This document shows positions 1 to 64,000 of a DNA stretch of 64,000 nt, one piece after another (positions within the stretch are counted from its first letter, which is position 1; every line of letters begins with the position of its first letter). The position numbers and the translations under genes are program-made. Source of the stretch: Bradyrhizobiaceae bacterium. Its GTDB lineage: Bacteria; Bacteroidota; Ignavibacteria; Kapaibacteriales; Kapaibacteriaceae. The stretch covers positions 1 to 64,000 of the forward strand of contig JAGFIZ010000089.1 in assembly GCA_024103135.1 (NCBI GenBank), written 5' to 3'. The notes under the pieces were generated by a model that saw nothing but the letters and a program-made list of their open reading frames with translations, was not told the DNA's origin and searched no databases.

Positions 1-14
1 ATCGACGGATTCAA

Positions 15-308
15 TCACATTGCCAACGTGCTTGACGGCATTGTGTACACTGACGGAGAACCCAAAATGGTCGCATAATTCAGCCAACCACAGGTGTCCT
101 CATCCACAACATTTGGAAGTATCCCCAGTCGGGTTTCTGCATACGGAACCTTGCGCACACCCGTCTCAGAGCTGAGGTTCTTTCTAGGTGTTATGGTTAG
201 AACCGAGCCGTCCATGACCATGTCGAGATACTTTGTTGATATGGTATCCTGCCCCTTTGCAGAAATCGTCATAACTGCCGCGAGAGTTATCATCATGAGC
301 GCTTTCAT
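15..308 (-). CDS. Small secreted hypothetical protein
   Basis: Predicted 97-residue protein. The start at 308 is chosen because it follows a good Shine-Dalgarno (GGAGGAG, about 8 nt upstream) and begins a clear signal peptide (MKALMMITLAAVMTISAKGQ, probable cleavage after AKG). A longer in-frame extension upstream lacks both. The mature part of about 77 residues has no recognised domain and contains one cysteine. It is the last gene before the window edge on this strand, downstream of another small secreted protein in the same direction. Function unknown; periplasmic or exported by inference from the signal peptide. Confidence 0.6.
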   Translation of the reverse strand: MKALMMITLAAVMTISAKGQDTISTKYLDMVMDGSVLTITPRKNLSSETGVRKVPYAETRLGILPNVVDEDTCGWLNYATILGSPSVYTMPSSTLAM

Positions 309-444
309 CGTTGTCTCTCCTCCGTGGATGAAGTAGTGTGAGGGTAGTTGCGGTTTGTTTGGTAGTGACAGCCAGCGGTCAGTAAGAGAGTTGGCTCTGC
401 TTATTCGCTTGCTAGAGACAAGCATGTGTAAAGCCTGCTTGTTG

Positions 445-1110
445 TCAGTAATCTTCCGCGTACATTTTGATAACAACGAACTTGTCTATCCAATCGAGCT
501 TCTTTTCGTCGATGTATAGGTAGCGTTGATTCCAGAACTCGAACTCTTGATCGCTCTCGCTCATGACCTTGAATGGAATGCCGTTGAGTAAGCAACTCGT
601 TCCATCAACCGATTTCCTAATCTTTATGAAGTCGCTGTAGTGCTCAAGGATGAATCGTATTGATGTTGCAATGGCAACGCGAGGCACCAACAAATTGTCA
701 TTGCTGTCAGGAATAGCTCTGACGCTAATGATGACCCCGTACAACGGCGCGTTGGGAAGTACGTTGCCAAATCGGTAGACAACATTCATTTCACCGAAGT
801 TGTCGAAGACGGCACGACGAGCACCCAACAAGAGTGTGAGTGAGTCAAATTCTGGCGTCAGTGTATCCCACGGGCTGAACAGCAGCTTTCTTGTTCGCGA
901 AGTGTCCGTGAAGTACTCCTTTAGAGCACTGCCCACGAAGTCAATCTGATCTTGCGTGAGATTGTAGGCATAGCGCTGACATGATGCTTCACTGTATGGG
1001 CTTTCGGGAACAGCTACTCGTTCAGTCCCGCCCTTACTTGTCTCCGTTTGTTGAGCGTGTACGATAGCCGGTGTAATAACCAGCAAGCATGCAACCATGA
1101 GCGTGTTCAT
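445..1110 (-). CDS. Secreted hypothetical protein
   Basis: 221-residue protein starting with a signal peptide (MNTLMVACLLVITPAIVHAQ, cleavage likely after HAQ) and preceded by GGAGAGG at Shine-Dalgarno distance. The mature part is mixed alpha/beta in character with two cysteines (near residues 44 and 172) that could form a disulfide. No family recognised. It sits 136 nt upstream of the small secreted gene at 15-308 in the same orientation, so the two may be co-transcribed. Function unknown. Confidence 0.65.
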   Translation of the reverse strand: MNTLMVACLLVITPAIVHAQQTETSKGGTERVAVPESPYSEASCQRYAYNLTQDQIDFVGSALKEYFTDTSRTRKLLFSPWDTLTPEFDSLTLLLGARRAVFDNFGEMNVVYRFGNVLPNAPLYGVIISVRAIPDSNDNLLVPRVAIATSIRFILEHYSDFIKIRKSVDGTSCLLNGIPFKVMSESDQEFEFWNQRYLYIDEKKLDWIDKFVVIKMYAEDY

Positions 1111-1171
1111 GATCCTCTCCGTATGGTGTGGAACTTAGTTGCCTATGGTTGCAAGGGTCATGGTACTCCGC

Positions 1172-1199
1172 AATGGTTGTGCGATAATGGTTGTGCGAT
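1172..1199. repeat. Perfect tandem duplication of a 14-mer
   Basis: AATGGTTGTGCGAT occurs twice head to tail without mismatch, upstream of the secreted-protein gene that starts at 1110. It may lie in or near that gene's promoter, but this is inference. Confidence 0.8.
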
Positions 1200-1384
1200 T
1201 CTGATACCACTCCTACCGCTGCTCTGATTGCTGCGTTAATGGTAGGGTGGAGTAAAACGAGAGACGTGAGAATGATTCGTGTGATGCGTCGGTAGGGGGC
1301 TGACTAGCTCTTGCTTGATGCTCAACGTCAGTTGCTGACGTGTCTGTCCTGACTCTCGCCCGAGGATGGGCTGCGTGGTAATGC

Positions 1385-1417
1385 TTGATGACGCTTGAGG
1401 ACTGTTGATGACGCTTG
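1385..1417. repeat. 13-mer direct repeat, 20-bp period
   Basis: TTGATGACGCTTG occurs at 1385-1397 and 1405-1417 in the gene-free stretch. A shorter related GCTTGATGCTC lies at about 1312. No function can be assigned. Confidence 0.7.
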
Positions 1418-2125
1418 GTCGAGCTCGGCCGACCTGTTCTCCCGTGATGTCTACCCGTACAATCACCGTTGGTGACTGCTGTCTGCTATGCTTGTTGTTA
1501 TGCTCGCTCTGTTATGCTTGCTGCACCAGGCATGCAATACGATGCATGTAATTCGATGCATGCCGTTATCTACCACGGTACGTGCTCATTGCCGTTCACT
1601 AACCTGCTTGCATGTTGCTGCCGACATTTCGATAGCCCCCTTACTACTATCACGGTTTGATGTGTGATAGCCAGTTGTCGCGAATCTGAACGAACACAAA
1701 ATCAATGTACTCCTAGCAAGATCGAATTGACAGGCTGGTTATTGTATGCCACGACGAGAGAAGTTTCAAAAAATCGTTGTGCGGACAGAATGTGTCGATT
1801 GACTGAGGAGGAAGACGCAAAATGCAGTGGTGCTTCCACACGCTCAGTGATAGTGTGCTCGGTCAGCGTGTGAAGAAGTTGATCTACGAGACTGCGCAGA
1901 TATCAAGCTCGATGTCCTTAGTGCATATTGAATATGACCTTGGCGGACAAGCAGAATGCCCGTTCCTACAACCTGCCTCGAGAAACAAGTGTACACTAGA
2001 TGTGTGCTGCTTGAGACGTCTGCCACCTCAAACCTTTCAGGGTAATGAAGTGTACACACCTGTGTTGCAGTTGAATCCCCGCGACCTACAAAGCCCCCTA
2101 CATAATCATGGTAGGGGGGACGTGA

Positions 2126-3220
2126 CTATGCAGCCCGTGGGATGTTGAAGGTGATGCTCGTGCCCATGCCGAGAGCAGAGCTGATCGTGAAGGTGCCGCC
2201 ATGGAGTTCGACAAGGCGCTTGGCGATTACGAGTCCGAGACCGATGCCTTGCTGCTCCTGTGTCTTCCGACGGAACTGACGGTATGCGCCAATCTGCAAG
2301 AGCTCCTGCTCCTGCATGCCCACGCCATGATCTCGGATGGTGAAAGTAACATCCGAGCTGGTTGGCGTTGCTGTAAAGGTTACTGGCGAGCCCTGACGTG
2401 AAAAGTACAAGGCATTGTCGATGAGCTCTCCAGTAATCTTGTCCAAATGCTGCTCCATCATGGCTAGCGGGATGCCCTCGATGTCGAGTGCAATGGTGAG
2501 GTCCTGCTGGCGCTCATGCGCCAAAGCCCGCTGGATTGCAGTGTCATACACAATCGCTGCTGGCTCACGTGTGGTGCACTGCCGCATGCGATCGATATGG
2601 AGTGGACTGTCGGCCAAGGTCTCGATCTGGGCATACACAAGGAAGTTGTCCGTTACCCGAAGCAGACGTCGCGCCGCAGAAAGCACTTCCGCGCTAACTT
2701 CACGGATGTCTTCCGGCGCTATGTCCCGTGCATGACCGTGCAAATACGAGGCTTGACCTATGATGTCAGTGAGAGGGGTGCGATATTCGTGTGGCAACGC
2801 ATACAACAACGATGGCTGCGCGGATACTGGCGAGATTACCGGTGGTACCTCCCCAGCGACGGGCAATCCCTGGATGGCCATCAGCGAGTGGATGCCTGCC
2901 TCGGTAATCGGACGGGATATGACCCCATACGGTACGCTGGTTTCACTCAGGGGCTCCGAGTCGTCGGCCAACACCACGAATGGAGTGTCCACATTCAAAC
3001 CATGGATGTATAGCTTCTCCCGCAAGTCACGGAATGCCAAAAAGGCAGAGTCGAGCACGATGGCCGATGGTCGGTGGTGGCGAACCAAGGCCTGGGCCGA
3101 CTGTAGGTCGGAAGCGACTAACACCGATAGACCGGCATCCAGAAGCGTGTGGGCTGTCTCTGCCCGACGCTCAGGATTCCCGTCAATCAAGAGAATGGTT
3201 TTGGGTGATGTGCTTGCCAT
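2126..3220 (-). CDS. Receiver-histidine kinase fusion (two-component signalling)
   Basis: 364-residue cytoplasmic protein with an N-terminal receiver domain (about 8-115) fused to a histidine kinase (about 140-364). The receiver keeps Asp13 and the phospho-acceptor Asp57. The usual second acidic residue is Gly, and the conserved Lys of the signature S-K-P is Arg (ISRPI, about 109), so its phosphorylation chemistry may be altered. The kinase has an H-box (LPHEYRTPLT), N-box (ELIDNALYFS), G1 (DHGVGM) and G2 (GIGLGL). There are no membrane segments, so it should receive its input from another protein. It is divergent from the outer-membrane barrel gene at 3349 across 128 bp. No dedicated response regulator is adjacent; the LytTR regulator at 31.8 kb is not an obvious partner. 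Confidence 0.85.
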   Translation of the reverse strand: MASTSPKTILLIDGNPERRAETAHTLLDAGLSVLVASDLQSAQALVRHHRPSAIVLDSAFLAFRDLREKLYIHGLNVDTPFVVLADDSEPLSETSVPYGVISRPITEAGIHSLMAIQGLPVAGEVPPVISPVSAQPSLLYALPHEYRTPLTDIIGQASYLHGHARDIAPEDIREVSAEVLSAARRLLRVTDNFLVYAQIETLADSPLHIDRMRQCTTREPAAIVYDTAIQRALAHERQQDLTIALDIEGIPLAMMEQHLDKITGELIDNALYFSRQGSPVTFTATPTSSDVTFTIRDHGVGMQEQELLQIGAYRQFRRKTQEQQGIGLGLVIAKRLVELHGGTFTISSALGMGTSITFNIPRAA

Positions 3221-3348
3221 ACTAACCTCGTGTTTTCCGTCTGCGTTCTATCAACGATGGCAACTTATCGGGAACGCTAGGGGCAATGCAAATCAAAAAA
3301 CGCAAAAATGTTACATGGGTATTTTGGCAATAAATTGACCTCTCGACC

Positions 3349-5262
3349 TTGAAGAAGCCCGTAAATACAGGAAAGTGGCTCGCAATTTTGCTTGGATACA
3401 CCTTTGTTAACCTGCCATTTGTTACATCGCAGGAGCTTCAATTTTTGCAAAAAAAAGTTGCAAAAGGTCAACTTTCTTACCTGGAAACAGGGGTCGACAA
3501 GATCGCCAACACCTTCGTCTTCACCGGAAATGCCTCCCTCGAGGCCGATGTTATGGGCGGTTTGCTGCAGTTTTCGAATCAGTACCGGGGGAGTGCGTTT
3601 AGGACTACGACGACGGCTGTGCGGGACGACGAAACGGCTACCTTGTCGTTAGAACATGGGCTTGGCGGGGATTTTTCGAGCCTTGTGCGGGGCTCCTGGG
3701 TGCTTTCCCGCGACAACCGGTCCATTGGCCTGAGCTCCCTCCAACGGATTAATGGCGGGGCAGGGGTACGGTATCAGCCCAATCCCACGCTATGGGCCGA
3801 GCTCCTGGGGGGCGTGGAGTCTACCACTCAACTAGGGGTCGAAAACACGGGTCCGCTGGCCAGCGCAACCGTTACCCTCGCCGAACTTTCCATCGATCAG
3901 CTGCTCCTCTCGGGTTCGGCACTGGCAGATTGGCATAGGGTGGACGAGACCAGAACCAATGCCGACCTGGCCGTACACGTGCTCGGACAGCACCTCCAGC
4001 CCGATGGGTCATACGTGCGTGTCGGGTTAGGGGGCGATGGATTACAGCGGGAGTTCCTTACCACCCTGTCCGGCGGCTCGATGCCCGATGCGGTGGAGTC
4101 GCGGAATGAGCAACGGGCCGACGGTATGGTGGACGTGTTGTACTACGTGCTGCCAGAACTATCGGTGGGTCTTACGGGCTCGATCAACCTTAACGGCATT
4201 GGTCGTGGCTATGCTGCGCCCGTGATTGGCTCGGCAGTCTCGGCCGTTCAACGTCACCTGGATGAATTCGTGCTCAACATCCAGGGGAGTGCTACCTACC
4301 GAACAGAGAGAGTCATGGCCATGGCTCAGGGGACGTTGTACCGTCGCACGGAGGACAATACGGTTCGTCAGCACTTTCCACTCTCCGTGGATGATCTTGC
4401 CGAGCTGGGGAATCAGGAATACCAACGTGACAACAGAGCGTCACGCGCACGGTTCTATGCCATCGGTGCCTGGATGCCCAACGCTACGGACACCCTATCG
4501 GTAGAATACACCGGTTGGCTGCTGCAGTACGACACGCCAAGTTCGCTGAACAATGACGACAGGGACGAGCTAAGCGTGATAACATCGATGCGATATGCGC
4601 GTAAGGTGTCCGACATACTCAGCGTAGGCCTCTCTGCCGGCGTGCAGTATCTGCACACGGTATACCTCAAGGCTGCGCGTAGTGCCTTCAACAACCAGAA
4701 CAACGTCCTCCGACTCTCGCCATTCGTGAAACTCACCACCCGTACACTCTCCATGCATCCTGTCTTTGAAGTCCTGGCCAACTACACGGTATACGACTTC
4801 GAAGGGAAGGGGGCTCAGGCACACTCCTACGGTTATCGTCAGATTAGCTATCGTGACAGTATTCGCATCCAGCTCACCAATCAATTGCGTTGTGAGGTTC
4901 CTGTACTGGCACGATACTTCGAACGGAGTACGCTATTGTGGGATGCCTTCGCAGAGATTCCACAGGCGGGGACCTTGGAGTATCTTGTCAACACCAGACT
5001 CTTTGCCCAACCCAGTCTCACCTGGGATGTTGGAGTGGGCGTGCGTTGGTATACATTTGAACAAGCAAGCTTGATGAATACTCCAGGAATCCCATCAATC
5101 ATCGGATCCATCCGATCGTGGGCGCCAGAAGTGGTGGTCCGGTTCCGACCATTAAGTGGTTCGACGTTGGACGTTAGTGGTTGGTACGAATTCCAGACGC
5201 TCATCCCTCAGGCAACGCGTGAGTTGCCAAACCTGTTGTTGCACGCACGTATCGCACTGTGA
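3349..5262 (+). CDS. Predicted outer-membrane beta-barrel protein
   Basis: 637 residues. The first in-frame start giving a signal peptide is TTG at 3349 (KKPVNTGKWLAILLGYTF..., cleavage near TSQ). No strong Shine-Dalgarno is visible, so the start is tentative. The mature protein alternates polar and hydrophobic residues in many short strands separated by Asp/Asn/Gly-rich turns, has no cysteine-rich or catalytic motif, and ends in a hydrophobic/aromatic-rich strand (LLLHARIAL). This is typical of an outer-membrane barrel or surface beta protein. The stop codon overlaps the start of the RsbW-like kinase gene by 4 nt, indicating one operon. Specific function unknown. Confidence 0.65.
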   Translation: MKKPVNTGKWLAILLGYTFVNLPFVTSQELQFLQKKVAKGQLSYLETGVDKIANTFVFTGNASLEADVMGGLLQFSNQYRGSAFRTTTTAVRDDETATLSLEHGLGGDFSSLVRGSWVLSRDNRSIGLSSLQRINGGAGVRYQPNPTLWAELLGGVESTTQLGVENTGPLASATVTLAELSIDQLLLSGSALADWHRVDETRTNADLAVHVLGQHLQPDGSYVRVGLGGDGLQREFLTTLSGGSMPDAVESRNEQRADGMVDVLYYVLPELSVGLTGSINLNGIGRGYAAPVIGSAVSAVQRHLDEFVLNIQGSATYRTERVMAMAQGTLYRRTEDNTVRQHFPLSVDDLAELGNQEYQRDNRASRARFYAIGAWMPNATDTLSVEYTGWLLQYDTPSSLNNDDRDELSVITSMRYARKVSDILSVGLSAGVQYLHTVYLKAARSAFNNQNNVLRLSPFVKLTTRTLSMHPVFEVLANYTVYDFEGKGAQAHSYGYRQISYRDSIRIQLTNQLRCEVPVLARYFERSTLLWDAFAEIPQAGTLEYLVNTRLFAQPSLTWDVGVGVRWYTFEQASLMNTPGIPSIIGSIRSWAPEVVVRFRPLSGSTLDVSGWYEFQTLIPQATRELPNLLLHARIAL

Positions 5263-5669
5263 GTATGGCAACGGCAACCTTGATACTGGCAAGCAGTCGG
5301 CACAGCTTACACCAGATTGAACCGTTCCTGGTTGGCCAAGGGATACAAGAGCTTGTTTCAGCCAAGACCTATCACAACATGCTTGTCGCTGTACTCGAAG
5401 CAGTGAACAATGCCATCGTCCATGGTCACCAGGAGGATGTCTCCAAATCCGTCACCGTACGCCTGACCACCTTGCCTACAAGCATCACCATCACCATCGA
5501 AGACTCTGGTGCTGGCTTTGATGCTACGTCAGTTCCCGATCCACGTCTGCCGGAGAATATCCTCAAGGAAGGGGGACGCGGCGTGTTCTTGATGCGCGAG
5601 TTCGCCGACGAGGTGCGCTTCGACGTGCTTGAACATGGGATGCGTGTGGAATTGCTCTACAAACTCTAA
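5259..5669 (+). CDS. RsbW/SpoIIAB-like anti-sigma serine kinase
   Basis: 136-residue GHKL-fold ATPase of the anti-sigma-factor kinase group. Visible motifs are the N-box (EAVNNAIVHG, about 47-56), G1 (DSGAGFD) and G2 (GGRGVFLM). These proteins bind a sigma factor or effector and phosphorylate a STAS-domain antagonist; the function here is by family. The GTG start overlaps the TGA of the barrel gene (GTGA); an ATG two codons later is an alternative. A candidate STAS partner is encoded far away, at 51917-52261. No sigma factor is adjacent. Confidence 0.85.
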   Translation: MSMATATLILASSRHSLHQIEPFLVGQGIQELVSAKTYHNMLVAVLEAVNNAIVHGHQEDVSKSVTVRLTTLPTSITITIEDSGAGFDATSVPDPRLPENILKEGGRGVFLMREFADEVRFDVLEHGMRVELLYKL

Positions 5670-5683
5670 CTGGCTTTGAACAG

Positions 5684-5796
5684 GCGCATACGCACACACG
5701 CATACGCATACACATACGCACACACGCATACGCATAATGCACACGCAGACACGCACGCACACAGGCACACGCACAGGCACACGCACAGGCACACAC
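5684..5796. repeat. CA-rich microsatellite of CGCATA/CACGCA/CAGGCA units
   Basis: About 113 bp of imperfect 6-mer repeats: first GCATAC/GCACAC units, then CAGGCACACG units repeated about three times with little change. It lies in the intergenic space between the convergent kinase gene and riboflavin synthase gene. Frames through it encode only low-complexity Val/Cys/Ala/Arg peptide and are not genes. Purine-pyrimidine alternation (CACACG, GCACAC) could favour Z-DNA; that is inference. Confidence 0.9.
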
Positions 5797-5893
5797 GATC
5801 ACTCGTGAATGCCTAACTGCATAGCCGAGTGTGCTGACACTGAGGCGCCCGTATGCTCGGCGTCAACACGTCAGAGGTGTCAGGGGGGGTGTT

Positions 5894-6502
5894 TTACTGA
5901 CGGTAGGCGTTGCCTTGTAAGGCATACTTGCCAATGAGGTCAAACTCAAGGTTGATCTGTTTGCCCACCTCTACCGAACGCAGCGTAGTTACCTCCTGCG
6001 TATGCGGTATGATGGCTACCGTGAATGTAGCCGTGTTGTTGACGGGCTCCGTAAGCGATGCCACCGTAAGCGAGATTCCATCAATACAGATCGAGCCAAC
6101 GGGGATAAGGTTTGGACGGAATTGTGCAGGGTACTCGATTTCCATCGAAAAGCCGGCATCGTGTGGAGTGATGGCATGAACGGTCCCAACGCCGTCTACG
6201 TGACCTGACACTAGATGTCCGCCCAGTCGTTGTCCCAACACCATGGCCCGTTCAAGGTTGACGGTTGCGCCAACGGTAAGCTGACCCAACGTCGTCTTCC
6301 TCAGGGTTTCGCTCACGGCCGTTGCAGTAAATCCGTCGGCAGTGGCAGACTCGACGGTAAGGCAACAACCATTGACGGCAATGCTATCGCCAACCTGCAC
6401 GCCGTCCATAATTGTCGGCGCCTGAATGTGGAGCGTTGTACTGTCGGCAGCCGGTGCAACAGCAATGATTTTACCAACGGTTTCTACAAGTCCGGTAAAC
6501 AT
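5894..6502 (-). CDS. ribE: Riboflavin synthase alpha subunit
   Basis: 202 residues from the canonical MFTGLVE start at 6502; a longer in-frame ATG at 6562 would add 20 residues that the family does not have. Catalyses dismutation of two 6,7-dimethyl-8-ribityllumazines to riboflavin. Two lumazine-binding repeats are visible: the first has MFTGLVE, GDSIAVNGCCLTV and GGHLVSGHVDG; the second starts near FSMEIEY and has GSICIDGISLTV. Length is normal. No other riboflavin gene is adjacent and no FMN riboswitch was seen upstream. The start is 74 bp from the divergent AddB-like gene. Confidence 0.95.
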   Translation of the reverse strand: MFTGLVETVGKIIAVAPAADSTTLHIQAPTIMDGVQVGDSIAVNGCCLTVESATADGFTATAVSETLRKTTLGQLTVGATVNLERAMVLGQRLGGHLVSGHVDGVGTVHAITPHDAGFSMEIEYPAQFRPNLIPVGSICIDGISLTVASLTEPVNNTATFTVAIIPHTQEVTTLRSVEVGKQINLEFDLIGKYALQGNAYRQ

Positions 6503-6576
6503 CGCATCAAAGTTGGAAAGGTGGGTCAACTGCGGCATATTCGTTATGCATTGCAGAGCCACAATTTAACTTCAAC

Positions 6577-9426
6577 ATGTTTGGTATCACGAGTTCAGAA
6601 CACAGTGTATGGAATCAAGCTGTAGGTGCAGCAACAATTGCTGAACTTGTTCCACACGTTCCGTCTGATGCCATTGTTGTGATTCCTTCGACGAAGCTTC
6701 GGCAGGCCATTCGTCGTTCCTGGGCACGCATACGCGCTCACGAGCCGGTACCGCAGCTGGTGGCCATGCCTCAGTTTCATCTGAACCTCTTGCAACAGGG
6801 TGATGCAGAGGCTGGTAGGGGGCTGATTACCGATGCAGAAGCATCCATCCTGCTCTCGCTTGCTGTTAACGATACTGAACTTCCGTTCCCACCACCAGGC
6901 ATTACGGCATCACGGATCATTCGGTGGAAGCAGGAGGGCGAGACGCCTGATCATGTGGAGTACCAGTTTCCACGGGACGACAGGCCATATGATCTGCGTC
7001 TGCTAGATCATGTACTCTCGGTATGGCGCGCCTACGAGGCACGCAAGCGATCGTTGATGGATCGGGGCGATCTTGCCCAGCGTGTTGTGAACATGTTAGC
7101 AAGAGATGTGGAACCGATGGCTAGGAAGGTACTTGTCCTCTCGACGCATGGTCTCTCCCGTGTTGATCGGTTGCTACTCATGCTGCTCCACCGTAAGGGA
7201 TGGGATGTGGGCATACACTTTGCCCTTCACGTAGGAGAGTCCACAAGAACATCTGCAGAAGTGCAGTGGCTGGTGGCTCATGGCTGGCATCATGCTTCGA
7301 CCAGCGCGTGGGAAGCCCCCTTACCAATCGTCGTTAAGGCATCATCACCAACCGACGAGGTGCGCCGAATACTTGGAGCAATCAAGGAGTATCATGCACA
7401 GGGCATTGCACTTGGCGATATGTGTATTGTCCTCCCAGATGGTGGACCGTACGAAGATCTCCTGCTGGAGCATGCCGTCGACGGTGTGCCGCTTGGCTTG
7501 CAACGTCGACGTTATGCAACGTCGGCTGCAGAGGCCACGCTCCTGCATAGTGTGTGTATGGTAGCGGTGGAAGGGTGGACGCGACCAGACGTGCTGCGAC
7601 TGGCTGCCCATCCCTTGTTAGGTGAGAAACATGCACTCAGGGGGCTTACGGAGGCGGTGAATGTGTTGCGGGCATCGGGTGGACGTGGTGCGAAGGAGTG
7701 GCAAGATCTGATGCGTGAACAGTCAACCGTGAACGCCTTTGTTCGCACGGCAATACAGGCATTGGTCCGCTACACATCGGTGTTCACCCTGCAGGGAACA
7801 GCACAGCAATTCGTCAAGGCGATGACGGAGCTTGCAGCGATGCTTGACGTGGTGCTGACGCGCGAGGTGCAGGAATCACTGTACCGCTATGCCAGCTACG
7901 ACCAGCGCCTGGGATTGCCGCCGTTGTCGCTTCGCACGCACCTTTCACAATGGTGGCGACAACTGTCGGAAGTATCCTTGCCATCTCCACCAATCCATGC
8001 AGGATCGGTACATGTGCTTAAGGCCAACGAACTACGCATGCAACGCTTCAAGGTCGTCTTCGCACCTGGCATTGTCGAAGGTCTGCTGCCGCAGATCGCA
8101 CGTGACACGTTGGATGCGCACATCACGGGCATCGAGCAAAAGTCCTTGGACACGGAGCGTTGGTCTGACATCTGTCAGGCAGCAACGGATGGCACCTTCG
8201 TAGTAACGTGGCCTGCAGCCACGGCAGGAGAACCCTCGACCAAGTCGGAGTTTCTGTACGACGTTGATGATACGGTCAAGACGGGCGTGCAAGCACTTGA
8301 TGGTGCTTCGGCATCATTGCTCCTCAACGAGTATGAAGTGCGGGCATTGGTTGAAGGTGCAGGACGGAAGGTGGACACTCGTCAACTCCAGCGCGGACTC
8401 GAAAGGTCGGAGCTGACGGCTGAGACCGACAATGCAGCAGCGCTCGTGTGGGGTAAGCCGCTAAGTCCAACACGTCTGGACACCATGGTGGCCTGTCCGT
8501 ACAAGTATTATGCAAGCTACTTGCTTGGGCTAGATCAACCCGACGAGACCGACGAGTCGATTACACCGTTGGAACGCGGTAGTCTGATGCATGCAGTGGC
8601 TCAACGATTCTTTGAGACAGTGCGTGGTACCCCAACGATAGAGCCAAGGACAATCGACGAGTTGTTGAGGATGAGGGCTTACATCACGGATGACATCAAG
8701 GAAGGCATCACGGCTCCGTCGCTTGAGTCGCTCATGTCAATCCTGGTGGACATCTACCACGACGTAAGAAAAGAGTTTGCACGCGGCTATCTCTACGACG
8801 CAGTCGAAGAGTCGCTGCTGCTTGATCGCGCTGGCCGACCCGGCGTATTACGTCGGTGGTTGGCCTTCGAGCAAGCCGAGCAAGCCAAACAAAAACAGGA
8901 GCCCATCTACCGACCGGCCTTGTTCGAGGTTGAGTACAAGTCCACCGTGCAGCTCGACAATACCCGCACCGAACCCGTCAACCTTCGCATCGACAGGATT
9001 GATATCGGCATCGAAGACGGCCAGGTATACGCAGTGGTATGGGATTACAAACTCACGAAAGGCACCATCCCGGAGAAACGCGCCATCACGAGTGGCGAGC
9101 GCACGCAGCCGGCACTGTACGTCAAAGCAGCACAGGCCTGGTTTGACGACCGCGGCTTGGATGTTCGCGTGAAGCGCATGGGCTACCGTACCGTTGGGAA
9201 GGATGTTGCGAAGACGGATGACCCCAAATCCAAGATTGCCCTTCCTATCGAGAAGTCTGATGTTGAAGCACTGGAGCAAGCAACCGTTACCTTTGGCATG
9301 GTTGAAGAAGCACTGGATCGAATTCGACATGGAGGATTCCCCGTGCAGCCAATCAAGGGTGCCTGTGAGCATTGCTTTGCGGCGGAGATTTGTCGGGTTG
9401 AGAGTTGGGGAGAGTACGTTCAATAA
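6577..9426 (+). CDS. AddB/RexB-like helicase-nuclease subunit (PD-(D/E)XK)
   Basis: 949 residues. The C-terminal third carries the nuclease of AddB-type recombination enzymes: a first cysteine (VACPYKYYASYLLGL, about 639), a helix with LERGSLMHAVAQRF, LRIDRIDIG, VVWDYKLTKG (about 820) and a C-terminal cysteine cluster (CEHCFAAEIC, about 928). The four cysteines fit the iron-sulfur staple of AddB nucleases. The N-terminal region resembles a UvrD-like fold but shows no Walker A GKT (IVVIPSTKLRQAI occupies that place), so it is probably a catalytically dead helicase module. In the family it works with AddA to process double-strand breaks; no addA lies in this window. Three copies of the octamer AGCCCCCT/AGGGGGCT lie inside the gene. 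Confidence 0.8.
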   Translation: MFGITSSEHSVWNQAVGAATIAELVPHVPSDAIVVIPSTKLRQAIRRSWARIRAHEPVPQLVAMPQFHLNLLQQGDAEAGRGLITDAEASILLSLAVNDTELPFPPPGITASRIIRWKQEGETPDHVEYQFPRDDRPYDLRLLDHVLSVWRAYEARKRSLMDRGDLAQRVVNMLARDVEPMARKVLVLSTHGLSRVDRLLLMLLHRKGWDVGIHFALHVGESTRTSAEVQWLVAHGWHHASTSAWEAPLPIVVKASSPTDEVRRILGAIKEYHAQGIALGDMCIVLPDGGPYEDLLLEHAVDGVPLGLQRRRYATSAAEATLLHSVCMVAVEGWTRPDVLRLAAHPLLGEKHALRGLTEAVNVLRASGGRGAKEWQDLMREQSTVNAFVRTAIQALVRYTSVFTLQGTAQQFVKAMTELAAMLDVVLTREVQESLYRYASYDQRLGLPPLSLRTHLSQWWRQLSEVSLPSPPIHAGSVHVLKANELRMQRFKVVFAPGIVEGLLPQIARDTLDAHITGIEQKSLDTERWSDICQAATDGTFVVTWPAATAGEPSTKSEFLYDVDDTVKTGVQALDGASASLLLNEYEVRALVEGAGRKVDTRQLQRGLERSELTAETDNAAALVWGKPLSPTRLDTMVACPYKYYASYLLGLDQPDETDESITPLERGSLMHAVAQRFFETVRGTPTIEPRTIDELLRMRAYITDDIKEGITAPSLESLMSILVDIYHDVRKEFARGYLYDAVEESLLLDRAGRPGVLRRWLAFEQAEQAKQKQEPIYRPALFEVEYKSTVQLDNTRTEPVNLRIDRIDIGIEDGQVYAVVWDYKLTKGTIPEKRAITSGERTQPALYVKAAQAWFDDRGLDVRVKRMGYRTVGKDVAKTDDPKSKIALPIEKSDVEALEQATVTFGMVEEALDRIRHGGFPVQPIKGACEHCFAAEICRVESWGEYVQ

Positions 9427-9486
9427 GAAACTGCCCCGATCATCGGAAAAGATGTACTGATGAGATGAACTGAAGAGTAACAAAGC

Positions 9487-11913
9487 ATGGCTAAGAAACC
9501 AGTAGTGACAGCATTGAAACCTTCGGAGCTTACGTGGACATGTCCGCATAAGCTGCTACCGTTTAAAACCACGCGAGAGCTAAAGCCCCTTCACAGAATC
9601 GTTGGACAGGACAGGGCCGTAGAAGCCGTACTCCTTGGTGCTCGCATTCGTTCGCAAGGCTACAACATCTGGGCTTCGGGTGTGGTGGGAACCGGGCGCA
9701 TGACTACGGTGCGTCAGTGTCTTGATGATGCGCAGCAAGTCAAACCGCAGCTCTGGGACTTTGCCTACGTGTACAACTTCGTACGCACCGATCAACCCGT
9801 GTTGTTGCGTTTTCATGCGGGCGAAGGACGAGTTTTCTGTAGGATGGTTGACGATGCCGTTGTTGTACTGTCGCGACGTATTACACAGTTGTTTGAAGAA
9901 GAACAATTCCAGGCAGACAGGAAGAACATCATCCATCGCTTCCAGGCACAGGAGCAGCAACTACTGAGCGAGTTTGATCAGAAGCTTCGGCCTGAAGGGT
10001 TTGTTCTTGGACAGATTCAGAACGAGGACGGATCGCAGCGAACGGAGATCTTTCCGTTTATTGACAACAAGCCATTGTCGTTCGAAGAGCTGGACGAACT
10101 GTTCCAACAGAACAAGATCACCGCCGACGAATTAGCGAAGATTAGGGACCAGTACGAGCAGTATCGTGAGCAGTTGAATGAGATCGGGAGCAGGTCGCTA
10201 CGCATCATGGCAAGCTTCCGCAAGGAGCTAGGCAACCACGATCGCGCAGCGGTGGGTGTGTTGATCAAGTCGATCCTGGACGATGTCCGCCAAAGCTTCC
10301 CACGTGATCGCGTCGCAGCGTTCCTGGATGGGATGACGGAGCACATTCTGAACAACCTCGAAGACTATGTGCGTGTGAACAGCGCGCGTCTGGCAGGCCA
10401 GCTTGACGAAGGACTCGAAGAGACGGCACGGAAGCTGGACCTTGTTCAATCCGTCAACCTGATTGTTGACAATTACGACCAGAAGACTGCACCAGTTGTC
10501 GTGGAGACAACTCCCACCTATGCCTCGATGTTTGGAACGATCGAGCGCAGGGTCGACATGCGCGGCAATACCTTTAGCGAGTTCAATCAGATCAAGGCTG
10601 GATCATTGTTACGTGCCGACGGTGGCTTCCTGGTCATGAATGCCATGGATGTACTCACCGATGCCAACCTGTGGAATGCACTGAAGAAGGTGCTGCTCTA
10701 TGGTCGACTCGAGCTACAACCGATCGACACACAGTTCCAACTCAATACGCTCAAGCCGGAGTGGGTGAAGGTGACCACAAAGGTCATCCTGCTCGGTGAT
10801 GCCAGCATCTACCTTGCATTGTGGGAGGCCGACGAGGACTTCCGCAAGATCTTCAAGGTACATGCCCAGTTTGACGATCAGACCGATCGCACGCAACACA
10901 TGATCAACAACTATGCTGCCTTCTTTGCGAAGATGGCAACAGAGGAAGACCTCTTGCATTGCGATACTTCAGGTGCTGCAGCGCTGATTGAGTGGGCCGT
11001 GGCCTACACGGATTCACAGGACAAGATCACCTTGCAGTTTAGCACAGTGGCCGACCTGATGCGTGAAGCCGTTCACTATGCACATCAGAGTGGTGCCAAT
11101 CTTGTCTCCCGTACCCATGTTCGCACTGCACTAGAACAACGACGTTGGCGCAGCAACAGCGTCGACGAACAACTCCGTGAGGCCATCACGAAGGGTCGAC
11201 TCTTGATCGACGTTTCGGGAAGGCGCGTTGGACAGATCAATGGACTAACCGTCTACCAAAGCGGCATCATGGCCTATGGTAAACCGTCGCGCATTACCGC
11301 CACGGTGAGTGCCGGCAACGCTGGCATCATCAACATTGAGCGCGAAGTTGATTTGAGTGGTGCCATCCACAACAAGGGTGTGCTAATCTTGTCGGGACTC
11401 CTTCGAAGCATCTTCTCGCGTGCACAGCCGATGAGCTTTACGGCAAGCATTGCCTTTGAACAGTCGTATGGCGGGGTGGACGGCGACTCTGCCAGTGCAG
11501 CAGAGATCATTGCCTTGCTAAGCGCCATAGGCAACATCCCCATCCGACAGGACCTGGCCATTACCGGTTCGATCAATCAGAAGGGCGACGTGCAGCCCAT
11601 CGGCGGAATCAACGAGAAGGTCACCGGTTTCTTTGAAGTCTGTCAGGATAGGGGGCTCACTGGCACGCAAGGTGTTGTGCTGCCCTATCAAAACGTACGC
11701 GATCTCATGCTCCGCGACGATATTATCGAAGCCGTACGCAAGCACCAGTTCTTCCTGTATCCAGTGCATAGTCTTGATCAGGCAATCGAAGTCATGGTCG
11801 ACATGCCAACGGGTGGAACGTCGATAAGCGGACAGTTTCCCAAGGACACAGTGTATGCAAAGGTCAAGCAGAATCTCGACGTCCTTCATGAAGCATCAAG
11901 GCACAGACAGTAA
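9487..11913 (+). CDS. Lon-like ATP-dependent protease (AAA_32/YcbZ type)
   Basis: 808 residues. An N-terminal AAA-type region contains a modified Walker A (GVVGTGRMTT, 64-73) with Arg instead of Lys, which is usual for this Lon-related subgroup. A helical insertion follows at about 130-290. The C-terminal Lon proteolytic domain has the catalytic Ser in GDSASAAE (about 667) and Lys in NEKVTGFF (about 708). The protein is soluble. By family it degrades damaged or specific proteins. The stop overlaps the cyclase start by 1 nt (TAATG), so the two are translationally coupled. Confidence 0.88.
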   Translation: MAKKPVVTALKPSELTWTCPHKLLPFKTTRELKPLHRIVGQDRAVEAVLLGARIRSQGYNIWASGVVGTGRMTTVRQCLDDAQQVKPQLWDFAYVYNFVRTDQPVLLRFHAGEGRVFCRMVDDAVVVLSRRITQLFEEEQFQADRKNIIHRFQAQEQQLLSEFDQKLRPEGFVLGQIQNEDGSQRTEIFPFIDNKPLSFEELDELFQQNKITADELAKIRDQYEQYREQLNEIGSRSLRIMASFRKELGNHDRAAVGVLIKSILDDVRQSFPRDRVAAFLDGMTEHILNNLEDYVRVNSARLAGQLDEGLEETARKLDLVQSVNLIVDNYDQKTAPVVVETTPTYASMFGTIERRVDMRGNTFSEFNQIKAGSLLRADGGFLVMNAMDVLTDANLWNALKKVLLYGRLELQPIDTQFQLNTLKPEWVKVTTKVILLGDASIYLALWEADEDFRKIFKVHAQFDDQTDRTQHMINNYAAFFAKMATEEDLLHCDTSGAAALIEWAVAYTDSQDKITLQFSTVADLMREAVHYAHQSGANLVSRTHVRTALEQRRWRSNSVDEQLREAITKGRLLIDVSGRRVGQINGLTVYQSGIMAYGKPSRITATVSAGNAGIINIEREVDLSGAIHNKGVLILSGLLRSIFSRAQPMSFTASIAFEQSYGGVDGDSASAAEIIALLSAIGNIPIRQDLAITGSINQKGDVQPIGGINEKVTGFFEVCQDRGLTGTQGVVLPYQNVRDLMLRDDIIEAVRKHQFFLYPVHSLDQAIEVMVDMPTGGTSISGQFPKDTVYAKVKQNLDVLHEASRHRQ

Positions 11914-14036
11914 TGCAGCATAACCAACAGACCATACGGGCTAACGAGTATTACACGGCAGTCTTGCGCGATGTCGAACGCCATGCAGAAGAAAACAACC
12001 AACAGGCAATCCATCATATTCTGCATACGATCAACGCAGACAACACGAGGTCAAGCTCACTTCACAGCACAACCCTGATCAAGGCGATTCATTCCTACCT
12101 GGCCAGCTTTGCCGGGAACCATGTAGAGGCCATCGCCTATCTGGAGGAGGGGCTCAGTGGCTACACGGAGCTCGGTCTGGATTGGAATCACACACTCCTG
12201 ACCATACGCCTTGCCGAGGTCTACTACAGACTGTCCTCCTTCAAACAAGCAATGCCATTGCTCGAAGCAGCGCATGCAAAGAGCGTACAGATCGGCAACA
12301 GAGTGCTTCAGGCACGAGTAGCCGAGACCATGGGACTGTTGCTGCTTCGACTGGGAAGAATCGACGAGAGTCAGGAACGCTTCAACCACGCTCTTGGCGT
12401 ACAACATGAGCTTAAGGACGAGCGTGCCATACTTAAGCTTAAGTCCAATCTGGGTAGTCTGCACGTACACCGTGGAGAAGCAGAGAAGGCCCTGCAGTAC
12501 TACCTTGAAGCGCTGCATGGCTTTGAGCAACGAAATGCACAGCATACCGTCGCTTCGGTTGCTACGAACGTGGGGATCTGTTATGCTGACCTTGCCAATT
12601 ACCCTGAGTCATTGCGATACCTCCATAGGGCAATCGAAGTTGCCGAACAGATCGGTGCAACGTCATGTATGGAGGCGGCAACCGGTGCGTTGGGTGAGGT
12701 GTATGAAGCATGTGAGGACTTCGACAAGGCGCTTCATTGGCTTGAAGAGTCGCTGAAGCATGCCCTTGCTGGTGGAAACGTGCGATCGGTCTGTTTGAAG
12801 CGACTCGTCATTGGAACAGCACTCATTCATCTAGGTCGTATTGACGAGGCAGCACACCAGCTTGAAACGGCGCATGCGATGGCCACGGAGCTAGACGTCA
12901 AGCGTGAATCGGCGTTGGCTTCTGCTCACCTTGCATGGGTGCGGGTTCGTCAGCACCGGTTGGACGAAGCATCGGAACTCATTGAATCGGCGCTCGGCGT
13001 GTTGCAACAACCCGGATACGACAGGGATGTTGTACCCGCACTGTTGATTGATGCTAGAATCAGGATGGAGACGAAAGAGATTGACCGATGTATGCAGCAG
13101 GTACAACGGGTGATAACAATGACGCCGTCCATGGGAATGGAAAAGGAACATGCCGATGCCCTGCAGTTGTGCTATCGCATTGAACGTGAAAGGAACAATG
13201 TCGAATCGGCACTTTCGAGCTTGGAACAATACCTTCAGATTCACAAGCACATTCTTGGCGAACAGCGACAGCGACACTTGTCAATCCTGGAAACAGAGCG
13301 CTCGATTAGCGAACAGGCAAAGGAGCACCAGCATGCCATAGCTCATGAACGAAAGCTCAGGGAGCAACAGCGCGCGCTGCTCACGAACATGTTGCCGGAA
13401 GTGATCGCAGAACGTTTGATGGCCGGTGAAACCAACGTAGCCGATAGTTTCGAAGAGGTCAGCATTCTGTTCCTTGACCTTGTGAACTTTACCGGACTTG
13501 CATCGCGAATACCACCGGAGCACGTACTGTTCATGTTGAACAACATCTTCGGTGCCTGCGATGTTGTCGTGCGTAAGTATGGGCTGACGAAGATCAAGAC
13601 CATTGGCGACTCGTACATGGCCGTTGCTGGCGCACCAATTGCCCAGGCCGACAACGTCGAGCGCATGGCAAGAGCAGCACTGGAGCTGAGTACGTTGATG
13701 ACGAAACTCGTCATCAAACTCCCCGATGGCGTGGCCGACACATCATGGGCTAGTCGTGTGGGCGAACTAGAGGTCCGCACCGGCATTCATTGCGGACCCG
13801 TTAGTGCAGGCATCATCGGTGCCGAGCGCATGGCCTATGATGTGTGGGGTGACACGGTCAACATCGCTGCTCGTATGGAGCAAAGCGGCATGCCGGGTCT
13901 GATCCACGTTACGGAACATTTCCAGCAACGACTAACGTCCTGCAACCCGTCAATTGCCAGCTTTAGAAAGCGTGGACTCATCGACGTCAAGGGTAAGGGG
14001 CGAATGGAAACGTGGTGGATGTATGCACAAGGGTAG
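11913..14036 (+). CDS. TPR-repeat class III adenylate cyclase
   Basis: 707 residues. About 35-420 is a run of tetratricopeptide repeats (for example SNLGSLHVHRGEAEKALQYY and TNVGICYADLANYPESLRYL). A coiled-coil helix follows (about 450-495), then a class III nucleotide cyclase domain (about 500-700). Cyclase motifs visible: metal-binding Asp in ILFLDLVNFTG and KTIGDSYMAV, transition-state region NIAARME. Lys (KTIGD) and Asp (DVWGDTVN) at the purine-specifying positions favour ATP over GTP as substrate. No membrane segments. Coupled to the Lon-like protease upstream (1-nt overlap). TPRs probably sense a partner protein; the receptor for cAMP is not in the window. Confidence 0.9.
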   Translation: MQHNQQTIRANEYYTAVLRDVERHAEENNQQAIHHILHTINADNTRSSSLHSTTLIKAIHSYLASFAGNHVEAIAYLEEGLSGYTELGLDWNHTLLTIRLAEVYYRLSSFKQAMPLLEAAHAKSVQIGNRVLQARVAETMGLLLLRLGRIDESQERFNHALGVQHELKDERAILKLKSNLGSLHVHRGEAEKALQYYLEALHGFEQRNAQHTVASVATNVGICYADLANYPESLRYLHRAIEVAEQIGATSCMEAATGALGEVYEACEDFDKALHWLEESLKHALAGGNVRSVCLKRLVIGTALIHLGRIDEAAHQLETAHAMATELDVKRESALASAHLAWVRVRQHRLDEASELIESALGVLQQPGYDRDVVPALLIDARIRMETKEIDRCMQQVQRVITMTPSMGMEKEHADALQLCYRIERERNNVESALSSLEQYLQIHKHILGEQRQRHLSILETERSISEQAKEHQHAIAHERKLREQQRALLTNMLPEVIAERLMAGETNVADSFEEVSILFLDLVNFTGLASRIPPEHVLFMLNNIFGACDVVVRKYGLTKIKTIGDSYMAVAGAPIAQADNVERMARAALELSTLMTKLVIKLPDGVADTSWASRVGELEVRTGIHCGPVSAGIIGAERMAYDVWGDTVNIAARMEQSGMPGLIHVTEHFQQRLTSCNPSIASFRKRGLIDVKGKGRMETWWMYAQG

Positions 14037-14072
14037 TGCATCGTTACCACCTCCCTTGATCCGTCGAGCCAC

Positions 14073-14088
14073 CAAACACTAGTGTTTG
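14073..14088. other. Perfect 16-bp palindrome across the purH stop codon
   Basis: CAAACACTAGTGTTTG is fully self-complementary; its centre contains the purH TAG (14079-14081, read on the minus strand). It lies between the convergent cyclase and purH genes. As a hairpin it would need to open a few central bases, and no T-run follows on either strand. It may be a protein site or a weak bidirectional terminator. Confidence 0.4.
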
Positions 14089-15602
14089 AAGTGACGCATG
14101 CCCGTGAAGGCCATGGCTAGGTTGCGTTCGTTTGCTGCAGCGACCACCTCTTCGTCACGTACCGAACCGCCCGGTTGGATGACGCATGTTGCACCGGCTT
14201 CTGCTGCCTGAATCAAGCCGTCGGCAAATGGGAAGAAGGCGTCAGACGCCACCGCACAACCCTCCAATGAAAGGCCTGCATCGGCTGCCTTGCGAACGGC
14301 GATGCGCGCACTGTCGACCCTGCTCATCTGACCTGCTCCGATGGCAAGCGTACGGTCGGCCAAGGCATAAACGATTGCATTGCTCTTCACATGCTTGGCA
14401 ACCTTCCAGGCAAACATCATTGCTGCAAGTTCCGTCTGCGATGGCTCTCTGCTGGTAACAACGCGCAATCCTTCGGACGAGAGCAACTGTGCGTCATGTT
14501 GCTGCATGAGGATCCCTCCTGCAACACTGCGAACGTCGGTAAGCATCGCCTTGCGCAACGCCGTGGCGTTCACTACGACTAGGCGTCTGTCCTTCTTCTT
14601 CTGCAGGCGCTCCAGCGCATCGGGTGCAAAGCTCGGTGCAATGAGCACTTCGGTAAAGATGGAATGGATGTGGTCGGCAAAGGCAAGATCAATCTCGCGG
14701 TTTACGCAGACGATTCCGCCAAACGGACTCACCGTGTCGGTTGCAAAGGCCTTTTCCCATGCATCAAGGAGCGAGGTCCCGGTGCCTACACCACAGGGGT
14801 TGGTGTGCTTGATGATGCACACGGTTGGTTCGTCGAACTCCAGGCAGAGTTTAGATGCAGCATCGATGTCCAGGATGTTATTGTAGGACAGCTCCTTGCC
14901 GTGGAGCGTAGTGAAGACGTTGCTGTAGTCACCATACAGTGCAGCATCCTGATGTGGATTCTCGCCATAACGGAGCGACATGTGCCTGCGCAATGGTAGG
15001 CCAGTCTCAGCTGGATAGCGCATGCCTACGGATTGGGCGAAGTACTGACTGATGCGAGCATCGTATTGGGCAGTATGTGAGAATGCTTCAAGTGCAAGCG
15101 TTCGTCGCAGATCGAGTGACGGTGTTTGTCCGCTCGACAACACTTCCAATACCTCTGCATACCGACTAGGGTTGACGATGATGCAGGTATGCTGAAAGTT
15201 CTTTGCAGCAGCACGTACCATGGCGGGTCCGCCAATGTCGATATTCTCGATGATCTCCTCGTCCGTTGCCTCCGGCCTGGCCACTGTTTGCTCAAACGGA
15301 TACAGATTGATCACGGCAATATCAATCGAAGCGATGCCGTGCTCCTTCATCTGTGCAACGTGCTCAGGGTTGTCGAGCACGCCAAGCAGACCACCGTGAA
15401 TCTTAGGATGCAGCGTTTTGACCCGGCCGTCCATAATCTCCGGGAAGCCCGTAATGTCGGACACCTTCGTCGTCGGAATCCCTGCAGCCGCCAGTGCTGC
15501 AGCTGTTCCGCCTGTGGAGATGATGTCAATGCCTAGAGAATGTAGTGCTCGAGCAAATTCAACGATACCAGTCTTGTCAGAAACAGAGATCAGCGCTGTC
15601 AT
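14079..15602 (-). CDS. purH: Bifunctional AICAR formyltransferase/IMP cyclohydrolase
   Basis: 507 residues, normal length. The N-terminal MGS-like IMP cyclohydrolase domain starts [18 protein letters not shown] and has [27 protein letters not shown] and NLYPFE. The C-terminal AICARFT domain has [27 protein letters not shown] and [10 protein letters not shown]. It carries out the last two steps of IMP synthesis. Start ATG at 15602. It is a stand-alone minus-strand gene with no other pur genes nearby; folC lies upstream after a 135-bp gap. Confidence 0.97.
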
Positions 15603-15737
15603 GCAGTACGAAGTGTGATGGATAAAGCATACAACGTTACGGGACTTCTCCGAACCAGCGTGTGCGTGGACTGGTTATTTGCGGAAGAACTTTTCCCCGA
15701 CGGGGTTCTGGCTGAGGTGTAAGGTCGTGGTATCGAG

Positions 15738-17048
15738 TTACGTTGAAAGGGCTTGGAGGACCTCGTCCGCCACATGAAAAGAGCCGCATGCCAAGGCGGG
15801 TCCGCGCATTCGTGCTCGCTCCAGTGCAGCAGCAACGGAAGGGTAGACGCTAACACGTTGGAAGCCGGCAGCATGAGCTAGTTGTTCCAAGGCCTCTGTT
15901 GTGGCAGCGCGCGGGATGTGAGGACTGCAGAGGTGGAGGGTGCTCACGAGCGGACGTAAAGCCTGGAGCATACCCAGGATGTCCTTGTCGGCCATGGCAC
16001 CAAACACCACGTGCCAACTGCCGTCAGCATACCCTGCCTGCGTCAATGTTTCATGCAATGCACGTATGCCACCGGGATTGTGGCTTACATCAAGCATTAA
16101 GGGCGGCTGCATGGGTAGTAACTGAATGCGTCCTTCGAGTCCGGTATTCTCGCAGACGTGTAGCAGGCCCTCGCGGACGTGGTCGGGAGTGATAAAGAGC
16201 AGGCGCTGTAGGTCGGGGATGGCAGCAAGTACCGTCGCAACGTTTCCTGCTTGGTGGTTACCGGCAAGTCCTACGTCATAGTAGTGTAGTTGGTCGCCAG
16301 TTACTGCCCGCACCGTCATTGTAAGATCTGGTCGAATGGCATCAACTTCAACGTTGACAATATCACGTGCTAGTGTAATCGACGAGTGTAGTTGCTGAGC
16401 ACGATCTGCAAAGACGTTGTAGATGTCTTCCTCGACGTCCGTCGTTGAATCGCTGGAGGCAAGCCGACCTTGCGGTCCCACGACTACGGGAGCCCCCTCC
16501 TTGATAATGCCTGCCTTCTCTGCGGCAATGCCCGTGATCGATCTGCCAAGGTAGTCAACGTGGTCAACATCGATGTAGGTGATCACGCTTAAGATGGGAG
16601 TGACGATGTTGGTTGCATCGAGTCGGCCACCCAGGCCCGTTTCGAGGACGACAACTTCTGCGCGCTGTTCGGCAAACCACTGCAGGGCTAGGGCTGTGGT
16701 GATTTCAAAAAACGTCCCGCCAATGGTGCTGGCATAACTCATGAGCGGCTTGGCAAGACGCTCAATATCACCATCGCTGATTGGCTTGCCATTGATACGG
16801 ACACGTTCGTTGAATACTCTAATGTGTGGTGAGGTGTAGAGTCCGACCTTGTACCCGGCGCACTGGAGAATCGAAGCAAGCATGGCACTCGTACTGCCCT
16901 TGCCATTGGTGCCGGCAACGTGAATGAAGGTAAGTGTACGTTCAGGATTGCCGACGAATTCACAGAGTGCTGTGATGCGCTCCAGTCCAGGCTTGAACCC
17001 AGCTTGCGTCATCCCGAACAGCTCTGTTAACAATGGCGTGATGGACAT
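15738..17048 (-). CDS. folC: Folylpolyglutamate synthase/dihydrofolate synthase
   Basis: 436 residues from ATG 17048; a TTG at 17087 in the same frame lies directly against the rpsA terminator and is unlikely. Mur-ligase-like enzyme adding glutamate to folates (and possibly forming dihydrofolate). Motifs: P-loop HVAGTNGKGSTSAML, YTSPHI, FEITTALAL, LETGLGGRLDATN, DVDHVDYLG, MLDVSHNPGG. C-terminal domain normal. The rpsA terminator separates it from rpsA, so it probably has its own promoter within 17049-17094. Contains one AGGGGGCT octamer on the sense strand (16491). Confidence 0.95.
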   Translation of the reverse strand: MSITPLLTELFGMTQAGFKPGLERITALCEFVGNPERTLTFIHVAGTNGKGSTSAMLASILQCAGYKVGLYTSPHIRVFNERVRINGKPISDGDIERLAKPLMSYASTIGGTFFEITTALALQWFAEQRAEVVVLETGLGGRLDATNIVTPILSVITYIDVDHVDYLGRSITGIAAEKAGIIKEGAPVVVGPQGRLASSDSTTDVEEDIYNVFADRAQQLHSSITLARDIVNVEVDAIRPDLTMTVRAVTGDQLHYYDVGLAGNHQAGNVATVLAAIPDLQRLLFITPDHVREGLLHVCENTGLEGRIQLLPMQPPLMLDVSHNPGGIRALHETLTQAGYADGSWHVVFGAMADKDILGMLQALRPLVSTLHLCSPHIPRAATTEALEQLAHAAGFQRVSVYPSVAAALERARMRGPALACGSFHVADEVLQALST

Positions 17049-17086
17049 AATTGGTAGGTGCTCGAACGAACGATTGGCAGTGGTCA

Positions 17087-17120
17087 AAAATAGAAAGGCC
17101 CGTCATCACTGACGGGCCTT
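17087..17120 (-). terminator. Intrinsic terminator of rpsA
   Basis: An 11-bp perfect stem (AAGGCCCGTCA / TGACGGGCCTT, 17095-17120) with a 4-nt loop. On the minus strand it is followed by TTCTATTTTTG. It lies 24 nt beyond the rpsA stop. Confidence 0.92.
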
Positions 17121-17144
17121 GTAGGGTTGTGTTGTCTGCGGAGA

Positions 17145-18998
17145 TTAGGCCACGGTTTCGTCTTCGACAGACTGACTGGATTCGAGATCCTCGATGGTGG
17201 TTTCTGCACTTGCAGAGCCATCAACGTTGTATTTGTCTGCGTTCGGAACTGGGTGGTTGGTGTTGTAGGTAGCAACTACATCATCGCCCTTGCCGCGGAG
17301 ATACTCAACGGCTGAGAGAACGATCTTCTTCTGCTCCTTGTCAAATTCAACCACCTTGAGTGGCAGTACTTGATCTGGTTGGAAGTAGTCAGCGATGTTG
17401 CGTACTGGAGCAAAGGAGAGTTGCGAAACAGGAACGAAGCCGTCTACACCTTGTGGTAGTTCGACGATGACGCCCTTGTCGATCAAGCGAATGATCTTGC
17501 CTTCGGTTTCTGTGCCGACGCCGACTTCTGCTTCGAAAACATCCCATGGGTTTTCGGAGATCTGCTTGTGACCAAGTGAAATTCTCCGATGCTCGTTGTC
17601 GATTGCAAGGACAACAACATCAAGGGTATCGCCCTTCTTCACGAATTCGCCTGGGTGACGGATCTTCTTGGTCCAGCTAAGGTCGCTGATGTGTACCAAG
17701 CCATCTACGCCGGGTTCGAGCTCTACGAAGACGCCAAAGTTGGTCAGGTTGCGAACGTCGCCCTTATGTACCGACCCAACTGGGTACTTGGCCGTAAGGT
17801 CGTTCCATGGATCTGGCTCGAGTTGCTTCATGCCAAGAGCAAGCTTGCGCTCCGTCTTGTCGATGTTCAACACGATGGCACTAACGATCTGACCAAGCGA
17901 AACAACTTGTGATGGGTGCTTGACGTGTTGCGTCCAGCTCATTTCGCTGATGTGAATCAGACCTTCAACGCCCTTCTCGATTTCGATAAAGGCACCGTAA
18001 TCGGTAAGCGATACAACCTTGCCGCTAACCTTGGTGTCTGGCTCATACTTGGCGCCGATCTCGTCCCACGGATGAGCAGTAAGCTGCTTCATGCCCAACG
18101 AAATGCGCTTGCGGTTTGGATCGTAGTCGAGGACAACGACCTTGACTTGCTCGTCGAGGTGGACGATTTCGCTTGGGTGTGTAACACGTCCCCACGACAG
18201 GTCTGTAATGTGTACCAGACCGTCTACACCACCGAGGTCGACGAATACGCCGAAGTCGCTGATGGCCTTCACGACGCCTTCGAGAACAAGGCCCTTCTCG
18301 AGCATGTTCAGGATCTTGCCGCGCTGGTCGGAGAGTTGTTCTTCGAGGAGTACCTTATGGCTAACGACAACGTTTTCGCTTGGGTGGTTGACCTTAACGA
18401 CGCGAACGTCGAGAGCCTTGTTAACCCATGCGTCAAAGTCGCGCACTGGACGGATGTCGATCTGCGAGCCAGGCAAGAATGCCTCGATGCCAAGCAGGTC
18501 TACAACCATGCCGCCCTTGATTCGGCGGAGGATGCGCACCTGGGTAACGGCTTGTGTTTCGTGAAGCTTGAGAATGTCGTCCCACGTCTTCATGAAATCT
18601 GCACGACGACGCGAGAGGATAAGCCGACCATCGGTGTCTTCGATCTTCTCGACAAACACGTCCACCTGATCGCCAGGGTTGAGGTTCTCTGCACCAACAA
18701 ACTCAGCGCGTGGTACGATGCCTAGCGACTTGAAGCCGATGTCGACGAGGATCTCGTCCTTTGTGACTGACACGACCTTGCCGTGCACCATCTCGTCTTC
18801 CTTAACCTTCGAGATGCTCTGATCAAAAAGGTCCAGGAATTGGGCGTCATTCATTGCTACGGCATCAAGGTCGCCCTCTAAAATTGCAGCCAGCGCCGTC
18901 TTCTTGACTTGCTTCGTTGCACCCGATGCCGAAGGGGTAGCACTAGCAAGGGCAGACATGCTGACGTCTTCGGTAATCTGGGTTGTTTCTTCCGACAT
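17145..18998 (-). CDS. rpsA: 30S ribosomal protein S1
   Basis: 617 residues from ATG 18998, chosen for AGGAG 8 nt upstream and because the 15-residue upstream extension has no ribosome site. Six S1 RNA-binding repeats follow one another from about residue 65, with signature pieces such as GVFVDLGGVDGLVHITDLSW, GAFIEIEKGVEGLIHISEMS and GVFVELEPGVDGLVHISDLS. A Ser/Thr/Ala-rich N-terminal leader and an acidic C-terminal tail flank them. S1 recruits mRNA to the 30S subunit. Single-gene transcript: candidate promoter at 19082-19089 and a terminator directly after. Contains no AGCCCCCT octamer. Confidence 0.96.
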   Translation of the reverse strand: MSEETTQITEDVSMSALASATPSASGATKQVKKTALAAILEGDLDAVAMNDAQFLDLFDQSISKVKEDEMVHGKVVSVTKDEILVDIGFKSLGIVPRAEFVGAENLNPGDQVDVFVEKIEDTDGRLILSRRRADFMKTWDDILKLHETQAVTQVRILRRIKGGMVVDLLGIEAFLPGSQIDIRPVRDFDAWVNKALDVRVVKVNHPSENVVVSHKVLLEEQLSDQRGKILNMLEKGLVLEGVVKAISDFGVFVDLGGVDGLVHITDLSWGRVTHPSEIVHLDEQVKVVVLDYDPNRKRISLGMKQLTAHPWDEIGAKYEPDTKVSGKVVSLTDYGAFIEIEKGVEGLIHISEMSWTQHVKHPSQVVSLGQIVSAIVLNIDKTERKLALGMKQLEPDPWNDLTAKYPVGSVHKGDVRNLTNFGVFVELEPGVDGLVHISDLSWTKKIRHPGEFVKKGDTLDVVVLAIDNEHRRISLGHKQISENPWDVFEAEVGVGTETEGKIIRLIDKGVIVELPQGVDGFVPVSQLSFAPVRNIADYFQPDQVLPLKVVEFDKEQKKIVLSAVEYLRGKGDDVVATYNTNHPVPNADKYNVDGSASAETTIEDLESSQSVEDETVA

Positions 18999-19330
18999 AC
19001 TGTCTCCTGCTATACAACCAATTCGACTCACTTGGCCGTACACTCTTTGGTTTAGTGGAACATAGGTTTAGAGCCGAACAACAAATGTAAGGGGTTTTGT
19101 GCAATAAAGGTTGCGGATTTTTTGGCGGAATTTTCATGGGGTCGTTTCGGCACAAAACCTCCTGATTCATCATTCACGTTGGTATGATTTACCTGAGATC
19201 GGCGGTGGAAATCATTGGGGACTGATGGGAAGGGGGCTCGGTAGCATGTAGGTTCGCTGTAATCGGTGGGCGGACTGCTGTGCATAACCTGCTGGTAACT
19301 TTGGCGCGATTTTTGGTGTTATAGGGACAA
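18999..19330. other. Divergent intergenic region, rpsA leader and upstream of a small ORF
   Basis: 332 bp without a gene. It holds the rpsA 5' leader with its candidate -7 element (19082-19089, minus strand) and one AGGGGGCT octamer (19231-19238). No structured RNA was recognised; the leader could take part in rpsA autoregulation, which is inference only. Confidence 0.5.
19082..19089 (-). promoter_or_regulatory. Candidate -7 promoter element of rpsA (TACATTTG)
   Basis: On the minus strand TACATTTG fits the Bacteroidota -7 consensus TAnnTTTG, 84 nt before the rpsA start. The nearest upstream TTG is only 12 nt away, shorter than usual, so the -33 element is unclear. Confidence 0.4.
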
Positions 19331-19579
19331 ATGGAATGGTTCGACGCATTTGACGAGGTCTTTGCAAGCGTAGAGCGCTACGTAGCAGACCATGGGAAAG
19401 CACCCAAGGAAGTGTGCGTATCCCCGACGCTGTACACCTGGTTAGCAGAGTTGCAGCGCGAGAGCACCGTACTCCACGGTCTCCCTTATGGTGAGTTTGT
19501 CACCTTGGACACGCCGTACGGAGCGATACCAATCGCCATCGACGAGCATCTGGGTCCGTTCGAAATCATTCCGCAGTAG
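19331..19579 (+). CDS. Small hypothetical protein (82 aa)
   Basis: ATG start at 19331 preceded by the weak site AGGGACA. The sequence is well folded in character: an amphipathic N-terminal helix (MEWFDAFDEVFASVERYV), a middle VCVSPTLYTWLAEL and a C-terminal strand-rich part with TPYGAIPIAID. No signal peptide and no cysteine except one near residue 29. No family recognised. It stands alone between the rpsA leader and the tRNA-Arg gene. Judged real because of balanced composition and the protein-like hydrophobic pattern, but it is short. Confidence 0.55.
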   Translation: MEWFDAFDEVFASVERYVADHGKAPKEVCVSPTLYTWLAELQRESTVLHGLPYGEFVTLDTPYGAIPIAIDEHLGPFEIIPQ

Positions 19580-19816
19580 ACGACACATCCCGTTTCGTCA
19601 CTGTCCTCAGCGTAGCGTAACCCTCAGCTACGAGTTCCCAATCAACGTGGTGCATAGCCCCCTTCAATAGGTCGATTTGTAGTGTGCCGTTAGATTGATG
19701 TGTGGTGTGCTGGTAGATCGACGCGTGGTGTAGCGTTGTGATGGATGCCCTGAAAACTGCTGCATGAAGCAAGAGTAACGACGCCCTCGGCAAGCATTAC
19801 GTATTTTCGTTGTCAT

Positions 19817-19893
19817 GCGCCCATAGCTCAGATGGATAGAGCAGCAGCCTTCTAAGCTGCGGGCCGCAGGTTCGAATCCTGCTGGGCGCGCCA
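19817..19893 (+). tRNA. tRNA-Arg (anticodon TCT)
   Basis: 77-nt cloverleaf with CCA encoded. Acceptor GCGCCCA pairs with TGGGCGC; D-stem GCTC/GAGC; anticodon stem GCAGC/GCTGC with loop CTTCTAA (anticodon TCT, reads AGA); T-arm GCAGG-TTCGAAT-CCTGC. A TATTTTCG box ending 7 nt upstream is a one-mismatch match to TAnnTTTG and may be its promoter. Confidence 0.97.
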
Positions 19894-19922
19894 TTGTTTG
19901 ATTTCGAAACCAAGGGGATATC

Positions 19923-21185
19923 ATGGGATACATGAGTGGATTTGGTAACGATTTTGCAACAGAAGCAGAAAAAGGTGCGTTGCCCGTTGGACAGAACTCA
20001 CCGCAAAAGCATCCGCTAAACCTCCATGCGGAGCAGTTCAACGGCACGGCATTTACCGCACCACGCCACCTGAACAAACGTTCGTGGCTGTATCGTCTGC
20101 ATCCATCGGTGGTGCACAGACCGTATGAACGGATCGACAATGGCTTGATCCGGTCGACGCCATTCAACGAAGTCGAAACCACGCCAAATCAGCTTCGGTG
20201 GAGCCCCCTTCCAATACCAACTGCACCAACAACCTTTGTTGGTGGTATCGTCACGATGGCAGGGAGTGGTGACCTTACCACACAAAGCGGTGTGGCCATT
20301 CACGTGTATGCAGCAAACACGTCGATGACCGATGAGTTCTTCTACAATGCCGATGGTGAGTTGCTTGTTGTGCCACAACAAGGTTCGCTGCGGTTCCTTA
20401 CGGAGATGGGCATCATCGACGTAGAGCCACTCGAGATCTGTGTGATTCCTCGTGGTGTGAAGTTCCGTGTTGAAGTCAACGGTCCAGTACGTGGCTACAT
20501 CCTTGAGAACTACGGCGCATTGCTGCGCTTGCCCGACCTTGGTCCAATTGGTGCCAATGGCCTGGCCTATCCGCGCGACTTCCTCTATCCCGAAGCATGG
20601 TACGAGAACCGCAAGGGCGAGTTCTTGGTGACGGCGAAGTTCCAGGGGAATCTCTGGCAAGGGGCATACGACCATAGTCCACTTAACGTCGTGGGCTGGC
20701 ATGGTAACTATGCGCCATACAAATACGATTTGCGAAACTTCCAGTGCATCAATAGCGTGTCGTTCGATCACCCGGATCCGTCCATCTATACGGTACTCAC
20801 CAGTCCGTCGGATTCGCCTGGAACGGCCAATGCCGACTTTGCCATCTTCCCACCACGGTGGATGGTGGCAGAGCATACCTTCCGTCCACCTTGGTTCCAC
20901 CGCAACTTCATGAACGAGTACATGGGCCTGATCGAAGGTGTTTATGACGCCAAGGAAGGCGGCGGTTTCGTGCCAGGTGGTTCGTCGCTTCATAATTGCA
21001 TGAGCGGACATGGACCGGACTACGAGACGTACAAGAAAATGTCAGAAATCGATCTTAAACCCGTAAAGCTTGATGGTACCATGGCCTTTATGTTCGAGAC
21101 GCGTTTCGTCTCTCGGCCAACGGCCTTTGCCATGAGCTGTGCCGAACTACAGAGCGATTATTGGGAAGCTTGGAAGGGGCTATAG
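19923..21185 (+). CDS. hmgA: Homogentisate 1,2-dioxygenase
   Basis: 420 residues, usual length. Opens the aromatic ring of homogentisate to maleylacetoacetate in tyrosine/phenylalanine breakdown. N-terminal [13 protein letters not shown] and GQNSPQ are family signatures. The iron site is visible: His and Glu in [18 protein letters not shown] and the second His in [14 protein letters not shown] at 19923 with GGGG upstream. It follows tRNA-Arg by 29 bp. Neither maleylacetoacetate isomerase nor fumarylacetoacetase is next to it, so the rest of the pathway must lie elsewhere if complete; if not, homogentisate-derived pigment would be possible (inference). Confidence 0.96.
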
Positions 21186-21285
21186 AACTGCGTGTGGAGT
21201 GTTTAGCATAGCTTGAAGCATGTTGGGTGTTGCTGACGATCCATCATCGTCCACGTTCATTGCGTGACGATCCATCATTTTTTCG

Positions 21286-21293
21286 TAAGTTTG
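21286..21293 (+). promoter_or_regulatory. -7 promoter element of the SRP RNA gene (TAAGTTTG)
   Basis: Exact match to TAnnTTTG, 6 nt before the first base of the SRP RNA, the position expected for a Bacteroidota-type -7 element. A TTG lies 23 nt upstream (21260-21262), a little far for a -33 element. Confidence 0.65.
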
Positions 21294-21299
21294 TGGTCT

Positions 21300-21395
21300 A
21301 GCCAAGTCCCGTGCGATTGTGCCGAGCCCAACCCCGCCAGGTCCGGAAGGAAGCAACGGTCAGTTTGTGTACAAGGTGCTACGGATCACTTGGCT
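21300..21395 (+). ncRNA. ffs: Signal recognition particle RNA (4.5S type)
   Basis: About 96 nt. The ends pair perfectly (AGCCAAGT with ACTTGGCT). The apical domain-IV core GCCAGGTCCGGAAGGAAGCA contains the GGAA tetraloop and the asymmetric loop that bind Ffh. Immediately followed by a T-run. Its protein partner gene ffh is at the right end of this window. Confidence 0.95.
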
Positions 21396-21408
21396 TCTTT
21401 TTTTTCTG
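21388..21408 (+). terminator. T-run terminator of the SRP RNA
   Basis: The closing helix of the SRP RNA is followed by CTTCTTTTTTTTC, so the terminal stem of the RNA itself can act as the terminator hairpin. Confidence 0.7.
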
Positions 21409-21438
21409 GCCACCAGATAGGACATAATTGATCCCGGC

Positions 21439-23037
21439 ATGGTTCGCCGAATACTGATCAACGTAACCCCGACGCACCAGCGCATTGCCATCACCGAGGA
21501 TGGACGGCTGGCTGAACTCTTTACGCAAACGCCCGATAGTGAACACCACGTTGGGAACATCTACTTTGGACGGGTAAGCAAGATCCTCCAAGGGATGAAT
21601 GCGGCGTTTATCGACATTGGCCTGGATCAGGATGCCTTCCTGCACTTTAGCGATGTAGACTCGTCGCTGGAAGAAGATCACGATGATGATGGTGACGATG
21701 ATGAGCCGACACCAACGGTCAGCACCGTAGAGTCTTCCGACGTTGCCCTACGCACGGCAAAGGCCGTCCCACAAAAACGACTGCCGACGTTTTCAACGAA
21801 GCGTAGCGGCGAGGTGACGATCAACCTGCAGCCCAAACAACACGTCATCGTCCAGGTTACCCGTGAGGCCTACCACCAGAAGGGCGTACGGGTGACAACG
21901 AAGGTGGGGCTAACTGGACGAAACGTCGTCCTCCTACCCTTCGATTCCAGTATCGGTGTAAGCCGCAAGATCCAGTCAGGCCGAGAGCGCAAACGCCTGC
22001 GCATGAGTGCCCGCGAGGTGTTGCCGGAATCCATGGGTTGCATTATCCGTACGGCTGCTGCTGGACTCGACCCGGCAGACGTACAGCATGAGTTTACATC
22101 ACTCCTCGAATCATGGCGCGATATCGAAGCCGAAGTGCGCAAGAGCAAGGAACCTAGACTTCTTCACGAAGAAGCTGGCATTGCCCATGGCGTTATCCGC
22201 GACCTGTTCAAGGACGACGTGGCACAGGTGGTGGTGGACGACAGGAAGGTCTATCGCGACGTCAAGGCCTACGTCGAGCGAACGGCACCGCACCTGCGTG
22301 GCAAGATCGAACTCTACACGGACAACCGTCCGCTCTTCGACACCTTTAGCATCGAACGCGAAGTCCACCAAACGCACCAACGCCGGGTATTTCTGCCAAG
22401 CGGTGGTTCGATTGTGATTGACCATACCGAAGCCATGGTTGTCATCGACGTCAATAGTGGTCGTGCTTCGAATGAGAAAACACAAGAGAACAATGCCGTC
22501 AAGACCAACTTCGAAGCTGCACGAGAGATAGCCAAGCAACTGCGGCTTCGCGACATCGGCGGCATGGTGATGGTGGACTTTATCGACATGCAGGTGGAAG
22601 AGAATCGAAGGAAGCTCTTCAACGAGTTGCGCAATGAAGTAGCACGGGACAGAGCCAAGACGGTAGTCTACCCGCTGACTCAGCTTGGCATCATGCAGCT
22701 TACACGTCAGCGCATTCGGCAAAGCATGGCCGAACGTACCAGCGACGACTGTCCGCTCTGCTTCGGTACCGGCAAGGTGCAGAATCCTGCAACCACGATG
22801 TCGTCCATCGACCGTTGGCTGCGAAACTTCCGTGCGCGCACATGGAAGCTGCGTGTAACGATCAAGGCACATCCCTACACCGTGCAGTACCTGCAGCGAA
22901 ATCGATCACAGTCATTATTGCGATGGCTTCGGTCGTACTTCCTCATCGTCAAGCTTCAAGGGGACGACGACATGGAGGCAGGTCAGTTCATCGGTCTACT
23001 CCCCAGTGGTAAGGACGTTACCAAGGAGTACATCTAG
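21439..23037 (+). CDS. rng: Ribonuclease G/E family endoribonuclease
   Basis: 532 residues, RNase G length (no long scaffold tail). N-terminal S1 domain (GNIYFGRVSKILQGMNAAFIDIG) is interrupted by an acidic, low-complexity insert (about 76-110: EEDHDDDGDDDEP...) before continuing at KQHVIVQVTRE. Catalytic core: MVVIDVNSGR and GGMVMVDFIDM carry the metal-binding Asp residues; Zn-link CPLCFGTG. Processes rRNA and mRNA in the cytoplasm. It starts 43 nt after the SRP RNA. The dxr start follows 2 nt after its stop, giving a probable rng-dxr-rseP operon. Confidence 0.94.
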   Translation: MVRRILINVTPTHQRIAITEDGRLAELFTQTPDSEHHVGNIYFGRVSKILQGMNAAFIDIGLDQDAFLHFSDVDSSLEEDHDDDGDDDEPTPTVSTVESSDVALRTAKAVPQKRLPTFSTKRSGEVTINLQPKQHVIVQVTREAYHQKGVRVTTKVGLTGRNVVLLPFDSSIGVSRKIQSGRERKRLRMSAREVLPESMGCIIRTAAAGLDPADVQHEFTSLLESWRDIEAEVRKSKEPRLLHEEAGIAHGVIRDLFKDDVAQVVVDDRKVYRDVKAYVERTAPHLRGKIELYTDNRPLFDTFSIEREVHQTHQRRVFLPSGGSIVIDHTEAMVVIDVNSGRASNEKTQENNAVKTNFEAAREIAKQLRLRDIGGMVMVDFIDMQVEENRRKLFNELRNEVARDRAKTVVYPLTQLGIMQLTRQRIRQSMAERTSDDCPLCFGTGKVQNPATTMSSIDRWLRNFRARTWKLRVTIKAHPYTVQYLQRNRSQSLLRWLRSYFLIVKLQGDDDMEAGQFIGLLPSGKDVTKEYI

Positions 23038-23039
23038 GC

Positions 23040-24233
23040 GTGCCACGAACCATAACAATCCTTGGATCAACGGGCTCCATCGGTACGCAGACCCTCGAGG
23101 TGCTTGATACATTGTCGGCTCAGGGGGCTGGGGATCACGCCGATACATTCGTCGTTCGATGGCTCACGTGTAATACACGCGTTGCCGACCTCGTACCACA
23201 GGTGCGCAAGTACAAGCCCTATGGCGTAGCGATACGCGACGAAGCAGCCTGTGCACAGTTCAAGTCATTATGTCCGGACTTTACCGGACCCGTTCTCTGT
23301 GGCGAAGAAGGACTATGTGAAGCTGCGGCTGACCCCGCCAACACCATCGTCATGAGTGCCATGGTGGGCTTTAGTGGTGTAGTGCCGACGGTTGTGGCAA
23401 TACGAGCGGGTCATCCCATTGCGCTTGCCAACAAGGAGTCGCTCGTCAGTGCCGGAGAGTACATTACCGGCATTGCCAGAGAACAGGGCGTACCGATCCT
23501 TGCCGTAGACTCCGAACACAGTGCCATTGCTCAATGTCTGGTAGGTGAAGAGCTCAAGTCAATCTCTCGGATCGTGCTTACCGCATCGGGTGGACCCTTC
23601 CTGAACACCAGCACCGAGCAGTTGGACGATGTAAGCCCGGAACAAGCGCTCAAACATCCCAACTGGATGATGGGAGCCAAGATTACGATTGACTCTGCGA
23701 CGCTGATGAACAAAGGCTTTGAGGTGATCGAAGCACGGTGGCTGTTTGGTGTACATGCCTCTCAGATTGACGTAGTCGTACACCCACAGTCGATCATCCA
23801 CAGCTTGGTGGAGTTTGTAGACGGTTCCGTCAAGGCACAGCTTGGTATCCCTACCATGCACATACCGATCCAGTATGCCCTTACGTATCCACGCAGACTG
23901 GCAAGTCCGGTACAGCCCATGTCGCTGACCAAGCTTGGCAGTCTGACGTTTTTCGAACCAGATCATCAACGCTTCCCCTGTTTGAAGCTTGCCTTTGATG
24001 CCTTGGAAGCAGGCGGTACGGCAGGCTGCATCGTCAATGCGGCCAATGAAGTTGCCGTCCACGCCTTCCTGAACAAGCACATCAGGTTTACAGAGATACC
24101 ACGGGTGATAGAGCGGACGCTTGAGAGCATGAAAAATCAGCAGAATCCGTCACTACCCACCATTCTAGAAACCGATGCAGAAGCAAGAATCATTGCCACC
24201 CATCTTACTACTTCACGCTTAGTCTCTCAGTAA
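23040..24233 (+). CDS. dxr: 1-deoxy-D-xylulose 5-phosphate reductoisomerase
   Basis: 397 residues, GTG start 2 nt after the rng stop. Second step of the MEP isoprenoid pathway (DXP to MEP, NADPH). Motifs: nucleotide-binding ITILGSTGSIGTQ, ALANKESLVSAGE, VDSEHSAIAQCL with the metal-binding Asp/Glu, LTASGGPF, HPNWMMGAKITIDSATLMNKG. Length and domain order are normal. Followed 13 nt later by rseP, an arrangement seen in many bacteria. Confidence 0.97.
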   Translation: MPRTITILGSTGSIGTQTLEVLDTLSAQGAGDHADTFVVRWLTCNTRVADLVPQVRKYKPYGVAIRDEAACAQFKSLCPDFTGPVLCGEEGLCEAAADPANTIVMSAMVGFSGVVPTVVAIRAGHPIALANKESLVSAGEYITGIAREQGVPILAVDSEHSAIAQCLVGEELKSISRIVLTASGGPFLNTSTEQLDDVSPEQALKHPNWMMGAKITIDSATLMNKGFEVIEARWLFGVHASQIDVVVHPQSIIHSLVEFVDGSVKAQLGIPTMHIPIQYALTYPRRLASPVQPMSLTKLGSLTFFEPDHQRFPCLKLAFDALEAGGTAGCIVNAANEVAVHAFLNKHIRFTEIPRVIERTLESMKNQQNPSLPTILETDAEARIIATHLTTSRLVSQ

Positions 24234-24246
24234 CACCGCCAACCAC

Positions 24247-25602
24247 GTGACACCAATCATCGCCTTCCTTATCGTTATCGGCATCCTGGTCTTTGTCCAT
24301 GAGCTAGGGCATTTTCTCACGGCTAAGTGGACGGGTATGAGGGCCGACGTGTTTGCCGTCGGGATGGGTCCACGCATGCTTGGATGGAATCGCATAACGG
24401 GCTTCAGCTTCGGTCCGCTTCCTAAAGACCTCGACCTTGGGGAATACACCGACTACCGCATCTGCTGGCTACCCATTGGTGGTTATGTGAAGATCCTTGG
24501 CATGATCGACGAGAGCATGGACAATGAATTCGTCAACCGTGCCCCAGCCCCCTACGAATTCCGCTCAAAGAATGCATGGCAGAAGGCATTGGTACTCAGC
24601 GCAGGGGTGATCATGAATCTTATCCTTGCTGTGGTACTCTTTGCTGGCTTGCATACGGCAATGGGTAAGTCGGAAATGCTCACCACACAAGTGGGCTATG
24701 TAGAGCCTGGTTCGCTTGCTGCGGAACTTGCAATTGAGAGTGGCGACAGGATCGTTGCCGTGAATGGAACACCGGTAGACTCTTGGGATGCCGTTATTGA
24801 ACAGCTTGGCATCGAGGGTACGCAGGATGCACGCACGCTGGTGATCGACAGGCAAGGGGCGAGGATTCAACGAACGGTGCAGAGCTCCGACGTGGTGCGT
24901 GCCGTTGCCGACGGACAAGGGCTTGGCATCATGCCCATGCACATGCAGGTGGAGGTTGGTAATGTGATCAGCTATGGTCCGGCCGACAAGGCAGGGCTCC
25001 GCTCGGGCGACCACGTCCTGGCGATCGATAGCATGCCCGTACGTTCGGTATCACAACTGCAGCACTACATCAGAGGTCATGCAGGCCAGGCTGTGACGAT
25101 GCACATTGAACGCGGAACAGAGACCATGCCGTTGCAGGTTAACGTTGGGAAGGACTCTGCGATTCGCGTCGAGCTTGCAACGTCGTACGTCGGACCCAAG
25201 CGTGAAACCAGCATTGGCCTTGTTGACGCTGTTGGTATGGCCTTCGCTGATGTGAAGCAGACGGTTGTCCTCATCGTTGGCTCGGTAGGACACGTGATCC
25301 AGGGCGACGTCTCCGTCCGCCAAAGCTTTGGCGGTCCGATCAAGATTGCCAAGATGGCCGCACGAAGCCAGGAGCTCGGCTGGGATGCCTTCCTGCGATT
25401 CATGGCCTTGATCAGCATTTCGCTTGCCGTGATGAACTTGCTGCCGTTGCCAGGGTTGGACGGTGGGCACCTGGTGTTTGTCCTTGTGGAAGCCGTTATA
25501 CGACGCGAGATCCCTGCACAGGTAAAGATTCGCATTCAACAGGTAGGGATGATCCTCTTGCTGGCGTTGATGGCCTTTGTGATCTACCTTGATCTGACCT
25601 GA
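24247..25602 (+). CDS. rseP: Site-2 intramembrane metalloprotease
   Basis: 451 residues, GTG start. Zinc site VHELGHFLTAKW in the first transmembrane helix, third ligand Asp in LLPLPGLDGGHLVF near the C-terminus. Two periplasmic PDZ domains lie between (about 145-220 and 235-305, with DRIVAVNGTPVDSW and DHVLAIDSMPVRSV). Four hydrophobic segments. It cleaves single-span membrane substrates such as anti-sigma factors and signal-peptide remnants (family knowledge). No membrane anti-sigma gene is adjacent. Confidence 0.95.
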   Translation: MTPIIAFLIVIGILVFVHELGHFLTAKWTGMRADVFAVGMGPRMLGWNRITGFSFGPLPKDLDLGEYTDYRICWLPIGGYVKILGMIDESMDNEFVNRAPAPYEFRSKNAWQKALVLSAGVIMNLILAVVLFAGLHTAMGKSEMLTTQVGYVEPGSLAAELAIESGDRIVAVNGTPVDSWDAVIEQLGIEGTQDARTLVIDRQGARIQRTVQSSDVVRAVADGQGLGIMPMHMQVEVGNVISYGPADKAGLRSGDHVLAIDSMPVRSVSQLQHYIRGHAGQAVTMHIERGTETMPLQVNVGKDSAIRVELATSYVGPKRETSIGLVDAVGMAFADVKQTVVLIVGSVGHVIQGDVSVRQSFGGPIKIAKMAARSQELGWDAFLRFMALISISLAVMNLLPLPGLDGGHLVFVLVEAVIRREIPAQVKIRIQQVGMILLLALMAFVIYLDLT

Positions 25603-25702
25603 TGCCACGCACGGCGAGTGACATCGACAGCAGTTTTGAACGGCATTCATGCGTTATTGACAACTGAATCATCACCGAATCATCACCGAATCATAGAGTA
25701 CG

Positions 25703-26500
25703 ATGACCATCCTTGTTACGAATGACGACGGTATCGAAAGTCCTGGCATAGCCGCTTTGGTGCGAGCTATGCAGCAGATAGCCGACGTCGTCGTTGTTGC
25801 ACCGGACAGACAACAAAGTGCCGTCGGCCATGCGCTTACCATTGCAAGTCCACTTCGAGCCACGCCCTACCATCGCAACGGACAGATCTTCGGATGGGCG
25901 ATCAACGGTACGCCAGCCGATTGCGTAAAGCTTGGTGTGAGTTCGCTCTTGCAGAGTCCGCCCGACATGGTCGTCAGCGGCATCAATCACGGCAGCAACA
26001 CCAGCGTGAATGCCATCTACTCCGGCACCGTAAGTGCAGCAACAGAAGGCACGTTGATGGGCATACCAAGCATGGCCGTGTCGTTGGACGACTTTAGCAT
26101 GCATGCCGACTTCACGCTTGCAGCGCAGGTAGCTGCACACATTGCTGCCGAGATGCATACCTATCAGTTGCCCAAGGGCACGCTACTCAATGTGAATGTG
26201 CCTGCCATAGCCCCCTCCCGATGCAAGGGAATTCGTATCACACAACAAGGGCATAGCGTGTGGCAGGACACGTATGAGCGACGCATCGACCCACATGGTC
26301 GCGAATACTTCTGGCTCTCGGGTCAGCTTGTTCCTGTATCCCCGCTACCCGACGCCGACGACTTGCTCATGGCCGAAGGCTATGTAGCCATCACGCCAAT
26401 TCACTACGAGCTCACAAACTTTGCGGTGATGGAGCAGCTACGTTCGAAGGTTAGCGAGTTGCCTAAGCAGGAAGAAGTCCCGCTTTCCGATATGCCATAA
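25703..26500 (+). CDS. surE: 5'/3'-nucleotidase SurE
   Basis: 265 residues. Metal-binding TILVTNDDGIESPGI at the N-terminus, APDRQQSAVGHA, and VVSGINHGSNTSVNAIYSGTVSAA are diagnostic. Hydrolyses nucleoside monophosphates. Preceded by a 100-bp gap with a short direct repeat (ATCATCACCGA twice). The last 38 bp overlap the end of the convergent glycosyltransferase gene; both frames remain open. Contains one AGCCCCCT octamer at 26209. Confidence 0.95.
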   Translation: MTILVTNDDGIESPGIAALVRAMQQIADVVVVAPDRQQSAVGHALTIASPLRATPYHRNGQIFGWAINGTPADCVKLGVSSLLQSPPDMVVSGINHGSNTSVNAIYSGTVSAATEGTLMGIPSMAVSLDDFSMHADFTLAAQVAAHIAAEMHTYQLPKGTLLNVNVPAIAPSRCKGIRITQQGHSVWQDTYERRIDPHGREYFWLSGQLVPVSPLPDADDLLMAEGYVAITPIHYELTNFAVMEQLRSKVSELPKQEEVPLSDMP

Positions 26501-27488
26501 CCATCTCGTCCACCACCCCGGCATTGCCCACTACAGGCGTCGGCATCGACGTTCTGCTCATCACCTCGGCAAGCACCTGCGCCAGGTGTTCGGCATTGTT
26601 GTTTTGAAACAGCACCGTACCTGCCGGACGTTGTACGGCGTCGGATCCCACGGCCCAGACGCCCAATTCACGGGCTTCACTCAGTGTAAGACTTTCGCCC
26701 CCTTCCGTTCGCGTTGGTCGCACCACTACATGACTCATTCGTGTGACGGGAGTCAGGGGGCTATGTACCTGTGTGACGATGTGTATGCGAGGATCGGCTT
26801 GAGCTAGTGCAAACAATTCTGCAGCAAGTGAATCATCGACCACCGTACCGAGCACCACAAGCAAGGAAGCATCCGGGTTGTTAATCGATTTGAATGCTTG
26901 AAGGAGCAGGTCGATCCCATACAGATCGGCATTCTCATACCGTACCACTCTCCCAGCGTTGGCAATCACACGAATCTTCGCATCCATCCACGCCTGCGGG
27001 ATATCCGGAAGCGGCTGATTCAATTCCCATTGTGAGATTGGTAAGGCCGACGGGATAACCGTAATAGTCTCGTCGCCCAATCCCAAACGATCGATCAACG
27101 CCTGCTTGACATCGTTACTGATTGCAATGACCAGCCGAGCACGTTTGCAAGCCAGGGCAAGCCGAGTATCAAGGTGACGCAAGTCGTCGCGCATTCTGAA
27201 TGAATGAAACGTCAGCCCGTACCGACGTCCACCTACCCTCCACAACCCCGTCAGCGCCACCGTTGCTCGCGCATTCCCCTCATCCGTATGCATGTGCAGA
27301 GGCATCCCCGGCAGTGCTTCACGCCAACCCACACGATGTACACCCGTAAAGCTGGCGGACATCCGACTCATACTCGCACCCACCACATCCACACCAAGAC
27401 TGACGAGTGCCTCCCTCAACCGCACAAGGTGTAGAGCCACCCCACCAAACGGCGGAGGGAACGGACCAAGGAGTGTAAGGTTAGGCAC
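26463..27488 (-). CDS. Glycosyltransferase, GT4-like
   Basis: 341 residues, GTG start overlapping the end of the FkbM-like gene by 8 nt. Rossmann N-terminus LTLLGPFPPPFGGVALH typical of GT-B transferases, TVIPSALP in the middle, and a C-terminal donor-binding region PTRTEGGESLTLSEARELGVW with the Glu-x7-Glu-like pattern. No membrane segment. Acts on a cell-surface glycan by inference from family and from the polysaccharide genes nearby. Convergent with surE, 38-bp tail overlap. Confidence 0.85.
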   Translation of the reverse strand: MPNLTLLGPFPPPFGGVALHLVRLREALVSLGVDVVGASMSRMSASFTGVHRVGWREALPGMPLHMHTDEGNARATVALTGLWRVGGRRYGLTFHSFRMRDDLRHLDTRLALACKRARLVIAISNDVKQALIDRLGLGDETITVIPSALPISQWELNQPLPDIPQAWMDAKIRVIANAGRVVRYENADLYGIDLLLQAFKSINNPDASLLVVLGTVVDDSLAAELFALAQADPRIHIVTQVHSPLTPVTRMSHVVVRPTRTEGGESLTLSEARELGVWAVGSDAVQRPAGTVLFQNNNAEHLAQVLAEVMSRTSMPTPVVGNAGVVDEMVMAYRKAGLLPA

Positions 27489-28287
27489 GAGGGGTTATCC
27501 ATAACCAGGACTGCCTATACAGACGAGGTTCTTCGATTGCTCGTGATATTAAGATTGGCGAGAACGGCAATTCCTTAAGAAGTCGCTCAGGTATTTGGTC
27601 TAACGTGCGAAGTTCAGTCCAGACCTGCTCAATATCATGAGTCCCTTTGAATCGATCGATGATTCTTTGTGTTACTCCTGGGTTAAAGAGATCATGGCAT
27701 TCGACGAGAATATCCACACTCGCAAAACCTCGAAGCACCTCCGGCGTCAGCAAATCATCTTCAGCACCTTCACAGTCAGCCAGAATTAACACTGGTCCAT
27801 TACTGACTTCCTTCGCAAATACGCTTGGTTCGCAGATACCACGGATTTCGATTTTCCCAGCTACATTGTTTGCTTGGGCAACGCTACTGGTTGTCTTCTG
27901 CATGCTTGGCAACATCTCCCAAGCCACAATACGTTCAGCAACTCCATGCCGAGCAAAACCGACCGAATAGTACCCGTCTGCTGATCCAATGTTGTGAATC
28001 ACATCGTATCGTTTGTGTAGGATCTTTCCAATGACTGGGAACAACTCCCTTTCAAATGTCCCGAGGTACTTACAAACAAGTATTTGCTCTCCACTATGGT
28101 TGATCTCAGGATAGGTCAAGCCGGCAAATGGACCCGTCGTAAGTGCTGCACCAAAGTGACTGCGTACAAAGCGCTCGATTTGCATGGAATTGTGCAGTTC
28201 GTCCTGTTTTGCAAGTGCACGAAACACCTTTTTGAACGGACTGAAATCCATTGACCGCAGAACAAGTTTTCTAATTAGTTCTTTCAT
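27481..28287 (-). CDS. FkbM-like SAM-dependent methyltransferase
   Basis: 268 residues. A degenerate SAM-binding motif I (YDVIHNIGSADGYYSVGFA) and the family's LILADCEGAEDDLL segment support an FkbM-type methyltransferase, probably O-methylating a glycan or small molecule. The DNA is AT-richer than the surrounding genes, like the kelch-lectin gene beyond it, suggesting separate acquisition. Coupled to the downstream glycosyltransferase by an 8-nt overlap. Substrate unknown. Confidence 0.7.
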   Translation of the reverse strand: MKELIRKLVLRSMDFSPFKKVFRALAKQDELHNSMQIERFVRSHFGAALTTGPFAGLTYPEINHSGEQILVCKYLGTFERELFPVIGKILHKRYDVIHNIGSADGYYSVGFARHGVAERIVAWEMLPSMQKTTSSVAQANNVAGKIEIRGICEPSVFAKEVSNGPVLILADCEGAEDDLLTPEVLRGFASVDILVECHDLFNPGVTQRIIDRFKGTHDIEQVWTELRTLDQIPERLLKELPFSPILISRAIEEPRLYRQSWLWITPRA

Positions 28288-28537
28288 TCTTTGAACGTCG
28301 TTGTTGGGGGATGCATTACAACAATAACACGAGCTACATTAACGGGTGCAAATGTGTTGTTCTCACGCAACGCTGGTGCGATCATTCTTGCCACATATTT
28401 ACGGTTGTTCGGCCATCTACACTGTAACAAAATTGGTGCAGGATATTCCTTGCAAGTGAATCACACTACCCGAAGTATCTGCGTGACTGCTCGTACTTCA
28501 CCACAAGTGATCCTGACTTAGGGTACAATGCTCTGAT

Positions 28538-28545
28538 TATTTTTG
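28538..28545 (+). promoter_or_regulatory. Candidate -7 element of the kelch-lectin gene (TATTTTTG)
   Basis: Exact TAnnTTTG match 37 nt before the start codon of the kelch-lectin gene, inside the 295-bp AT-richer divergent spacer 28288-28582. No good TTG -33 element is seen. Confidence 0.45.
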
Positions 28546-28582
28546 GGCGGCACTACTAGAACCAAAGAAGGAAGACGCAGTT

Positions 28583-30772
28583 ATGGGCGGTATAATCGCG
28601 GTTGCACCATGTTGGAAAGCAATCCACCTTCGTAGTCAATTCGAAAAAGCGGTTGAACGGTTAGTTCTTGCCTTTGCGTTTGTTGGGATTTCATCAGTTA
28701 GCCTCACCGCACAGGATCATCGATGGGAAGTGTTTGAACCAATGTTTAAGCCTGTAGGGTTCCCTGCAGTTGTGAAACTAGGGACGTCCACTGCGATCAT
28801 TGCTGGTGGGTACAGCCAGTCGAACAACACATCCGACGGGGTGTCTCGATCGGTAGAAATGCTCGAAGTAAGAAATGGCGAGGTTGTGCATAGAATGCTA
28901 GACTCAATGGTGCACGAGCGTGTTGAGTTTGTACTGCTGGCTCTGGATTCTGAGAATGTTTTGGCTATTGGAGGGGTAAATAGTTCTGGGAAAGCGGTGA
29001 GATCCGTCGAACAATATAATTTGAAAACAGGCCGCTGGACAGAGATCGGAAGCTTAATTAAAGGTCGTAGGCAACATGTAGCATTTGCAGTGAATGATTC
29101 ACAGGTTGTCGTTGTAGGTGGCAGGGAAACCAGCTTAGAGACACTATCGAGTGCCGAACTACTAAATGTTAGGACAGGCCAGAGCGTCCAGATTGCTGAT
29201 TACCCAAATAAGATAAATGGAGCAACATCCTCAGTATTCACGAATGGACTGGCGTTTGTTTGTGGTGGTAGGGCTGGGGGGCCTAACAGTTCTCGGAAGC
29301 CTGAAGTCTACACCTATGATGTTTTAAATGACTCTTGGGTGCTAATTGGTACAATGAAACAAGGTCGCGAAGCTGCACAGTCCATCAAGTTAGAAAATGG
29401 AGGAACATGTGTCGTCGGCGGATCATATAGTGAAGAACCACCCCAGTGGACTGACGAGGTTCTTTGCGAGGTCAACGGATACCTCAAACTCACAAACAAG
29501 ATTCCTACGCCAACGATTTACTGTGGTTTAGCTGAGCACGTGCCAGGTATCATTACAATAGTCGGCGGATGGAACGTGGATTTGACAGTTTCTGGAAAAA
29601 CGCAGTTCATTGATGTCAAAACGGGCAAATCATGGGAAGAGGCTGATCTGAATTTTGCTCGGAAATACAATCGAGCTGTAACCTTAGCAGATCCGAGTTC
29701 GAAACAACGATTCACATTTGCAATTGGCGGGCTAGATAGCAACAACAAGCCAGTAGAGAACATAGAGGTCATGAAAAGCTGCGCGGGAGGCAGCGTCTCT
29801 GTAAACCAATCGATCTTACGATTCCGAGGTGCAGCAAGATCAGACAACGGCAGAATCTTGCTCACGGATACAAGTTCATACCAAGCAGGATCTGTTTGGT
29901 TGAAATCGAAGGTTTTTATTCGGAATGCATTTGATACTAGGTTCGGTTTCAGGCTCAGTAGCGGGAACGACCACAGTCAACCCGATGGTGGTCCTGCAGG
30001 TGCTGATGGCGTTGCACTTGTGTTCCAGAATTTCTCCGAAACTGCCCTTGGAGAAACAGGCAGAGGTATAGGGTATGATGGGATTCAACAGGCAGTGGTG
30101 GTTGAGTTCGACTCCTACAGCAACGGAGCTTTTGCCGATCCATCAGGAAGCCATGTTGCAGTCCAGGTTGGCGATGGGAATCGCACTCGAGGTAGCCATA
30201 CTGACTACTACATGCGGGGAATTGCAGTGCAGGGAGTACCGCTTTTCATAGCCGATGGCACAGAATATCACGCTAGAGTTAAATATGAAAGTGGCCTCCT
30301 ATCGATTTGGGTTAGCGCCAATAAGGGGCTAGCTGATCCAGTGTTGACAGTCCCGTTAAATATTGCATCGGAACTCGGGGTCACGACCAATGAACCTGTC
30401 TTCATCGGTTTTACATCAGCAACTGGATTCGCGACGCAGGAACACGAGTTGACCTACTGGGAAGTTGGTTCCTGCGATGCCATAGTTTCGGGAGTTCTCG
30501 AGGAACGTGAGCCCGGTGAACTCGAGCCAAACGGCACTGCGATCTATCCTCAGCCGGCGGACGATGTTGTAACCATAGCAATGGGGCGGGAGATTGAGAA
30601 TGCCTGTACCGCACGGCTCTACGACTTAACTGGTCATTGCGTATGGAACTCTACGCTTCCTCTCACATCGTCAGTTATGATACAGACTACCTCATTCTCA
30701 TCAGGAGTTTACAGTCTAGTACTGGACGACGGCAGTAACATCAAGACCTATCCACTCATCATCACCCACTAG
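28583..30772 (+). CDS. Secreted kelch-repeat/L-type lectin protein with T9SS sorting domain
   Basis: 729 residues. A long N-terminus with hydrophobic stretch (LVLAFAFVGISSVSLTAQ) is the signal peptide; a later start is possible. About 60-390 forms a kelch propeller (repeated VVVVGG/VLAIGG/FAIGG blades with W or Y after them). About 395-610 is a legume-type lectin domain (GADGVALVFQN, AVVVEFDSYSN, ADGTEYHARVKYE). The last 80 residues are a type A T9SS C-terminal domain: IYPQPADDVVTI, ARLYDLTGHCVW, SSGVYSLVL, IKTYPLIITH. It should be exported through the T9SS and bind surface carbohydrate. AT-richer than most of the window. The stop codon TAG overlaps an AGCCCCCT octamer. Confidence 0.88.
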   Translation: MGGIIAVAPCWKAIHLRSQFEKAVERLVLAFAFVGISSVSLTAQDHRWEVFEPMFKPVGFPAVVKLGTSTAIIAGGYSQSNNTSDGVSRSVEMLEVRNGEVVHRMLDSMVHERVEFVLLALDSENVLAIGGVNSSGKAVRSVEQYNLKTGRWTEIGSLIKGRRQHVAFAVNDSQVVVVGGRETSLETLSSAELLNVRTGQSVQIADYPNKINGATSSVFTNGLAFVCGGRAGGPNSSRKPEVYTYDVLNDSWVLIGTMKQGREAAQSIKLENGGTCVVGGSYSEEPPQWTDEVLCEVNGYLKLTNKIPTPTIYCGLAEHVPGIITIVGGWNVDLTVSGKTQFIDVKTGKSWEEADLNFARKYNRAVTLADPSSKQRFTFAIGGLDSNNKPVENIEVMKSCAGGSVSVNQSILRFRGAARSDNGRILLTDTSSYQAGSVWLKSKVFIRNAFDTRFGFRLSSGNDHSQPDGGPAGADGVALVFQNFSETALGETGRGIGYDGIQQAVVVEFDSYSNGAFADPSGSHVAVQVGDGNRTRGSHTDYYMRGIAVQGVPLFIADGTEYHARVKYESGLLSIWVSANKGLADPVLTVPLNIASELGVTTNEPVFIGFTSATGFATQEHELTYWEVGSCDAIVSGVLEEREPGELEPNGTAIYPQPADDVVTIAMGREIENACTARLYDLTGHCVWNSTLPLTSSVMIQTTSFSSGVYSLVLDDGSNIKTYPLIITH

Positions 30773-30778
30773 CCCCCT
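30771..30778. repeat. AGCCCCCT octamer bridging two convergent stop codons
   Basis: The octamer begins inside the TAG of the kelch-lectin gene (30770-30772) and its last T is the first base of the complement of the AEC transporter TGA (30778-30780). The whole space between the two genes is five cytosines. See the finding on the iterated word. Confidence 0.9.
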
Positions 30779-31689
30779 CACATCGCCGCAAGGAGGGGGA
30801 GGGTGAGCATGGAGAGAAGGGTGGACCAGAATATTGCCTGCGCCAGAAGCGCCTGGTCGAGGCCATAGCGCTCAGCGAAGACCATCGAGAGGACCATCGT
30901 GGGCATGGCCGATTCGAGAAGGACGGACTTGAAAACCAGTGGGTCGTCGATCAGAATACTGCCGATGCCGTAACCCACGATGGTCGACACCACGAGCTTG
31001 ATCACAAGCGTGGGTGCCAGGATGCGCAAATGCTCACCATTGGGGACGCCCAAGGCCATCCCCACGCTGAAGAGCATGAGCGGGGCAACCAACGACCCAA
31101 GACCTTGCATGCCCCATTGCACAATGCTCGGGATGGGGAGGCCGTAGAGGTTCACGCCAAGGCCTAGGACGACGGCGATGAGCGCTGGCATCGTGACGAT
31201 CTGCCTGAACATGCCCGAAAACGCCAACTCCACTGGTAGCGTACCATACCTTGCACAAACCACAACCCCTAGGGTAAAGAGCAGAGGCGTTGTTGCCATT
31301 AAGTCATAGACAATTGGTATCCGCTGCATCTGATTTCCCGTAACAGCCATCACTACGGGCAGACCAAGGTAGGTGACGTTGCCCCAGGCCGATGCAAGGA
31401 TCAAAGCCCCTAACGATGGGCGCGGCAGTAGCATTAACCGTGGTATCAAGGCCGACGCTATCCACAGACAAGTAACGATCGTCAGCCCCGCCGTAATTGG
31501 CACAGTTATCAACGAATCGTCGAGTGGAGCTGTTGATAACACATGAAATGCAAGGATTGGAAGAAGGACGTTAAAGACAGCAGATCCAATGAGTTGACGC
31601 GTCCTCCTTGCGATATCCACACCTGTGAATAGTCTAAAGACAACACCAAAGACAATGAGGATGAAGATGTGGACAAACGAGCTTGCCAT
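30778..31689 (-). CDS. AEC-family (auxin efflux carrier-like) transporter
   Basis: 303 residues from ATG 31689 (an upstream in-frame start at 31710 is less likely). About ten hydrophobic helices with the family break in the middle; characteristic pieces are FNVLLPILAFHVLS near the N-terminus, ASAWGNVTYLGLPVV, MPALIAVVLGLGVNL and the C-terminal ESAMPTMVLSMVFAERYG. Inner-membrane carrier of organic anions or amino-acid-like compounds; substrate not predictable. Convergent with the kelch-lectin gene (stops 5 nt apart) and divergent from the LytTR regulator. Confidence 0.9.
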   Translation of the reverse strand: MASSFVHIFILIVFGVVFRLFTGVDIARRTRQLIGSAVFNVLLPILAFHVLSTAPLDDSLITVPITAGLTIVTCLWIASALIPRLMLLPRPSLGALILASAWGNVTYLGLPVVMAVTGNQMQRIPIVYDLMATTPLLFTLGVVVCARYGTLPVELAFSGMFRQIVTMPALIAVVLGLGVNLYGLPIPSIVQWGMQGLGSLVAPLMLFSVGMALGVPNGEHLRILAPTLVIKLVVSTIVGYGIGSILIDDPLVFKSVLLESAMPTMVLSMVFAERYGLDQALLAQAIFWSTLLSMLTLPLLAAM

Positions 31690-31817
31690 GGGATACTGCG
31701 AGTGTAACAAACTTTACTGTTAATAAATGTCAAAGCCGTCCCGCCCTGCCATTTTGCAATCGTAATCGTGTTACAAAAAAACGTATTCGTTACCTCATCT
31801 TTGTTGCGAGCCGGGTC

Positions 31818-32600
31818 ATGCTCATTCGTATCCTCCTTGTTGTGCCGGAGCAAGTCGACGAGGATTTGCGGACAATGCTTCACGCACACCCTAAGCATAA
31901 CCTGGCTATGCTGGGGAGGGTAGACCACGAGGTGGCCGTTGAAAGCATCAAGCGGTTTGTGCCTGACATGGTCATCGTGGATGCTGACGCAGATGGTGGA
32001 GCACTCATCAAGAGTTGGCCAGACTGTCTCGACGAGCGCACCGTACTGGTCTGCATGGCCCGTGATGTTTCGTATGCTCTTGATGCCTTCCTGGCCGGTG
32101 CCGTGCATTACTTGCTTCAGCCAGTGAATGATGGTAGTGCAGAAGAAGCCGTCAGTCGAGCAGCAATCAAACTTCATGCATACGACCTTGCCCGAATGAG
32201 TGATGGTTCGTGGCCCCTTGCCATGCCGCCAACACCGCAGTCCCAAGCCCCCTTCCGATGTCAGGTCATTGCCTTGCCAAACAGTGCATCGATTGCCGTG
32301 CGAAATCCGGACGAGCTGGTTAGTGCACACGGCGAAGGCAACTACACACGCGTGATGCTCCGTGAAGAGGCACCGGTGATCTTGTCGCGTTCACTGGGTG
32401 ACCTCGAGCCCGAGCTCACCCACGTGGGCTTGTTGCGCGTGCATCGGTCGCACATGGTGAACGTCGACATGATCCGCTCGATCAACCGTGGCAAGCAACC
32501 ATCCGTGCACCTTGTCAATGGATTGGTAGTCGACGTTGGCGCGAAGTACCGTGATGCGTTGTATACGGCCTTGCACATCAGCCGGTATGTGAAAAGGTAG
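31818..32600 (+). CDS. LytTR-type response regulator
   Basis: 260 residues from ATG 31818, chosen because MLIRILLVVPEQVDEDL starts the receiver fold; upstream in-frame codons are intergenic-like. Receiver about 1-115: phospho-acceptor Asp probably in MVIVDADADGG; the N-terminal acidic pair is replaced by PEQ, so activation may be atypical. LytTR DNA-binding domain about 150-255 with AHGEGNYTRVML, SRSLGDLEPEL, FRVH-like LLRVHRSHMVNVDMI. No sensor kinase of the LytS type is next to it; targets unknown. Lies 20 nt before a large secreted protein gene in the same direction. Confidence 0.88.
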   Translation: MLIRILLVVPEQVDEDLRTMLHAHPKHNLAMLGRVDHEVAVESIKRFVPDMVIVDADADGGALIKSWPDCLDERTVLVCMARDVSYALDAFLAGAVHYLLQPVNDGSAEEAVSRAAIKLHAYDLARMSDGSWPLAMPPTPQSQAPFRCQVIALPNSASIAVRNPDELVSAHGEGNYTRVMLREEAPVILSRSLGDLEPELTHVGLLRVHRSHMVNVDMIRSINRGKQPSVHLVNGLVVDVGAKYRDALYTALHISRYVKR

Positions 32601-32620
32601 CGGCTGAAGTAGATTGCTGC

Positions 32621-34663
32621 ATGCACAAAGTTCTCTGCATGTTGCTCCTGATGTGGATTACGGTGGGAGCACAAGCACAAACACAAACGGCCATCGTCGT
32701 GAATCCCTATTCGCCGGTAACGGAGGCGCGCCTTTGCCGCAACTGGTTGCGGTTTGACACGACGTATGCTGGTGTAGGACCAGCAGATTTTCAAGCAGGC
32801 GACACCGTCATCATCATCCAGATGCAAGGGGCTTCGGCCGATGCTTCTGGCTCGATTACGAGTATGGGTGCTGCCGGGAGATTCGAGCGGAACGTCATCG
32901 CCAGGCGTTCGGCCGATACGGTGTTTCTGAGCATGACCATGCTGGCTGCCTATACCGAGAAGGGGACGTTGCAGATTGTGCAGTCCCGACGCTTTCCGAG
33001 TGCTGCAGAGGTGGGGGCCGACGATACAACACGACAGTACATGCTAACAGCTCCGCCGTTCGACGGTCGTGCCGGCGGCGTACTCATGCTTCATAGTGCC
33101 GATACGATTCGTCTGTGGTGCAACATCACGGCAGATGGCTGCGGCTTTAGAAACGACGAGGGCATCTGCACCATCGGAACGTCCGTCAACGCTGGTAAAC
33201 AGGGGACGCTGGGCAGTGGAGGGGGCGGACATGGCGGTCGTGGTGGACAAGGCACAAGGAATGCACAAGGCGTTGGTGCACCGGGTGGCCAAGCGCTTTC
33301 CTACACGTCGGGTGTGAATTGGATTTTTATGGGAGGGGGCTCTGGATCTGTACCCAATGGTACGAGTACTGCTGGTGGCGGCATTGTGATCGTCGATGCT
33401 CCCGCAATACATGGCAATGGATTTGCGATTACGGCTCGTGGTGACAGCGGGACAACACCCACCATGGGTGGTGGTGCAGGTGGTGCACTCCTGCTTACAT
33501 CGAAAACAATCCTCGACGTACCGCTATGCTCCGTTGTAGGTGGCAATAGTCAGCGTGGTGGTGCCGGTGGCGGTGGCGTGGTGCGCATTGGTACGATCAC
33601 GGCACTGAATCTTACGGCAAGTAGCTACCGAGGTGGACTTGCTAGTGAGAATGTTACGGGCAATGGTGAGGGAGGCAAACTCTTCTACAACGTCATCATC
33701 AACGAAGGAACACAACGATACTCTGCACCACAACCTGTGGTATCAGCCGATACGTCGGTGTGCGTTGGACGCACCGTATCCCTGTGGGGTAGGGGAGCAG
33801 AGGTGGTTGCGTGGACGCGTGGTGCTGATACGCTATGTACGGCTTGTGATTCCGTGGATGTTGTTGCTGACTCAACACAGACACTCAGCGCACATTTCAT
33901 GATCAACGGCTGTGTAGATACGATGAACGTAACGGTAACCGTGTATCCCACGCCAAACATCCAATTGCCTGATACGGTGTACACATGTCCGGCAGTGCCG
34001 ATTACCGTTGCTGCCCAAGAGGGATTTGCACGCTATGCTTGGTCGACCGGTGACACAACCACACATACGACGCTACGCGCGGAAGGAACCTACTATCTTG
34101 ACGTGGTGAGTACGGATGGGTGTGGAGGACGAGACTCCGTTGTGCTGATGTTTACCTCGGAGGTCCGCATGCGCGTTGTTAGCAGCGGTACAAACGGTGT
34201 GGTGCTGAGTCCGCTAAGCCCATCCGAGCAAGGACAAGCCACCATCACCATCGAGAACATCACGGACACGGCACTTACCATCACGGCCGTACGCCTGCAT
34301 GATGGTACGGTGCTGTCCGTACCACTGCATCAACTACCAAGGTCATTGCCACCGCATAGCATGACTGGCTTGAATGTGGTTGGCGCCTACCACATGCCAG
34401 GTAACTATTCCGACACGTTGAGTGTGTTCGACGAATGTGGTGTTGTGTCAACACCGCTGACCGTTACCATCACCGAAACACCGTGGTTTACGCGATGCAA
34501 GGTGCGCATCACGAGTAGTGGAGAGCTCGAAGGGTTCACGCCCGAGCAGTTGCAGGAAGTGGTGATCGTTGATGTGTTGGGCCGACGCCTTTACCCGCCG
34601 CTCGTGCCTGGCTGCTACTTCGTCCGCCTAGGCTCTACAACGTTTGCCGTACAAATGCCCTAA
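32621..34663 (+). CDS. Large secreted Gly-rich/Ig-like surface protein
   Basis: 680 residues. Signal peptide (MHKVLCMLLLMWITVGAQAQ). About 195-330 is glycine-rich (GSGGGGHGGRGGQG, GGAGGALLL), followed by cysteine-containing Ig-like modules typical of gliding-bacteria surface proteins (SADTSVCVGRTVSLWG, WSTGDTTTHTTLRAEGTYYLDV). The C-terminal 40 residues (EVVIVDVLGRRLYPPLVPGCYFVRL) resemble a shortened T9SS sorting domain. Probably surface-exposed or released. The last 29 bp overlap the end of the convergent asnB. Confidence 0.7.
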   Translation: MHKVLCMLLLMWITVGAQAQTQTAIVVNPYSPVTEARLCRNWLRFDTTYAGVGPADFQAGDTVIIIQMQGASADASGSITSMGAAGRFERNVIARRSADTVFLSMTMLAAYTEKGTLQIVQSRRFPSAAEVGADDTTRQYMLTAPPFDGRAGGVLMLHSADTIRLWCNITADGCGFRNDEGICTIGTSVNAGKQGTLGSGGGGHGGRGGQGTRNAQGVGAPGGQALSYTSGVNWIFMGGGSGSVPNGTSTAGGGIVIVDAPAIHGNGFAITARGDSGTTPTMGGGAGGALLLTSKTILDVPLCSVVGGNSQRGGAGGGGVVRIGTITALNLTASSYRGGLASENVTGNGEGGKLFYNVIINEGTQRYSAPQPVVSADTSVCVGRTVSLWGRGAEVVAWTRGADTLCTACDSVDVVADSTQTLSAHFMINGCVDTMNVTVTVYPTPNIQLPDTVYTCPAVPITVAAQEGFARYAWSTGDTTTHTTLRAEGTYYLDVVSTDGCGGRDSVVLMFTSEVRMRVVSSGTNGVVLSPLSPSEQGQATITIENITDTALTITAVRLHDGTVLSVPLHQLPRSLPPHSMTGLNVVGAYHMPGNYSDTLSVFDECGVVSTPLTVTITETPWFTRCKVRITSSGELEGFTPEQLQEVVIVDVLGRRLYPPLVPGCYFVRLGSTTFAVQMP

Positions 34664-36473
34664 GCATGGCCAGGCGCCAGACAAACAGTGCATGCTGGTT
34701 GTTGCCTGCATGGTATGCCGATAGAACGGCGTGCAGCTTGTCCTTGTTTACCCATTCATACAACTCTGTCCACTCTCCATCCAACAATGGTGCGAGTGCA
34801 CCACGTAGCCAACGTACGTGTCCGGGTGTGATGAAGCCCGTCTTATCCTTCCTGTCGAGCACCTCGTCGGGCACAATGCCGCGCATTCCTGCACGCAACA
34901 CGCGTTTGGTTTCGCCACGATAGACCTTGTGGCTGTTCGGAAGGGAAAAGCAGAACTGCACAAGACGATGATCCAGGAATGGTACGCGACTCTCGATGCT
35001 GAAGGCCATGGAGTTCAAGTCTTCCGTATGCAACAACGTCGGCAAGAGCGTCACATGAATAAGGTTGTAGAGGAAGGCGTTTAGTCGTGAACCTGACGGC
35101 ATCTCCAGACGCAGCGGCACCGACGATGCAGGCATGGTAAAAATCCATGGATAGGTACGCTGCAGCTCCAGGGCATAGAGCTGTGGCTCGTCGCGGAGCG
35201 CTGTGAGGATGCTCTTTGCGAGGACGTTCAGTTGTTTGCCCGTTCCGTATGACTGACGGTGAGAGTGTGCTCTCCATTCCGAGCATGCCTCGCCAATCTT
35301 GCCAGAGCGTAAGCTATCGGCAATTACGCGATACAGACTGTGCATGTAGCCGCCCATGATCTCGTCGGACCCTTGTCCGTCCAACACCACCTTTACGCCA
35401 TGTTCTGCTGCGAGCTGCATGACGAAATACTGACTAATGTAGCTGCTCGAAGGGAGCGGTGCGTCCATCATCCAGACGATGCGCTCAAGAGCAGCCGCCA
35501 CGTCCTTGTCGGTAGGCGAGATGTAGTGCGCTTCGATCTGCGGATAGCGCCGGAGCACGTAGTCGATGTATGGTCGCTCGTCGACGTTCCCCGCTCCCTC
35601 ATAGTAAGCCGTAAACGTCTTCACCACATGTTCATCGGTTGCAGAAGCAAGGGTACTCGCAATGGACGTACTGTCGAGTCCGCCACTCAAGCACACACCC
35701 ATAGGCACATCTCTTCGCGACGTAAGCTTTACACTGTCGACGAAGAGTTCACGAAACATCGAAGCATGTTCATCAAAGCCCAACGTACTCGTCGGGTGTG
35801 TATCCAACGAAGCATACTGCTCGATCTGAACAACACCATCGCGCCACGTAAGGTTATGGGCAGGGGGCAGGGCTAGTACGTCGGTGAAATACGTTTCCTG
35901 CCAATGGTGCATCCAGCCAAGGTAGAGGCCGCGGATCACCTGATTCTGGTTGAGTGCCGACGTGACCAACGGTGAGCATCGGACGCCCTTGATCTCGCTG
36001 GCAATGTGCAGTCGACCATTCTGTAGCGCATAGTGAAACGGTTTGATACCAAACCGATCACGTGAACAGAACAGCGTCTGCGATGTCTGATCCCAGATGG
36101 CAAAGGCCCACATGCCGATGAAGCGTTGAACGGATTGCGGACCCCACCGTTCGTAGGCTGCAAGAATGACTTCCGTGTCGCCACTCGTCGTAAAGTGCAC
36201 GCCATCCGCTTCGAGTTCTGCGCGCAATTCCAGATAGTTGTACACCTCGCCATTGTAGGCAATGGTATACTTGCCCTTGGTAAAGGGCTGGTGACTTGCA
36301 GCACTAAGGTCAATGATGCTGAGTCTGTTATGCCCGAGCGTGATGGGTCCGTCTTGAAAAATCTGACGGTGATCTGGTCCACGATGACCCATGATCTCCA
36401 ACATGCGCGCGGCAATCGCTTGGGCATCATCTGAGCCAAGGGTACGATCGGCAAGAGCAACAAAACCACACAT
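34635..36473 (-). CDS. asnB: Glutamine-hydrolysing asparagine synthetase
   Basis: 612 residues. N-terminal class II glutaminase with nucleophile Cys2 (MCGFVAL), HRGPDHRQI, GHNRLSIIDLS, YNGEVYNYLELR, TSGDTEVIL. ATP-binding synthetase domain with SGGLDSTSIAS and DGQGSDEIMGGY, plus C-terminal RVPFLDH. Such enzymes in surface-polysaccharide clusters often amidate a sugar acid rather than make asparagine; the heparinase-like and flippase genes next to it make that plausible. Divergent from the heparinase-like gene by 24 bp. Confidence 0.93.
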   Translation of the reverse strand: MCGFVALADRTLGSDDAQAIAARMLEIMGHRGPDHRQIFQDGPITLGHNRLSIIDLSAASHQPFTKGKYTIAYNGEVYNYLELRAELEADGVHFTTSGDTEVILAAYERWGPQSVQRFIGMWAFAIWDQTSQTLFCSRDRFGIKPFHYALQNGRLHIASEIKGVRCSPLVTSALNQNQVIRGLYLGWMHHWQETYFTDVLALPPAHNLTWRDGVVQIEQYASLDTHPTSTLGFDEHASMFRELFVDSVKLTSRRDVPMGVCLSGGLDSTSIASTLASATDEHVVKTFTAYYEGAGNVDERPYIDYVLRRYPQIEAHYISPTDKDVAAALERIVWMMDAPLPSSSYISQYFVMQLAAEHGVKVVLDGQGSDEIMGGYMHSLYRVIADSLRSGKIGEACSEWRAHSHRQSYGTGKQLNVLAKSILTALRDEPQLYALELQRTYPWIFTMPASSVPLRLEMPSGSRLNAFLYNLIHVTLLPTLLHTEDLNSMAFSIESRVPFLDHRLVQFCFSLPNSHKVYRGETKRVLRAGMRGIVPDEVLDRKDKTGFITPGHVRWLRGALAPLLDGEWTELYEWVNKDKLHAVLSAYHAGNNQHALFVWRLAMLRAFVRQTL

Positions 36474-36497
36474 AGGGATACGAAGTTAAGTTGAGGT

Positions 36498-38057
36498 ATG
36501 GACGCCATTTCAATTTTGCGATTGCTTGCCGGTTCTGCACGACCCTTTGTATGGGGCAAACTCCGCGCGCGAATTGGTGGCGTAAAGCCCGTCGTGATGG
36601 AGACTGGCGGACGTGATCCGCGGGTTGTGCTGGAGCAGGCACGCAACCATGAGTGGTTTGCTGGCGTGAGTGAAGAAGCCCTTGCCTCGTGGACATCACA
36701 ACATCCAACGACGGATACAAGCATGTGGGCCGTGTCCATGGACGTCGGCATTCGGCTGCACAATCTCTGTCATGCTACACTTGCCTTCCCAGCGACTCCA
36801 TCAGTACACGATGATGCCATCTACCATCACGCACAGTGGGTATGGAAGCATCTGGAACGCAGTGGCGGGATGGCAACCTCGCATTTGCTAGGCGGTCTGC
36901 TAGGGCTTGTTGCTGCGGCAGCGGTGACGAATGAGCAGGTGACCAATTCGCAACCAGGCGGTATTGACTCTTCAACACGTTCGCGGCATGCTGAAATTCA
37001 ATCTTACGGCCTCCAGGCAGCGGCCATGTTGCATGCAGAGATTCGCAAACAAATCTTGGCCGATGGTATGAGCTTCGAAGCCAGTACCGCCTATCATCGG
37101 CATGTGGTGGACATTCTCGTCTGGTCGGCCTTCTGGCTCAATCGTCACCCGACACTTTCCGGTACGCTCGACGAACAGTGGTGGCGAGTACTCGACGCAG
37201 CAGTCGATGCCTTGCATGTACTTGAAGCCGCTGGTATGCCCATGATTGGTGATAATGACGATGGTATGGCCGTGAAGACTCAGCAACGCTTTCCCGGCAC
37301 GCCCTCCACACAGTTGCTCTGGGAAACCTACGCTCAGCTACGTCAGCGGACTCCAAAGCCCCCTGCCATCCCTTCGCATAGAGCGTTTGCCGACTTCGGA
37401 CTCGACGTGTGGTTTGCCGAGCGGTATACGCTTACCGCACGATGCGGACCCATTGGACAGTATGGCAAGGGAGGCCATGCACACAACGATCAGAATAGCA
37501 TCACGCTCTTCGTAAAGGGTCAGCCCGTCATCGGCGACCCAGGCACAACCGTGTACACGGCCAATCCGGAGCAACGCAATCGTGATCGTTCGACGTGGTC
37601 ACACTCAACCGTAGCCAGTTCCCATGAGCAGTTTGATTGGCCGAAGGGGGCTGATGGACTGTTCTGGATGTTCAATACACGGCATGCACCAACGGTCGTT
37701 CAACGCTCGTCCACCCAGTGGCATGGACGTGTAGTGCATGGCAACAAGCAGAGTCATGCACATGACAGACGTCTGCGGCTTGAGTCGTCAGCCATACATG
37801 TGTATGACACCTTTGGAGTTGCAGAACCACCAGCAACCATGCTTCTGACGCTTGCGCCAAACGTCCACGCACAACAGGAAGGCGAGCAGATAATCCTCAG
37901 CGGAGCATTCGGCACCGTCCACCTTCACATCCGTGGTACGGCAAACATCGTCCCCTTCAAGAGCTATGCCCCGGCATACCTGCAACCCGTAGTCACACAG
38001 CAAATTCAGGTGCCGCTGCAGCATGGTGCACTGGAGTGGACAATAACTTTGCCGTAA
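36498..38057 (+). CDS. Heparinase II/III-family protein
   Basis: 519 residues. The N-terminal alpha toroid (about 60-290) contains FEASTAYHRHVVDIL; the C-terminal beta-sandwich begins with GKGGHAHNDQNSITLF and has GDPGTTVYT and STWSHSTV, the heparinase_II_III signature with the conserved His and Asn. No signal peptide is evident, as for many such proteins encoded in polysaccharide-biosynthesis clusters. Probably acts on an acidic polysaccharide. ATG 36498. Its stop overlaps the flippase start (TAATG). Contains two octamers in opposite orientation (37357 and 37645). Confidence 0.87.
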   Translation: MDAISILRLLAGSARPFVWGKLRARIGGVKPVVMETGGRDPRVVLEQARNHEWFAGVSEEALASWTSQHPTTDTSMWAVSMDVGIRLHNLCHATLAFPATPSVHDDAIYHHAQWVWKHLERSGGMATSHLLGGLLGLVAAAAVTNEQVTNSQPGGIDSSTRSRHAEIQSYGLQAAAMLHAEIRKQILADGMSFEASTAYHRHVVDILVWSAFWLNRHPTLSGTLDEQWWRVLDAAVDALHVLEAAGMPMIGDNDDGMAVKTQQRFPGTPSTQLLWETYAQLRQRTPKPPAIPSHRAFADFGLDVWFAERYTLTARCGPIGQYGKGGHAHNDQNSITLFVKGQPVIGDPGTTVYTANPEQRNRDRSTWSHSTVASSHEQFDWPKGADGLFWMFNTRHAPTVVQRSSTQWHGRVVHGNKQSHAHDRRLRLESSAIHVYDTFGVAEPPATMLLTLAPNVHAQQEGEQIILSGAFGTVHLHIRGTANIVPFKSYAPAYLQPVVTQQIQVPLQHGALEWTITLP

Positions 38058-39358
38058 TGAAACTCTCGGCACATCTCGGAAAGATCAGTTGGTCGTTAGG
38101 TGACAAGGTGCTCTATGTGCTGTACGGACTCGTGCAGCTACAACAGATCAAGGCCTTGCCAACGGATGTGTATGGCGTATTCTCGTTGTTGGTGGCGCTT
38201 AACACCTGGATCATGATTGTCTCGGATGGTTCGGCACTAGCAGGTTTGATTCAGTTCGGGACCGATCCTGCAGAACGATCGCGACTGAACCTCATGGGAC
38301 TAACCATCCACACCATGATTTCGGGCATCGGTGCGCTGGCCGTCTTCGTCTTCCAGGATCCTCTGGCCCACCTCTTTCACGAACCACGATTTGTGATGGT
38401 TGCCACCATGCTGCCGGTGTATTGCTTGCTTACGCTGCCACGCATGTTTTGTCTGAAGATCATCTATCGCGACATGAGAATGCGCGATCTCTTCGTGATT
38501 GACCTTGTTTGGTTTGGTGTACGAACAGGGATGACCATCTGGGCCGTACAGCATGATGAGCTCAAGACGCTTACCGACATCATCAAGATTGATTTCGTGG
38601 GTATGGCAGCAAGTTCGCTCGCTGCACTCTGGTATACACGGAAGGACCTCACCTTTGGACGTTCCGGTACCGTGTCGTTACGCACCTACCTTTCGTACGG
38701 CGTCCCCCTTGCCCTGGCCACTGCATTGAACAGCACACCGCGTCAGCTTGACGTCCTTGTAATTGCGGCCTTCTACAACGCCAGCTTCGTTGGCGTGTAC
38801 AATTCCGCAAAGAACCTCTTCCGGTTTTTTGAGCAGGCCTTCGACGCCGTTGTCACCCTCGTCTACCCAGCAGCCGTGCGCATGTTTGCCGAACAGCGCA
38901 TGGATGATCTGCAGGTGCTCATAACGAAGGCCATATCGGTGACGTTGATACCGACCGTTCTCATCCTCATCATTCTCGAGGCGGGAGGGAGCAACATCAT
39001 CGTCTGGTTCCTCGGGCAGAAGTATGTCGATGCAGTCGGCCACTTCAACGTGCTCATCCTTGCGGCGTTGGGCATGCCCTTTACGCTCATGAGCTCGATC
39101 ATTGCAGCAATGGGGCATAGTACCGTTGTCGTCCGCTACTCTGCTTACTCGTTGGTCGTTGGTATGGCAGTACTCTTTGCCGTCTGCCTTGCAGACTGGC
39201 CGTGGGCTGTCGGACTAGGGTTGGTGACAAACACCATTGTTGTTGGCTTCCTATGCACGGCGTACGTAAGAAGTTCCATTCACTTTCCACTCAAGGCGAT
39301 ATTGCGAGCGATGGATGATGTACGGAGTGCAATAGCAGGAATGCGGAGTAAGGCATGA
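38057..39358 (+). CDS. Polysaccharide flippase (Wzx/MATE-like)
   Basis: 433 residues from ATG 38057 (TAATG coupling to the previous gene); a GTG seven codons upstream is an alternative. About 12-14 hydrophobic helices of the polysaccharide-export family, for example SYGVPLALATALNSTPRQLDV and YNSAKNLFRFFEQAFD. Moves lipid-linked oligosaccharide across the inner membrane. Lies between the heparinase-like gene and an FtsX-like gene with ATGA overlap, so the four genes 36498-41318 form one operon. Confidence 0.88.
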   Translation: MKLSAHLGKISWSLGDKVLYVLYGLVQLQQIKALPTDVYGVFSLLVALNTWIMIVSDGSALAGLIQFGTDPAERSRLNLMGLTIHTMISGIGALAVFVFQDPLAHLFHEPRFVMVATMLPVYCLLTLPRMFCLKIIYRDMRMRDLFVIDLVWFGVRTGMTIWAVQHDELKTLTDIIKIDFVGMAASSLAALWYTRKDLTFGRSGTVSLRTYLSYGVPLALATALNSTPRQLDVLVIAAFYNASFVGVYNSAKNLFRFFEQAFDAVVTLVYPAAVRMFAEQRMDDLQVLITKAISVTLIPTVLILIILEAGGSNIIVWFLGQKYVDAVGHFNVLILAALGMPFTLMSSIIAAMGHSTVVVRYSAYSLVVGMAVLFAVCLADWPWAVGLGLVTNTIVVGFLCTAYVRSSIHFPLKAILRAMDDVRSAIAGMRSKA

Positions 39359-40230
39359 CGTGGTGGTTCTTGATGCGTGCTAGTGGAGCCGTGATGCGTC
39401 AGCATCCATGGACTGCACTGCGTTTGATTGCTACATCACTTGTCGGCATCCTCGTAATTGTGATGAGTGCCAGTTGGGTGCTTGCACAACTTCGGCAGGT
39501 AGATCAGGAGGCCTCGACGATACGAGTGGAAATGTTCTTGTTGCCAGAGCTGGCCGACAGTGTGGCAATGAGTACGATGAAGGTAGTCCGTGCACATCCT
39601 GGCATTACGGCCGCACGTCTTGTTCGCGAAAGCGAAGCATGGGATGAATTCTCCAGTAGTGTGGGGCCGATGGACGATTTGCGTCCAGTTGTCCACCTAC
39701 CACAGCGCATACGGATCTGGGTACAGGCAGAGTTGATGCGAGCTGACAGTCTTGCAATGCTTGCTTCGGATCTACGGACGACGCACTCCATGGTAGCAAC
39801 CGATGTTGTCTGGCCGCGCGAGTATGTTCAGGCGCTTGATGCCAGGCGAACGGATCTTGTGCTACTGGGTAGCATTGCTGTCGGCAGCATCATTATCCTC
39901 TCCCTGCTCTCGTGGATCGGCACCAATCGCACCTTCCTGGCAAGCGCAACGGAGTCAATCAAGGCGTCTACCACTCTCGGCTCGTCACGCCTTGCAGCCG
40001 TCCTCCCAACCATGTTCGTCATGGCGCTTACGACCATTGTCGGCAGTGCTCTTGCCTATGGGTGCTTCGTAGGCCTTCAGCAGTATGGTGGACTAGCCTG
40101 GATGATGCAGGTGCATCATGCCGAGGCATTGCAATGGTGTGCAGTGCTCTGTGCTGCGAATGTGCTGTTGGTAGTATGGCAGTCCGTCCGCACGGCCGGA
40201 CGCATTGCCAAGGTGCGGAGACCGCGATGA
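39355..40230 (+). CDS. ftsX: FtsX-like permease (cell division type)
   Basis: 291 residues with the FtsX plan: one N-terminal helix (about 22-45), an extracytoplasmic domain (about 50-160, EMFLLPELADS), then three helices (about 172, 220 and 265). It differs from MacB-type permeases by its small size. In the family it pairs with the ATPase FtsE and regulates amidases through EnvC-type proteins. No ftsE is adjacent; an EnvC-like gene is 5 kb further on. Overlaps the flippase stop (ATGA) and the LptF/G start (ATGA). Confidence 0.75.
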   Translation: MTWWFLMRASGAVMRQHPWTALRLIATSLVGILVIVMSASWVLAQLRQVDQEASTIRVEMFLLPELADSVAMSTMKVVRAHPGITAARLVRESEAWDEFSSSVGPMDDLRPVVHLPQRIRIWVQAELMRADSLAMLASDLRTTHSMVATDVVWPREYVQALDARRTDLVLLGSIAVGSIIILSLLSWIGTNRTFLASATESIKASTTLGSSRLAAVLPTMFVMALTTIVGSALAYGCFVGLQQYGGLAWMMQVHHAEALQWCAVLCAANVLLVVWQSVRTAGRIAKVRRPR

Positions 40231-41318
40231 TCCCGACGATGCCGACGATCATTATCTGGTATGTGGTACGCCGGTTTCTAGCCACCTTCGCGTTTACGAT
40301 CGTGGCCATGTGTCTGCTCTTTGTGATCATTGATCTCTTTGAACACCTCGAGTCATTTCTTGACCACAATGTGAGCTTTATGGGAGTTGTGTGGTACTAT
40401 GTTGTCTTTCTCCCATACATGGCCAAGCTGCTCATTCCCGTGTCCAGTCTGCTAGCAGCATTGTTCAGCGTAGGCAGGCTTGCCGCTTCGAACGAGATAA
40501 CAGCCATGAAGGCAGCAGGATTAGGCTTCTGGCGATTCCTAGCCCCCTACCTCGTCCTTGCCCTTTGTATCAGTCTTGGGCAGACCTGGTTCAACGGCTG
40601 GGTCGTCCCCAAGGCCAATACGGCCAAGCTCGAGATCGAACGTACAGAATTGCGTAGTGCCGGCGGACCTGATTTGAACAACTTGCGATTCCGTGATCAA
40701 CCAACGCGGAACGTTAGCATCGGTACCTATAACGAGCAGACGAAGGTGGCACAAGCGGTAGTCATCGAGGAGTTCGGTAGTACGCAGCATCCGCGGCTGG
40801 TGTGGCGACTTGAGGCACCGCGCATGACCTGGGTAGATGACAAGGGATGGATTGCTGACAGTGCCATGAAGCGCGTCTATGACTCTACCAAGCAGACCGT
40901 TTCGTGGGTGTACAACATCGTCATGCCCTTTACCATCCCTCACGAACAAATTCGAAAGCTGCAGGTAACGATCGACGAGCTCACGTTCGACGAGATACCC
41001 GATTACCTTGCCACGCAACGTGCAGGCGGGAAGGATACACGTCGACAAGAGATCGACTACTATGCCGGCTGGGCATTCCCATACTCCAACATCATCGTTG
41101 TCCTCATCGCCGTGCCCTTTGCTGCCGTACGTCGCAAGGGCGGTATGGCGGTAAACATTGCTGCAGCCATGATTACGGCCTTCGCCTACATCGTTCTGTC
41201 GGAGGTCATCAAAGCCGTAGGCACCGCAACGAGCTTCGATGTTGTGGTTGTTGGTTGGTCCTCGACCATTGCCTTTGCCTGCATTGCCCTGCTCGTAGTG
41301 TTTGTATTCAGACGATAG
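40227..41318 (+). CDS. LptF/LptG-family permease (lipopolysaccharide export)
   Basis: 363 residues from ATG 40227 (ATGA overlap with ftsX-like gene); open frame continues upstream within ftsX but has no start site. Six helices in two groups of three (about 10-120 and 270-360) around a periplasmic beta-jellyroll domain (about 125-250). Typical pieces: YVVRRFLATFAFTIV, LFSVGRLAASNEITAMKAAG, and FPYSNIIVVLIAVPFAA near the end. Inner-membrane part of the Lpt bridge. No lptB or second permease here. Confidence 0.9.
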   Translation: MIPTMPTIIIWYVVRRFLATFAFTIVAMCLLFVIIDLFEHLESFLDHNVSFMGVVWYYVVFLPYMAKLLIPVSSLLAALFSVGRLAASNEITAMKAAGLGFWRFLAPYLVLALCISLGQTWFNGWVVPKANTAKLEIERTELRSAGGPDLNNLRFRDQPTRNVSIGTYNEQTKVAQAVVIEEFGSTQHPRLVWRLEAPRMTWVDDKGWIADSAMKRVYDSTKQTVSWVYNIVMPFTIPHEQIRKLQVTIDELTFDEIPDYLATQRAGGKDTRRQEIDYYAGWAFPYSNIIVVLIAVPFAAVRRKGGMAVNIAAAMITAFAYIVLSEVIKAVGTATSFDVVVVGWSSTIAFACIALLVVFVFRR

Positions 41319-41351
41319 CCACCGTAATTGCACAGTCTGTAAGTTTGCCGA

Positions 41352-41963
41352 ATGATTTTTTCGCGAACGAGCTCCCTGTTAGCCCTTGTTGCTATCTGCG
41401 CCGTACTCCTCACGGGATGTCCGTCGACGCAGACCACACCGCCTGAGACCGTTGCGACCGTAAGGTCCAACATGCAGCCCGACAGTACCATTGGCTGGAT
41501 GTACTATTCACTTGATGCCGATAGCGTGATTCCTGCATCGCAGGCCAATAGCGCCAACTGGGATATTCGCATGCCATACCTATTGTGTTGCGGACAGACC
41601 AAGCAGGTTGACGTCATGCTCAACAGTGGAACCGCTGGACCAGGCAATACGAAGGGGGCTATGGTTTCGTCGCGATTTGAAAATCTAACAGCAGTACCTG
41701 AAGGTACAACACTAGTAACGGACGATTCCCTGGCATCAAACCGCATCGTTCCCGTTGCTGTTATCGGAAGCAATGTGATGTTCGTGTACGACATGTCTTC
41801 GCACACCATTCGGCCTAGTCCGGATAAGTGCCTGATAGTCCAGACCAACAGTGGCAACAAGTACAAGTTCCAGTTCACGAGCATCTACCAGGACAACAAT
41901 CCCACGCCAACCTTCATGACGCCGCTTGGCTACTATCACTTCCGGTATCAGAAGTTGCCATGA
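41352..41963 (+). CDS. HmuY-like lipoprotein
   Basis: 203 residues. Lipoprotein signal with lipobox LLTGC (Cys23). The body has the HmuY plan: WMYYSLDADSVI, NWDIRM, a Gly-rich GTAGPGNTKGAM, then CLIVQTNSGNKYKFQFTSIYQD and the C-terminal YYHFRYQKL. HmuY proteins of Bacteroidota bind haem at the cell surface; the haem ligands cannot be confirmed here. No TonB receptor is adjacent, unlike classical hmuYR. Starts 33 nt after the LptF/G gene and may be in its operon. Confidence 0.75.
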   Translation: MIFSRTSSLLALVAICAVLLTGCPSTQTTPPETVATVRSNMQPDSTIGWMYYSLDADSVIPASQANSANWDIRMPYLLCCGQTKQVDVMLNSGTAGPGNTKGAMVSSRFENLTAVPEGTTLVTDDSLASNRIVPVAVIGSNVMFVYDMSSHTIRPSPDKCLIVQTNSGNKYKFQFTSIYQDNNPTPTFMTPLGYYHFRYQKLP

Positions 41964-42024
41964 TGGTTGACATTAACCATTGAGTTTGTGTAATTAGCGC
42001 TGTCAATTCAAGAAAGTTCACGCC

Positions 42025-43005
42025 ATGTACGGAAACCTGAGCATCGTTGAAGGATCTATCGACACGACGAATGACGATCCAGAACTCCTTGCCGCCTTCG
42101 AAGCCCGAATTCAGGCAGGCGAGAAGATCGAACCACATGATTGGATGCCGACCGAGTACCGTCGGCAACTCATTCGCATGATCGAGCAACATGCACATAG
42201 CGAGATCATTGGTGCGCTACCCGAAGGCACCTGGATTACGCGTGCACCAGGGTTCAAACGCAAGATGGCGTTGATGGCAAAGGTGCAGGACGAGGTTGGT
42301 CATGCCCAGCTACTGTACAGTGCTGCAGAAACGCTTGGCAAGAGTCGTGAAGCAATGATCGACGATTTGCTGAACGGCAAGAGCAAGTACAGCAACGTGT
42401 TCAACTACCCAGCATTTACATGGGCAGATACAGCCATCATCGCATGGCTGATTGATGCATCGGCCATCATCAATCAGGTTACCAACAGCAAGGGATCCTA
42501 CGCTCCATATTGCAGAGCCCTCGAACGGATCTGTCAGGAAGAAAGCTTCCACCTGAAGTATGGCTATGATGCCGTTGTTGCACTAGCAACGGGAACGCCG
42601 ACGCAGCGTACCATGGTGCAGGAAGCACTAAACCGTTGGTGGCGTCCGATCATGCACTTCTTCGGTCCGCCTGACAAGGTCAGCGTCCACACCGAAAAGC
42701 TCGTCAAATGGAAGGTCAAGATGGCCACGAATGACGATATGCGTCAGCAATTCTTCAACCAGTACGTACCAAAGATTCTTGAACTGGGACTGACGATTCC
42801 TGATGCGCAGTTGCGTAAGGATCCGGTAAGTGGACAGTGGGAGTATGGAGATCCCGATTGGGATGAGTTCAAGCGTGTGATCAACGGCGATGGACCATGC
42901 AACAAGGAACGTCTTGCCGTGCGGCGCACAGCCGAAGAACGGGGTCGTTGGGTGCGTGAAGCGCTCCAGCAAGCCGATGAGCGATACGTAACTCCGCTGT
43001 CGTAA
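42025..43005 (+). CDS. paaA: Phenylacetyl-CoA epoxidase subunit A-like diiron oxygenase
   Basis: 326 residues, typical PaaA length. Ferritin-like four-helix diiron site: the second pair of ligands is in [13 protein letters not shown] and [13 protein letters not shown] (E-x2-H motifs), the first Glu in [13 protein letters not shown]. In the family it adds oxygen to the ring of phenylacetyl-CoA together with PaaB, C and E. None of these partners is in the window, so either they are elsewhere or this copy has another role. ATG 42025. Single gene with gaps on both sides. Confidence 0.9.
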
Positions 43006-43081
43006 TCTCGTAATGCACACCGCCTCTGCGTCGATTCGAATTCCGTTGCACACCAATCGGTGGAGGCAGCAATAGCAGATT

Positions 43082-43882
43082 ATGCCAACTCCAATCCCTC
43101 TCCCCACAAATCCCGACGATACGCTCTCGAACCTCGAGGCCTTCATTCGTTTGGTGCGCATACTGCGCATGCAATGTCCGTGGGACATGAAGCAGACCCA
43201 TGCCAGCATTTCGCACCTCCTTGTCGAAGAGGCCTACGAAACCGTAGATGCCATCGAGAAGACAGACGATGAGGAACTGTCGAAGGAGCTGGGTGACATC
43301 CTCCTGCACGTAGTAATGCATTCCGTCATGGCAGAGCAGCGCGGTGCCTTTACACTTCAGGACGTGATCAAGAAAGAGTTCAATAAACTCGTCAATCGGC
43401 ATCCGCACATCTTTGCCGACGAGGTGGCCGAGGACGAGTCGGTCGTACTCCAGAACTGGGAACGACTAAAGATGAAGGAAGGCCGCACCTCCGTGCTGGA
43501 CGGTGTTCCGAAGTCGCTCCCCGCCGCACTGCGCGCCCAACGCGTGCAAGAGAAGGCCGCCAACGTTGGATTCGATTGGCATGACAGACGAGATGTCTGG
43601 GGCAAGGTCGACGAGGAGCTGGAAGAACTCCGAGTGGAGTTGGATGAGCAGAATCATGATGCAGCAAAACGAGAGTTTGGTGACGTGCTCTTTGCACTGG
43701 TGAATGCTGCCCGACATGAGGGCATCATTGCCGAGGACGCCCTTCACGGAACAACGAACACCTTCATGTCGCGCTTTCAGTACATCGAACGTCGGGCCAT
43801 CGAAACAGGCCGAGATCTGCGTGATATGGATCTTGCAGAAATGGATGAGTTTTGGAACGAAGCAAAACAACACGGACTCTAG
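43082..43882 (+). CDS. mazG: Nucleoside triphosphate pyrophosphohydrolase MazG
   Basis: 266 residues, two tandem MazG domains. The first has CPWDMKQTHASI, EEAYETVDAIE and ELGDILLHVV (EExxE and ExxD metal sites); the second has KVDEELEELRVEL and EFGDVLFALVN. Removes abnormal or excess NTPs. Its 3' end overlaps the next gene's TTG start by 31 nt. Confidence 0.95.
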   Translation: MPTPIPLPTNPDDTLSNLEAFIRLVRILRMQCPWDMKQTHASISHLLVEEAYETVDAIEKTDDEELSKELGDILLHVVMHSVMAEQRGAFTLQDVIKKEFNKLVNRHPHIFADEVAEDESVVLQNWERLKMKEGRTSVLDGVPKSLPAALRAQRVQEKAANVGFDWHDRRDVWGKVDEELEELRVELDEQNHDAAKREFGDVLFALVNAARHEGIIAEDALHGTTNTFMSRFQYIERRAIETGRDLRDMDLAEMDEFWNEAKQHGL

Positions 43883-45042
43883 TCCTCTTGATGTTTGTAT
43901 GGTGGCTGTCGGCCTGCTCGCCTAGCGACGAGCAGAAGCAGACCATTGCAGAGCCACCTACGCCAGTAGAAGACTCCACAACGAACCTGGCTGATGTTGT
44001 CGACACGGCCACCTTCCAGCTTACTGACTCTACCATTTCGTTGCGCAGAAGTCAGTTTCCCAATCCAGGTGGCAAGGTCATCAACGTCATGGTCACGGGC
44101 GTGGATTCACGTCTGGGTGATTATGGTGCCCATGCCGACGCCAATCATCTAGTGCGATGCTTCATCGACAGCGGCATGGTCGAGATCATCTCGATTCCTC
44201 GCGACACCTATGCCGACGCTGGCTTCGAAGATTCTACCGGATTGAATAAGCTGGCCAACGTGCGTGCAGTGAAGGGACGTACCGCTTACCTCAAGGCCGT
44301 TTCCGAGATTACTGGCGTGAGTCCGATTCATCACTGGGTGGAGTTTGGCTTTTCACAGGCCATCGGTCTATTGGAGTTGTTGGGGTATAAGGACAATGCC
44401 TCGTCGGCCCTTCACGTGTTGCGTTCCAGACAGGCTTATCGCGCAGGTGACTTCCAGCGCTCGTTCAATCAAGGACGGTTCATCAGAGCTGCACTGCTCA
44501 AGCAAGTACCCAAGGGCACGGACCTTGTGCAGAGTCTGATGCTCCGTGCTGGCCTGATGATGGTCGAGACGGACGTCTCCTACGGCACGGCCTCCGAGCT
44601 TATCAATGGCTTGGCATCACATGGATTTTCAGGCGAGGAAAGTAGGGCATGGGTGCGTATCGAACCTCCCGTAGTACTGCACGTACAGGCTGTCGACTTC
44701 GACTCGGCCAACATTGGTCAGCTCGATAAAGAAATCTCCAGGCGCGTAGCACCACTCCTTAAGGACAGCAACCGTGTTACGGCAAACAAGTATGAAAATC
44801 GTTTGGCATCGCTTCTTACGCGTGCCGACAGCTCGCGTAGATCGGCGGACGTGATTCGACTGCTCCGCCGACCATACGAACAGCGGGCATGGCTGCAGAT
44901 AACCAACAAGCAGCGACGAATCGAGTTCCGTGACAGACTGTGCTCACGTCTCGAGCAGGCCTACGTCAAGATTGGTCGGCAAAAGGACGCCGATCAAGTC
45001 CGAACGTATCTGGATGAAGAGCGTAAGGCCTTCGGTTACTAA
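43852..45042 (+). CDS. LytR-CpsA-Psr (LCP)-like lipoprotein
   Basis: 396 residues. TTG start at 43852 is preferred because it supplies the charged n-region of a lipoprotein signal (ERSKTTRTLVLLMFVWWLSAC, Cys22 lipobox LSAC); an ATG at 43891 would lose it. LCP domain about 75-235: INVMVTGVDSR, HADANHLVRCF with the conserved Asp, IISIPRDTYA with the conserved Arg, GLNKLANVRAVKG. LCP enzymes join undecaprenyl-linked glycans to acceptors in the envelope. C-terminal 150 residues are alpha-helical and unassigned. Overlaps mazG by 31 nt. Confidence 0.78.
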   Translation: MERSKTTRTLVLLMFVWWLSACSPSDEQKQTIAEPPTPVEDSTTNLADVVDTATFQLTDSTISLRRSQFPNPGGKVINVMVTGVDSRLGDYGAHADANHLVRCFIDSGMVEIISIPRDTYADAGFEDSTGLNKLANVRAVKGRTAYLKAVSEITGVSPIHHWVEFGFSQAIGLLELLGYKDNASSALHVLRSRQAYRAGDFQRSFNQGRFIRAALLKQVPKGTDLVQSLMLRAGLMMVETDVSYGTASELINGLASHGFSGEESRAWVRIEPPVVLHVQAVDFDSANIGQLDKEISRRVAPLLKDSNRVTANKYENRLASLLTRADSSRRSADVIRLLRRPYEQRAWLQITNKQRRIEFRDRLCSRLEQAYVKIGRQKDADQVRTYLDEERKAFGY

Positions 45043-45119
45043 CACCTGTCTGCTCTGAGTCAACATGATGTGCCACTGCCTCTGATCATCACTGGCAACG
45101 TGTATGAGGCTTGTTGGGT

Positions 45120-46295
45120 TTACTTCAAGTACCGTCGTGGATCTTGTCGGGCCTTCCCATGCCACACTTCGAAATGCACCGAAGCACCATCGATATTCTC
45201 TCCTGACGCACCAAGCGGTGTACCCGCCTTAACCTTAGCCCCCTTCCCAACAGCGACGCTTGAAAGATTTGCGTAGACCGTGCGAATGCCATTGCCATGG
45301 TCGATGATGACGAGTGAGCCAAAGCCAGGGAGCCATGTTACCGACGAAACCGTGCCTGCTGCAACAGCGCGGACGCTGCTACCGACAGGAGTTGCGATGT
45401 CAATGCCAGGATTGTCAAGCGTCGACCCCGTCTCTGGACTCTTATACGCTCCATAGCCATGGAGAATCTTGCGCGAGCTCGTAGGCCAAGGCAATGAGCG
45501 GGCAGCGAAACCTGGAGTGGGCTCTGTGGTTTCCGGTGCCGTTCGCTGCTCCTCGGTAGATCGTTGTTTCCTCCGTCGTGCCTCGCGTTCTGCACGTTCC
45601 TTGCGGGCTGCTGCAGCCACCTGTTCGGCAATGATGGCTCTAAGCTTTGCAACACTGTGTTGTTTCTTTCTTAGTTCCGCTTCTGCTGACTGTTTGTTCT
45701 TGCGGATCGTACTCAAGGCACGAGTACTCTCCTGGATGCTTGCCTTCAGTGATTGCTCTTGTCGGGACTGTGCTTGTATTGCTGTTGACTGAACTTCGGA
45801 GTATTGGTTCAGCAACGATTGCTGTCGGTGCAATGAATCCTTGAGGTTGAGCATTGTCTTTCGGTACCGTGAAAGCTCGGCGGAGAGCGACCGGAATAGC
45901 GGACGGGTACTTGATGGCATACGAAGATTACCACGGTGCTCCGCCTTGAAACGCAGCAGGGCATTGGCTGCCTGATTATACGCTTGTTCCGCTTCGGACA
46001 ATGCAGCTGCCGTAGACCGGATCTGTGTGCGCACAACGGCAGCACTATCCTCCAGTCGTTGCAGTTGCTGTTGCAACTCCACGATAAACGCCGAAATGCG
46101 ATGACGTCGCTTGGTGTAAGCCGAAATGTTGTTACGCTCACTTCGCTCTTGCTTGCGAAGCGATTCAAGTTGCTTTTGCGTGTTGACGATGGATTGCCGG
46201 AGGTCCTGCAACTCCTTCTTCCTGGCGTTGACGGACTGTCCGTACGCCCCCGTGGCTACGAAGGCAAGTATCCAAACGACCAACCACCAACGCAC
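45120..46295 (-). CDS. envC: EnvC-like murein hydrolase activator (degenerate LytM)
   Basis: 391 residues, GTG start, signal peptide (WWLVVWILAFVATGAYGQ). Long coiled coil about 25-245 (QKQLESLRKQERSERNN and similar), then a Pro/Thr linker and a C-terminal LytM/M23 domain about 285-390. The zinc ligands are altered: NPGID replaces the usual HxGxD-like site and SVHFEV has lost the first His of HxH, so it should be an activator of amidases rather than an enzyme, as in E. coli EnvC. Start lies 2 nt after the murA stop, so it is in an operon with murA. Confidence 0.88.
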   Translation of the reverse strand: MRWWLVVWILAFVATGAYGQSVNARKKELQDLRQSIVNTQKQLESLRKQERSERNNISAYTKRRHRISAFIVELQQQLQRLEDSAAVVRTQIRSTAAALSEAEQAYNQAANALLRFKAEHRGNLRMPSSTRPLFRSLSAELSRYRKTMLNLKDSLHRQQSLLNQYSEVQSTAIQAQSRQEQSLKASIQESTRALSTIRKNKQSAEAELRKKQHSVAKLRAIIAEQVAAAARKERAEREARRRKQRSTEEQRTAPETTEPTPGFAARSLPWPTSSRKILHGYGAYKSPETGSTLDNPGIDIATPVGSSVRAVAAGTVSSVTWLPGFGSLVIIDHGNGIRTVYANLSSVAVGKGAKVKAGTPLGASGENIDGASVHFEVWHGKARQDPRRYLK

Positions 46296-46297
46296 GA

Positions 46298-47560
46298 CTA
46301 AAACTCCTCTGTGCGACTCCGAACGATGTTCGCGCCTAGTGCTTGCAAACGTTGTTCGATCGACTCGTAACCACGATCAATGTGGTATACGCGGAGTATC
46401 TCCGACGTGCCCTCGGCCATCAACGCTGCAATGACCAGCGAGGCACTAGCACGAAGGTCGCTACTCATCACCGTCGCTCCGGTAAGCCGTCGGCCTCCAT
46501 GCACGGTACAGCTATTCTCCGTTGTCTCGATTCGTGCTCCTAGCCGCTGCAGTTCCGGCACATAGCCGAATCGAGTCGGGTAGATCGTGTCCTTGATCGT
46601 TGCTGCGCCCTTGGCATGCAACATGAATGCTGCCCACTGAGCTTGTGCATCCGTCGGATAGCTTGGGTAGGGGGCTGCCGTAACGTCCACCGGATTTGGA
46701 TCGTCACTCATGGTAATGCGTATCGTCTCGCCCGTTACATCCAATTCTGCACCAGCTTCTTCGAGTTTCTGAATGATTGCTGCAATGTGATAGGGGTTCA
46801 CATTGTGTAGCGTAACGTCGCCCTTTGTTGCTGCTGCCGCAATGAGGTATGTAGCCGCTTCGATTCTGTCGGGCGTGGTGACCTCGGTCACGGGCTTGAG
46901 AACATCCACACCATCGATCTCGAGTGTTGTGGTTCCAATACCCTCGATTTTTGCGCCCATCTTCTGCAGCATTCGTGCAAGTGCCGTGACCTCGGGCTCC
47001 AGTGCTGCATTCGTAAGGGTGGTGTGTCCCTCTGCAAGTGTTGCAGCCATGAGGACGTTGACCGTCGCTCCAACACTGCTGATGTCAAAATGAAAATGTG
47101 CACCCTTGAGACGCTTGGTCTGCGCAACGATATAGCCCCCTTCCACCGTGATCTCTGCACCGAGCTTTTCCAGACCCTTGAGGTGGAGGTCAACCGGACG
47201 CGGACCGAAGTTGCAGCCACCAGGTAGGGAGACCTTGGCGTGACCGTAGCGGGCAAGGAGCGGACCCAGAACATAGATCGATGCACGCATCTTCTTCACA
47301 TGTTCATACGGTGCTTCGAAGCTGGTGATGGTGGAGGAGTCCATGAAGAGCGTGTTGCCATTCAACTCCGCATGAACACCAAGACTACCAAGGAGTCTGC
47401 TAAAGGTCCACACATCCCTGTTGTTCGGCGTATTCTCCAGGTGGAATACACCCGGTGCCAGCAGGCACGTAGGCATCATGGCAAGCGAGGCATTCTTTGC
47501 GCCGCTGATCTTGACCGATCCGACTAGTCTGTTACCACCTTCGACAATGAATTTGTCCAT
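46298..47560 (-). CDS. murA: UDP-N-acetylglucosamine 1-carboxyvinyltransferase
   Basis: 420 residues. First committed step of peptidoglycan synthesis (enolpyruvyl transfer from PEP). Motifs: SGAKNASLAM with catalytic Lys22, LPGGCNFGPRPVDLH with the fosfomycin-target Cys116, HFDISSVGATVN, and YPTDAQAQW. Transcribed with envC. A TAACTTTG box at 47674-47681 on its strand is the likely promoter. It contains octamers at 46669 and 47134. Confidence 0.97.
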   Translation of the reverse strand: MDKFIVEGGNRLVGSVKISGAKNASLAMMPTCLLAPGVFHLENTPNNRDVWTFSRLLGSLGVHAELNGNTLFMDSSTITSFEAPYEHVKKMRASIYVLGPLLARYGHAKVSLPGGCNFGPRPVDLHLKGLEKLGAEITVEGGYIVAQTKRLKGAHFHFDISSVGATVNVLMAATLAEGHTTLTNAALEPEVTALARMLQKMGAKIEGIGTTTLEIDGVDVLKPVTEVTTPDRIEAATYLIAAAATKGDVTLHNVNPYHIAAIIQKLEEAGAELDVTGETIRITMSDDPNPVDVTAAPYPSYPTDAQAQWAAFMLHAKGAATIKDTIYPTRFGYVPELQRLGARIETTENSCTVHGGRRLTGATVMSSDLRASASLVIAALMAEGTSEILRVYHIDRGYESIEQRLQALGANIVRSRTEEF

Positions 47561-47673
47561 GCTTGCTTTCCGTCCTCATTCACGATGCACTGATCTACGG
47601 GATGCCGATGAAACGTTCTACATTGTCTTGCAATGTTGCCTGTCTCGTAAGCCCACCCGTTGTGTTTATCCTG

Positions 47674-47687
47674 CAAAGTTATCTTTG
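47674..47687. promoter_or_regulatory. Symmetric bidirectional promoter core, CAAAGTTATCTTTG
   Basis: Two -7 elements overlap head to head: TATCTTTG (47680-47687, plus strand, toward the TPP riboswitch) and TAACTTTG (47674-47681, minus strand, toward murA). Together they make an inverted repeat CAAAG-TTAT-CTTTG. The plus-strand element has TTG (47660-47662) 17 nt upstream and ends 7 nt before the riboswitch P1 stem. A matching -33 element for the murA direction is not clear. Confidence 0.65.
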
Positions 47688-47694
47688 TGCAATC

Positions 47695-47780
47695 CGTTAG
47701 AGGTGCTGTTGGTTATCAACACCAACGGCTGAGATCACACTCTTCGTACTTGATCCGGATAATACCGGCGCAAGGAAACG
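47695..47780 (+). promoter_or_regulatory. TPP (thiamine pyrophosphate) riboswitch
   Basis: Matches the THI-box aptamer: P1 CGTT/AACG closing, AGAGGTGC after the 5' strand, a short hairpin (GTTGG...CCAAC), GGCTGAGA, then TTGATCCGGATAATACCGGCG and CAAGGAAACG. The pyrophosphate- and pyrimidine-binding loops CTGAGA and GGATAATACC are conserved. It is 60 nt upstream of the TonB receptor start. GTCC at 47784-47787 could pair with the GGAC of the downstream Shine-Dalgarno (AAAGGACG, 47826-47833), which suggests translational control. Confidence 0.92.
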
Positions 47781-47828
47781 TGATGTCCTGTTACAACCCC
47801 TAGCGGACGTATGCCTTTTTTCACTTAA

Positions 47829-47838
47829 AGGACGCGTC
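47829..47838 (+). promoter_or_regulatory. Palindromic Shine-Dalgarno site GGACGCGTCC
   Basis: A perfect 10-bp palindrome overlaps the ribosome-binding site of the TonB receptor and ends 1 nt before its ATG. It can fold on itself or pair with the riboswitch's 3' flank, so it may be part of the expression platform. Confidence 0.5.
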
Positions 47839-47839
47839 C

Positions 47840-49939
47840 ATGCTCCCACTACTTTTTGCAGCGCTGCTAGCGCCTCAGTCCGCACAAACCGATTCAACTG
47901 ATGTGCGGTCCATCCTTGCCAAGTCGGTTGTCGTAAGCTCCGTTCGAGCGTCCGACCAGGCACCCATCACACAGTCAACGATCGACTCCGTGCGCATTGC
48001 TCGCGAAATGGTCGGTCAGGATGCTGAATACGTGCTTGAGCGCACCATACCCAGCATCGTGGCCTACAGCGAGAGTGGCACGAATCTGAGCAACTACGGT
48101 TCGTTCCGGTTGCGTGGTATGGATCAGACGCGTGTGAACGTCACCCTGAACGGTGCACCATTGAACGACATGATCGATCAAGGTGTGTTCTTTTCCAACA
48201 TCACCGACCTGCTCAATGGCATGCACAGTGTGCAGGTTCAACGTGGCGTTGGTACAGCCAGCAACGGCACGGCATCATTTGCCGGCAGTGTTAGCATCGA
48301 ATCGGCCATGCCCGTGTCGCAAACACCAACGGCACGACTTCAGCTGACCACTGGCTCGTTTGGACTACTGCGTGGTAGCGTAGAAGCCAGCACGGGAACC
48401 ATCGCCGAAGGTGTTTCGGCAACCGTGAAGCTCAGCTCATTCAGCACCGATGGATACCGCTACCACACGTCGACAAGTGGATACAGCGGAATGTTCGGCT
48501 TGTCCATGCAACGTGGGTCGGACCTGTTCCGGCTGACGGCCGTGGGTGGTCGTACTCAGAATCAACTCGGTTACCTGCCCGTGCCTGAGCCCCTTACCAT
48601 CATCGACCCACGAACGAACATCAACGACAGTACCGATCACGATGACTTTGGTCAGTACCTCCTACAGGCAGAATGGAGTCATGCCTTCAACTACCGCACG
48701 GCAATCAGCACGATGATCTATGCCGGCGGGGCAGGGGGCGACTACTTCGGTGGATTCCGAGACAGCATCGGGATGCTTACGCAGATCAACTATCCGCTGG
48801 AGAATCGGAACTACGGCATACTGTCGACCTTCACGCTTGACGACGTATGGAAGGGGGCTAACCTCGCCGCTGGAGTTCACGCCTACACCTTCAGACGTAG
48901 GAATTGGGAAACGGTGAGCCCGGAGAATCTCACACCGTACTATGCCGACACTACACGCAAGCAAGAAGTGTCAGCCTTTGCGAAACTTGCCTGGGACATC
49001 GGCGAGCCAGCAGATTATCCGCATGTACGCGTGCAAGCCGACGTGCAGACACGATATGTGAGCATGGACTTCATTCCCGACGCTGCCTTGTCAGCTACGA
49101 CCATACCACAACACGATTGGCTATTCGTGAATCCCAATGTTGGCGTTCACCTCCAACTCAATGAGCAGCATGAGGCCTATGCTTCGGTGGGGTCAACCGG
49201 ACGTGAACCAACACGTTTCGACCTGCTTGGCGGGACGCAGATCACACCAGCAAACATTCACGTGCTTACTCAGCCCAACACCGTCCGCCCAGAGCATGTG
49301 CTTGATGCAGAGGTTGGCTATCGACTGCGCACGACGGTGTTTGGCGAACTTCAACCCAATCTGACGCTGGATGTGAATGCCTTTGGCATGATGTTTACCG
49401 ACGAGATTGCGCCCGTTGGACAGTATATCGACCAGTACTTCGTACAGCTTCGAACAAACGTTGCCAAGAGTCGGCGTTATGGACTGGAAGCACAACTTCA
49501 CTTGGCAATCACGTCCCGACTGAGCCTGTCGGCAAACCTTACCTACATGAAGTCCAACATCAACAGTGTCTATCTTGCTGCCATCGACTCAACCGTTCAC
49601 AACGTCCAGGCCGTACTCACGCCTGAGTGGGTAAACAGCACCAATCTTCAATGGGACCCACTCTCGTGGTTAGGTATTACGCTTAGCTCGCGAACGCTCT
49701 CGTCATCATTCCTTGAGCTCACCAACGCCTCCAATCTCACGCTGTCCGGCTTTACTCTTGTGGACCTAGGTCTGCAGCTTCACGTTGATGCCGTTCGCTT
49801 TACGTTCAAATGCAACAACCTCGGCAACCTTCAGTACTCGACAAATGGAGGCGTGGACTACAGCACGGGATCGGCAGTACCAGCACTGTTCATGCAGGCT
49901 GGACGCAACTTCTGGATTATGGCAGAGTTGCAGTTCTAG
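47840..49939 (+). CDS. TonB-dependent receptor, probable thiamine/TPP uptake
   Basis: 699 residues. Signal peptide short (MLPLLFAALLAPQSAQT). Plug domain about 30-150 with ERTIPSIVAYSESGT, GSFRLRGMDQTRVNVTLNGAPLN and VQVQRGVGTASNGTASFAGS; then a 22-strand barrel ending in ...WIMAELQF, the aromatic C-terminus needed for outer-membrane insertion. The TPP riboswitch directly upstream argues that the substrate is thiamine or a related compound. The receptor's partner TonB/ExbBD and thiamine permease are not nearby. Confidence 0.92.
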   Translation: MLPLLFAALLAPQSAQTDSTDVRSILAKSVVVSSVRASDQAPITQSTIDSVRIAREMVGQDAEYVLERTIPSIVAYSESGTNLSNYGSFRLRGMDQTRVNVTLNGAPLNDMIDQGVFFSNITDLLNGMHSVQVQRGVGTASNGTASFAGSVSIESAMPVSQTPTARLQLTTGSFGLLRGSVEASTGTIAEGVSATVKLSSFSTDGYRYHTSTSGYSGMFGLSMQRGSDLFRLTAVGGRTQNQLGYLPVPEPLTIIDPRTNINDSTDHDDFGQYLLQAEWSHAFNYRTAISTMIYAGGAGGDYFGGFRDSIGMLTQINYPLENRNYGILSTFTLDDVWKGANLAAGVHAYTFRRRNWETVSPENLTPYYADTTRKQEVSAFAKLAWDIGEPADYPHVRVQADVQTRYVSMDFIPDAALSATTIPQHDWLFVNPNVGVHLQLNEQHEAYASVGSTGREPTRFDLLGGTQITPANIHVLTQPNTVRPEHVLDAEVGYRLRTTVFGELQPNLTLDVNAFGMMFTDEIAPVGQYIDQYFVQLRTNVAKSRRYGLEAQLHLAITSRLSLSANLTYMKSNINSVYLAAIDSTVHNVQAVLTPEWVNSTNLQWDPLSWLGITLSSRTLSSSFLELTNASNLTLSGFTLVDLGLQLHVDAVRFTFKCNNLGNLQYSTNGGVDYSTGSAVPALFMQAGRNFWIMAELQF

Positions 49940-50030
49940 GTCGACTGAATCTCGCATCCAGCTTCGAAATCGACATCGAATACACAGGGCATGGCGTTCA
50001 CAACACGTCATGCCCTTATTTTCGCGCCCC

Positions 50031-50540
50031 ATGAAGAGACATTCAATCACCGTTACAGCACGCTGTGCGTACGTTGGCAAGAACGGTCGCTGTACTCGCG
50101 ACACCAGCATCACTCATCCATATTGCGGAAAGCACACCCGTGAGGTGTTGGGCGTACGCGTTGCCAAGAGCACCGTCCCCATGGCCGGCAGAGGACTCTT
50201 TGCCGAGCGCGACTTCAAGAAGGGTGAGTACATTGCCCAATACGGCGGCGAAATCCTCACCACGGAGCAGTACGACAAGCGCTATGCCGATGATGCCATG
50301 GGTGCCTATGGCGTTCAACTTGATGCAGACCGCGTGATAGATGCCCGAAAGACGTCAGCCGGCGTGGCCCGCTATGCCTGTGATTACCATGGGTCGAAGC
50401 GCAAACCCAACGCAGAGTATGTAGCCGACGACGAAAAGGACGAAGTCTGGGTGGTTGCCACAAGAGCAATCAAGAAGGGCGATGAAATCCTTACCGACTA
50501 TGGCGACGACATGCACCGTGCCATGGGTCTTGGGGTGTAA
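50031..50540 (+). CDS. SET-domain protein (possible lysine methyltransferase)
   Basis: 169 residues from ATG 50031; ATG 50010 in frame is an alternative. The N-terminus has a Cys/His knuckle (CAYVGKNGRCTRD...YCGKH). The SET domain follows: GRGLFAERDFKKGEYI, QYGGEIL, ARYACDYHGSKRKPNAEYV and the C-terminal GDEILTDYGDD with the catalytic Tyr. The usual N-H-S cofactor motif is replaced by D-Y-H. SET enzymes methylate lysines in eukaryotic histones; bacterial targets are largely unknown. Alone between the TonB receptor and a hydroxylase gene. Confidence 0.88.
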   Translation: MKRHSITVTARCAYVGKNGRCTRDTSITHPYCGKHTREVLGVRVAKSTVPMAGRGLFAERDFKKGEYIAQYGGEILTTEQYDKRYADDAMGAYGVQLDADRVIDARKTSAGVARYACDYHGSKRKPNAEYVADDEKDEVWVVATRAIKKGDEILTDYGDDMHRAMGLGV

Positions 50541-50606
50541 GGGGCTAGGTAACGGCGATCCCGTAGGCACATCCAGCCACATGGTGGAGTCCTGCCGAAG
50601 CATTCG

Positions 50607-50633
50607 TTGACTGGTTGTCGTTGCGTAGTTTTG
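50607..50633 (+). promoter_or_regulatory. Bacteroidota-type promoter of the fatty-acid hydroxylase gene
   Basis: TTG (50607-50609) and, 16 nt on, TAGTTTTG (50626-50633) match the TTG/TAnnTTTG promoter pattern. They lie 27 nt before the start codon at 50661. Confidence 0.6.
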
Positions 50634-50660
50634 TCCTCTCACAATTTTCATCGGTGAACC

Positions 50661-51311
50661 ATGGCAGCTATGTTCGTTTCGAACAAGGACGAGACCATAC
50701 CCTTGTTCAAAAACCCTGTTCTTGAGTATTTCTCGCACATCCATCCAGCAACGCCAGTTGTCGTGTATGGTCCTGTTGTCCTGGTCATGCTCTGGCTTGC
50801 CGTCACATCCACATCCGTTCTGGCTACGATTGGTGTTTTCCTGGCGGGCGTTCTTATGTGGACGTTTACGGAATACTCCATTCATCGATTTGCCTTCCAT
50901 ATTCATCCAAAGTCAGAGCGAGGAAAGCGCATACATTTTCTCGTCCACGGCATCCATCATGACTACCCACGTGACTCGACGCGTCTGGTGATGCCCCTCC
51001 TGGTGAGCGTACCTCTCGCAACGCTCTTCTACTTTGCCTTCTATGCCATTATGTGGCCTCATCACTACGCCATGTTTGCCGGTTTTGTGTTTGGGTACGT
51101 GTCGTATGACACCATCCACTATGCCACGCATCACTGGCCAATGAAGTCGCGAGCAGCACGCTTTATCAAGGAATACCACATGAAGCACCACTATGTGGAC
51201 GATAACACCGCTTACGGTGTAAGCAATCCGCTGTGGGACTACGTGTTCAACACCGTGCCTGAATGGGTCCGCACCCGCAAGGCCAAAAAACGTGCCGCAC
51301 CTCCGGTTTAA
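50661..51311 (+). CDS. Membrane fatty-acid hydroxylase (FA2H/sterol desaturase superfamily)
   Basis: 216 residues with four or five helices and the complete set of histidine boxes: EYSIHRFAFH, HGIHHDYP, DTIHYATHHW and EYHMKHHY. These hold the diiron centre of the sphingolipid 2-hydroxylase type (FA2H/Scs7). By family it adds a 2-hydroxyl to a fatty acyl chain of a membrane lipid. Bacteroidota often make sphingolipids, so this fits the lineage. It has its own promoter (50607-50633); nuoC starts 39 nt after its stop. Confidence 0.9.
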   Translation: MAAMFVSNKDETIPLFKNPVLEYFSHIHPATPVVVYGPVVLVMLWLAVTSTSVLATIGVFLAGVLMWTFTEYSIHRFAFHIHPKSERGKRIHFLVHGIHHDYPRDSTRLVMPLLVSVPLATLFYFAFYAIMWPHHYAMFAGFVFGYVSYDTIHYATHHWPMKSRAARFIKEYHMKHHYVDDNTAYGVSNPLWDYVFNTVPEWVRTRKAKKRAAPPV

Positions 51312-51350
51312 TCTGGTTGCCCTATACTTGCAGATTCCTAGAGACACACT

Positions 51351-51863
51351 ATGAGCACAACCTTCGAAACCATCATCGCTGTTGCCAAGGCCGTAACGCC
51401 AAACGTTACTCCGGTAGAGCATCACGGAGATCTCACGATCCACGTAGATCGTGATCACTTTATGGATGTATTGGCAGAACTGCGAGACAATCCACGGACG
51501 AAGTTCAACATGCTCGTAGACATTACGGCGGTCGACAAGAATACCTCGCCAGACAGGTATGACGTCGTGTACTTCCTGCTCTCGCTAGAGTTCAGTCACC
51601 GTGTGCGAATCAAGGTCGGCGTCCGCGACGACCGAATGGAGCTCCCTACCGTAGTTGAGATCTGGGAAAGTGCCAATTGGTATGAGCGCGAAACGTACGA
51701 CATGTACGGCATCACCTTCGAAGGGCACCCCGACATGCGTCGGTTCTATATGCCAGAAGACTTCATGGATGCCGACGGAACGCAGCTCTACCCACTACGG
51801 AAGGACTTCCCGCTAATGGGAATCCCTGGAAGCTTGCCGCTCCCTCCGAAGGAAGAAATCTAA
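51351..51863 (+). CDS. nuoC: NADH dehydrogenase subunit C
   Basis: 170 residues, usual length. The 30-kDa subunit of complex I, part of the peripheral arm. Diagnostic C-terminal half: VEIWESANWYERETYDMYGITF, GHPDMRRFYMPEDF and LYPLRKDFPL. A SuroN-like N-terminal fold with NMLVDITAVD. No other nuo gene is in the window, which is unusual because nuoABCD are normally clustered. TATACTTG upstream (one mismatch to TAnnTTTG) may be its promoter. Confidence 0.95.
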   Translation: MSTTFETIIAVAKAVTPNVTPVEHHGDLTIHVDRDHFMDVLAELRDNPRTKFNMLVDITAVDKNTSPDRYDVVYFLLSLEFSHRVRIKVGVRDDRMELPTVVEIWESANWYERETYDMYGITFEGHPDMRRFYMPEDFMDADGTQLYPLRKDFPLMGIPGSLPLPPKEEI

Positions 51864-51916
51864 ACGCTGTTGATGGGGTGATGTCGGGTTCTGCACTACG
51901 TACAACCGATGTGCAG

Positions 51917-52261
51917 TTACCCCTCGCTAAGCCATGCTACGGCTGACTGTACGTCGGGCTTGAATTCGAAAAGCTCCGATAGTCGCGATACTTCGAACAG
52001 ACTCCGTACCTGATCCTGTACACCAACGAGGATCAGGAAGCCCTCGTTTTCATTCATCTGTCGGTTGGCCAGCAGGAGCGACGAAAGGCCCTGCGAATCA
52101 CAAAGCTGCACCATCGACAGATCAATGATCAACGCCTTGACGTGGGGCTGACAAATGATAAGCAGCTCACTCTTGACATCTGGAGCAACGGATGCGTCGA
52201 GCAACGGTTCCTTGAGGGTGAAGATGACGAGTTCGTCGTCCTGATCAACTGAAAATCGCAT
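51917..52261 (-). CDS. STAS-domain anti-sigma factor antagonist
   Basis: 114 residues from ATG 52261; longer in-frame starts run into the divergent glycosyltransferase gene. SpoIIAA/RsbV fold: FTLKEPLLDA, ALIIDLSMVQLCDSQGLSSLL with the phospho-acceptor Ser in DSQGL, and FLILVGVQDQVRSLFEVSRL. A likely substrate of an RsbW-like kinase such as the one at 5259-5669; that pairing is inference. Convergent with nuoC, divergent from the GT9 gene (46 bp). Confidence 0.87.
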   Translation of the reverse strand: MRFSVDQDDELVIFTLKEPLLDASVAPDVKSELLIICQPHVKALIIDLSMVQLCDSQGLSSLLLANRQMNENEGFLILVGVQDQVRSLFEVSRLSELFEFKPDVQSAVAWLSEG

Positions 52262-52307
52262 GGGCTTTTTGTAATGGTTGTTGGCGCAAAGATCGCAATT
52301 TCGTGGA

Positions 52308-53396
52308 ATGATCGGTAGGCATGCTTCGAAAATTGTCAGCCCGCGCTCCATCCTCGTCATCCGACTTAGTTCACTTGGCGACGTCATCCTCAGTACCCCT
52401 ATCGTTCGGCAGCTCCAGCGTACCTTCCCCGACGCCATCCTCGATGTGGTTGTCAACGAGCGCTTCAGCGAGGTGTATGCACACAATCCGCGCGTGCGCA
52501 CGGTGTGGCCTGCTCTGGTGAGTACGACGGTGGACGGTGAGATGGATGCACAAAAGCTTGCGATGAAGGAAAGCGTGCCTGGTGGACGTTACGATCTTGT
52601 CGTCGACCTACAACGCAATGTGCAAAGTGCCACCATCCGACACGGGCTTGGTGACGTCATCGTCAAGTATCCAAAGTTTCGGATGCAGAAGCTGGCCATG
52701 GTTTACCTCAAGCGCTTCCCTGATGTCACGACGAGTATTGTGGATCGCTACCGCATGCCATTGGAAGGACTACCGCTGGTGATGGATACCGAAGGACCGG
52801 AAGTCTGGCTTGCTTCGGAGCGTGCGCAGGGCGTCTATGCGCCCCGACGCAGCCCCCTTCCGTCGTATGGCAACTCACCGAATACGACCTCTCTTTCTGG
52901 CATGCGTGTTGTTATTGCACCAGGAGCCAAACATGCAACCAAACGATGGCCACCACTCTACGTCGCAGAGCTATGCAAGATGCTCGTTGGGGAGGGGGCT
53001 ATGGTTTCGTTGGTCGGTGGTCCTGCCGATGTTGAGCTCTGCAACACCATCGTCAACGCAGCGAATGTGGACATTGCGAGACATGACGGTGCTACGTCGC
53101 TTGAGCAAACCATACATGCACTCGACGCTGCCGATGTACTTGTAACCAACGATAGCGGAGTCATGCACCTTGGTGCATCACGACGAATACCAACGGTGGC
53201 AGTGTTTGGTTCTACGGTCAAGGAACTTGGTTTTGCGCCGTATGGAACTAGGCATGTTGTGGTAGAACACGATATTGCATGCAGACCCTGCTCGCACATC
53301 GGCAGATCGGCATGTCCGAAGAAGCACTTTAATTGCATGGTTCAGATCAAACCCATCATGGTTCGCGAAGCCATTGGAACACTTCTAGGAAGGTAG
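52308..53396 (+). CDS. Glycosyltransferase family 9 (heptosyltransferase-like)
   Basis: 362 residues from ATG 52308; a TTG at 52278 in frame is an alternative. GT-B fold with ILVIRLSSLGDVILSTPIV at the N-terminus, YDLVVDLQRNVQSA, the acceptor/donor loop APGAKHATKRWPPLYVAEL, and NDSGVMHLGASRRIPTVAVFGST near the C-terminus, all typical of ADP-heptose:LPS transferases. The gene ends 1 nt before the Gfo/Idh gene starts. Contains two octamers in opposite orientation (52851 and 52993, 142 bp apart). Confidence 0.9.
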   Translation: MIGRHASKIVSPRSILVIRLSSLGDVILSTPIVRQLQRTFPDAILDVVVNERFSEVYAHNPRVRTVWPALVSTTVDGEMDAQKLAMKESVPGGRYDLVVDLQRNVQSATIRHGLGDVIVKYPKFRMQKLAMVYLKRFPDVTTSIVDRYRMPLEGLPLVMDTEGPEVWLASERAQGVYAPRRSPLPSYGNSPNTTSLSGMRVVIAPGAKHATKRWPPLYVAELCKMLVGEGAMVSLVGGPADVELCNTIVNAANVDIARHDGATSLEQTIHALDAADVLVTNDSGVMHLGASRRIPTVAVFGSTVKELGFAPYGTRHVVVEHDIACRPCSHIGRSACPKKHFNCMVQIKPIMVREAIGTLLGR

Positions 53397-53397
53397 C

Positions 53398-54396
53398 ATG
53401 ACAAACATTTTGCTCGTAGGCGCTGGCAACATTGCACAGAGTATTCACCTGCCGATTCTCACATCGATTGCTGGAGTACAGGTGATCGGCATTGTCGACA
53501 AGCAGATTGCGAAGGCAAAGATTGTTGCCGAGAAGTATGGTGTGCCCAATGCTTATCGTTCCATTGCCGAGGCCGTCAAGCAAGCCGAGGTTCACGGTGC
53601 CGTAATCACCAGTAGTACCGACGCTCATGCGGAGAATGCCCTTGAATGTATTGCTGCTGGTCTGCACGTGTTTATCGAACGTCCAGCCGCACGTACACTA
53701 GCCGAGACGCAGCAGATACAGAATGCTGCAGCCGACAAGGATGTTCAAGTGATGATTGGCATGAACCATCGCTTCCGTCCCGACGTTGTCCGCATGAAGA
53801 ATGCCGTCTCCCGAGGCGAAATCGGTCAAGTGTTCTACGCCAAGGTCGGATGGGTCAAACAACGCAGCAACGATGCGCGCTGGTCTAGTGTGGTCGACAA
53901 GAGCGGTGGCGGCGTACTCATGGATCTTGGTGTGAGTTTGATTGACCTCATGCTTCACGTTTTCGAGAAGGATCGGGTACGCAGCGTCGTTGCAAACAGC
54001 TATCATCACGAGACGAAGTCCGTCGAAGACATCGTGATTTCCATGATTCAATTTGAATCAGGCAGTGTTGCTACGCTCGAAACAAGCTGGAGCCTGATGC
54101 GTGCCGAAGACTTGTTCTATTGTAACGTGTTCGGCAAGAAGGGTAGTGCCTACATCAATCCGTACAAGCTCGTCAAGCGCGTTGGCTCAGGATTTACAAC
54201 AACACAATCACCACAACAGAAGCCGCAGGCATCGGCCTACAGGAAGTCCTACGAAGCAGAGCTCAAGCACTTTGCCTCGTCGATACGCGGTATCATTCCG
54301 TTGGTGAGTACGATCGACGAAGCGGTGGAGCGCATGAAGGTCATCGAGGCCATGTATGCCAGTGCTGAACTCAATCGTGAGATTGTCATCCCGTAG
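53398..54396 (+). CDS. Gfo/Idh/MocA-family oxidoreductase
   Basis: 332 residues. NAD(P)-binding ILLVGAGNIAQSIHLPIL and the family's EKP motif as IERPAARTL (about 90-105), then the C-terminal substrate domain with GGGVLMDLGVSLIDLMLHVF, where a His/Asp pair usually binds the sugar; the catalytic His of the usual GxHxxD is replaced by Ser-Leu-x-Asp, so specificity is uncertain. Typical partner of glycan-biosynthesis genes: it reduces or oxidises a sugar or its nucleotide. In operon with the GT9 gene. Confidence 0.88.
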   Translation: MTNILLVGAGNIAQSIHLPILTSIAGVQVIGIVDKQIAKAKIVAEKYGVPNAYRSIAEAVKQAEVHGAVITSSTDAHAENALECIAAGLHVFIERPAARTLAETQQIQNAAADKDVQVMIGMNHRFRPDVVRMKNAVSRGEIGQVFYAKVGWVKQRSNDARWSSVVDKSGGGVLMDLGVSLIDLMLHVFEKDRVRSVVANSYHHETKSVEDIVISMIQFESGSVATLETSWSLMRAEDLFYCNVFGKKGSAYINPYKLVKRVGSGFTTTQSPQQKPQASAYRKSYEAELKHFASSIRGIIPLVSTIDEAVERMKVIEAMYASAELNREIVIP

Positions 54397-54624
54397 TCAG
54401 CACCGTCGGTGTCGGCAGACGTCATCACCGTCACGTGCCTTACGGCATACAACAGTTTGTTCGTACTTGCAACAGGCGTGAATAACTCGTCAGGCAGTTG
54501 GGCATAAGTGTTGTATTTCTTTGCTCCTCCGGTAAGTCACGTTTTACGTAGGTTGCACACGGCTTGCACGGAGGGTTGGATGTAGCTGCAAGCCGTCTTT
54601 CTCCGAAACTCAACGTTTACTAGC

Positions 54625-56070
54625 ATGGCATCTACGACATCTCCAGAGGCGTCGGCTCGCGCTCGCGTGCTCGCCATTGAAACACCGGCAGGACGGGTTC
54701 CGCCGCATAGTACCGAGGCAGAGATTGCCGTTCTTGGTGCCATGTTGTTGGATAGGGAAGCCGTAGGTAAGGTGCTGGAAGTGCTCGATGCCGAGTGTTT
54801 CTATCATGAGAAGCATCAGGTAATCTTCAAGACCATGCTGGGAATGTTCGAGCGGGGGATTACGATCGACCTGATCACCATCACCAACGAACTACAACGG
54901 TCGGGTCTGCTGGACGTTGTCGGAGGTTCCTACGCTCTCACCGAGATCAGCCTCAACACTGTTTCTGCTGCCAACGTTGAGCATCATGCTCGTATCGTCC
55001 TTGAACGGTTCCTGAAGCGTAAGCTCATCAGTGTTGCGGCAACCATCGTCAACGATGCTTTCGACGACACTACGGATGCGCTGGAAGAAGTCGACCGCGC
55101 CGAGCAAAAGATCTTCGAAGTAGCAGAGCGACGCACCCGCAGGTCGTACTCCGACATGCGCAAGCTTACCAAGACGGCAATCGAGCGCATCGTCGAAATG
55201 GCCGACGGCTCGAACGATGGCATCACTGGCGTGCCTTCGGGCTTTGTCCGCATTGACGAGCTGCTCACAGGATTTCAGCCGAGCGACCTGATCATTCTTG
55301 CCGCTAGGCCTTCGATGGGCAAGACGGCCTTCGGACTTTCGATCGCTCGCAATGCTGCGCGTGAGGGTAAGGCCGTGGGCATCTTCTCGCTTGAAATGGC
55401 CGCTCACCAGCTGGTGTTACGTCTCATCAGCTCGGATTCGGGGATCGGGTTGCAGGCACTGCGATCGGGTAGGATGGACAGCAAGCAAGTGCAGGAGGTT
55501 ATTCGGAAGGTCGACTCGTTGATGAATGCCAAGATGTACATCGACGATAGTGCAGGCCTTACACCCGTGGAGTTTCGCGCCAAGTGCCGCCGAATGAAGG
55601 CAGAACATAACGTGGACCTTATCGTCGTGGACTACCTGCAGTTGATGCACGTACCCAAGGCAGAAAGTCGCGAACGAGAAATCTCGATCATCTCGCACAC
55701 GTTGAAAGCCGTTGCCAAGGAGCTCAACGTGCCCGTCATTGCACTCTCCCAGCTCAATCGTTCGGTTGAAGGTCGGAGCGACAAGCGTCCGATGCTCTCC
55801 GACCTGCGCGAGTCCGGTTCCATTGAACAGGATGCCGACGTGGTCATGTTCATCCACCGACCAGAGTACTACAAGCTCACGACGTTCGAAGATGGTCGGT
55901 CTACCGAGAACATCGCCGAGATCATCATCGGTAAGCAGCGGAACGGTCCGACTGGTGACGTGCGCCTGTTCTACAAGAAGGAACATGCGTCATTCCACGA
56001 CCTCACCTACAACTACGAGGATTTCGACAGTCAACCTGACGCCCCCTACCAAAATCCTCCGGGTTTTTGA
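54625..56070 (+). CDS. dnaB: Replicative DNA helicase
   Basis: 481 residues. The N-terminal DnaB domain starts near HSTEAEIAVLGAMLLDREAVG; the C-terminal RecA-like motor has Walker A ARPSMGKTAFGLS, LEMAAHQLVLRL, Walker B VDLIVVDYLQLMH, and SQLNRSVEGRSDKRPMLSDL (arginine finger region). No intein. Unwinds DNA at the fork. ATG 54625. A 228-bp gap precedes it with no recognisable promoter of the TAnnTTTG type. No octamer inside. Confidence 0.97.
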   Translation: MASTTSPEASARARVLAIETPAGRVPPHSTEAEIAVLGAMLLDREAVGKVLEVLDAECFYHEKHQVIFKTMLGMFERGITIDLITITNELQRSGLLDVVGGSYALTEISLNTVSAANVEHHARIVLERFLKRKLISVAATIVNDAFDDTTDALEEVDRAEQKIFEVAERRTRRSYSDMRKLTKTAIERIVEMADGSNDGITGVPSGFVRIDELLTGFQPSDLIILAARPSMGKTAFGLSIARNAAREGKAVGIFSLEMAAHQLVLRLISSDSGIGLQALRSGRMDSKQVQEVIRKVDSLMNAKMYIDDSAGLTPVEFRAKCRRMKAEHNVDLIVVDYLQLMHVPKAESREREISIISHTLKAVAKELNVPVIALSQLNRSVEGRSDKRPMLSDLRESGSIEQDADVVMFIHRPEYYKLTTFEDGRSTENIAEIIIGKQRNGPTGDVRLFYKKEHASFHDLTYNYEDFDSQPDAPYQNPPGF

Positions 56071-56148
56071 CGCCGTCACGACGCTGCTGTTACGCTAGGT
56101 CGGACTGAATTCGTACTTTCCCGTCAGGATCAATCAGGGGAATGATCG

Positions 56149-58203
56149 ATGAGGGATTCGGGTAGTCTACCATTGTGGGTCGCGTTACTGTTTCTTGTTG
56201 GCGCGACCATGATTCAAGCTCAAACCGATAGCTTGGTTCTGCTCTCACCTACGGGCGGCGAAAAGCTTTACACCAATCGCGACAGTACGGTTACGATTCG
56301 ATGGAGCGGCGTACCAGATACGCTGCAGGTGCGCATCGAATGGTCGGATGACGGGCGAAACTGGCACGTCATCGCCGATAGTGCACAAGGGTTGCGGTAT
56401 ACGTGGACGATTGCAGGTATGCCCATCAGCAGCACGTATCGCATCCGTGTGTTGCAGGCACGGGCGCCGCAAGGTTCGGACAATGCCGTGTATACTGGAC
56501 ATCAAGCGGTAGTTGCCGAAGGTGCATGGTCGCCTTCCTCCGATCGTGTGATTACCGTTAGTGCAACTCCAGACATTTGGGAAGCAAGGATTGGTGGGTC
56601 AACACCGCTGCTGTCGTTAACGTCAAAGCGACAGATGCTTTCGGAAGTGCGATGGACGTCCGACTCAAGCAAGGTGTTTCTGCTGGGTCCGCTTGCCGCT
56701 GGACTATCGATCTACACCATGGCCGACAATGCACAGGCATGGCAATATGATTGTGCATGCGAGCAGTTTGATATGGAGGTCAACAAGACAGGATCACGAT
56801 TTGTCCTCGCTGGTCTTCGGAAGATTCTGTTGTTCGACTATCCAAACACAACGCCAACCAGGGAGATTGTGTCGACGACTGATGTGCTCGACGTGGCAAT
56901 GGACTCGTCAGAAACACACATCCTTGTCTGCGCCGATCAAGCATCTGTCTATCCCGTCGTGGGCGGACTCCCCGTTGTCTTCCGTAAGCACTCTTCAGGC
57001 GTCCTCCGTGGCGCCTTCCATCCAAACGGTAAGCTCGTGGTAACCATCGGTGGTGATGCTACCATTCGACTGTGGGATGCAACCACGGGTGTCGAACAAT
57101 GGGTTGCGCAAGACCCCAAGGAAGGTGTCCGCTCCGTTGCCTTCTCGCCCGACGGTTCGATGATTGCCGTAGGGATGAGCGACAGCACGGTCACCGTATG
57201 GAATACGGCCGACGGCACGCTTCGCGATCGGTTTGCAAACATCGCTGGTGCCGTGACCTCCGTGGAATGGGCTGTGCAGGGCGATAGGATTGTAACATCC
57301 GGCGAGGACAATGTTGCTCATGTGTTGAGCGTTGTCGATCACAAACGCATCAACACCCTGTCGCATCAGAACGATGTTACGAGTGCACACTGGAGTCCTG
57401 ATGGCTCCACCGTTCTCACAACATCCATGGACGGTACTGCCCGCACCTGGCGCATTTCTGAAATCGTCATCCAGGCCGACACGAGCGGAACCTTTTCCTA
57501 CACGCCGCCTCCACCATCATTCGCACGGTTCCGCACCAGCGGTGGTACCGTTGCCATTGGCGACGAACTGACTGTTGCGCTAACCATGGAAGCATCGAAT
57601 GGTCTGCAGCTTTCCGACATCGACAGCGTACAGTTTATCCTTGGTTACGATGCCACGATGCTCTACAACCTCCAGTCCACCATACCCATCGTAAGCACCA
57701 CCGACTCAGCACGCTATCGCATCATGACCCTTGCACCTGTCGTGTTACCGCGGGCCGATACAACGCTAGGCACGCTTCGCTTCAAGGCAACGCTAGGCGT
57801 CGACTCGATCACATCACTACGATTCTCTGCAGCCAAGCAGATCGGACGAGAGCCAGGCATACGTGCAGAAACGGTTGCCGACCAGATTACGGTGACGGGC
57901 ATTTGCAGGGCGAACAACACACCACGTCTGTACAACCCGTTGGGTCTGCCCCTTTCCATCATCAAGAAGGATGAAGGGGGCTTCGGACTACTCGAGCTCC
58001 ACGTCGAAGAAGTGGGAAGCATACAGGTAAAGGCCTACACCGTTCAGGGTGAGTGTTGCTGGAGTACGATGCTTCATCGGAATGCTTCCGATCCCACGAC
58101 GTTGACTCTTCCGCTTGAACACGGTTGTGCCGAACAAGTGCTCCTGCTTGTTGCAAGTACGGCGTCGCAGTCCTGCACACTTGTTGTGGAGGACGTACGA
58201 TGA
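56149..58203 (+). CDS. Secreted WD40 protein with cohesin-like domain
   Basis: 684 residues. N-terminal signal (LPLWVALLFLVGATMIQAQ). About 24-110 is an Ig-like module (SPTGGEKLYTNRDSTVTIRWSG). About 120-435 is a WD40 propeller (for example VAFSPDGSMIAVGMSDSTVTVW and AHWSPDGSTVLTTSMDGTARTW). About 455-585 resembles a cohesin/BIG domain (VAIGDELTVALTMEASNG, LGYDATMLYN). A short C-terminal strand region follows (about 620-684), possibly a reduced sorting domain. ATGA overlap with the OmpA gene means they are co-translated. Probably a periplasmic or surface scaffold. Confidence 0.82.
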   Translation: MRDSGSLPLWVALLFLVGATMIQAQTDSLVLLSPTGGEKLYTNRDSTVTIRWSGVPDTLQVRIEWSDDGRNWHVIADSAQGLRYTWTIAGMPISSTYRIRVLQARAPQGSDNAVYTGHQAVVAEGAWSPSSDRVITVSATPDIWEARIGGSTPLLSLTSKRQMLSEVRWTSDSSKVFLLGPLAAGLSIYTMADNAQAWQYDCACEQFDMEVNKTGSRFVLAGLRKILLFDYPNTTPTREIVSTTDVLDVAMDSSETHILVCADQASVYPVVGGLPVVFRKHSSGVLRGAFHPNGKLVVTIGGDATIRLWDATTGVEQWVAQDPKEGVRSVAFSPDGSMIAVGMSDSTVTVWNTADGTLRDRFANIAGAVTSVEWAVQGDRIVTSGEDNVAHVLSVVDHKRINTLSHQNDVTSAHWSPDGSTVLTTSMDGTARTWRISEIVIQADTSGTFSYTPPPPSFARFRTSGGTVAIGDELTVALTMEASNGLQLSDIDSVQFILGYDATMLYNLQSTIPIVSTTDSARYRIMTLAPVVLPRADTTLGTLRFKATLGVDSITSLRFSAAKQIGREPGIRAETVADQITVTGICRANNTPRLYNPLGLPLSIIKKDEGGFGLLELHVEEVGSIQVKAYTVQGECCWSTMLHRNASDPTTLTLPLEHGCAEQVLLLVASTASQSCTLVVEDVR

Positions 58204-60326
58204 ACACTCGACTACTCCTTGCACTGACTTCGATATTGCTTGCTACGCCATTAACGGCTCAGTGGTGGAAGGGGATTCCGCCAGAAGATGTCTGGCTTAC
58301 ACAGGTGGGTTTTGGAGCGCATGTGGCTGGTACTGTGCATACGGCTGACTTTACGCTACCCTATGCACCAACGTGTTGTACGGAATACACCACGGCCTTA
58401 TCCTTCGGACCTGCCTTGGGGGCCTTCATCAAGCAGGAGCTGACGAAGCAGTTTCGCATTGGCTTACGGCTTTCATATCAGCCCTACGGCGCAACGTTTG
58501 AAACCGACGAGTCGATACTCGTGAGCGGTAACGTTCAAGGAGTGAGCAGACATACGCTTGAAACATCACTAGCCTTGGTTAGTGGTGAGCTGCTCGGTGA
58601 GGTCCGCCTAGGAAGTCCACTACGTTTGATCGTTGGTGCATCGGCTGGACAGTTCATTCAAGGCACGTTCGACCAGAAGGAAACGCTGATCCAGCCAGGT
58701 CTGGGAACGTTTGAGAATGGTGCAAGGACGCGCAATGAAACACGAGATGCTGAATTGCAGAACCTGGCCTCGCCGTACATCAATGTAGTTGGTGGCATTG
58801 GCTTCGACTTTCCGTTGACGGAAAATCATTCGGTGATGTTTACACCCGAAGCACTGTTGAGTATCGGGATGACGGAACTGATGAACGGTGTATCCTGGAA
58901 TGCTAATCAGCTGAGAGTCGGGGCAACGATTGCCTTTGCGTTGAACGCTCCAGCACCACCACTGCCGATTGAGTACAAGACCAAGGAGATCTTCGACTCC
59001 ACATACATCGTCGTAGCTCCTGATGCCCGGTCGTACACGGCGCCTGGCATCGAGCGTGTAGAGACTGACACGGTCGTAGACCAGGAAACCGTGCACATCA
59101 CCAAACGCGTGTATCGGACTGATACCGTGTTCACACAGGAACGTCCGGTGATCAATGCCAAGCTTGCCGTGCGTGCAAAGGAGGACGATGGATCGGAACA
59201 TCCTAACGTCCAGATCAAGGTCACCACGCAGTTCGTTAGCGAAGCGCTACCACTGCTCCCCGTAGTGTTCTTCGAATCACAAGCCCTGTCGATCTCGTTC
59301 AGGTACCATCAGATCACATCGCCGAGTGAATTCAACATCAACGCCATACCATCGCGCACAACCGCTGTACATCGCGAGGTGCTTAACATCCTCGGTCAGC
59401 GTATGGCAGCCAATCCATCGAGTACCGTCACCTTGCGTGGCAATGCCGACCCCACAACGGAACTAGGATCATGCGATCTAGCCACCAAGCGCGCCGAGTC
59501 AGTGAAACAGTACCTCACGCGAGTGTGGGGCATTGATCCAGCACGGATTAGTGTTGCAAGCCGCAGTGGGTCGTGCGCACCTGAGCGTGCTACACGCGAG
59601 CAGAGCGAGGCAGGGTTTAGCGAGAATCGTCGCGTCGAAATCGAAACCTCCGATCTCGGACTACTGGCTCCAGTGTCCAAGCGACGTTTCAATGAGGCCC
59701 AAACCGTTACACCGCCGGCCTTGGTCATCGACCCAACAGGATCCTCTACGAAGTATGTGACGGGCTGGTCCGTGCGCGGTATGTCGGGCACAACGCAACT
59801 GTTTGCGAAGCAAGCCGATGGCCCTGCACAGACGCTGACGCAGAAGTTGAGCATCGCGTCGGCCGACAACATGAGCGAGGCTTCGCCATTGAAGATCTAT
59901 CTCCACTTGAATGCCATCCAAGGTGTGGAAGCCGATGCAGAAACGGAGATTGCTGTAAAGCGTGATACGTTGGCAACGGAGATTCAACGGCTTACGCTGA
60001 CGTTGTTTGAAGTGTCGAGCGACGAGCTCAGTAAGGTTGCTCTTGAGCAGATCCGTTCTTTCGTGAACGATGTACAACCAGGCTCACAAGTCATCGTGCG
60101 CGGGTATGCCGACATGTTGGGCAATTCAGACTTCAACAGGAAACTGTCGCAGCGCCGAGCCGATGCCGTGTGCAAGGAAATCCAACGTCAGATCACAAAA
60201 CGCGTGGAACTGCAGTGCACGGAGATTACCAGTGATCGATTCCCTCCAGGGATTGATTCGTATGACACCCCAGAGGAACGGTTCTTAAGTAGGACGGTGC
60301 AGATAGAAGTCCGCAAGAAACGTTGA
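58200..60326 (+). CDS. OmpA-family protein with barrel and two OmpA domains
   Basis: 708 residues from ATG 58200 (ATGA overlap with the WD40 gene); the frame is open upstream without a start site. Signal peptide MNTRLLLALTSILLATPLTAQ. About 25-255 looks like an outer-membrane barrel (LSFGPALGAFIKQELTKQFRIGLRLS). Two OmpA-like peptidoglycan-binding domains: about 400-510 (VTLRGNADPTTELGSCDLATKRAESVKQY, NRRVEIE) and about 590-708 (VIVRGYADMLGNSDFNRKLSQRRADAV). Two such domains in one chain are unusual. Anchors the outer membrane to peptidoglycan and may hold the WD40 partner. Confidence 0.85.
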   Translation: MNTRLLLALTSILLATPLTAQWWKGIPPEDVWLTQVGFGAHVAGTVHTADFTLPYAPTCCTEYTTALSFGPALGAFIKQELTKQFRIGLRLSYQPYGATFETDESILVSGNVQGVSRHTLETSLALVSGELLGEVRLGSPLRLIVGASAGQFIQGTFDQKETLIQPGLGTFENGARTRNETRDAELQNLASPYINVVGGIGFDFPLTENHSVMFTPEALLSIGMTELMNGVSWNANQLRVGATIAFALNAPAPPLPIEYKTKEIFDSTYIVVAPDARSYTAPGIERVETDTVVDQETVHITKRVYRTDTVFTQERPVINAKLAVRAKEDDGSEHPNVQIKVTTQFVSEALPLLPVVFFESQALSISFRYHQITSPSEFNINAIPSRTTAVHREVLNILGQRMAANPSSTVTLRGNADPTTELGSCDLATKRAESVKQYLTRVWGIDPARISVASRSGSCAPERATREQSEAGFSENRRVEIETSDLGLLAPVSKRRFNEAQTVTPPALVIDPTGSSTKYVTGWSVRGMSGTTQLFAKQADGPAQTLTQKLSIASADNMSEASPLKIYLHLNAIQGVEADAETEIAVKRDTLATEIQRLTLTLFEVSSDELSKVALEQIRSFVNDVQPGSQVIVRGYADMLGNSDFNRKLSQRRADAVCKEIQRQITKRVELQCTEITSDRFPPGIDSYDTPEERFLSRTVQIEVRKKR

Positions 60327-60385
60327 TCACCCGTGCCGGCGTCAGTGCCGGTATCCTATGCTACGACGCACGTCACGCCGTACGC

Positions 60386-61381
60386 CTAGCTGTCGGACTT
60401 CGTGCAAGGGAGGCCATCTTCGCCAACCGTGCAAGGTCCATCGCATGGGGTAACGTACACCCTTGGGATAGCCGTCGGAAAGCGCTCGCGTAGTTTGACG
60501 AGCATCTCGCGCTCGATCAGATAGAGTTGGTCAAGCTTCATGTGACGTGGCATGACGATGTCGACTTCGATGAAGATATCTCGTCCACTCTGTCGCGTAT
60601 GAACAGACTGCAACTCGCAGAACTTATGCGACGACTCGTTGATGATCGACAGGATTTCCTGCTGCAACTCGGGCGGTAGCGTACGGTCAGTCAGCTGCCG
60701 CAGTGCCTCGGCGCCATGTTGTATCGGCACCTTGAGCGTAAGAAGCAACAGTCCTACGGAGAGCACGGCGTCGACGGCTGCTGCAGAAGCATACCATTCA
60801 ACAACTCTAAGGCCGGCGCTAACGCAGAGGCCGGCGATGACGCCAAGCTCGACCCATGAGTCTACGCGCCAGAGCTCTGCATCGTAGCGTAACATCGGCT
60901 GATGAAACCGATTGGCATAGCGCTCAAGTCGGCGCGCCGTGTGACGCATGACAAGAAAGGCAAGGCCGCTCCAGGCAAGGAGGACAATGGAGTTCGTGTC
61001 TTGAGGTGGTGACTGGATCATGGCTACCGCTTGCACGATTGTCACGATCGTAAGCACGAAGATCAAGTTGGCGCTAACCAGGATGGCTAGACTCTCATAC
61101 TTGCCGTAGCCGTAGTTGAATGAAAGGTCGGCCGACTTCGTTGACCTGTCCACAGCAGCAAGAAAGAGCAAGGAATTGCCAATATCGATCAACGAGATGT
61201 AGCCATTGGTCTGGATCACCAAGGAGTGTTCCCATTGACCCAGGATCACACTTGTCAGGGCAAGGAGAATGCAGGCAACAAGCGACATGAACGACGCATA
61301 CTGCGGAGTATCCCTGCTTACAAACCGTTGCAGGTGTTCGCGAGTGTGCCGTATCGCGTCAAGCAATGGAGAGGGCCTCAC
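60386..61381 (-). CDS. Cation diffusion facilitator transporter
   Basis: 331 residues if the GTG at 61381 is used; ATG 61288 gives 300. Six helices; metal-site region in helix 2 [16 protein letters not shown] with [14 protein letters not shown] after it, and helix 5 with [12 protein letters not shown]. The first of the two usual Asp/His pairs is changed (D..N), so metal preference (Zn, Fe or Mn) is unclear. Cytoplasmic C-terminal domain about 220-331 with a Cys-rich tail ([14 protein letters not shown]). Overlaps the end of the SDR gene by 23 nt, indicating co-transcription. Confidence 0.82.
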
Positions 61382-62300
61382 GGAAGTATGCAATTGTTCG
61401 TTCAAGGCCGACTCTTCGTTGCACGTGTGGCTGCCAGCCAAGACGTCCTGCAGCAATGCTGATGTCTGGCTGACGTATCCGTGGATCGTCTTCCGGTAAT
61501 TCCTTGAAAACGATTTCACTCTTCGAGCCCGTAAGATCACGAATCTCCGTTGCAAGGTCGAGCATGGAGATCTCGTCAGGATTGCCAATGTTCACGGGCA
61601 TGGTTTCGGCACTCCACAAGAGTCGGATGATGCCGTCGATCAGATCATCGACATAGCAGACGCTGCGCGTTTGCGAACCATCGCCGAATACGGTAATTGG
61701 CTCGCCACGTAGAGCCTGGGAGATGAAGGCAGGAATGGCTCGACCATCGTCGACGCGCATTCTGGGTCCGTAGGTGTTAAAGATCCGAACGATCTTCGTG
61801 TCCACCTGGTGATACCGCTGATAGGCCATCGTAAGCGCTTCGGCAAATCGTTTTGCTTCGTCGTACACACCACGAAAACCAACGGGGTTGACGTTGCCCC
61901 AATAGGTCTCCGGCTGTGGGTGCACCAGTGGATCACCGTACACTTCACTCGTTGAAGCCAGTAGGAACCTAGCCCCCTTCGCCTTTGCCAGACCCAAGGC
62001 CTTGTGTGTGCCTAATGATCCGACCTTTAGAGTCTGAATAGGCAGCTTCAGGTAGTCGATAGGGCTGGCTGGACTTGCGAAGTGGAGGACAGCATCAAGC
62101 TCGCCTGGCACATGAAGGTAGTTGGTGACGTCGTATTGGACGAGGGCAAAGTTCGGGTTGCCGATCAAGTGAGCAACGTTCCGTGGACTGCCTGTGATGA
62201 AGTTATCCAGGCACGTCACATGACAACCATTGGCAATGAGTTGTGTGCAAAGATGTGATCCTAGGAATCCAGCTCCACCGGTGATGAGTATGCGCTTCAT
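61359..62300 (-). CDS. UDP-glucuronate decarboxylase-like SDR
   Basis: 313 residues from ATG 62300; an upstream in-frame start would add 22 residues without family support. Extended short-chain dehydrogenase: NAD motif [12 protein letters not shown], active-site STSEVYGDP with [11 protein letters not shown] (Tyr-x3-Lys), and [21 protein letters not shown]. The pieces [11 protein letters not shown] and [10 protein letters not shown] are typical of UDP-xylose synthases (UXS). Converts UDP-glucuronate to UDP-xylose in glycan precursor supply. Its end overlaps the CDF gene. Confidence 0.88.
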
Positions 62301-62352
62301 TGAACAAAAATATGTGGATGGAGATCGGTGAGCGGTTGTGTTGACGGTTCGA

Positions 62353-62802
62353 CTACTCGCTGGCAAGCATGACGATGAGCGAGCGATACTGCAGTGAGAT
62401 CAGCACGTATGCCAACGCCAAACCAACGATGTTGATGGTTGTTGCAATCCAGGACTTTCCACCCATTGGACGTAAGACGGCAAAACGTGGTAAAAGGTCG
62501 TTAAGGCGATCGCTTGTAACATGCTCTGGTGAGATGTTGGCCTGGTTAGCGCGGAGGATCACTGCTTGCAGTCGTTTGGACTCCCGCAGATACTCGATGC
62601 CCCATATCGTCAGCAGGATGAAGTAGGGGAGTGTCTGTCCGCCCCGCAATTCCAGCATATGGGCATCGGTAAGCATACCCGTAAATCGGAAGCCGTAGAT
62701 CACCAGCCAATACACACCGGCAAAGGTGAAGGCAAGGGTAATGAGTCTGCGAAAGAGATGCTTCTGCTTTGAGTAGAGTACGAGAATCGAGTCGTGTAGC
62801 AT
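62353..62802 (-). CDS. Small hypothetical membrane protein
   Basis: 149 residues with three predicted helices (about 18-40, 58-72 and 118-138). Between helices 2 and 3 lies a polar stretch with [14 protein letters not shown]. No family recognised. ATG 62802. It is upstream of the SDR gene on the same strand (52 bp apart) and downstream of the rpsP terminator. Confidence 0.65.
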
Positions 62803-62834
62803 AGGAAGTCCTTATGGAGACTCAAAGGTATGGA

Positions 62835-62869
62835 CAAAAAAAGGGTCGCACCTGTTCGGTGCGACCCTT
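62835..62869 (-). terminator. Intrinsic terminator of rpsP
   Basis: A 12-bp perfect stem (AAGGGTCGCACC / GGTGCGACCCTT, 62841-62869) with a 5-nt loop; on the minus strand it is followed by TTTTTTGT. It ends 18 nt beyond the rpsP stop. Confidence 0.95.
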
Positions 62870-62887
62870 AGACGATCCACAAGGATA

Positions 62888-63367
62888 TTATTCTGCTGAT
62901 TCAGCAGGAGCTTCAGCGGCTGCGGCTTCAGCGGCAGGAGCTTCTTCTGCAACTGGCTCTGGAGCTGGGGCGTTCTGTGCTTCCTTTGCTGCTTCTTCGG
63001 CCTTGCGAGCACGTTCCTTACGACGTGCCTTCAAGCGATTGTAGCGTTCGGTAGCACGTTCGCGGTGCTGTGCAACGGCTGTTGCAATCTCTTCGGCAGA
63101 GGCACCCTTGAAACCAAGGTGACGCTGGAGGAGAACACCTTCGCGGCTGAAAATTTGGTTGACGATGTCCGTTGGTTGTGCACCGACGTTGAGCCAGTAA
63201 ATGGCACGCTCGGCGTTCACAACAACATTCTTTGGTGTGGTCATGGGGTCTACCCAACCAACACGTTCAATGGCAGCGCCGTCACGACGAGCGCGTCCGT
63301 CGATCGCTACGATGTCGTAAAAAGGATGCTTTTTACGGCCACGGCGACGCAAGCGGAGTTTGACCAT
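62888..63367 (-). CDS. rpsP: 30S ribosomal protein S16
   Basis: 159 residues. The S16 core (about 1-85) starts VKLRLRRRGRKKHPFYDIVA and has RDGAAIERVGWVDP and NVVVNAERAIYWL. It continues into a long Ala/Glu-rich tail (about 105-159, RKAEEAAKEAQ...), longer than in E. coli (82 residues) but common in Bacteroidota. AGGT-type ribosome site upstream (GGACCTCCC). It is followed by a strong terminator; ffh is upstream on the same strand. Confidence 0.96.
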   Translation of the reverse strand: MVKLRLRRRGRKKHPFYDIVAIDGRARRDGAAIERVGWVDPMTTPKNVVVNAERAIYWLNVGAQPTDIVNQIFSREGVLLQRHLGFKGASAEEIATAVAQHRERATERYNRLKARRKERARKAEEAAKEAQNAPAPEPVAEEAPAAEAAAAEAPAESAE

Positions 63368-63444
63368 GGGAGGTCCTTCTAAAAAAGTGAATTGAAATGT
63401 GAGAGTTGAAATCGTTGGTGCTACAAGGTAGCACCGGTGTTTGC

Positions 63445-64000
63445 TTAGTTCCTACGCAGTGGCTGACGCAGAGGCTGATTACCAAACATGGGCTTGCCAC
63501 CCTTGGTCATCGTCCGCATCATCTTCTGCATGTCTTCGAATTGTTTGATCAGTCGATTCACGTCCTGCGTGCTCGTGCCACTGCCAAGGGCAATGCGACG
63601 CCTACGTGAGCCATTAAGGATGCGTGGGTTCCGACGTTCTTCCGTTGTCATCGAAAGAATGATGGCTTCTACACGCCCCATGGCCTTATCGTCGATCTGT
63701 ACATTCCGAAGTTGCTTGTCCATTCCGGGAATCATGCCGAGCAAGTCTCGGAGTGATCCCATCTTCTTGATCATCTTCATCTGACCCAGGAAGTCTTCGA
63801 AGGTGAACTGATTCTTGCGAATCTTTTCTTCCAGTCGTTCAGCTTCCTTTTCGTCGATCTGTTCTTGAGCACGCTCTACAAGACTGATCACGTCGCCCAT
63901 TCCCAGAATGCGCGATGCAATGCGCTCTGGATGGAATGCTTCGAGTGCATCAATCTTCTCGCCTACGCCAACATACTTGATGGGCTTGCCTAACACGTGC
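63445..64000 (-). CDS. ffh: Signal recognition particle protein Ffh (C-terminal part)
   Basis: About 184 residues of the C-terminal end; the gene runs off the window. Visible is the end of the G domain (LGKPIKYVGVGEKIDALEAF) and the methionine-rich M domain that binds signal peptides and SRP RNA (FLGQMKMIKKMGSLRDLLGMIPGM, SMTTEERRNP, LNGSRRRRIALGSG, FEDMQKMMRTM). The first residue shown is internal, not a start. Transcribed toward rpsP, a common gene order. The RNA partner ffs is at 21300. Confidence 0.97.
   Translation of the reverse strand, partial: HVLGKPIKYVGVGEKIDALEAFHPERIASRILGMGDVISLVERAQEQIDEKEAERLEEKIRKNQFTFEDFLGQMKMIKKMGSLRDLLGMIPGMDKQLRNVQIDDKAMGRVEAIILSMTTEERRNPRILNGSRRRRIALGSGTSTQDVNRLIKQFEDMQKMMRTMTKGGKPMFGNQPLRQPLRRN

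Follow-up and report, generated by a model that had tools for sequence, protein, structure and literature searches.

The DNA analysed here is a stretch of 64,000 nucleotides from a member of the Kapaibacteriaceae (the window), in which murA and a TonB-dependent receptor gene stand head to head across an intergenic region of 279 bp (Table 1). The receptor gene is preceded by a TPP riboswitch aptamer, whose RF00059 score clears the gathering threshold of 54.3 bits and which is the sole TPP match in the genome. On the opposite strand, an EnvC-like M23 peptidase gene lies 2 nt from murA in the list of open reading frames and is probably cotranscribed with it. Between the two divergent genes is the near-palindrome CAAAGTTATCTTTG, which is symmetric at 12 of its 14 positions, with two mismatches against its other strand, and which can be read as TAnnTTTG in either direction. 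The plus-strand element, TATCTTTG, and the minus-strand element, TAACTTTG, have T47680 and A47681 in common. A preliminary description of this DNA had reported just such an inverted repeat of overlapping TAnnTTTG elements, one per strand, and the repeat is confirmed here. In dinucleotide shuffles of the 279-bp region, the fused pattern CAAAnnTAnnTTTG arose in 10 of 20,000 and any divergent TAnnTTTG pair with a spacing of -2 to 31 bp in 31 of 20,000; the pair is unlikely to have originated by chance.

Table 1. Genes, sequence elements and predicted transcript features around the murA/TPP riboswitch intergenic region
Feature	Position	Strand	Description
EnvC-like M23 peptidase gene	45120-46295	-	PF01551
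murA	46298-47560	-	PF00275, 2.6e-101
Predicted murA leader, 109 nt	47561-47669	-	Unusual; -7 element to murA ATG is 3-6 nt in 16/20 loci
Candidate -33 TTG	47660-47662	+	17-nt spacer to plus -7 element
Predicted transcription start, minus	47669	-	From G at -5 (PMC6847099 spacing)
Near-palindrome CAAAGTTATCTTTG	47674-47687	both	Two TAnnTTTG elements sharing central TA
Minus -7 element TAACTTTG	47681-47674	-	Faces murA
Plus -7 element TATCTTTG	47680-47687	+	Faces TPP riboswitch and TonB receptor
TPP riboswitch aptamer	47689-47793	+	RF00059, 67.5 bits, E 4.2e-11
Predicted transcription start, plus	47692	+	From G at -5 (PMC6847099 spacing)
Candidate expression platform	47800-47842	+	CTAGCGG overlapping GGACG; partner CGTCC abuts ATG
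TonB-dependent receptor gene	47840-49939	+	PF00593, PF07715

TAnnTTTG has been reported as the -7 element of promoters recognized by the primary sigma factor of Bacteroidota (sigma-ABfr type), where it is preceded by a TTTG element at -33 (PMC7366714, PMC9723704, PMC6847099), and both strands of CAAAGTTATCTTTG carry the identical -7 word. The standing of this word in the lineage was assessed upstream of genes called by a simple script in 236 kb of the genome (window included) and in 400 kb of a congener, with intergenic gaps below 20 or above 600 bp excluded from the gap counts. Among words of the form XX..XXXX, TA..TTTG ranked first upstream of called genes in both samples, occurring in 22 of 103 upstream regions of the genome (2.4 expected) and in 36 of 179 of the congener (6.3 expected). 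In co-directional gaps, the sense orientation prevailed over the antisense by 12 to 3 in the genome and by 24 to 4 in the congener, and the density in coding DNA was 0.06-0.15 per kb over the two samples. Convergent gaps held the word 0 times in 9 (genome) and 3 times in 15 (congener), so its occurrence alone is no proof of a promoter. An independent and useful calibration comes from the SRP RNA of the window (Rfam match at 21300-21398), where TAAGTTTG (21286-21293) ends 6 nt upstream.

Many TAnnTTTG sites also lie very close to start codons. By the starts that the script called, the end of the site lies 3-7 nt from the start codon in 20 of 66 cases upstream of genes (genome sample, 7 of 24; G005 sample, 13 of 42), which suggests that many mRNAs in this lineage are leaderless. 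Few leaderless mRNAs have been reported in Bacteroides thetaiotaomicron, where 5′ UTRs shorter than 10 nt make up 3.7% of the total, and in F. psychrophilum (5.5%) (PMC7366714, PMC9723704).

The lineage also differs from the published promoter layout in that a -33 element is hardly detectable. A TTG at a spacer of 16-21 nt was present at 14 of 62 promoter-like sites (23%), as opposed to 13.7% of random intergenic positions, which is a weak signal. Hence, while the TTG that had been noted 17 nt upstream of the plus element is indeed there, it is scarcely a telling part of a promoter. On the minus side of the palindrome, the sole TTG has an 8-nt spacer and none occupies the expected -33 place. 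The -7 elements themselves scored 12.3 and 11.5 bits with a -7 matrix, and no further site above 1 bit was found on either strand of 47561-47700; a sigma-70 scan returned one site, inside the riboswitch. A G precedes the TA at 58% of the 62 promoter-like sites, whereas the two palindrome elements have T and A in its place, since the overlap at TA costs both of them this base. In F. johnsoniae, the -7 element is reported to span T-12 to G-5 (PMC6847099). Applied here, this spacing would put the divergent starts 23 bp apart, at about 47692 and 47669, a small correction to the 47694 and 47667 first proposed.

Comparison across the family showed which parts of this arrangement are shared. One TPP riboswitch was found in each of 22 of the 23 family genomes, and murA was head to head with it (within 1.5 kb on that side) at 20 of the 22 loci; no murA was found within 1.5 kb of the riboswitch in G003 and G022. 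All 20 loci with murA have a TAnnTTTG directed towards it, and 17 of them have TATCTTTG, although the family genomes are related and these cases are not 20 independent events. Towards the riboswitch, 21 of 22 loci (all but G004) have a TAnnTT(T/C)G that ends 5-8 nt upstream of the CCGTTAG of the aptamer, which bears out the earlier placement of the plus element where a riboswitch transcript should begin. Both divergent elements occur at 19 loci, with spacings of -2, 5, 5, 5, 6, 7, 7, 7, 9, 15, 16 (five loci), 30, 31, 49 and 80 bp. The preliminary description had held that a palindrome not conserved in close relatives would refute its proposal, and such was the outcome of the comparison with orthologous intergenic regions: the symmetric core, at a spacing of -2, is kept in 1 of 19 (the source genome), and the other 18 have 5-80 bp between the elements. 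The notion of one core serving both transcripts therefore stands in part, with both elements conserved and the word enriched upstream of genes, but not as a conserved fused core. The divergent pair of putative promoter elements is conserved in the family, and its exact TA overlap is local to the source genome.

Beyond the family, the 24 best-scoring loci from 87 genomes of the order's other families with a TPP match were compared. Adjacency to murA was found at 1 of these 24 (three of which end early at contig ends), and TAnnTTYG lies within 10 nt of the aptamer at 15 of 24. Within the family, the element on the riboswitch side is TAnnTTCG rather than TAnnTTTG at 15 of 21 loci (e.g. L004, L005 and L009), the murA side having TATCTTTG at 17 of 20; the receptor promoter may be kept weaker.

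Taken together, the palindrome is probably a pair of divergent housekeeping promoters whose -7 elements share a TA, the rightward one serving the riboswitch and TonB receptor and the leftward one murA and the EnvC-like gene. A primary sigma factor of the Bacteroidota type would read both -7 elements, and both promoters would be active. The sequence itself shows the identity of the motif, its enrichment across the lineage, the conservation of each element and the aptamer. The rightward RNA would begin just before the TPP aptamer and run into the receptor gene, and the leftward RNA would cross a long leader before entering murA and the EnvC-like gene.

The length of that leader speaks for a rival view, in which the plus element alone acts as a promoter, the minus TAnnTTTG arises by accident from the palindrome and murA uses a nearer, unrecognised promoter. 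At 16 of 20 family loci, 3-6 nt separate the murA-directed -7 element from the ATG of murA, which would there be leaderless or nearly so. The distance is longer at four loci, at 28 nt in G006, 51 nt in G021, 73 nt in G004 and 113 nt in the source genome, where the minus element also lacks both a TTG at -33 and the preceding G. Nonetheless, murA needs a promoter in this intergenic region because the gene upstream of it is divergent; no other site above 1 bit lies between the minus element and murA, and the murA-directed word is present in every one of the 20 orthologous regions. An accidental minus element is accordingly unlikely, and two active promoters remain the preferred reading. Two possible accounts of the long leader were rejected. 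A structured leader is not indicated, as the predicted fold of 47561-47667 (107 nt) was not significant (z -1.47, with 15 of 200 shuffles equally stable), and the 113 bp that separate murA from the palindrome do not look derived from a repeat or mobile element, as 47561-47673 is single copy in the genome. The murA gene itself is 70-80% identical in 4 congeners, and its six best matches among named records share 68-79% identity with it (Ignavibacteria bacteria, 69 and 73%; Candidatus Kapaibacterium, 68-70%; another bacterium, 79%).

On the receptor side, the aptamer probably controls translation of the receptor by hiding its start codon. The CCGTTAG of the aptamer, which begins at 47694, is complementary to CTAGCGG (47800-47806), and the latter shares its GG with a GGACG:CGTCC hairpin immediately before the receptor ATG. 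Bound TPP would keep CCGTTAG within P1, thereby freeing GGACG to close the start codon. The pattern of a GGAC with a GTCC at the start codon occurs at 15 of the 22 family TPP loci and was not found by pattern search at the other 7. An anti-P1 partner scores 7/7 at 12 of 22 loci; three of these (L014-L016) rest on G-U pairs, have no hairpin and fall outside the 15. A scan of 47500-47900 revealed no terminator-like site. The predicted ligand-free fold speaks against a clean switch, as it contains the start-codon hairpin together with a shortened GUUAG:CUAGC helix (z -2.98); with both helices formed at once, switching between them is inferred. The riboswitch would probably act on translation, after initiation of transcription.

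A reliance on thiamine uptake would fit the biosynthetic record of the family, as a search that detected ThiC in 13 of 14 control genomes found it in none of the 23 family genomes. The TonB-dependent receptor, judged by its riboswitch, likely imports thiamine or a precursor, and members of the family are probably auxotrophic for thiamine, with a single uptake gene under regulation. In Bacteroidetes, a TPP riboswitch has been described ahead of the OMthi TonB-dependent transporter (PMC5613172). At the present locus, too, the riboswitch immediately precedes a TonB-dependent receptor gene, but the locus is set apart from that account by its divergence from murA, by holding the sole TPP match of its genome and by the lack of a detectable ThiC.

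Bidirectional promoters have been defined as those with divergent starts 7-25 bp apart (PMC10268837), and those of E. coli commonly have starts 18 bp apart, with 10 and 23 bp also common (PMC12825309). The arrangement studied here is most likely an unusual local form of this known kind of two-way promoter. As in the examples from E. coli and other prokaryotes by Warman, Grainger and colleagues (PMC12825309, PMC10268837), a near-symmetric core can be read on both strands, and the 23 bp between the predicted starts falls within the defining range and matches one of the common distances. It differs in that the core consists of TAnnTTTG elements overlapping by TA, rather than of the sigma-70 -10 hexamer, and in that one side feeds a riboswitch. 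The other family loci, with spacings of at least 5 bp, would have predicted starts at least 30 bp apart and hence overlapping or separate divergent promoters. Among the titles and abstract openings of a limited literature collection, no publication on bidirectional or divergent TAnnTTTG promoters in Bacteroidota was found.

Judged by geometry, only one polymerase at a time could use the shared TA, and it is plausible on the same grounds that one would exclude the other. Whether this would matter is doubtful. In E. coli, the basal activity reported for five tested bidirectional promoters was too low for the two directions to compete. Competition set in once one direction was activated, and strong activation in one direction can repress the other (PMC12825309). 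At basal activity, any exclusion at the palindrome would presumably be too weak to work as a switch. It has nevertheless to be considered that the overlap is itself a regulatory device, in which the choice of direction by polymerase couples thiamine uptake to cell-wall synthesis. The expected steric exclusion, the E. coli repression just mentioned and the adjacency of murA and the TPP riboswitch at 20 of 22 family loci would all be in keeping with such a device. However, the overlap is not conserved at the family loci, and the basal weakness of the five E. coli promoters tells against it as well. Moreover, thiamine sensing looks translational; control at that level would leave initiation unaltered, and promoter exclusion could not then carry a thiamine signal to murA. 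Coupling of thiamine to murA by polymerase exclusion is thus unsupported, and we rate the overlap as a regulatory device quite improbable beside plain divergent promoters.

Still less probable is that the palindrome serves as the operator of a dimeric regulator and not as a promoter core, a reading that would have at most a slight chance of being right. A near-perfect 14-bp inverted repeat is what such an operator might look like, and one congener (L021) has the longer CAAAGATACgtgtGTATCTTTG. Yet the relatives share two separate TAnnTTTG or TAnnTTCG elements whose spacing varies more than one would expect of an operator bound by a dimer, and the 14-mer pattern shows no genome-wide enrichment. 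The bare fused 14-mer stood at chance level in the 2.71-Mb genome (2 sites, 1 reversed-control site), and the 23 family genomes held 35 sites against 43 for the reversed control. A genome-wide class of fused palindromes was, by these counts alone, rejected.

The divergent-promoter reading can be followed further at the places where the fused sites fall. A start codon was called within 9 nt on both sides of 8 of the 35 sites, on one side of 9 and on neither side of 18, the murA/riboswitch site being one of these 18; among the 8 two-sided sites, the right-hand frame of L170 is weak and one start codon at L182 is a GTG. A single locus accounts for five of these 8, between terC (PF03741) and aldh, which encodes an aldehyde dehydrogenase (PF00171). 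Each of the 11 genomes of genus g5 in the family set has these two genes divergent, their ATGs 23 or 24 bp apart (L238-L247, L249). A central TA is present in 11/11, with the TA-sharing -7 geometry filling the gap; strict TAnnTTTG occurs on both strands in 5 genomes, and in the other 6 it is confined to the terC side (3 genomes) or to the aldh side (3 genomes). Both mRNAs are apparently leaderless. Outside g5, this two-element gap of 23-24 bp was absent in all 9 other genomes examined upstream of terC. Fused palindromes also occur between the gene for a Big_5-domain protein and brkB in two genera, represented by G021 and by G006 with G007 (L182, L193, L196), the brkB leader being about 25 nt in G006 and G007. 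A third locus, in G005, has one in a 24-bp gap between dus and a glycosyltransferase gene. At the level of sequence, then, the TA-sharing geometry recurs and, at terC-aldh, persists, and because of this recurrence it is probably workable.

Proximity to start codons calls for a more careful count. Counted at 3-7 nt upstream of an ATG, fused palindromes numbered 29 against 3 control hits in the family and 312 against 113 in 122 genomes of the order, with the enrichment missing in some families (f4, 2 against 5; f8, 1 against 2). However, TANNTTTGNNNNATG alone occurred 959 times against 312 control hits in the 23 genomes, and much of the enrichment can be put down to leaderless TAnnTTTG promoters being common as such. 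Of the 959 sites, 14 were fused, as against about 3.7 expected at 1 in 256, and by our grouping these 14 came from about 10 loci. What had seemed a strong enrichment of fused palindromes near ATGs is thereby reduced to a modest excess.

It may be that in this family two TA-sharing -7 elements, forming a single palindrome of about 14 bp, can suffice as the whole promoter region of two divergent genes. The 23-24 bp between terC and aldh hold little else, and the murA/riboswitch site would be another case of this minimal device, with a long leader in either direction; the chances for and against this broader view seem to us evenly balanced. If it is true at terC-aldh, two leaderless mRNAs would arise there, with the choice of start set only by the direction in which polymerase lands. 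The Bacteroidota -7 word is not itself palindromic; here it gains symmetry because a second copy, on the opposite strand, overlaps it at the TA. If such sites are active, a second promoter could arise opposite an existing one by the setting of four bases, and the terC-aldh gaps would offer a natural test piece of 23-24 bp for the choice of orientation by polymerase. Elsewhere in the window, a 24-bp divergent gap (36474-36497) contains imperfect TA-sharing elements, with CGAAGTTA (minus TAACTTCG) and TAAGTTG on the plus strand.
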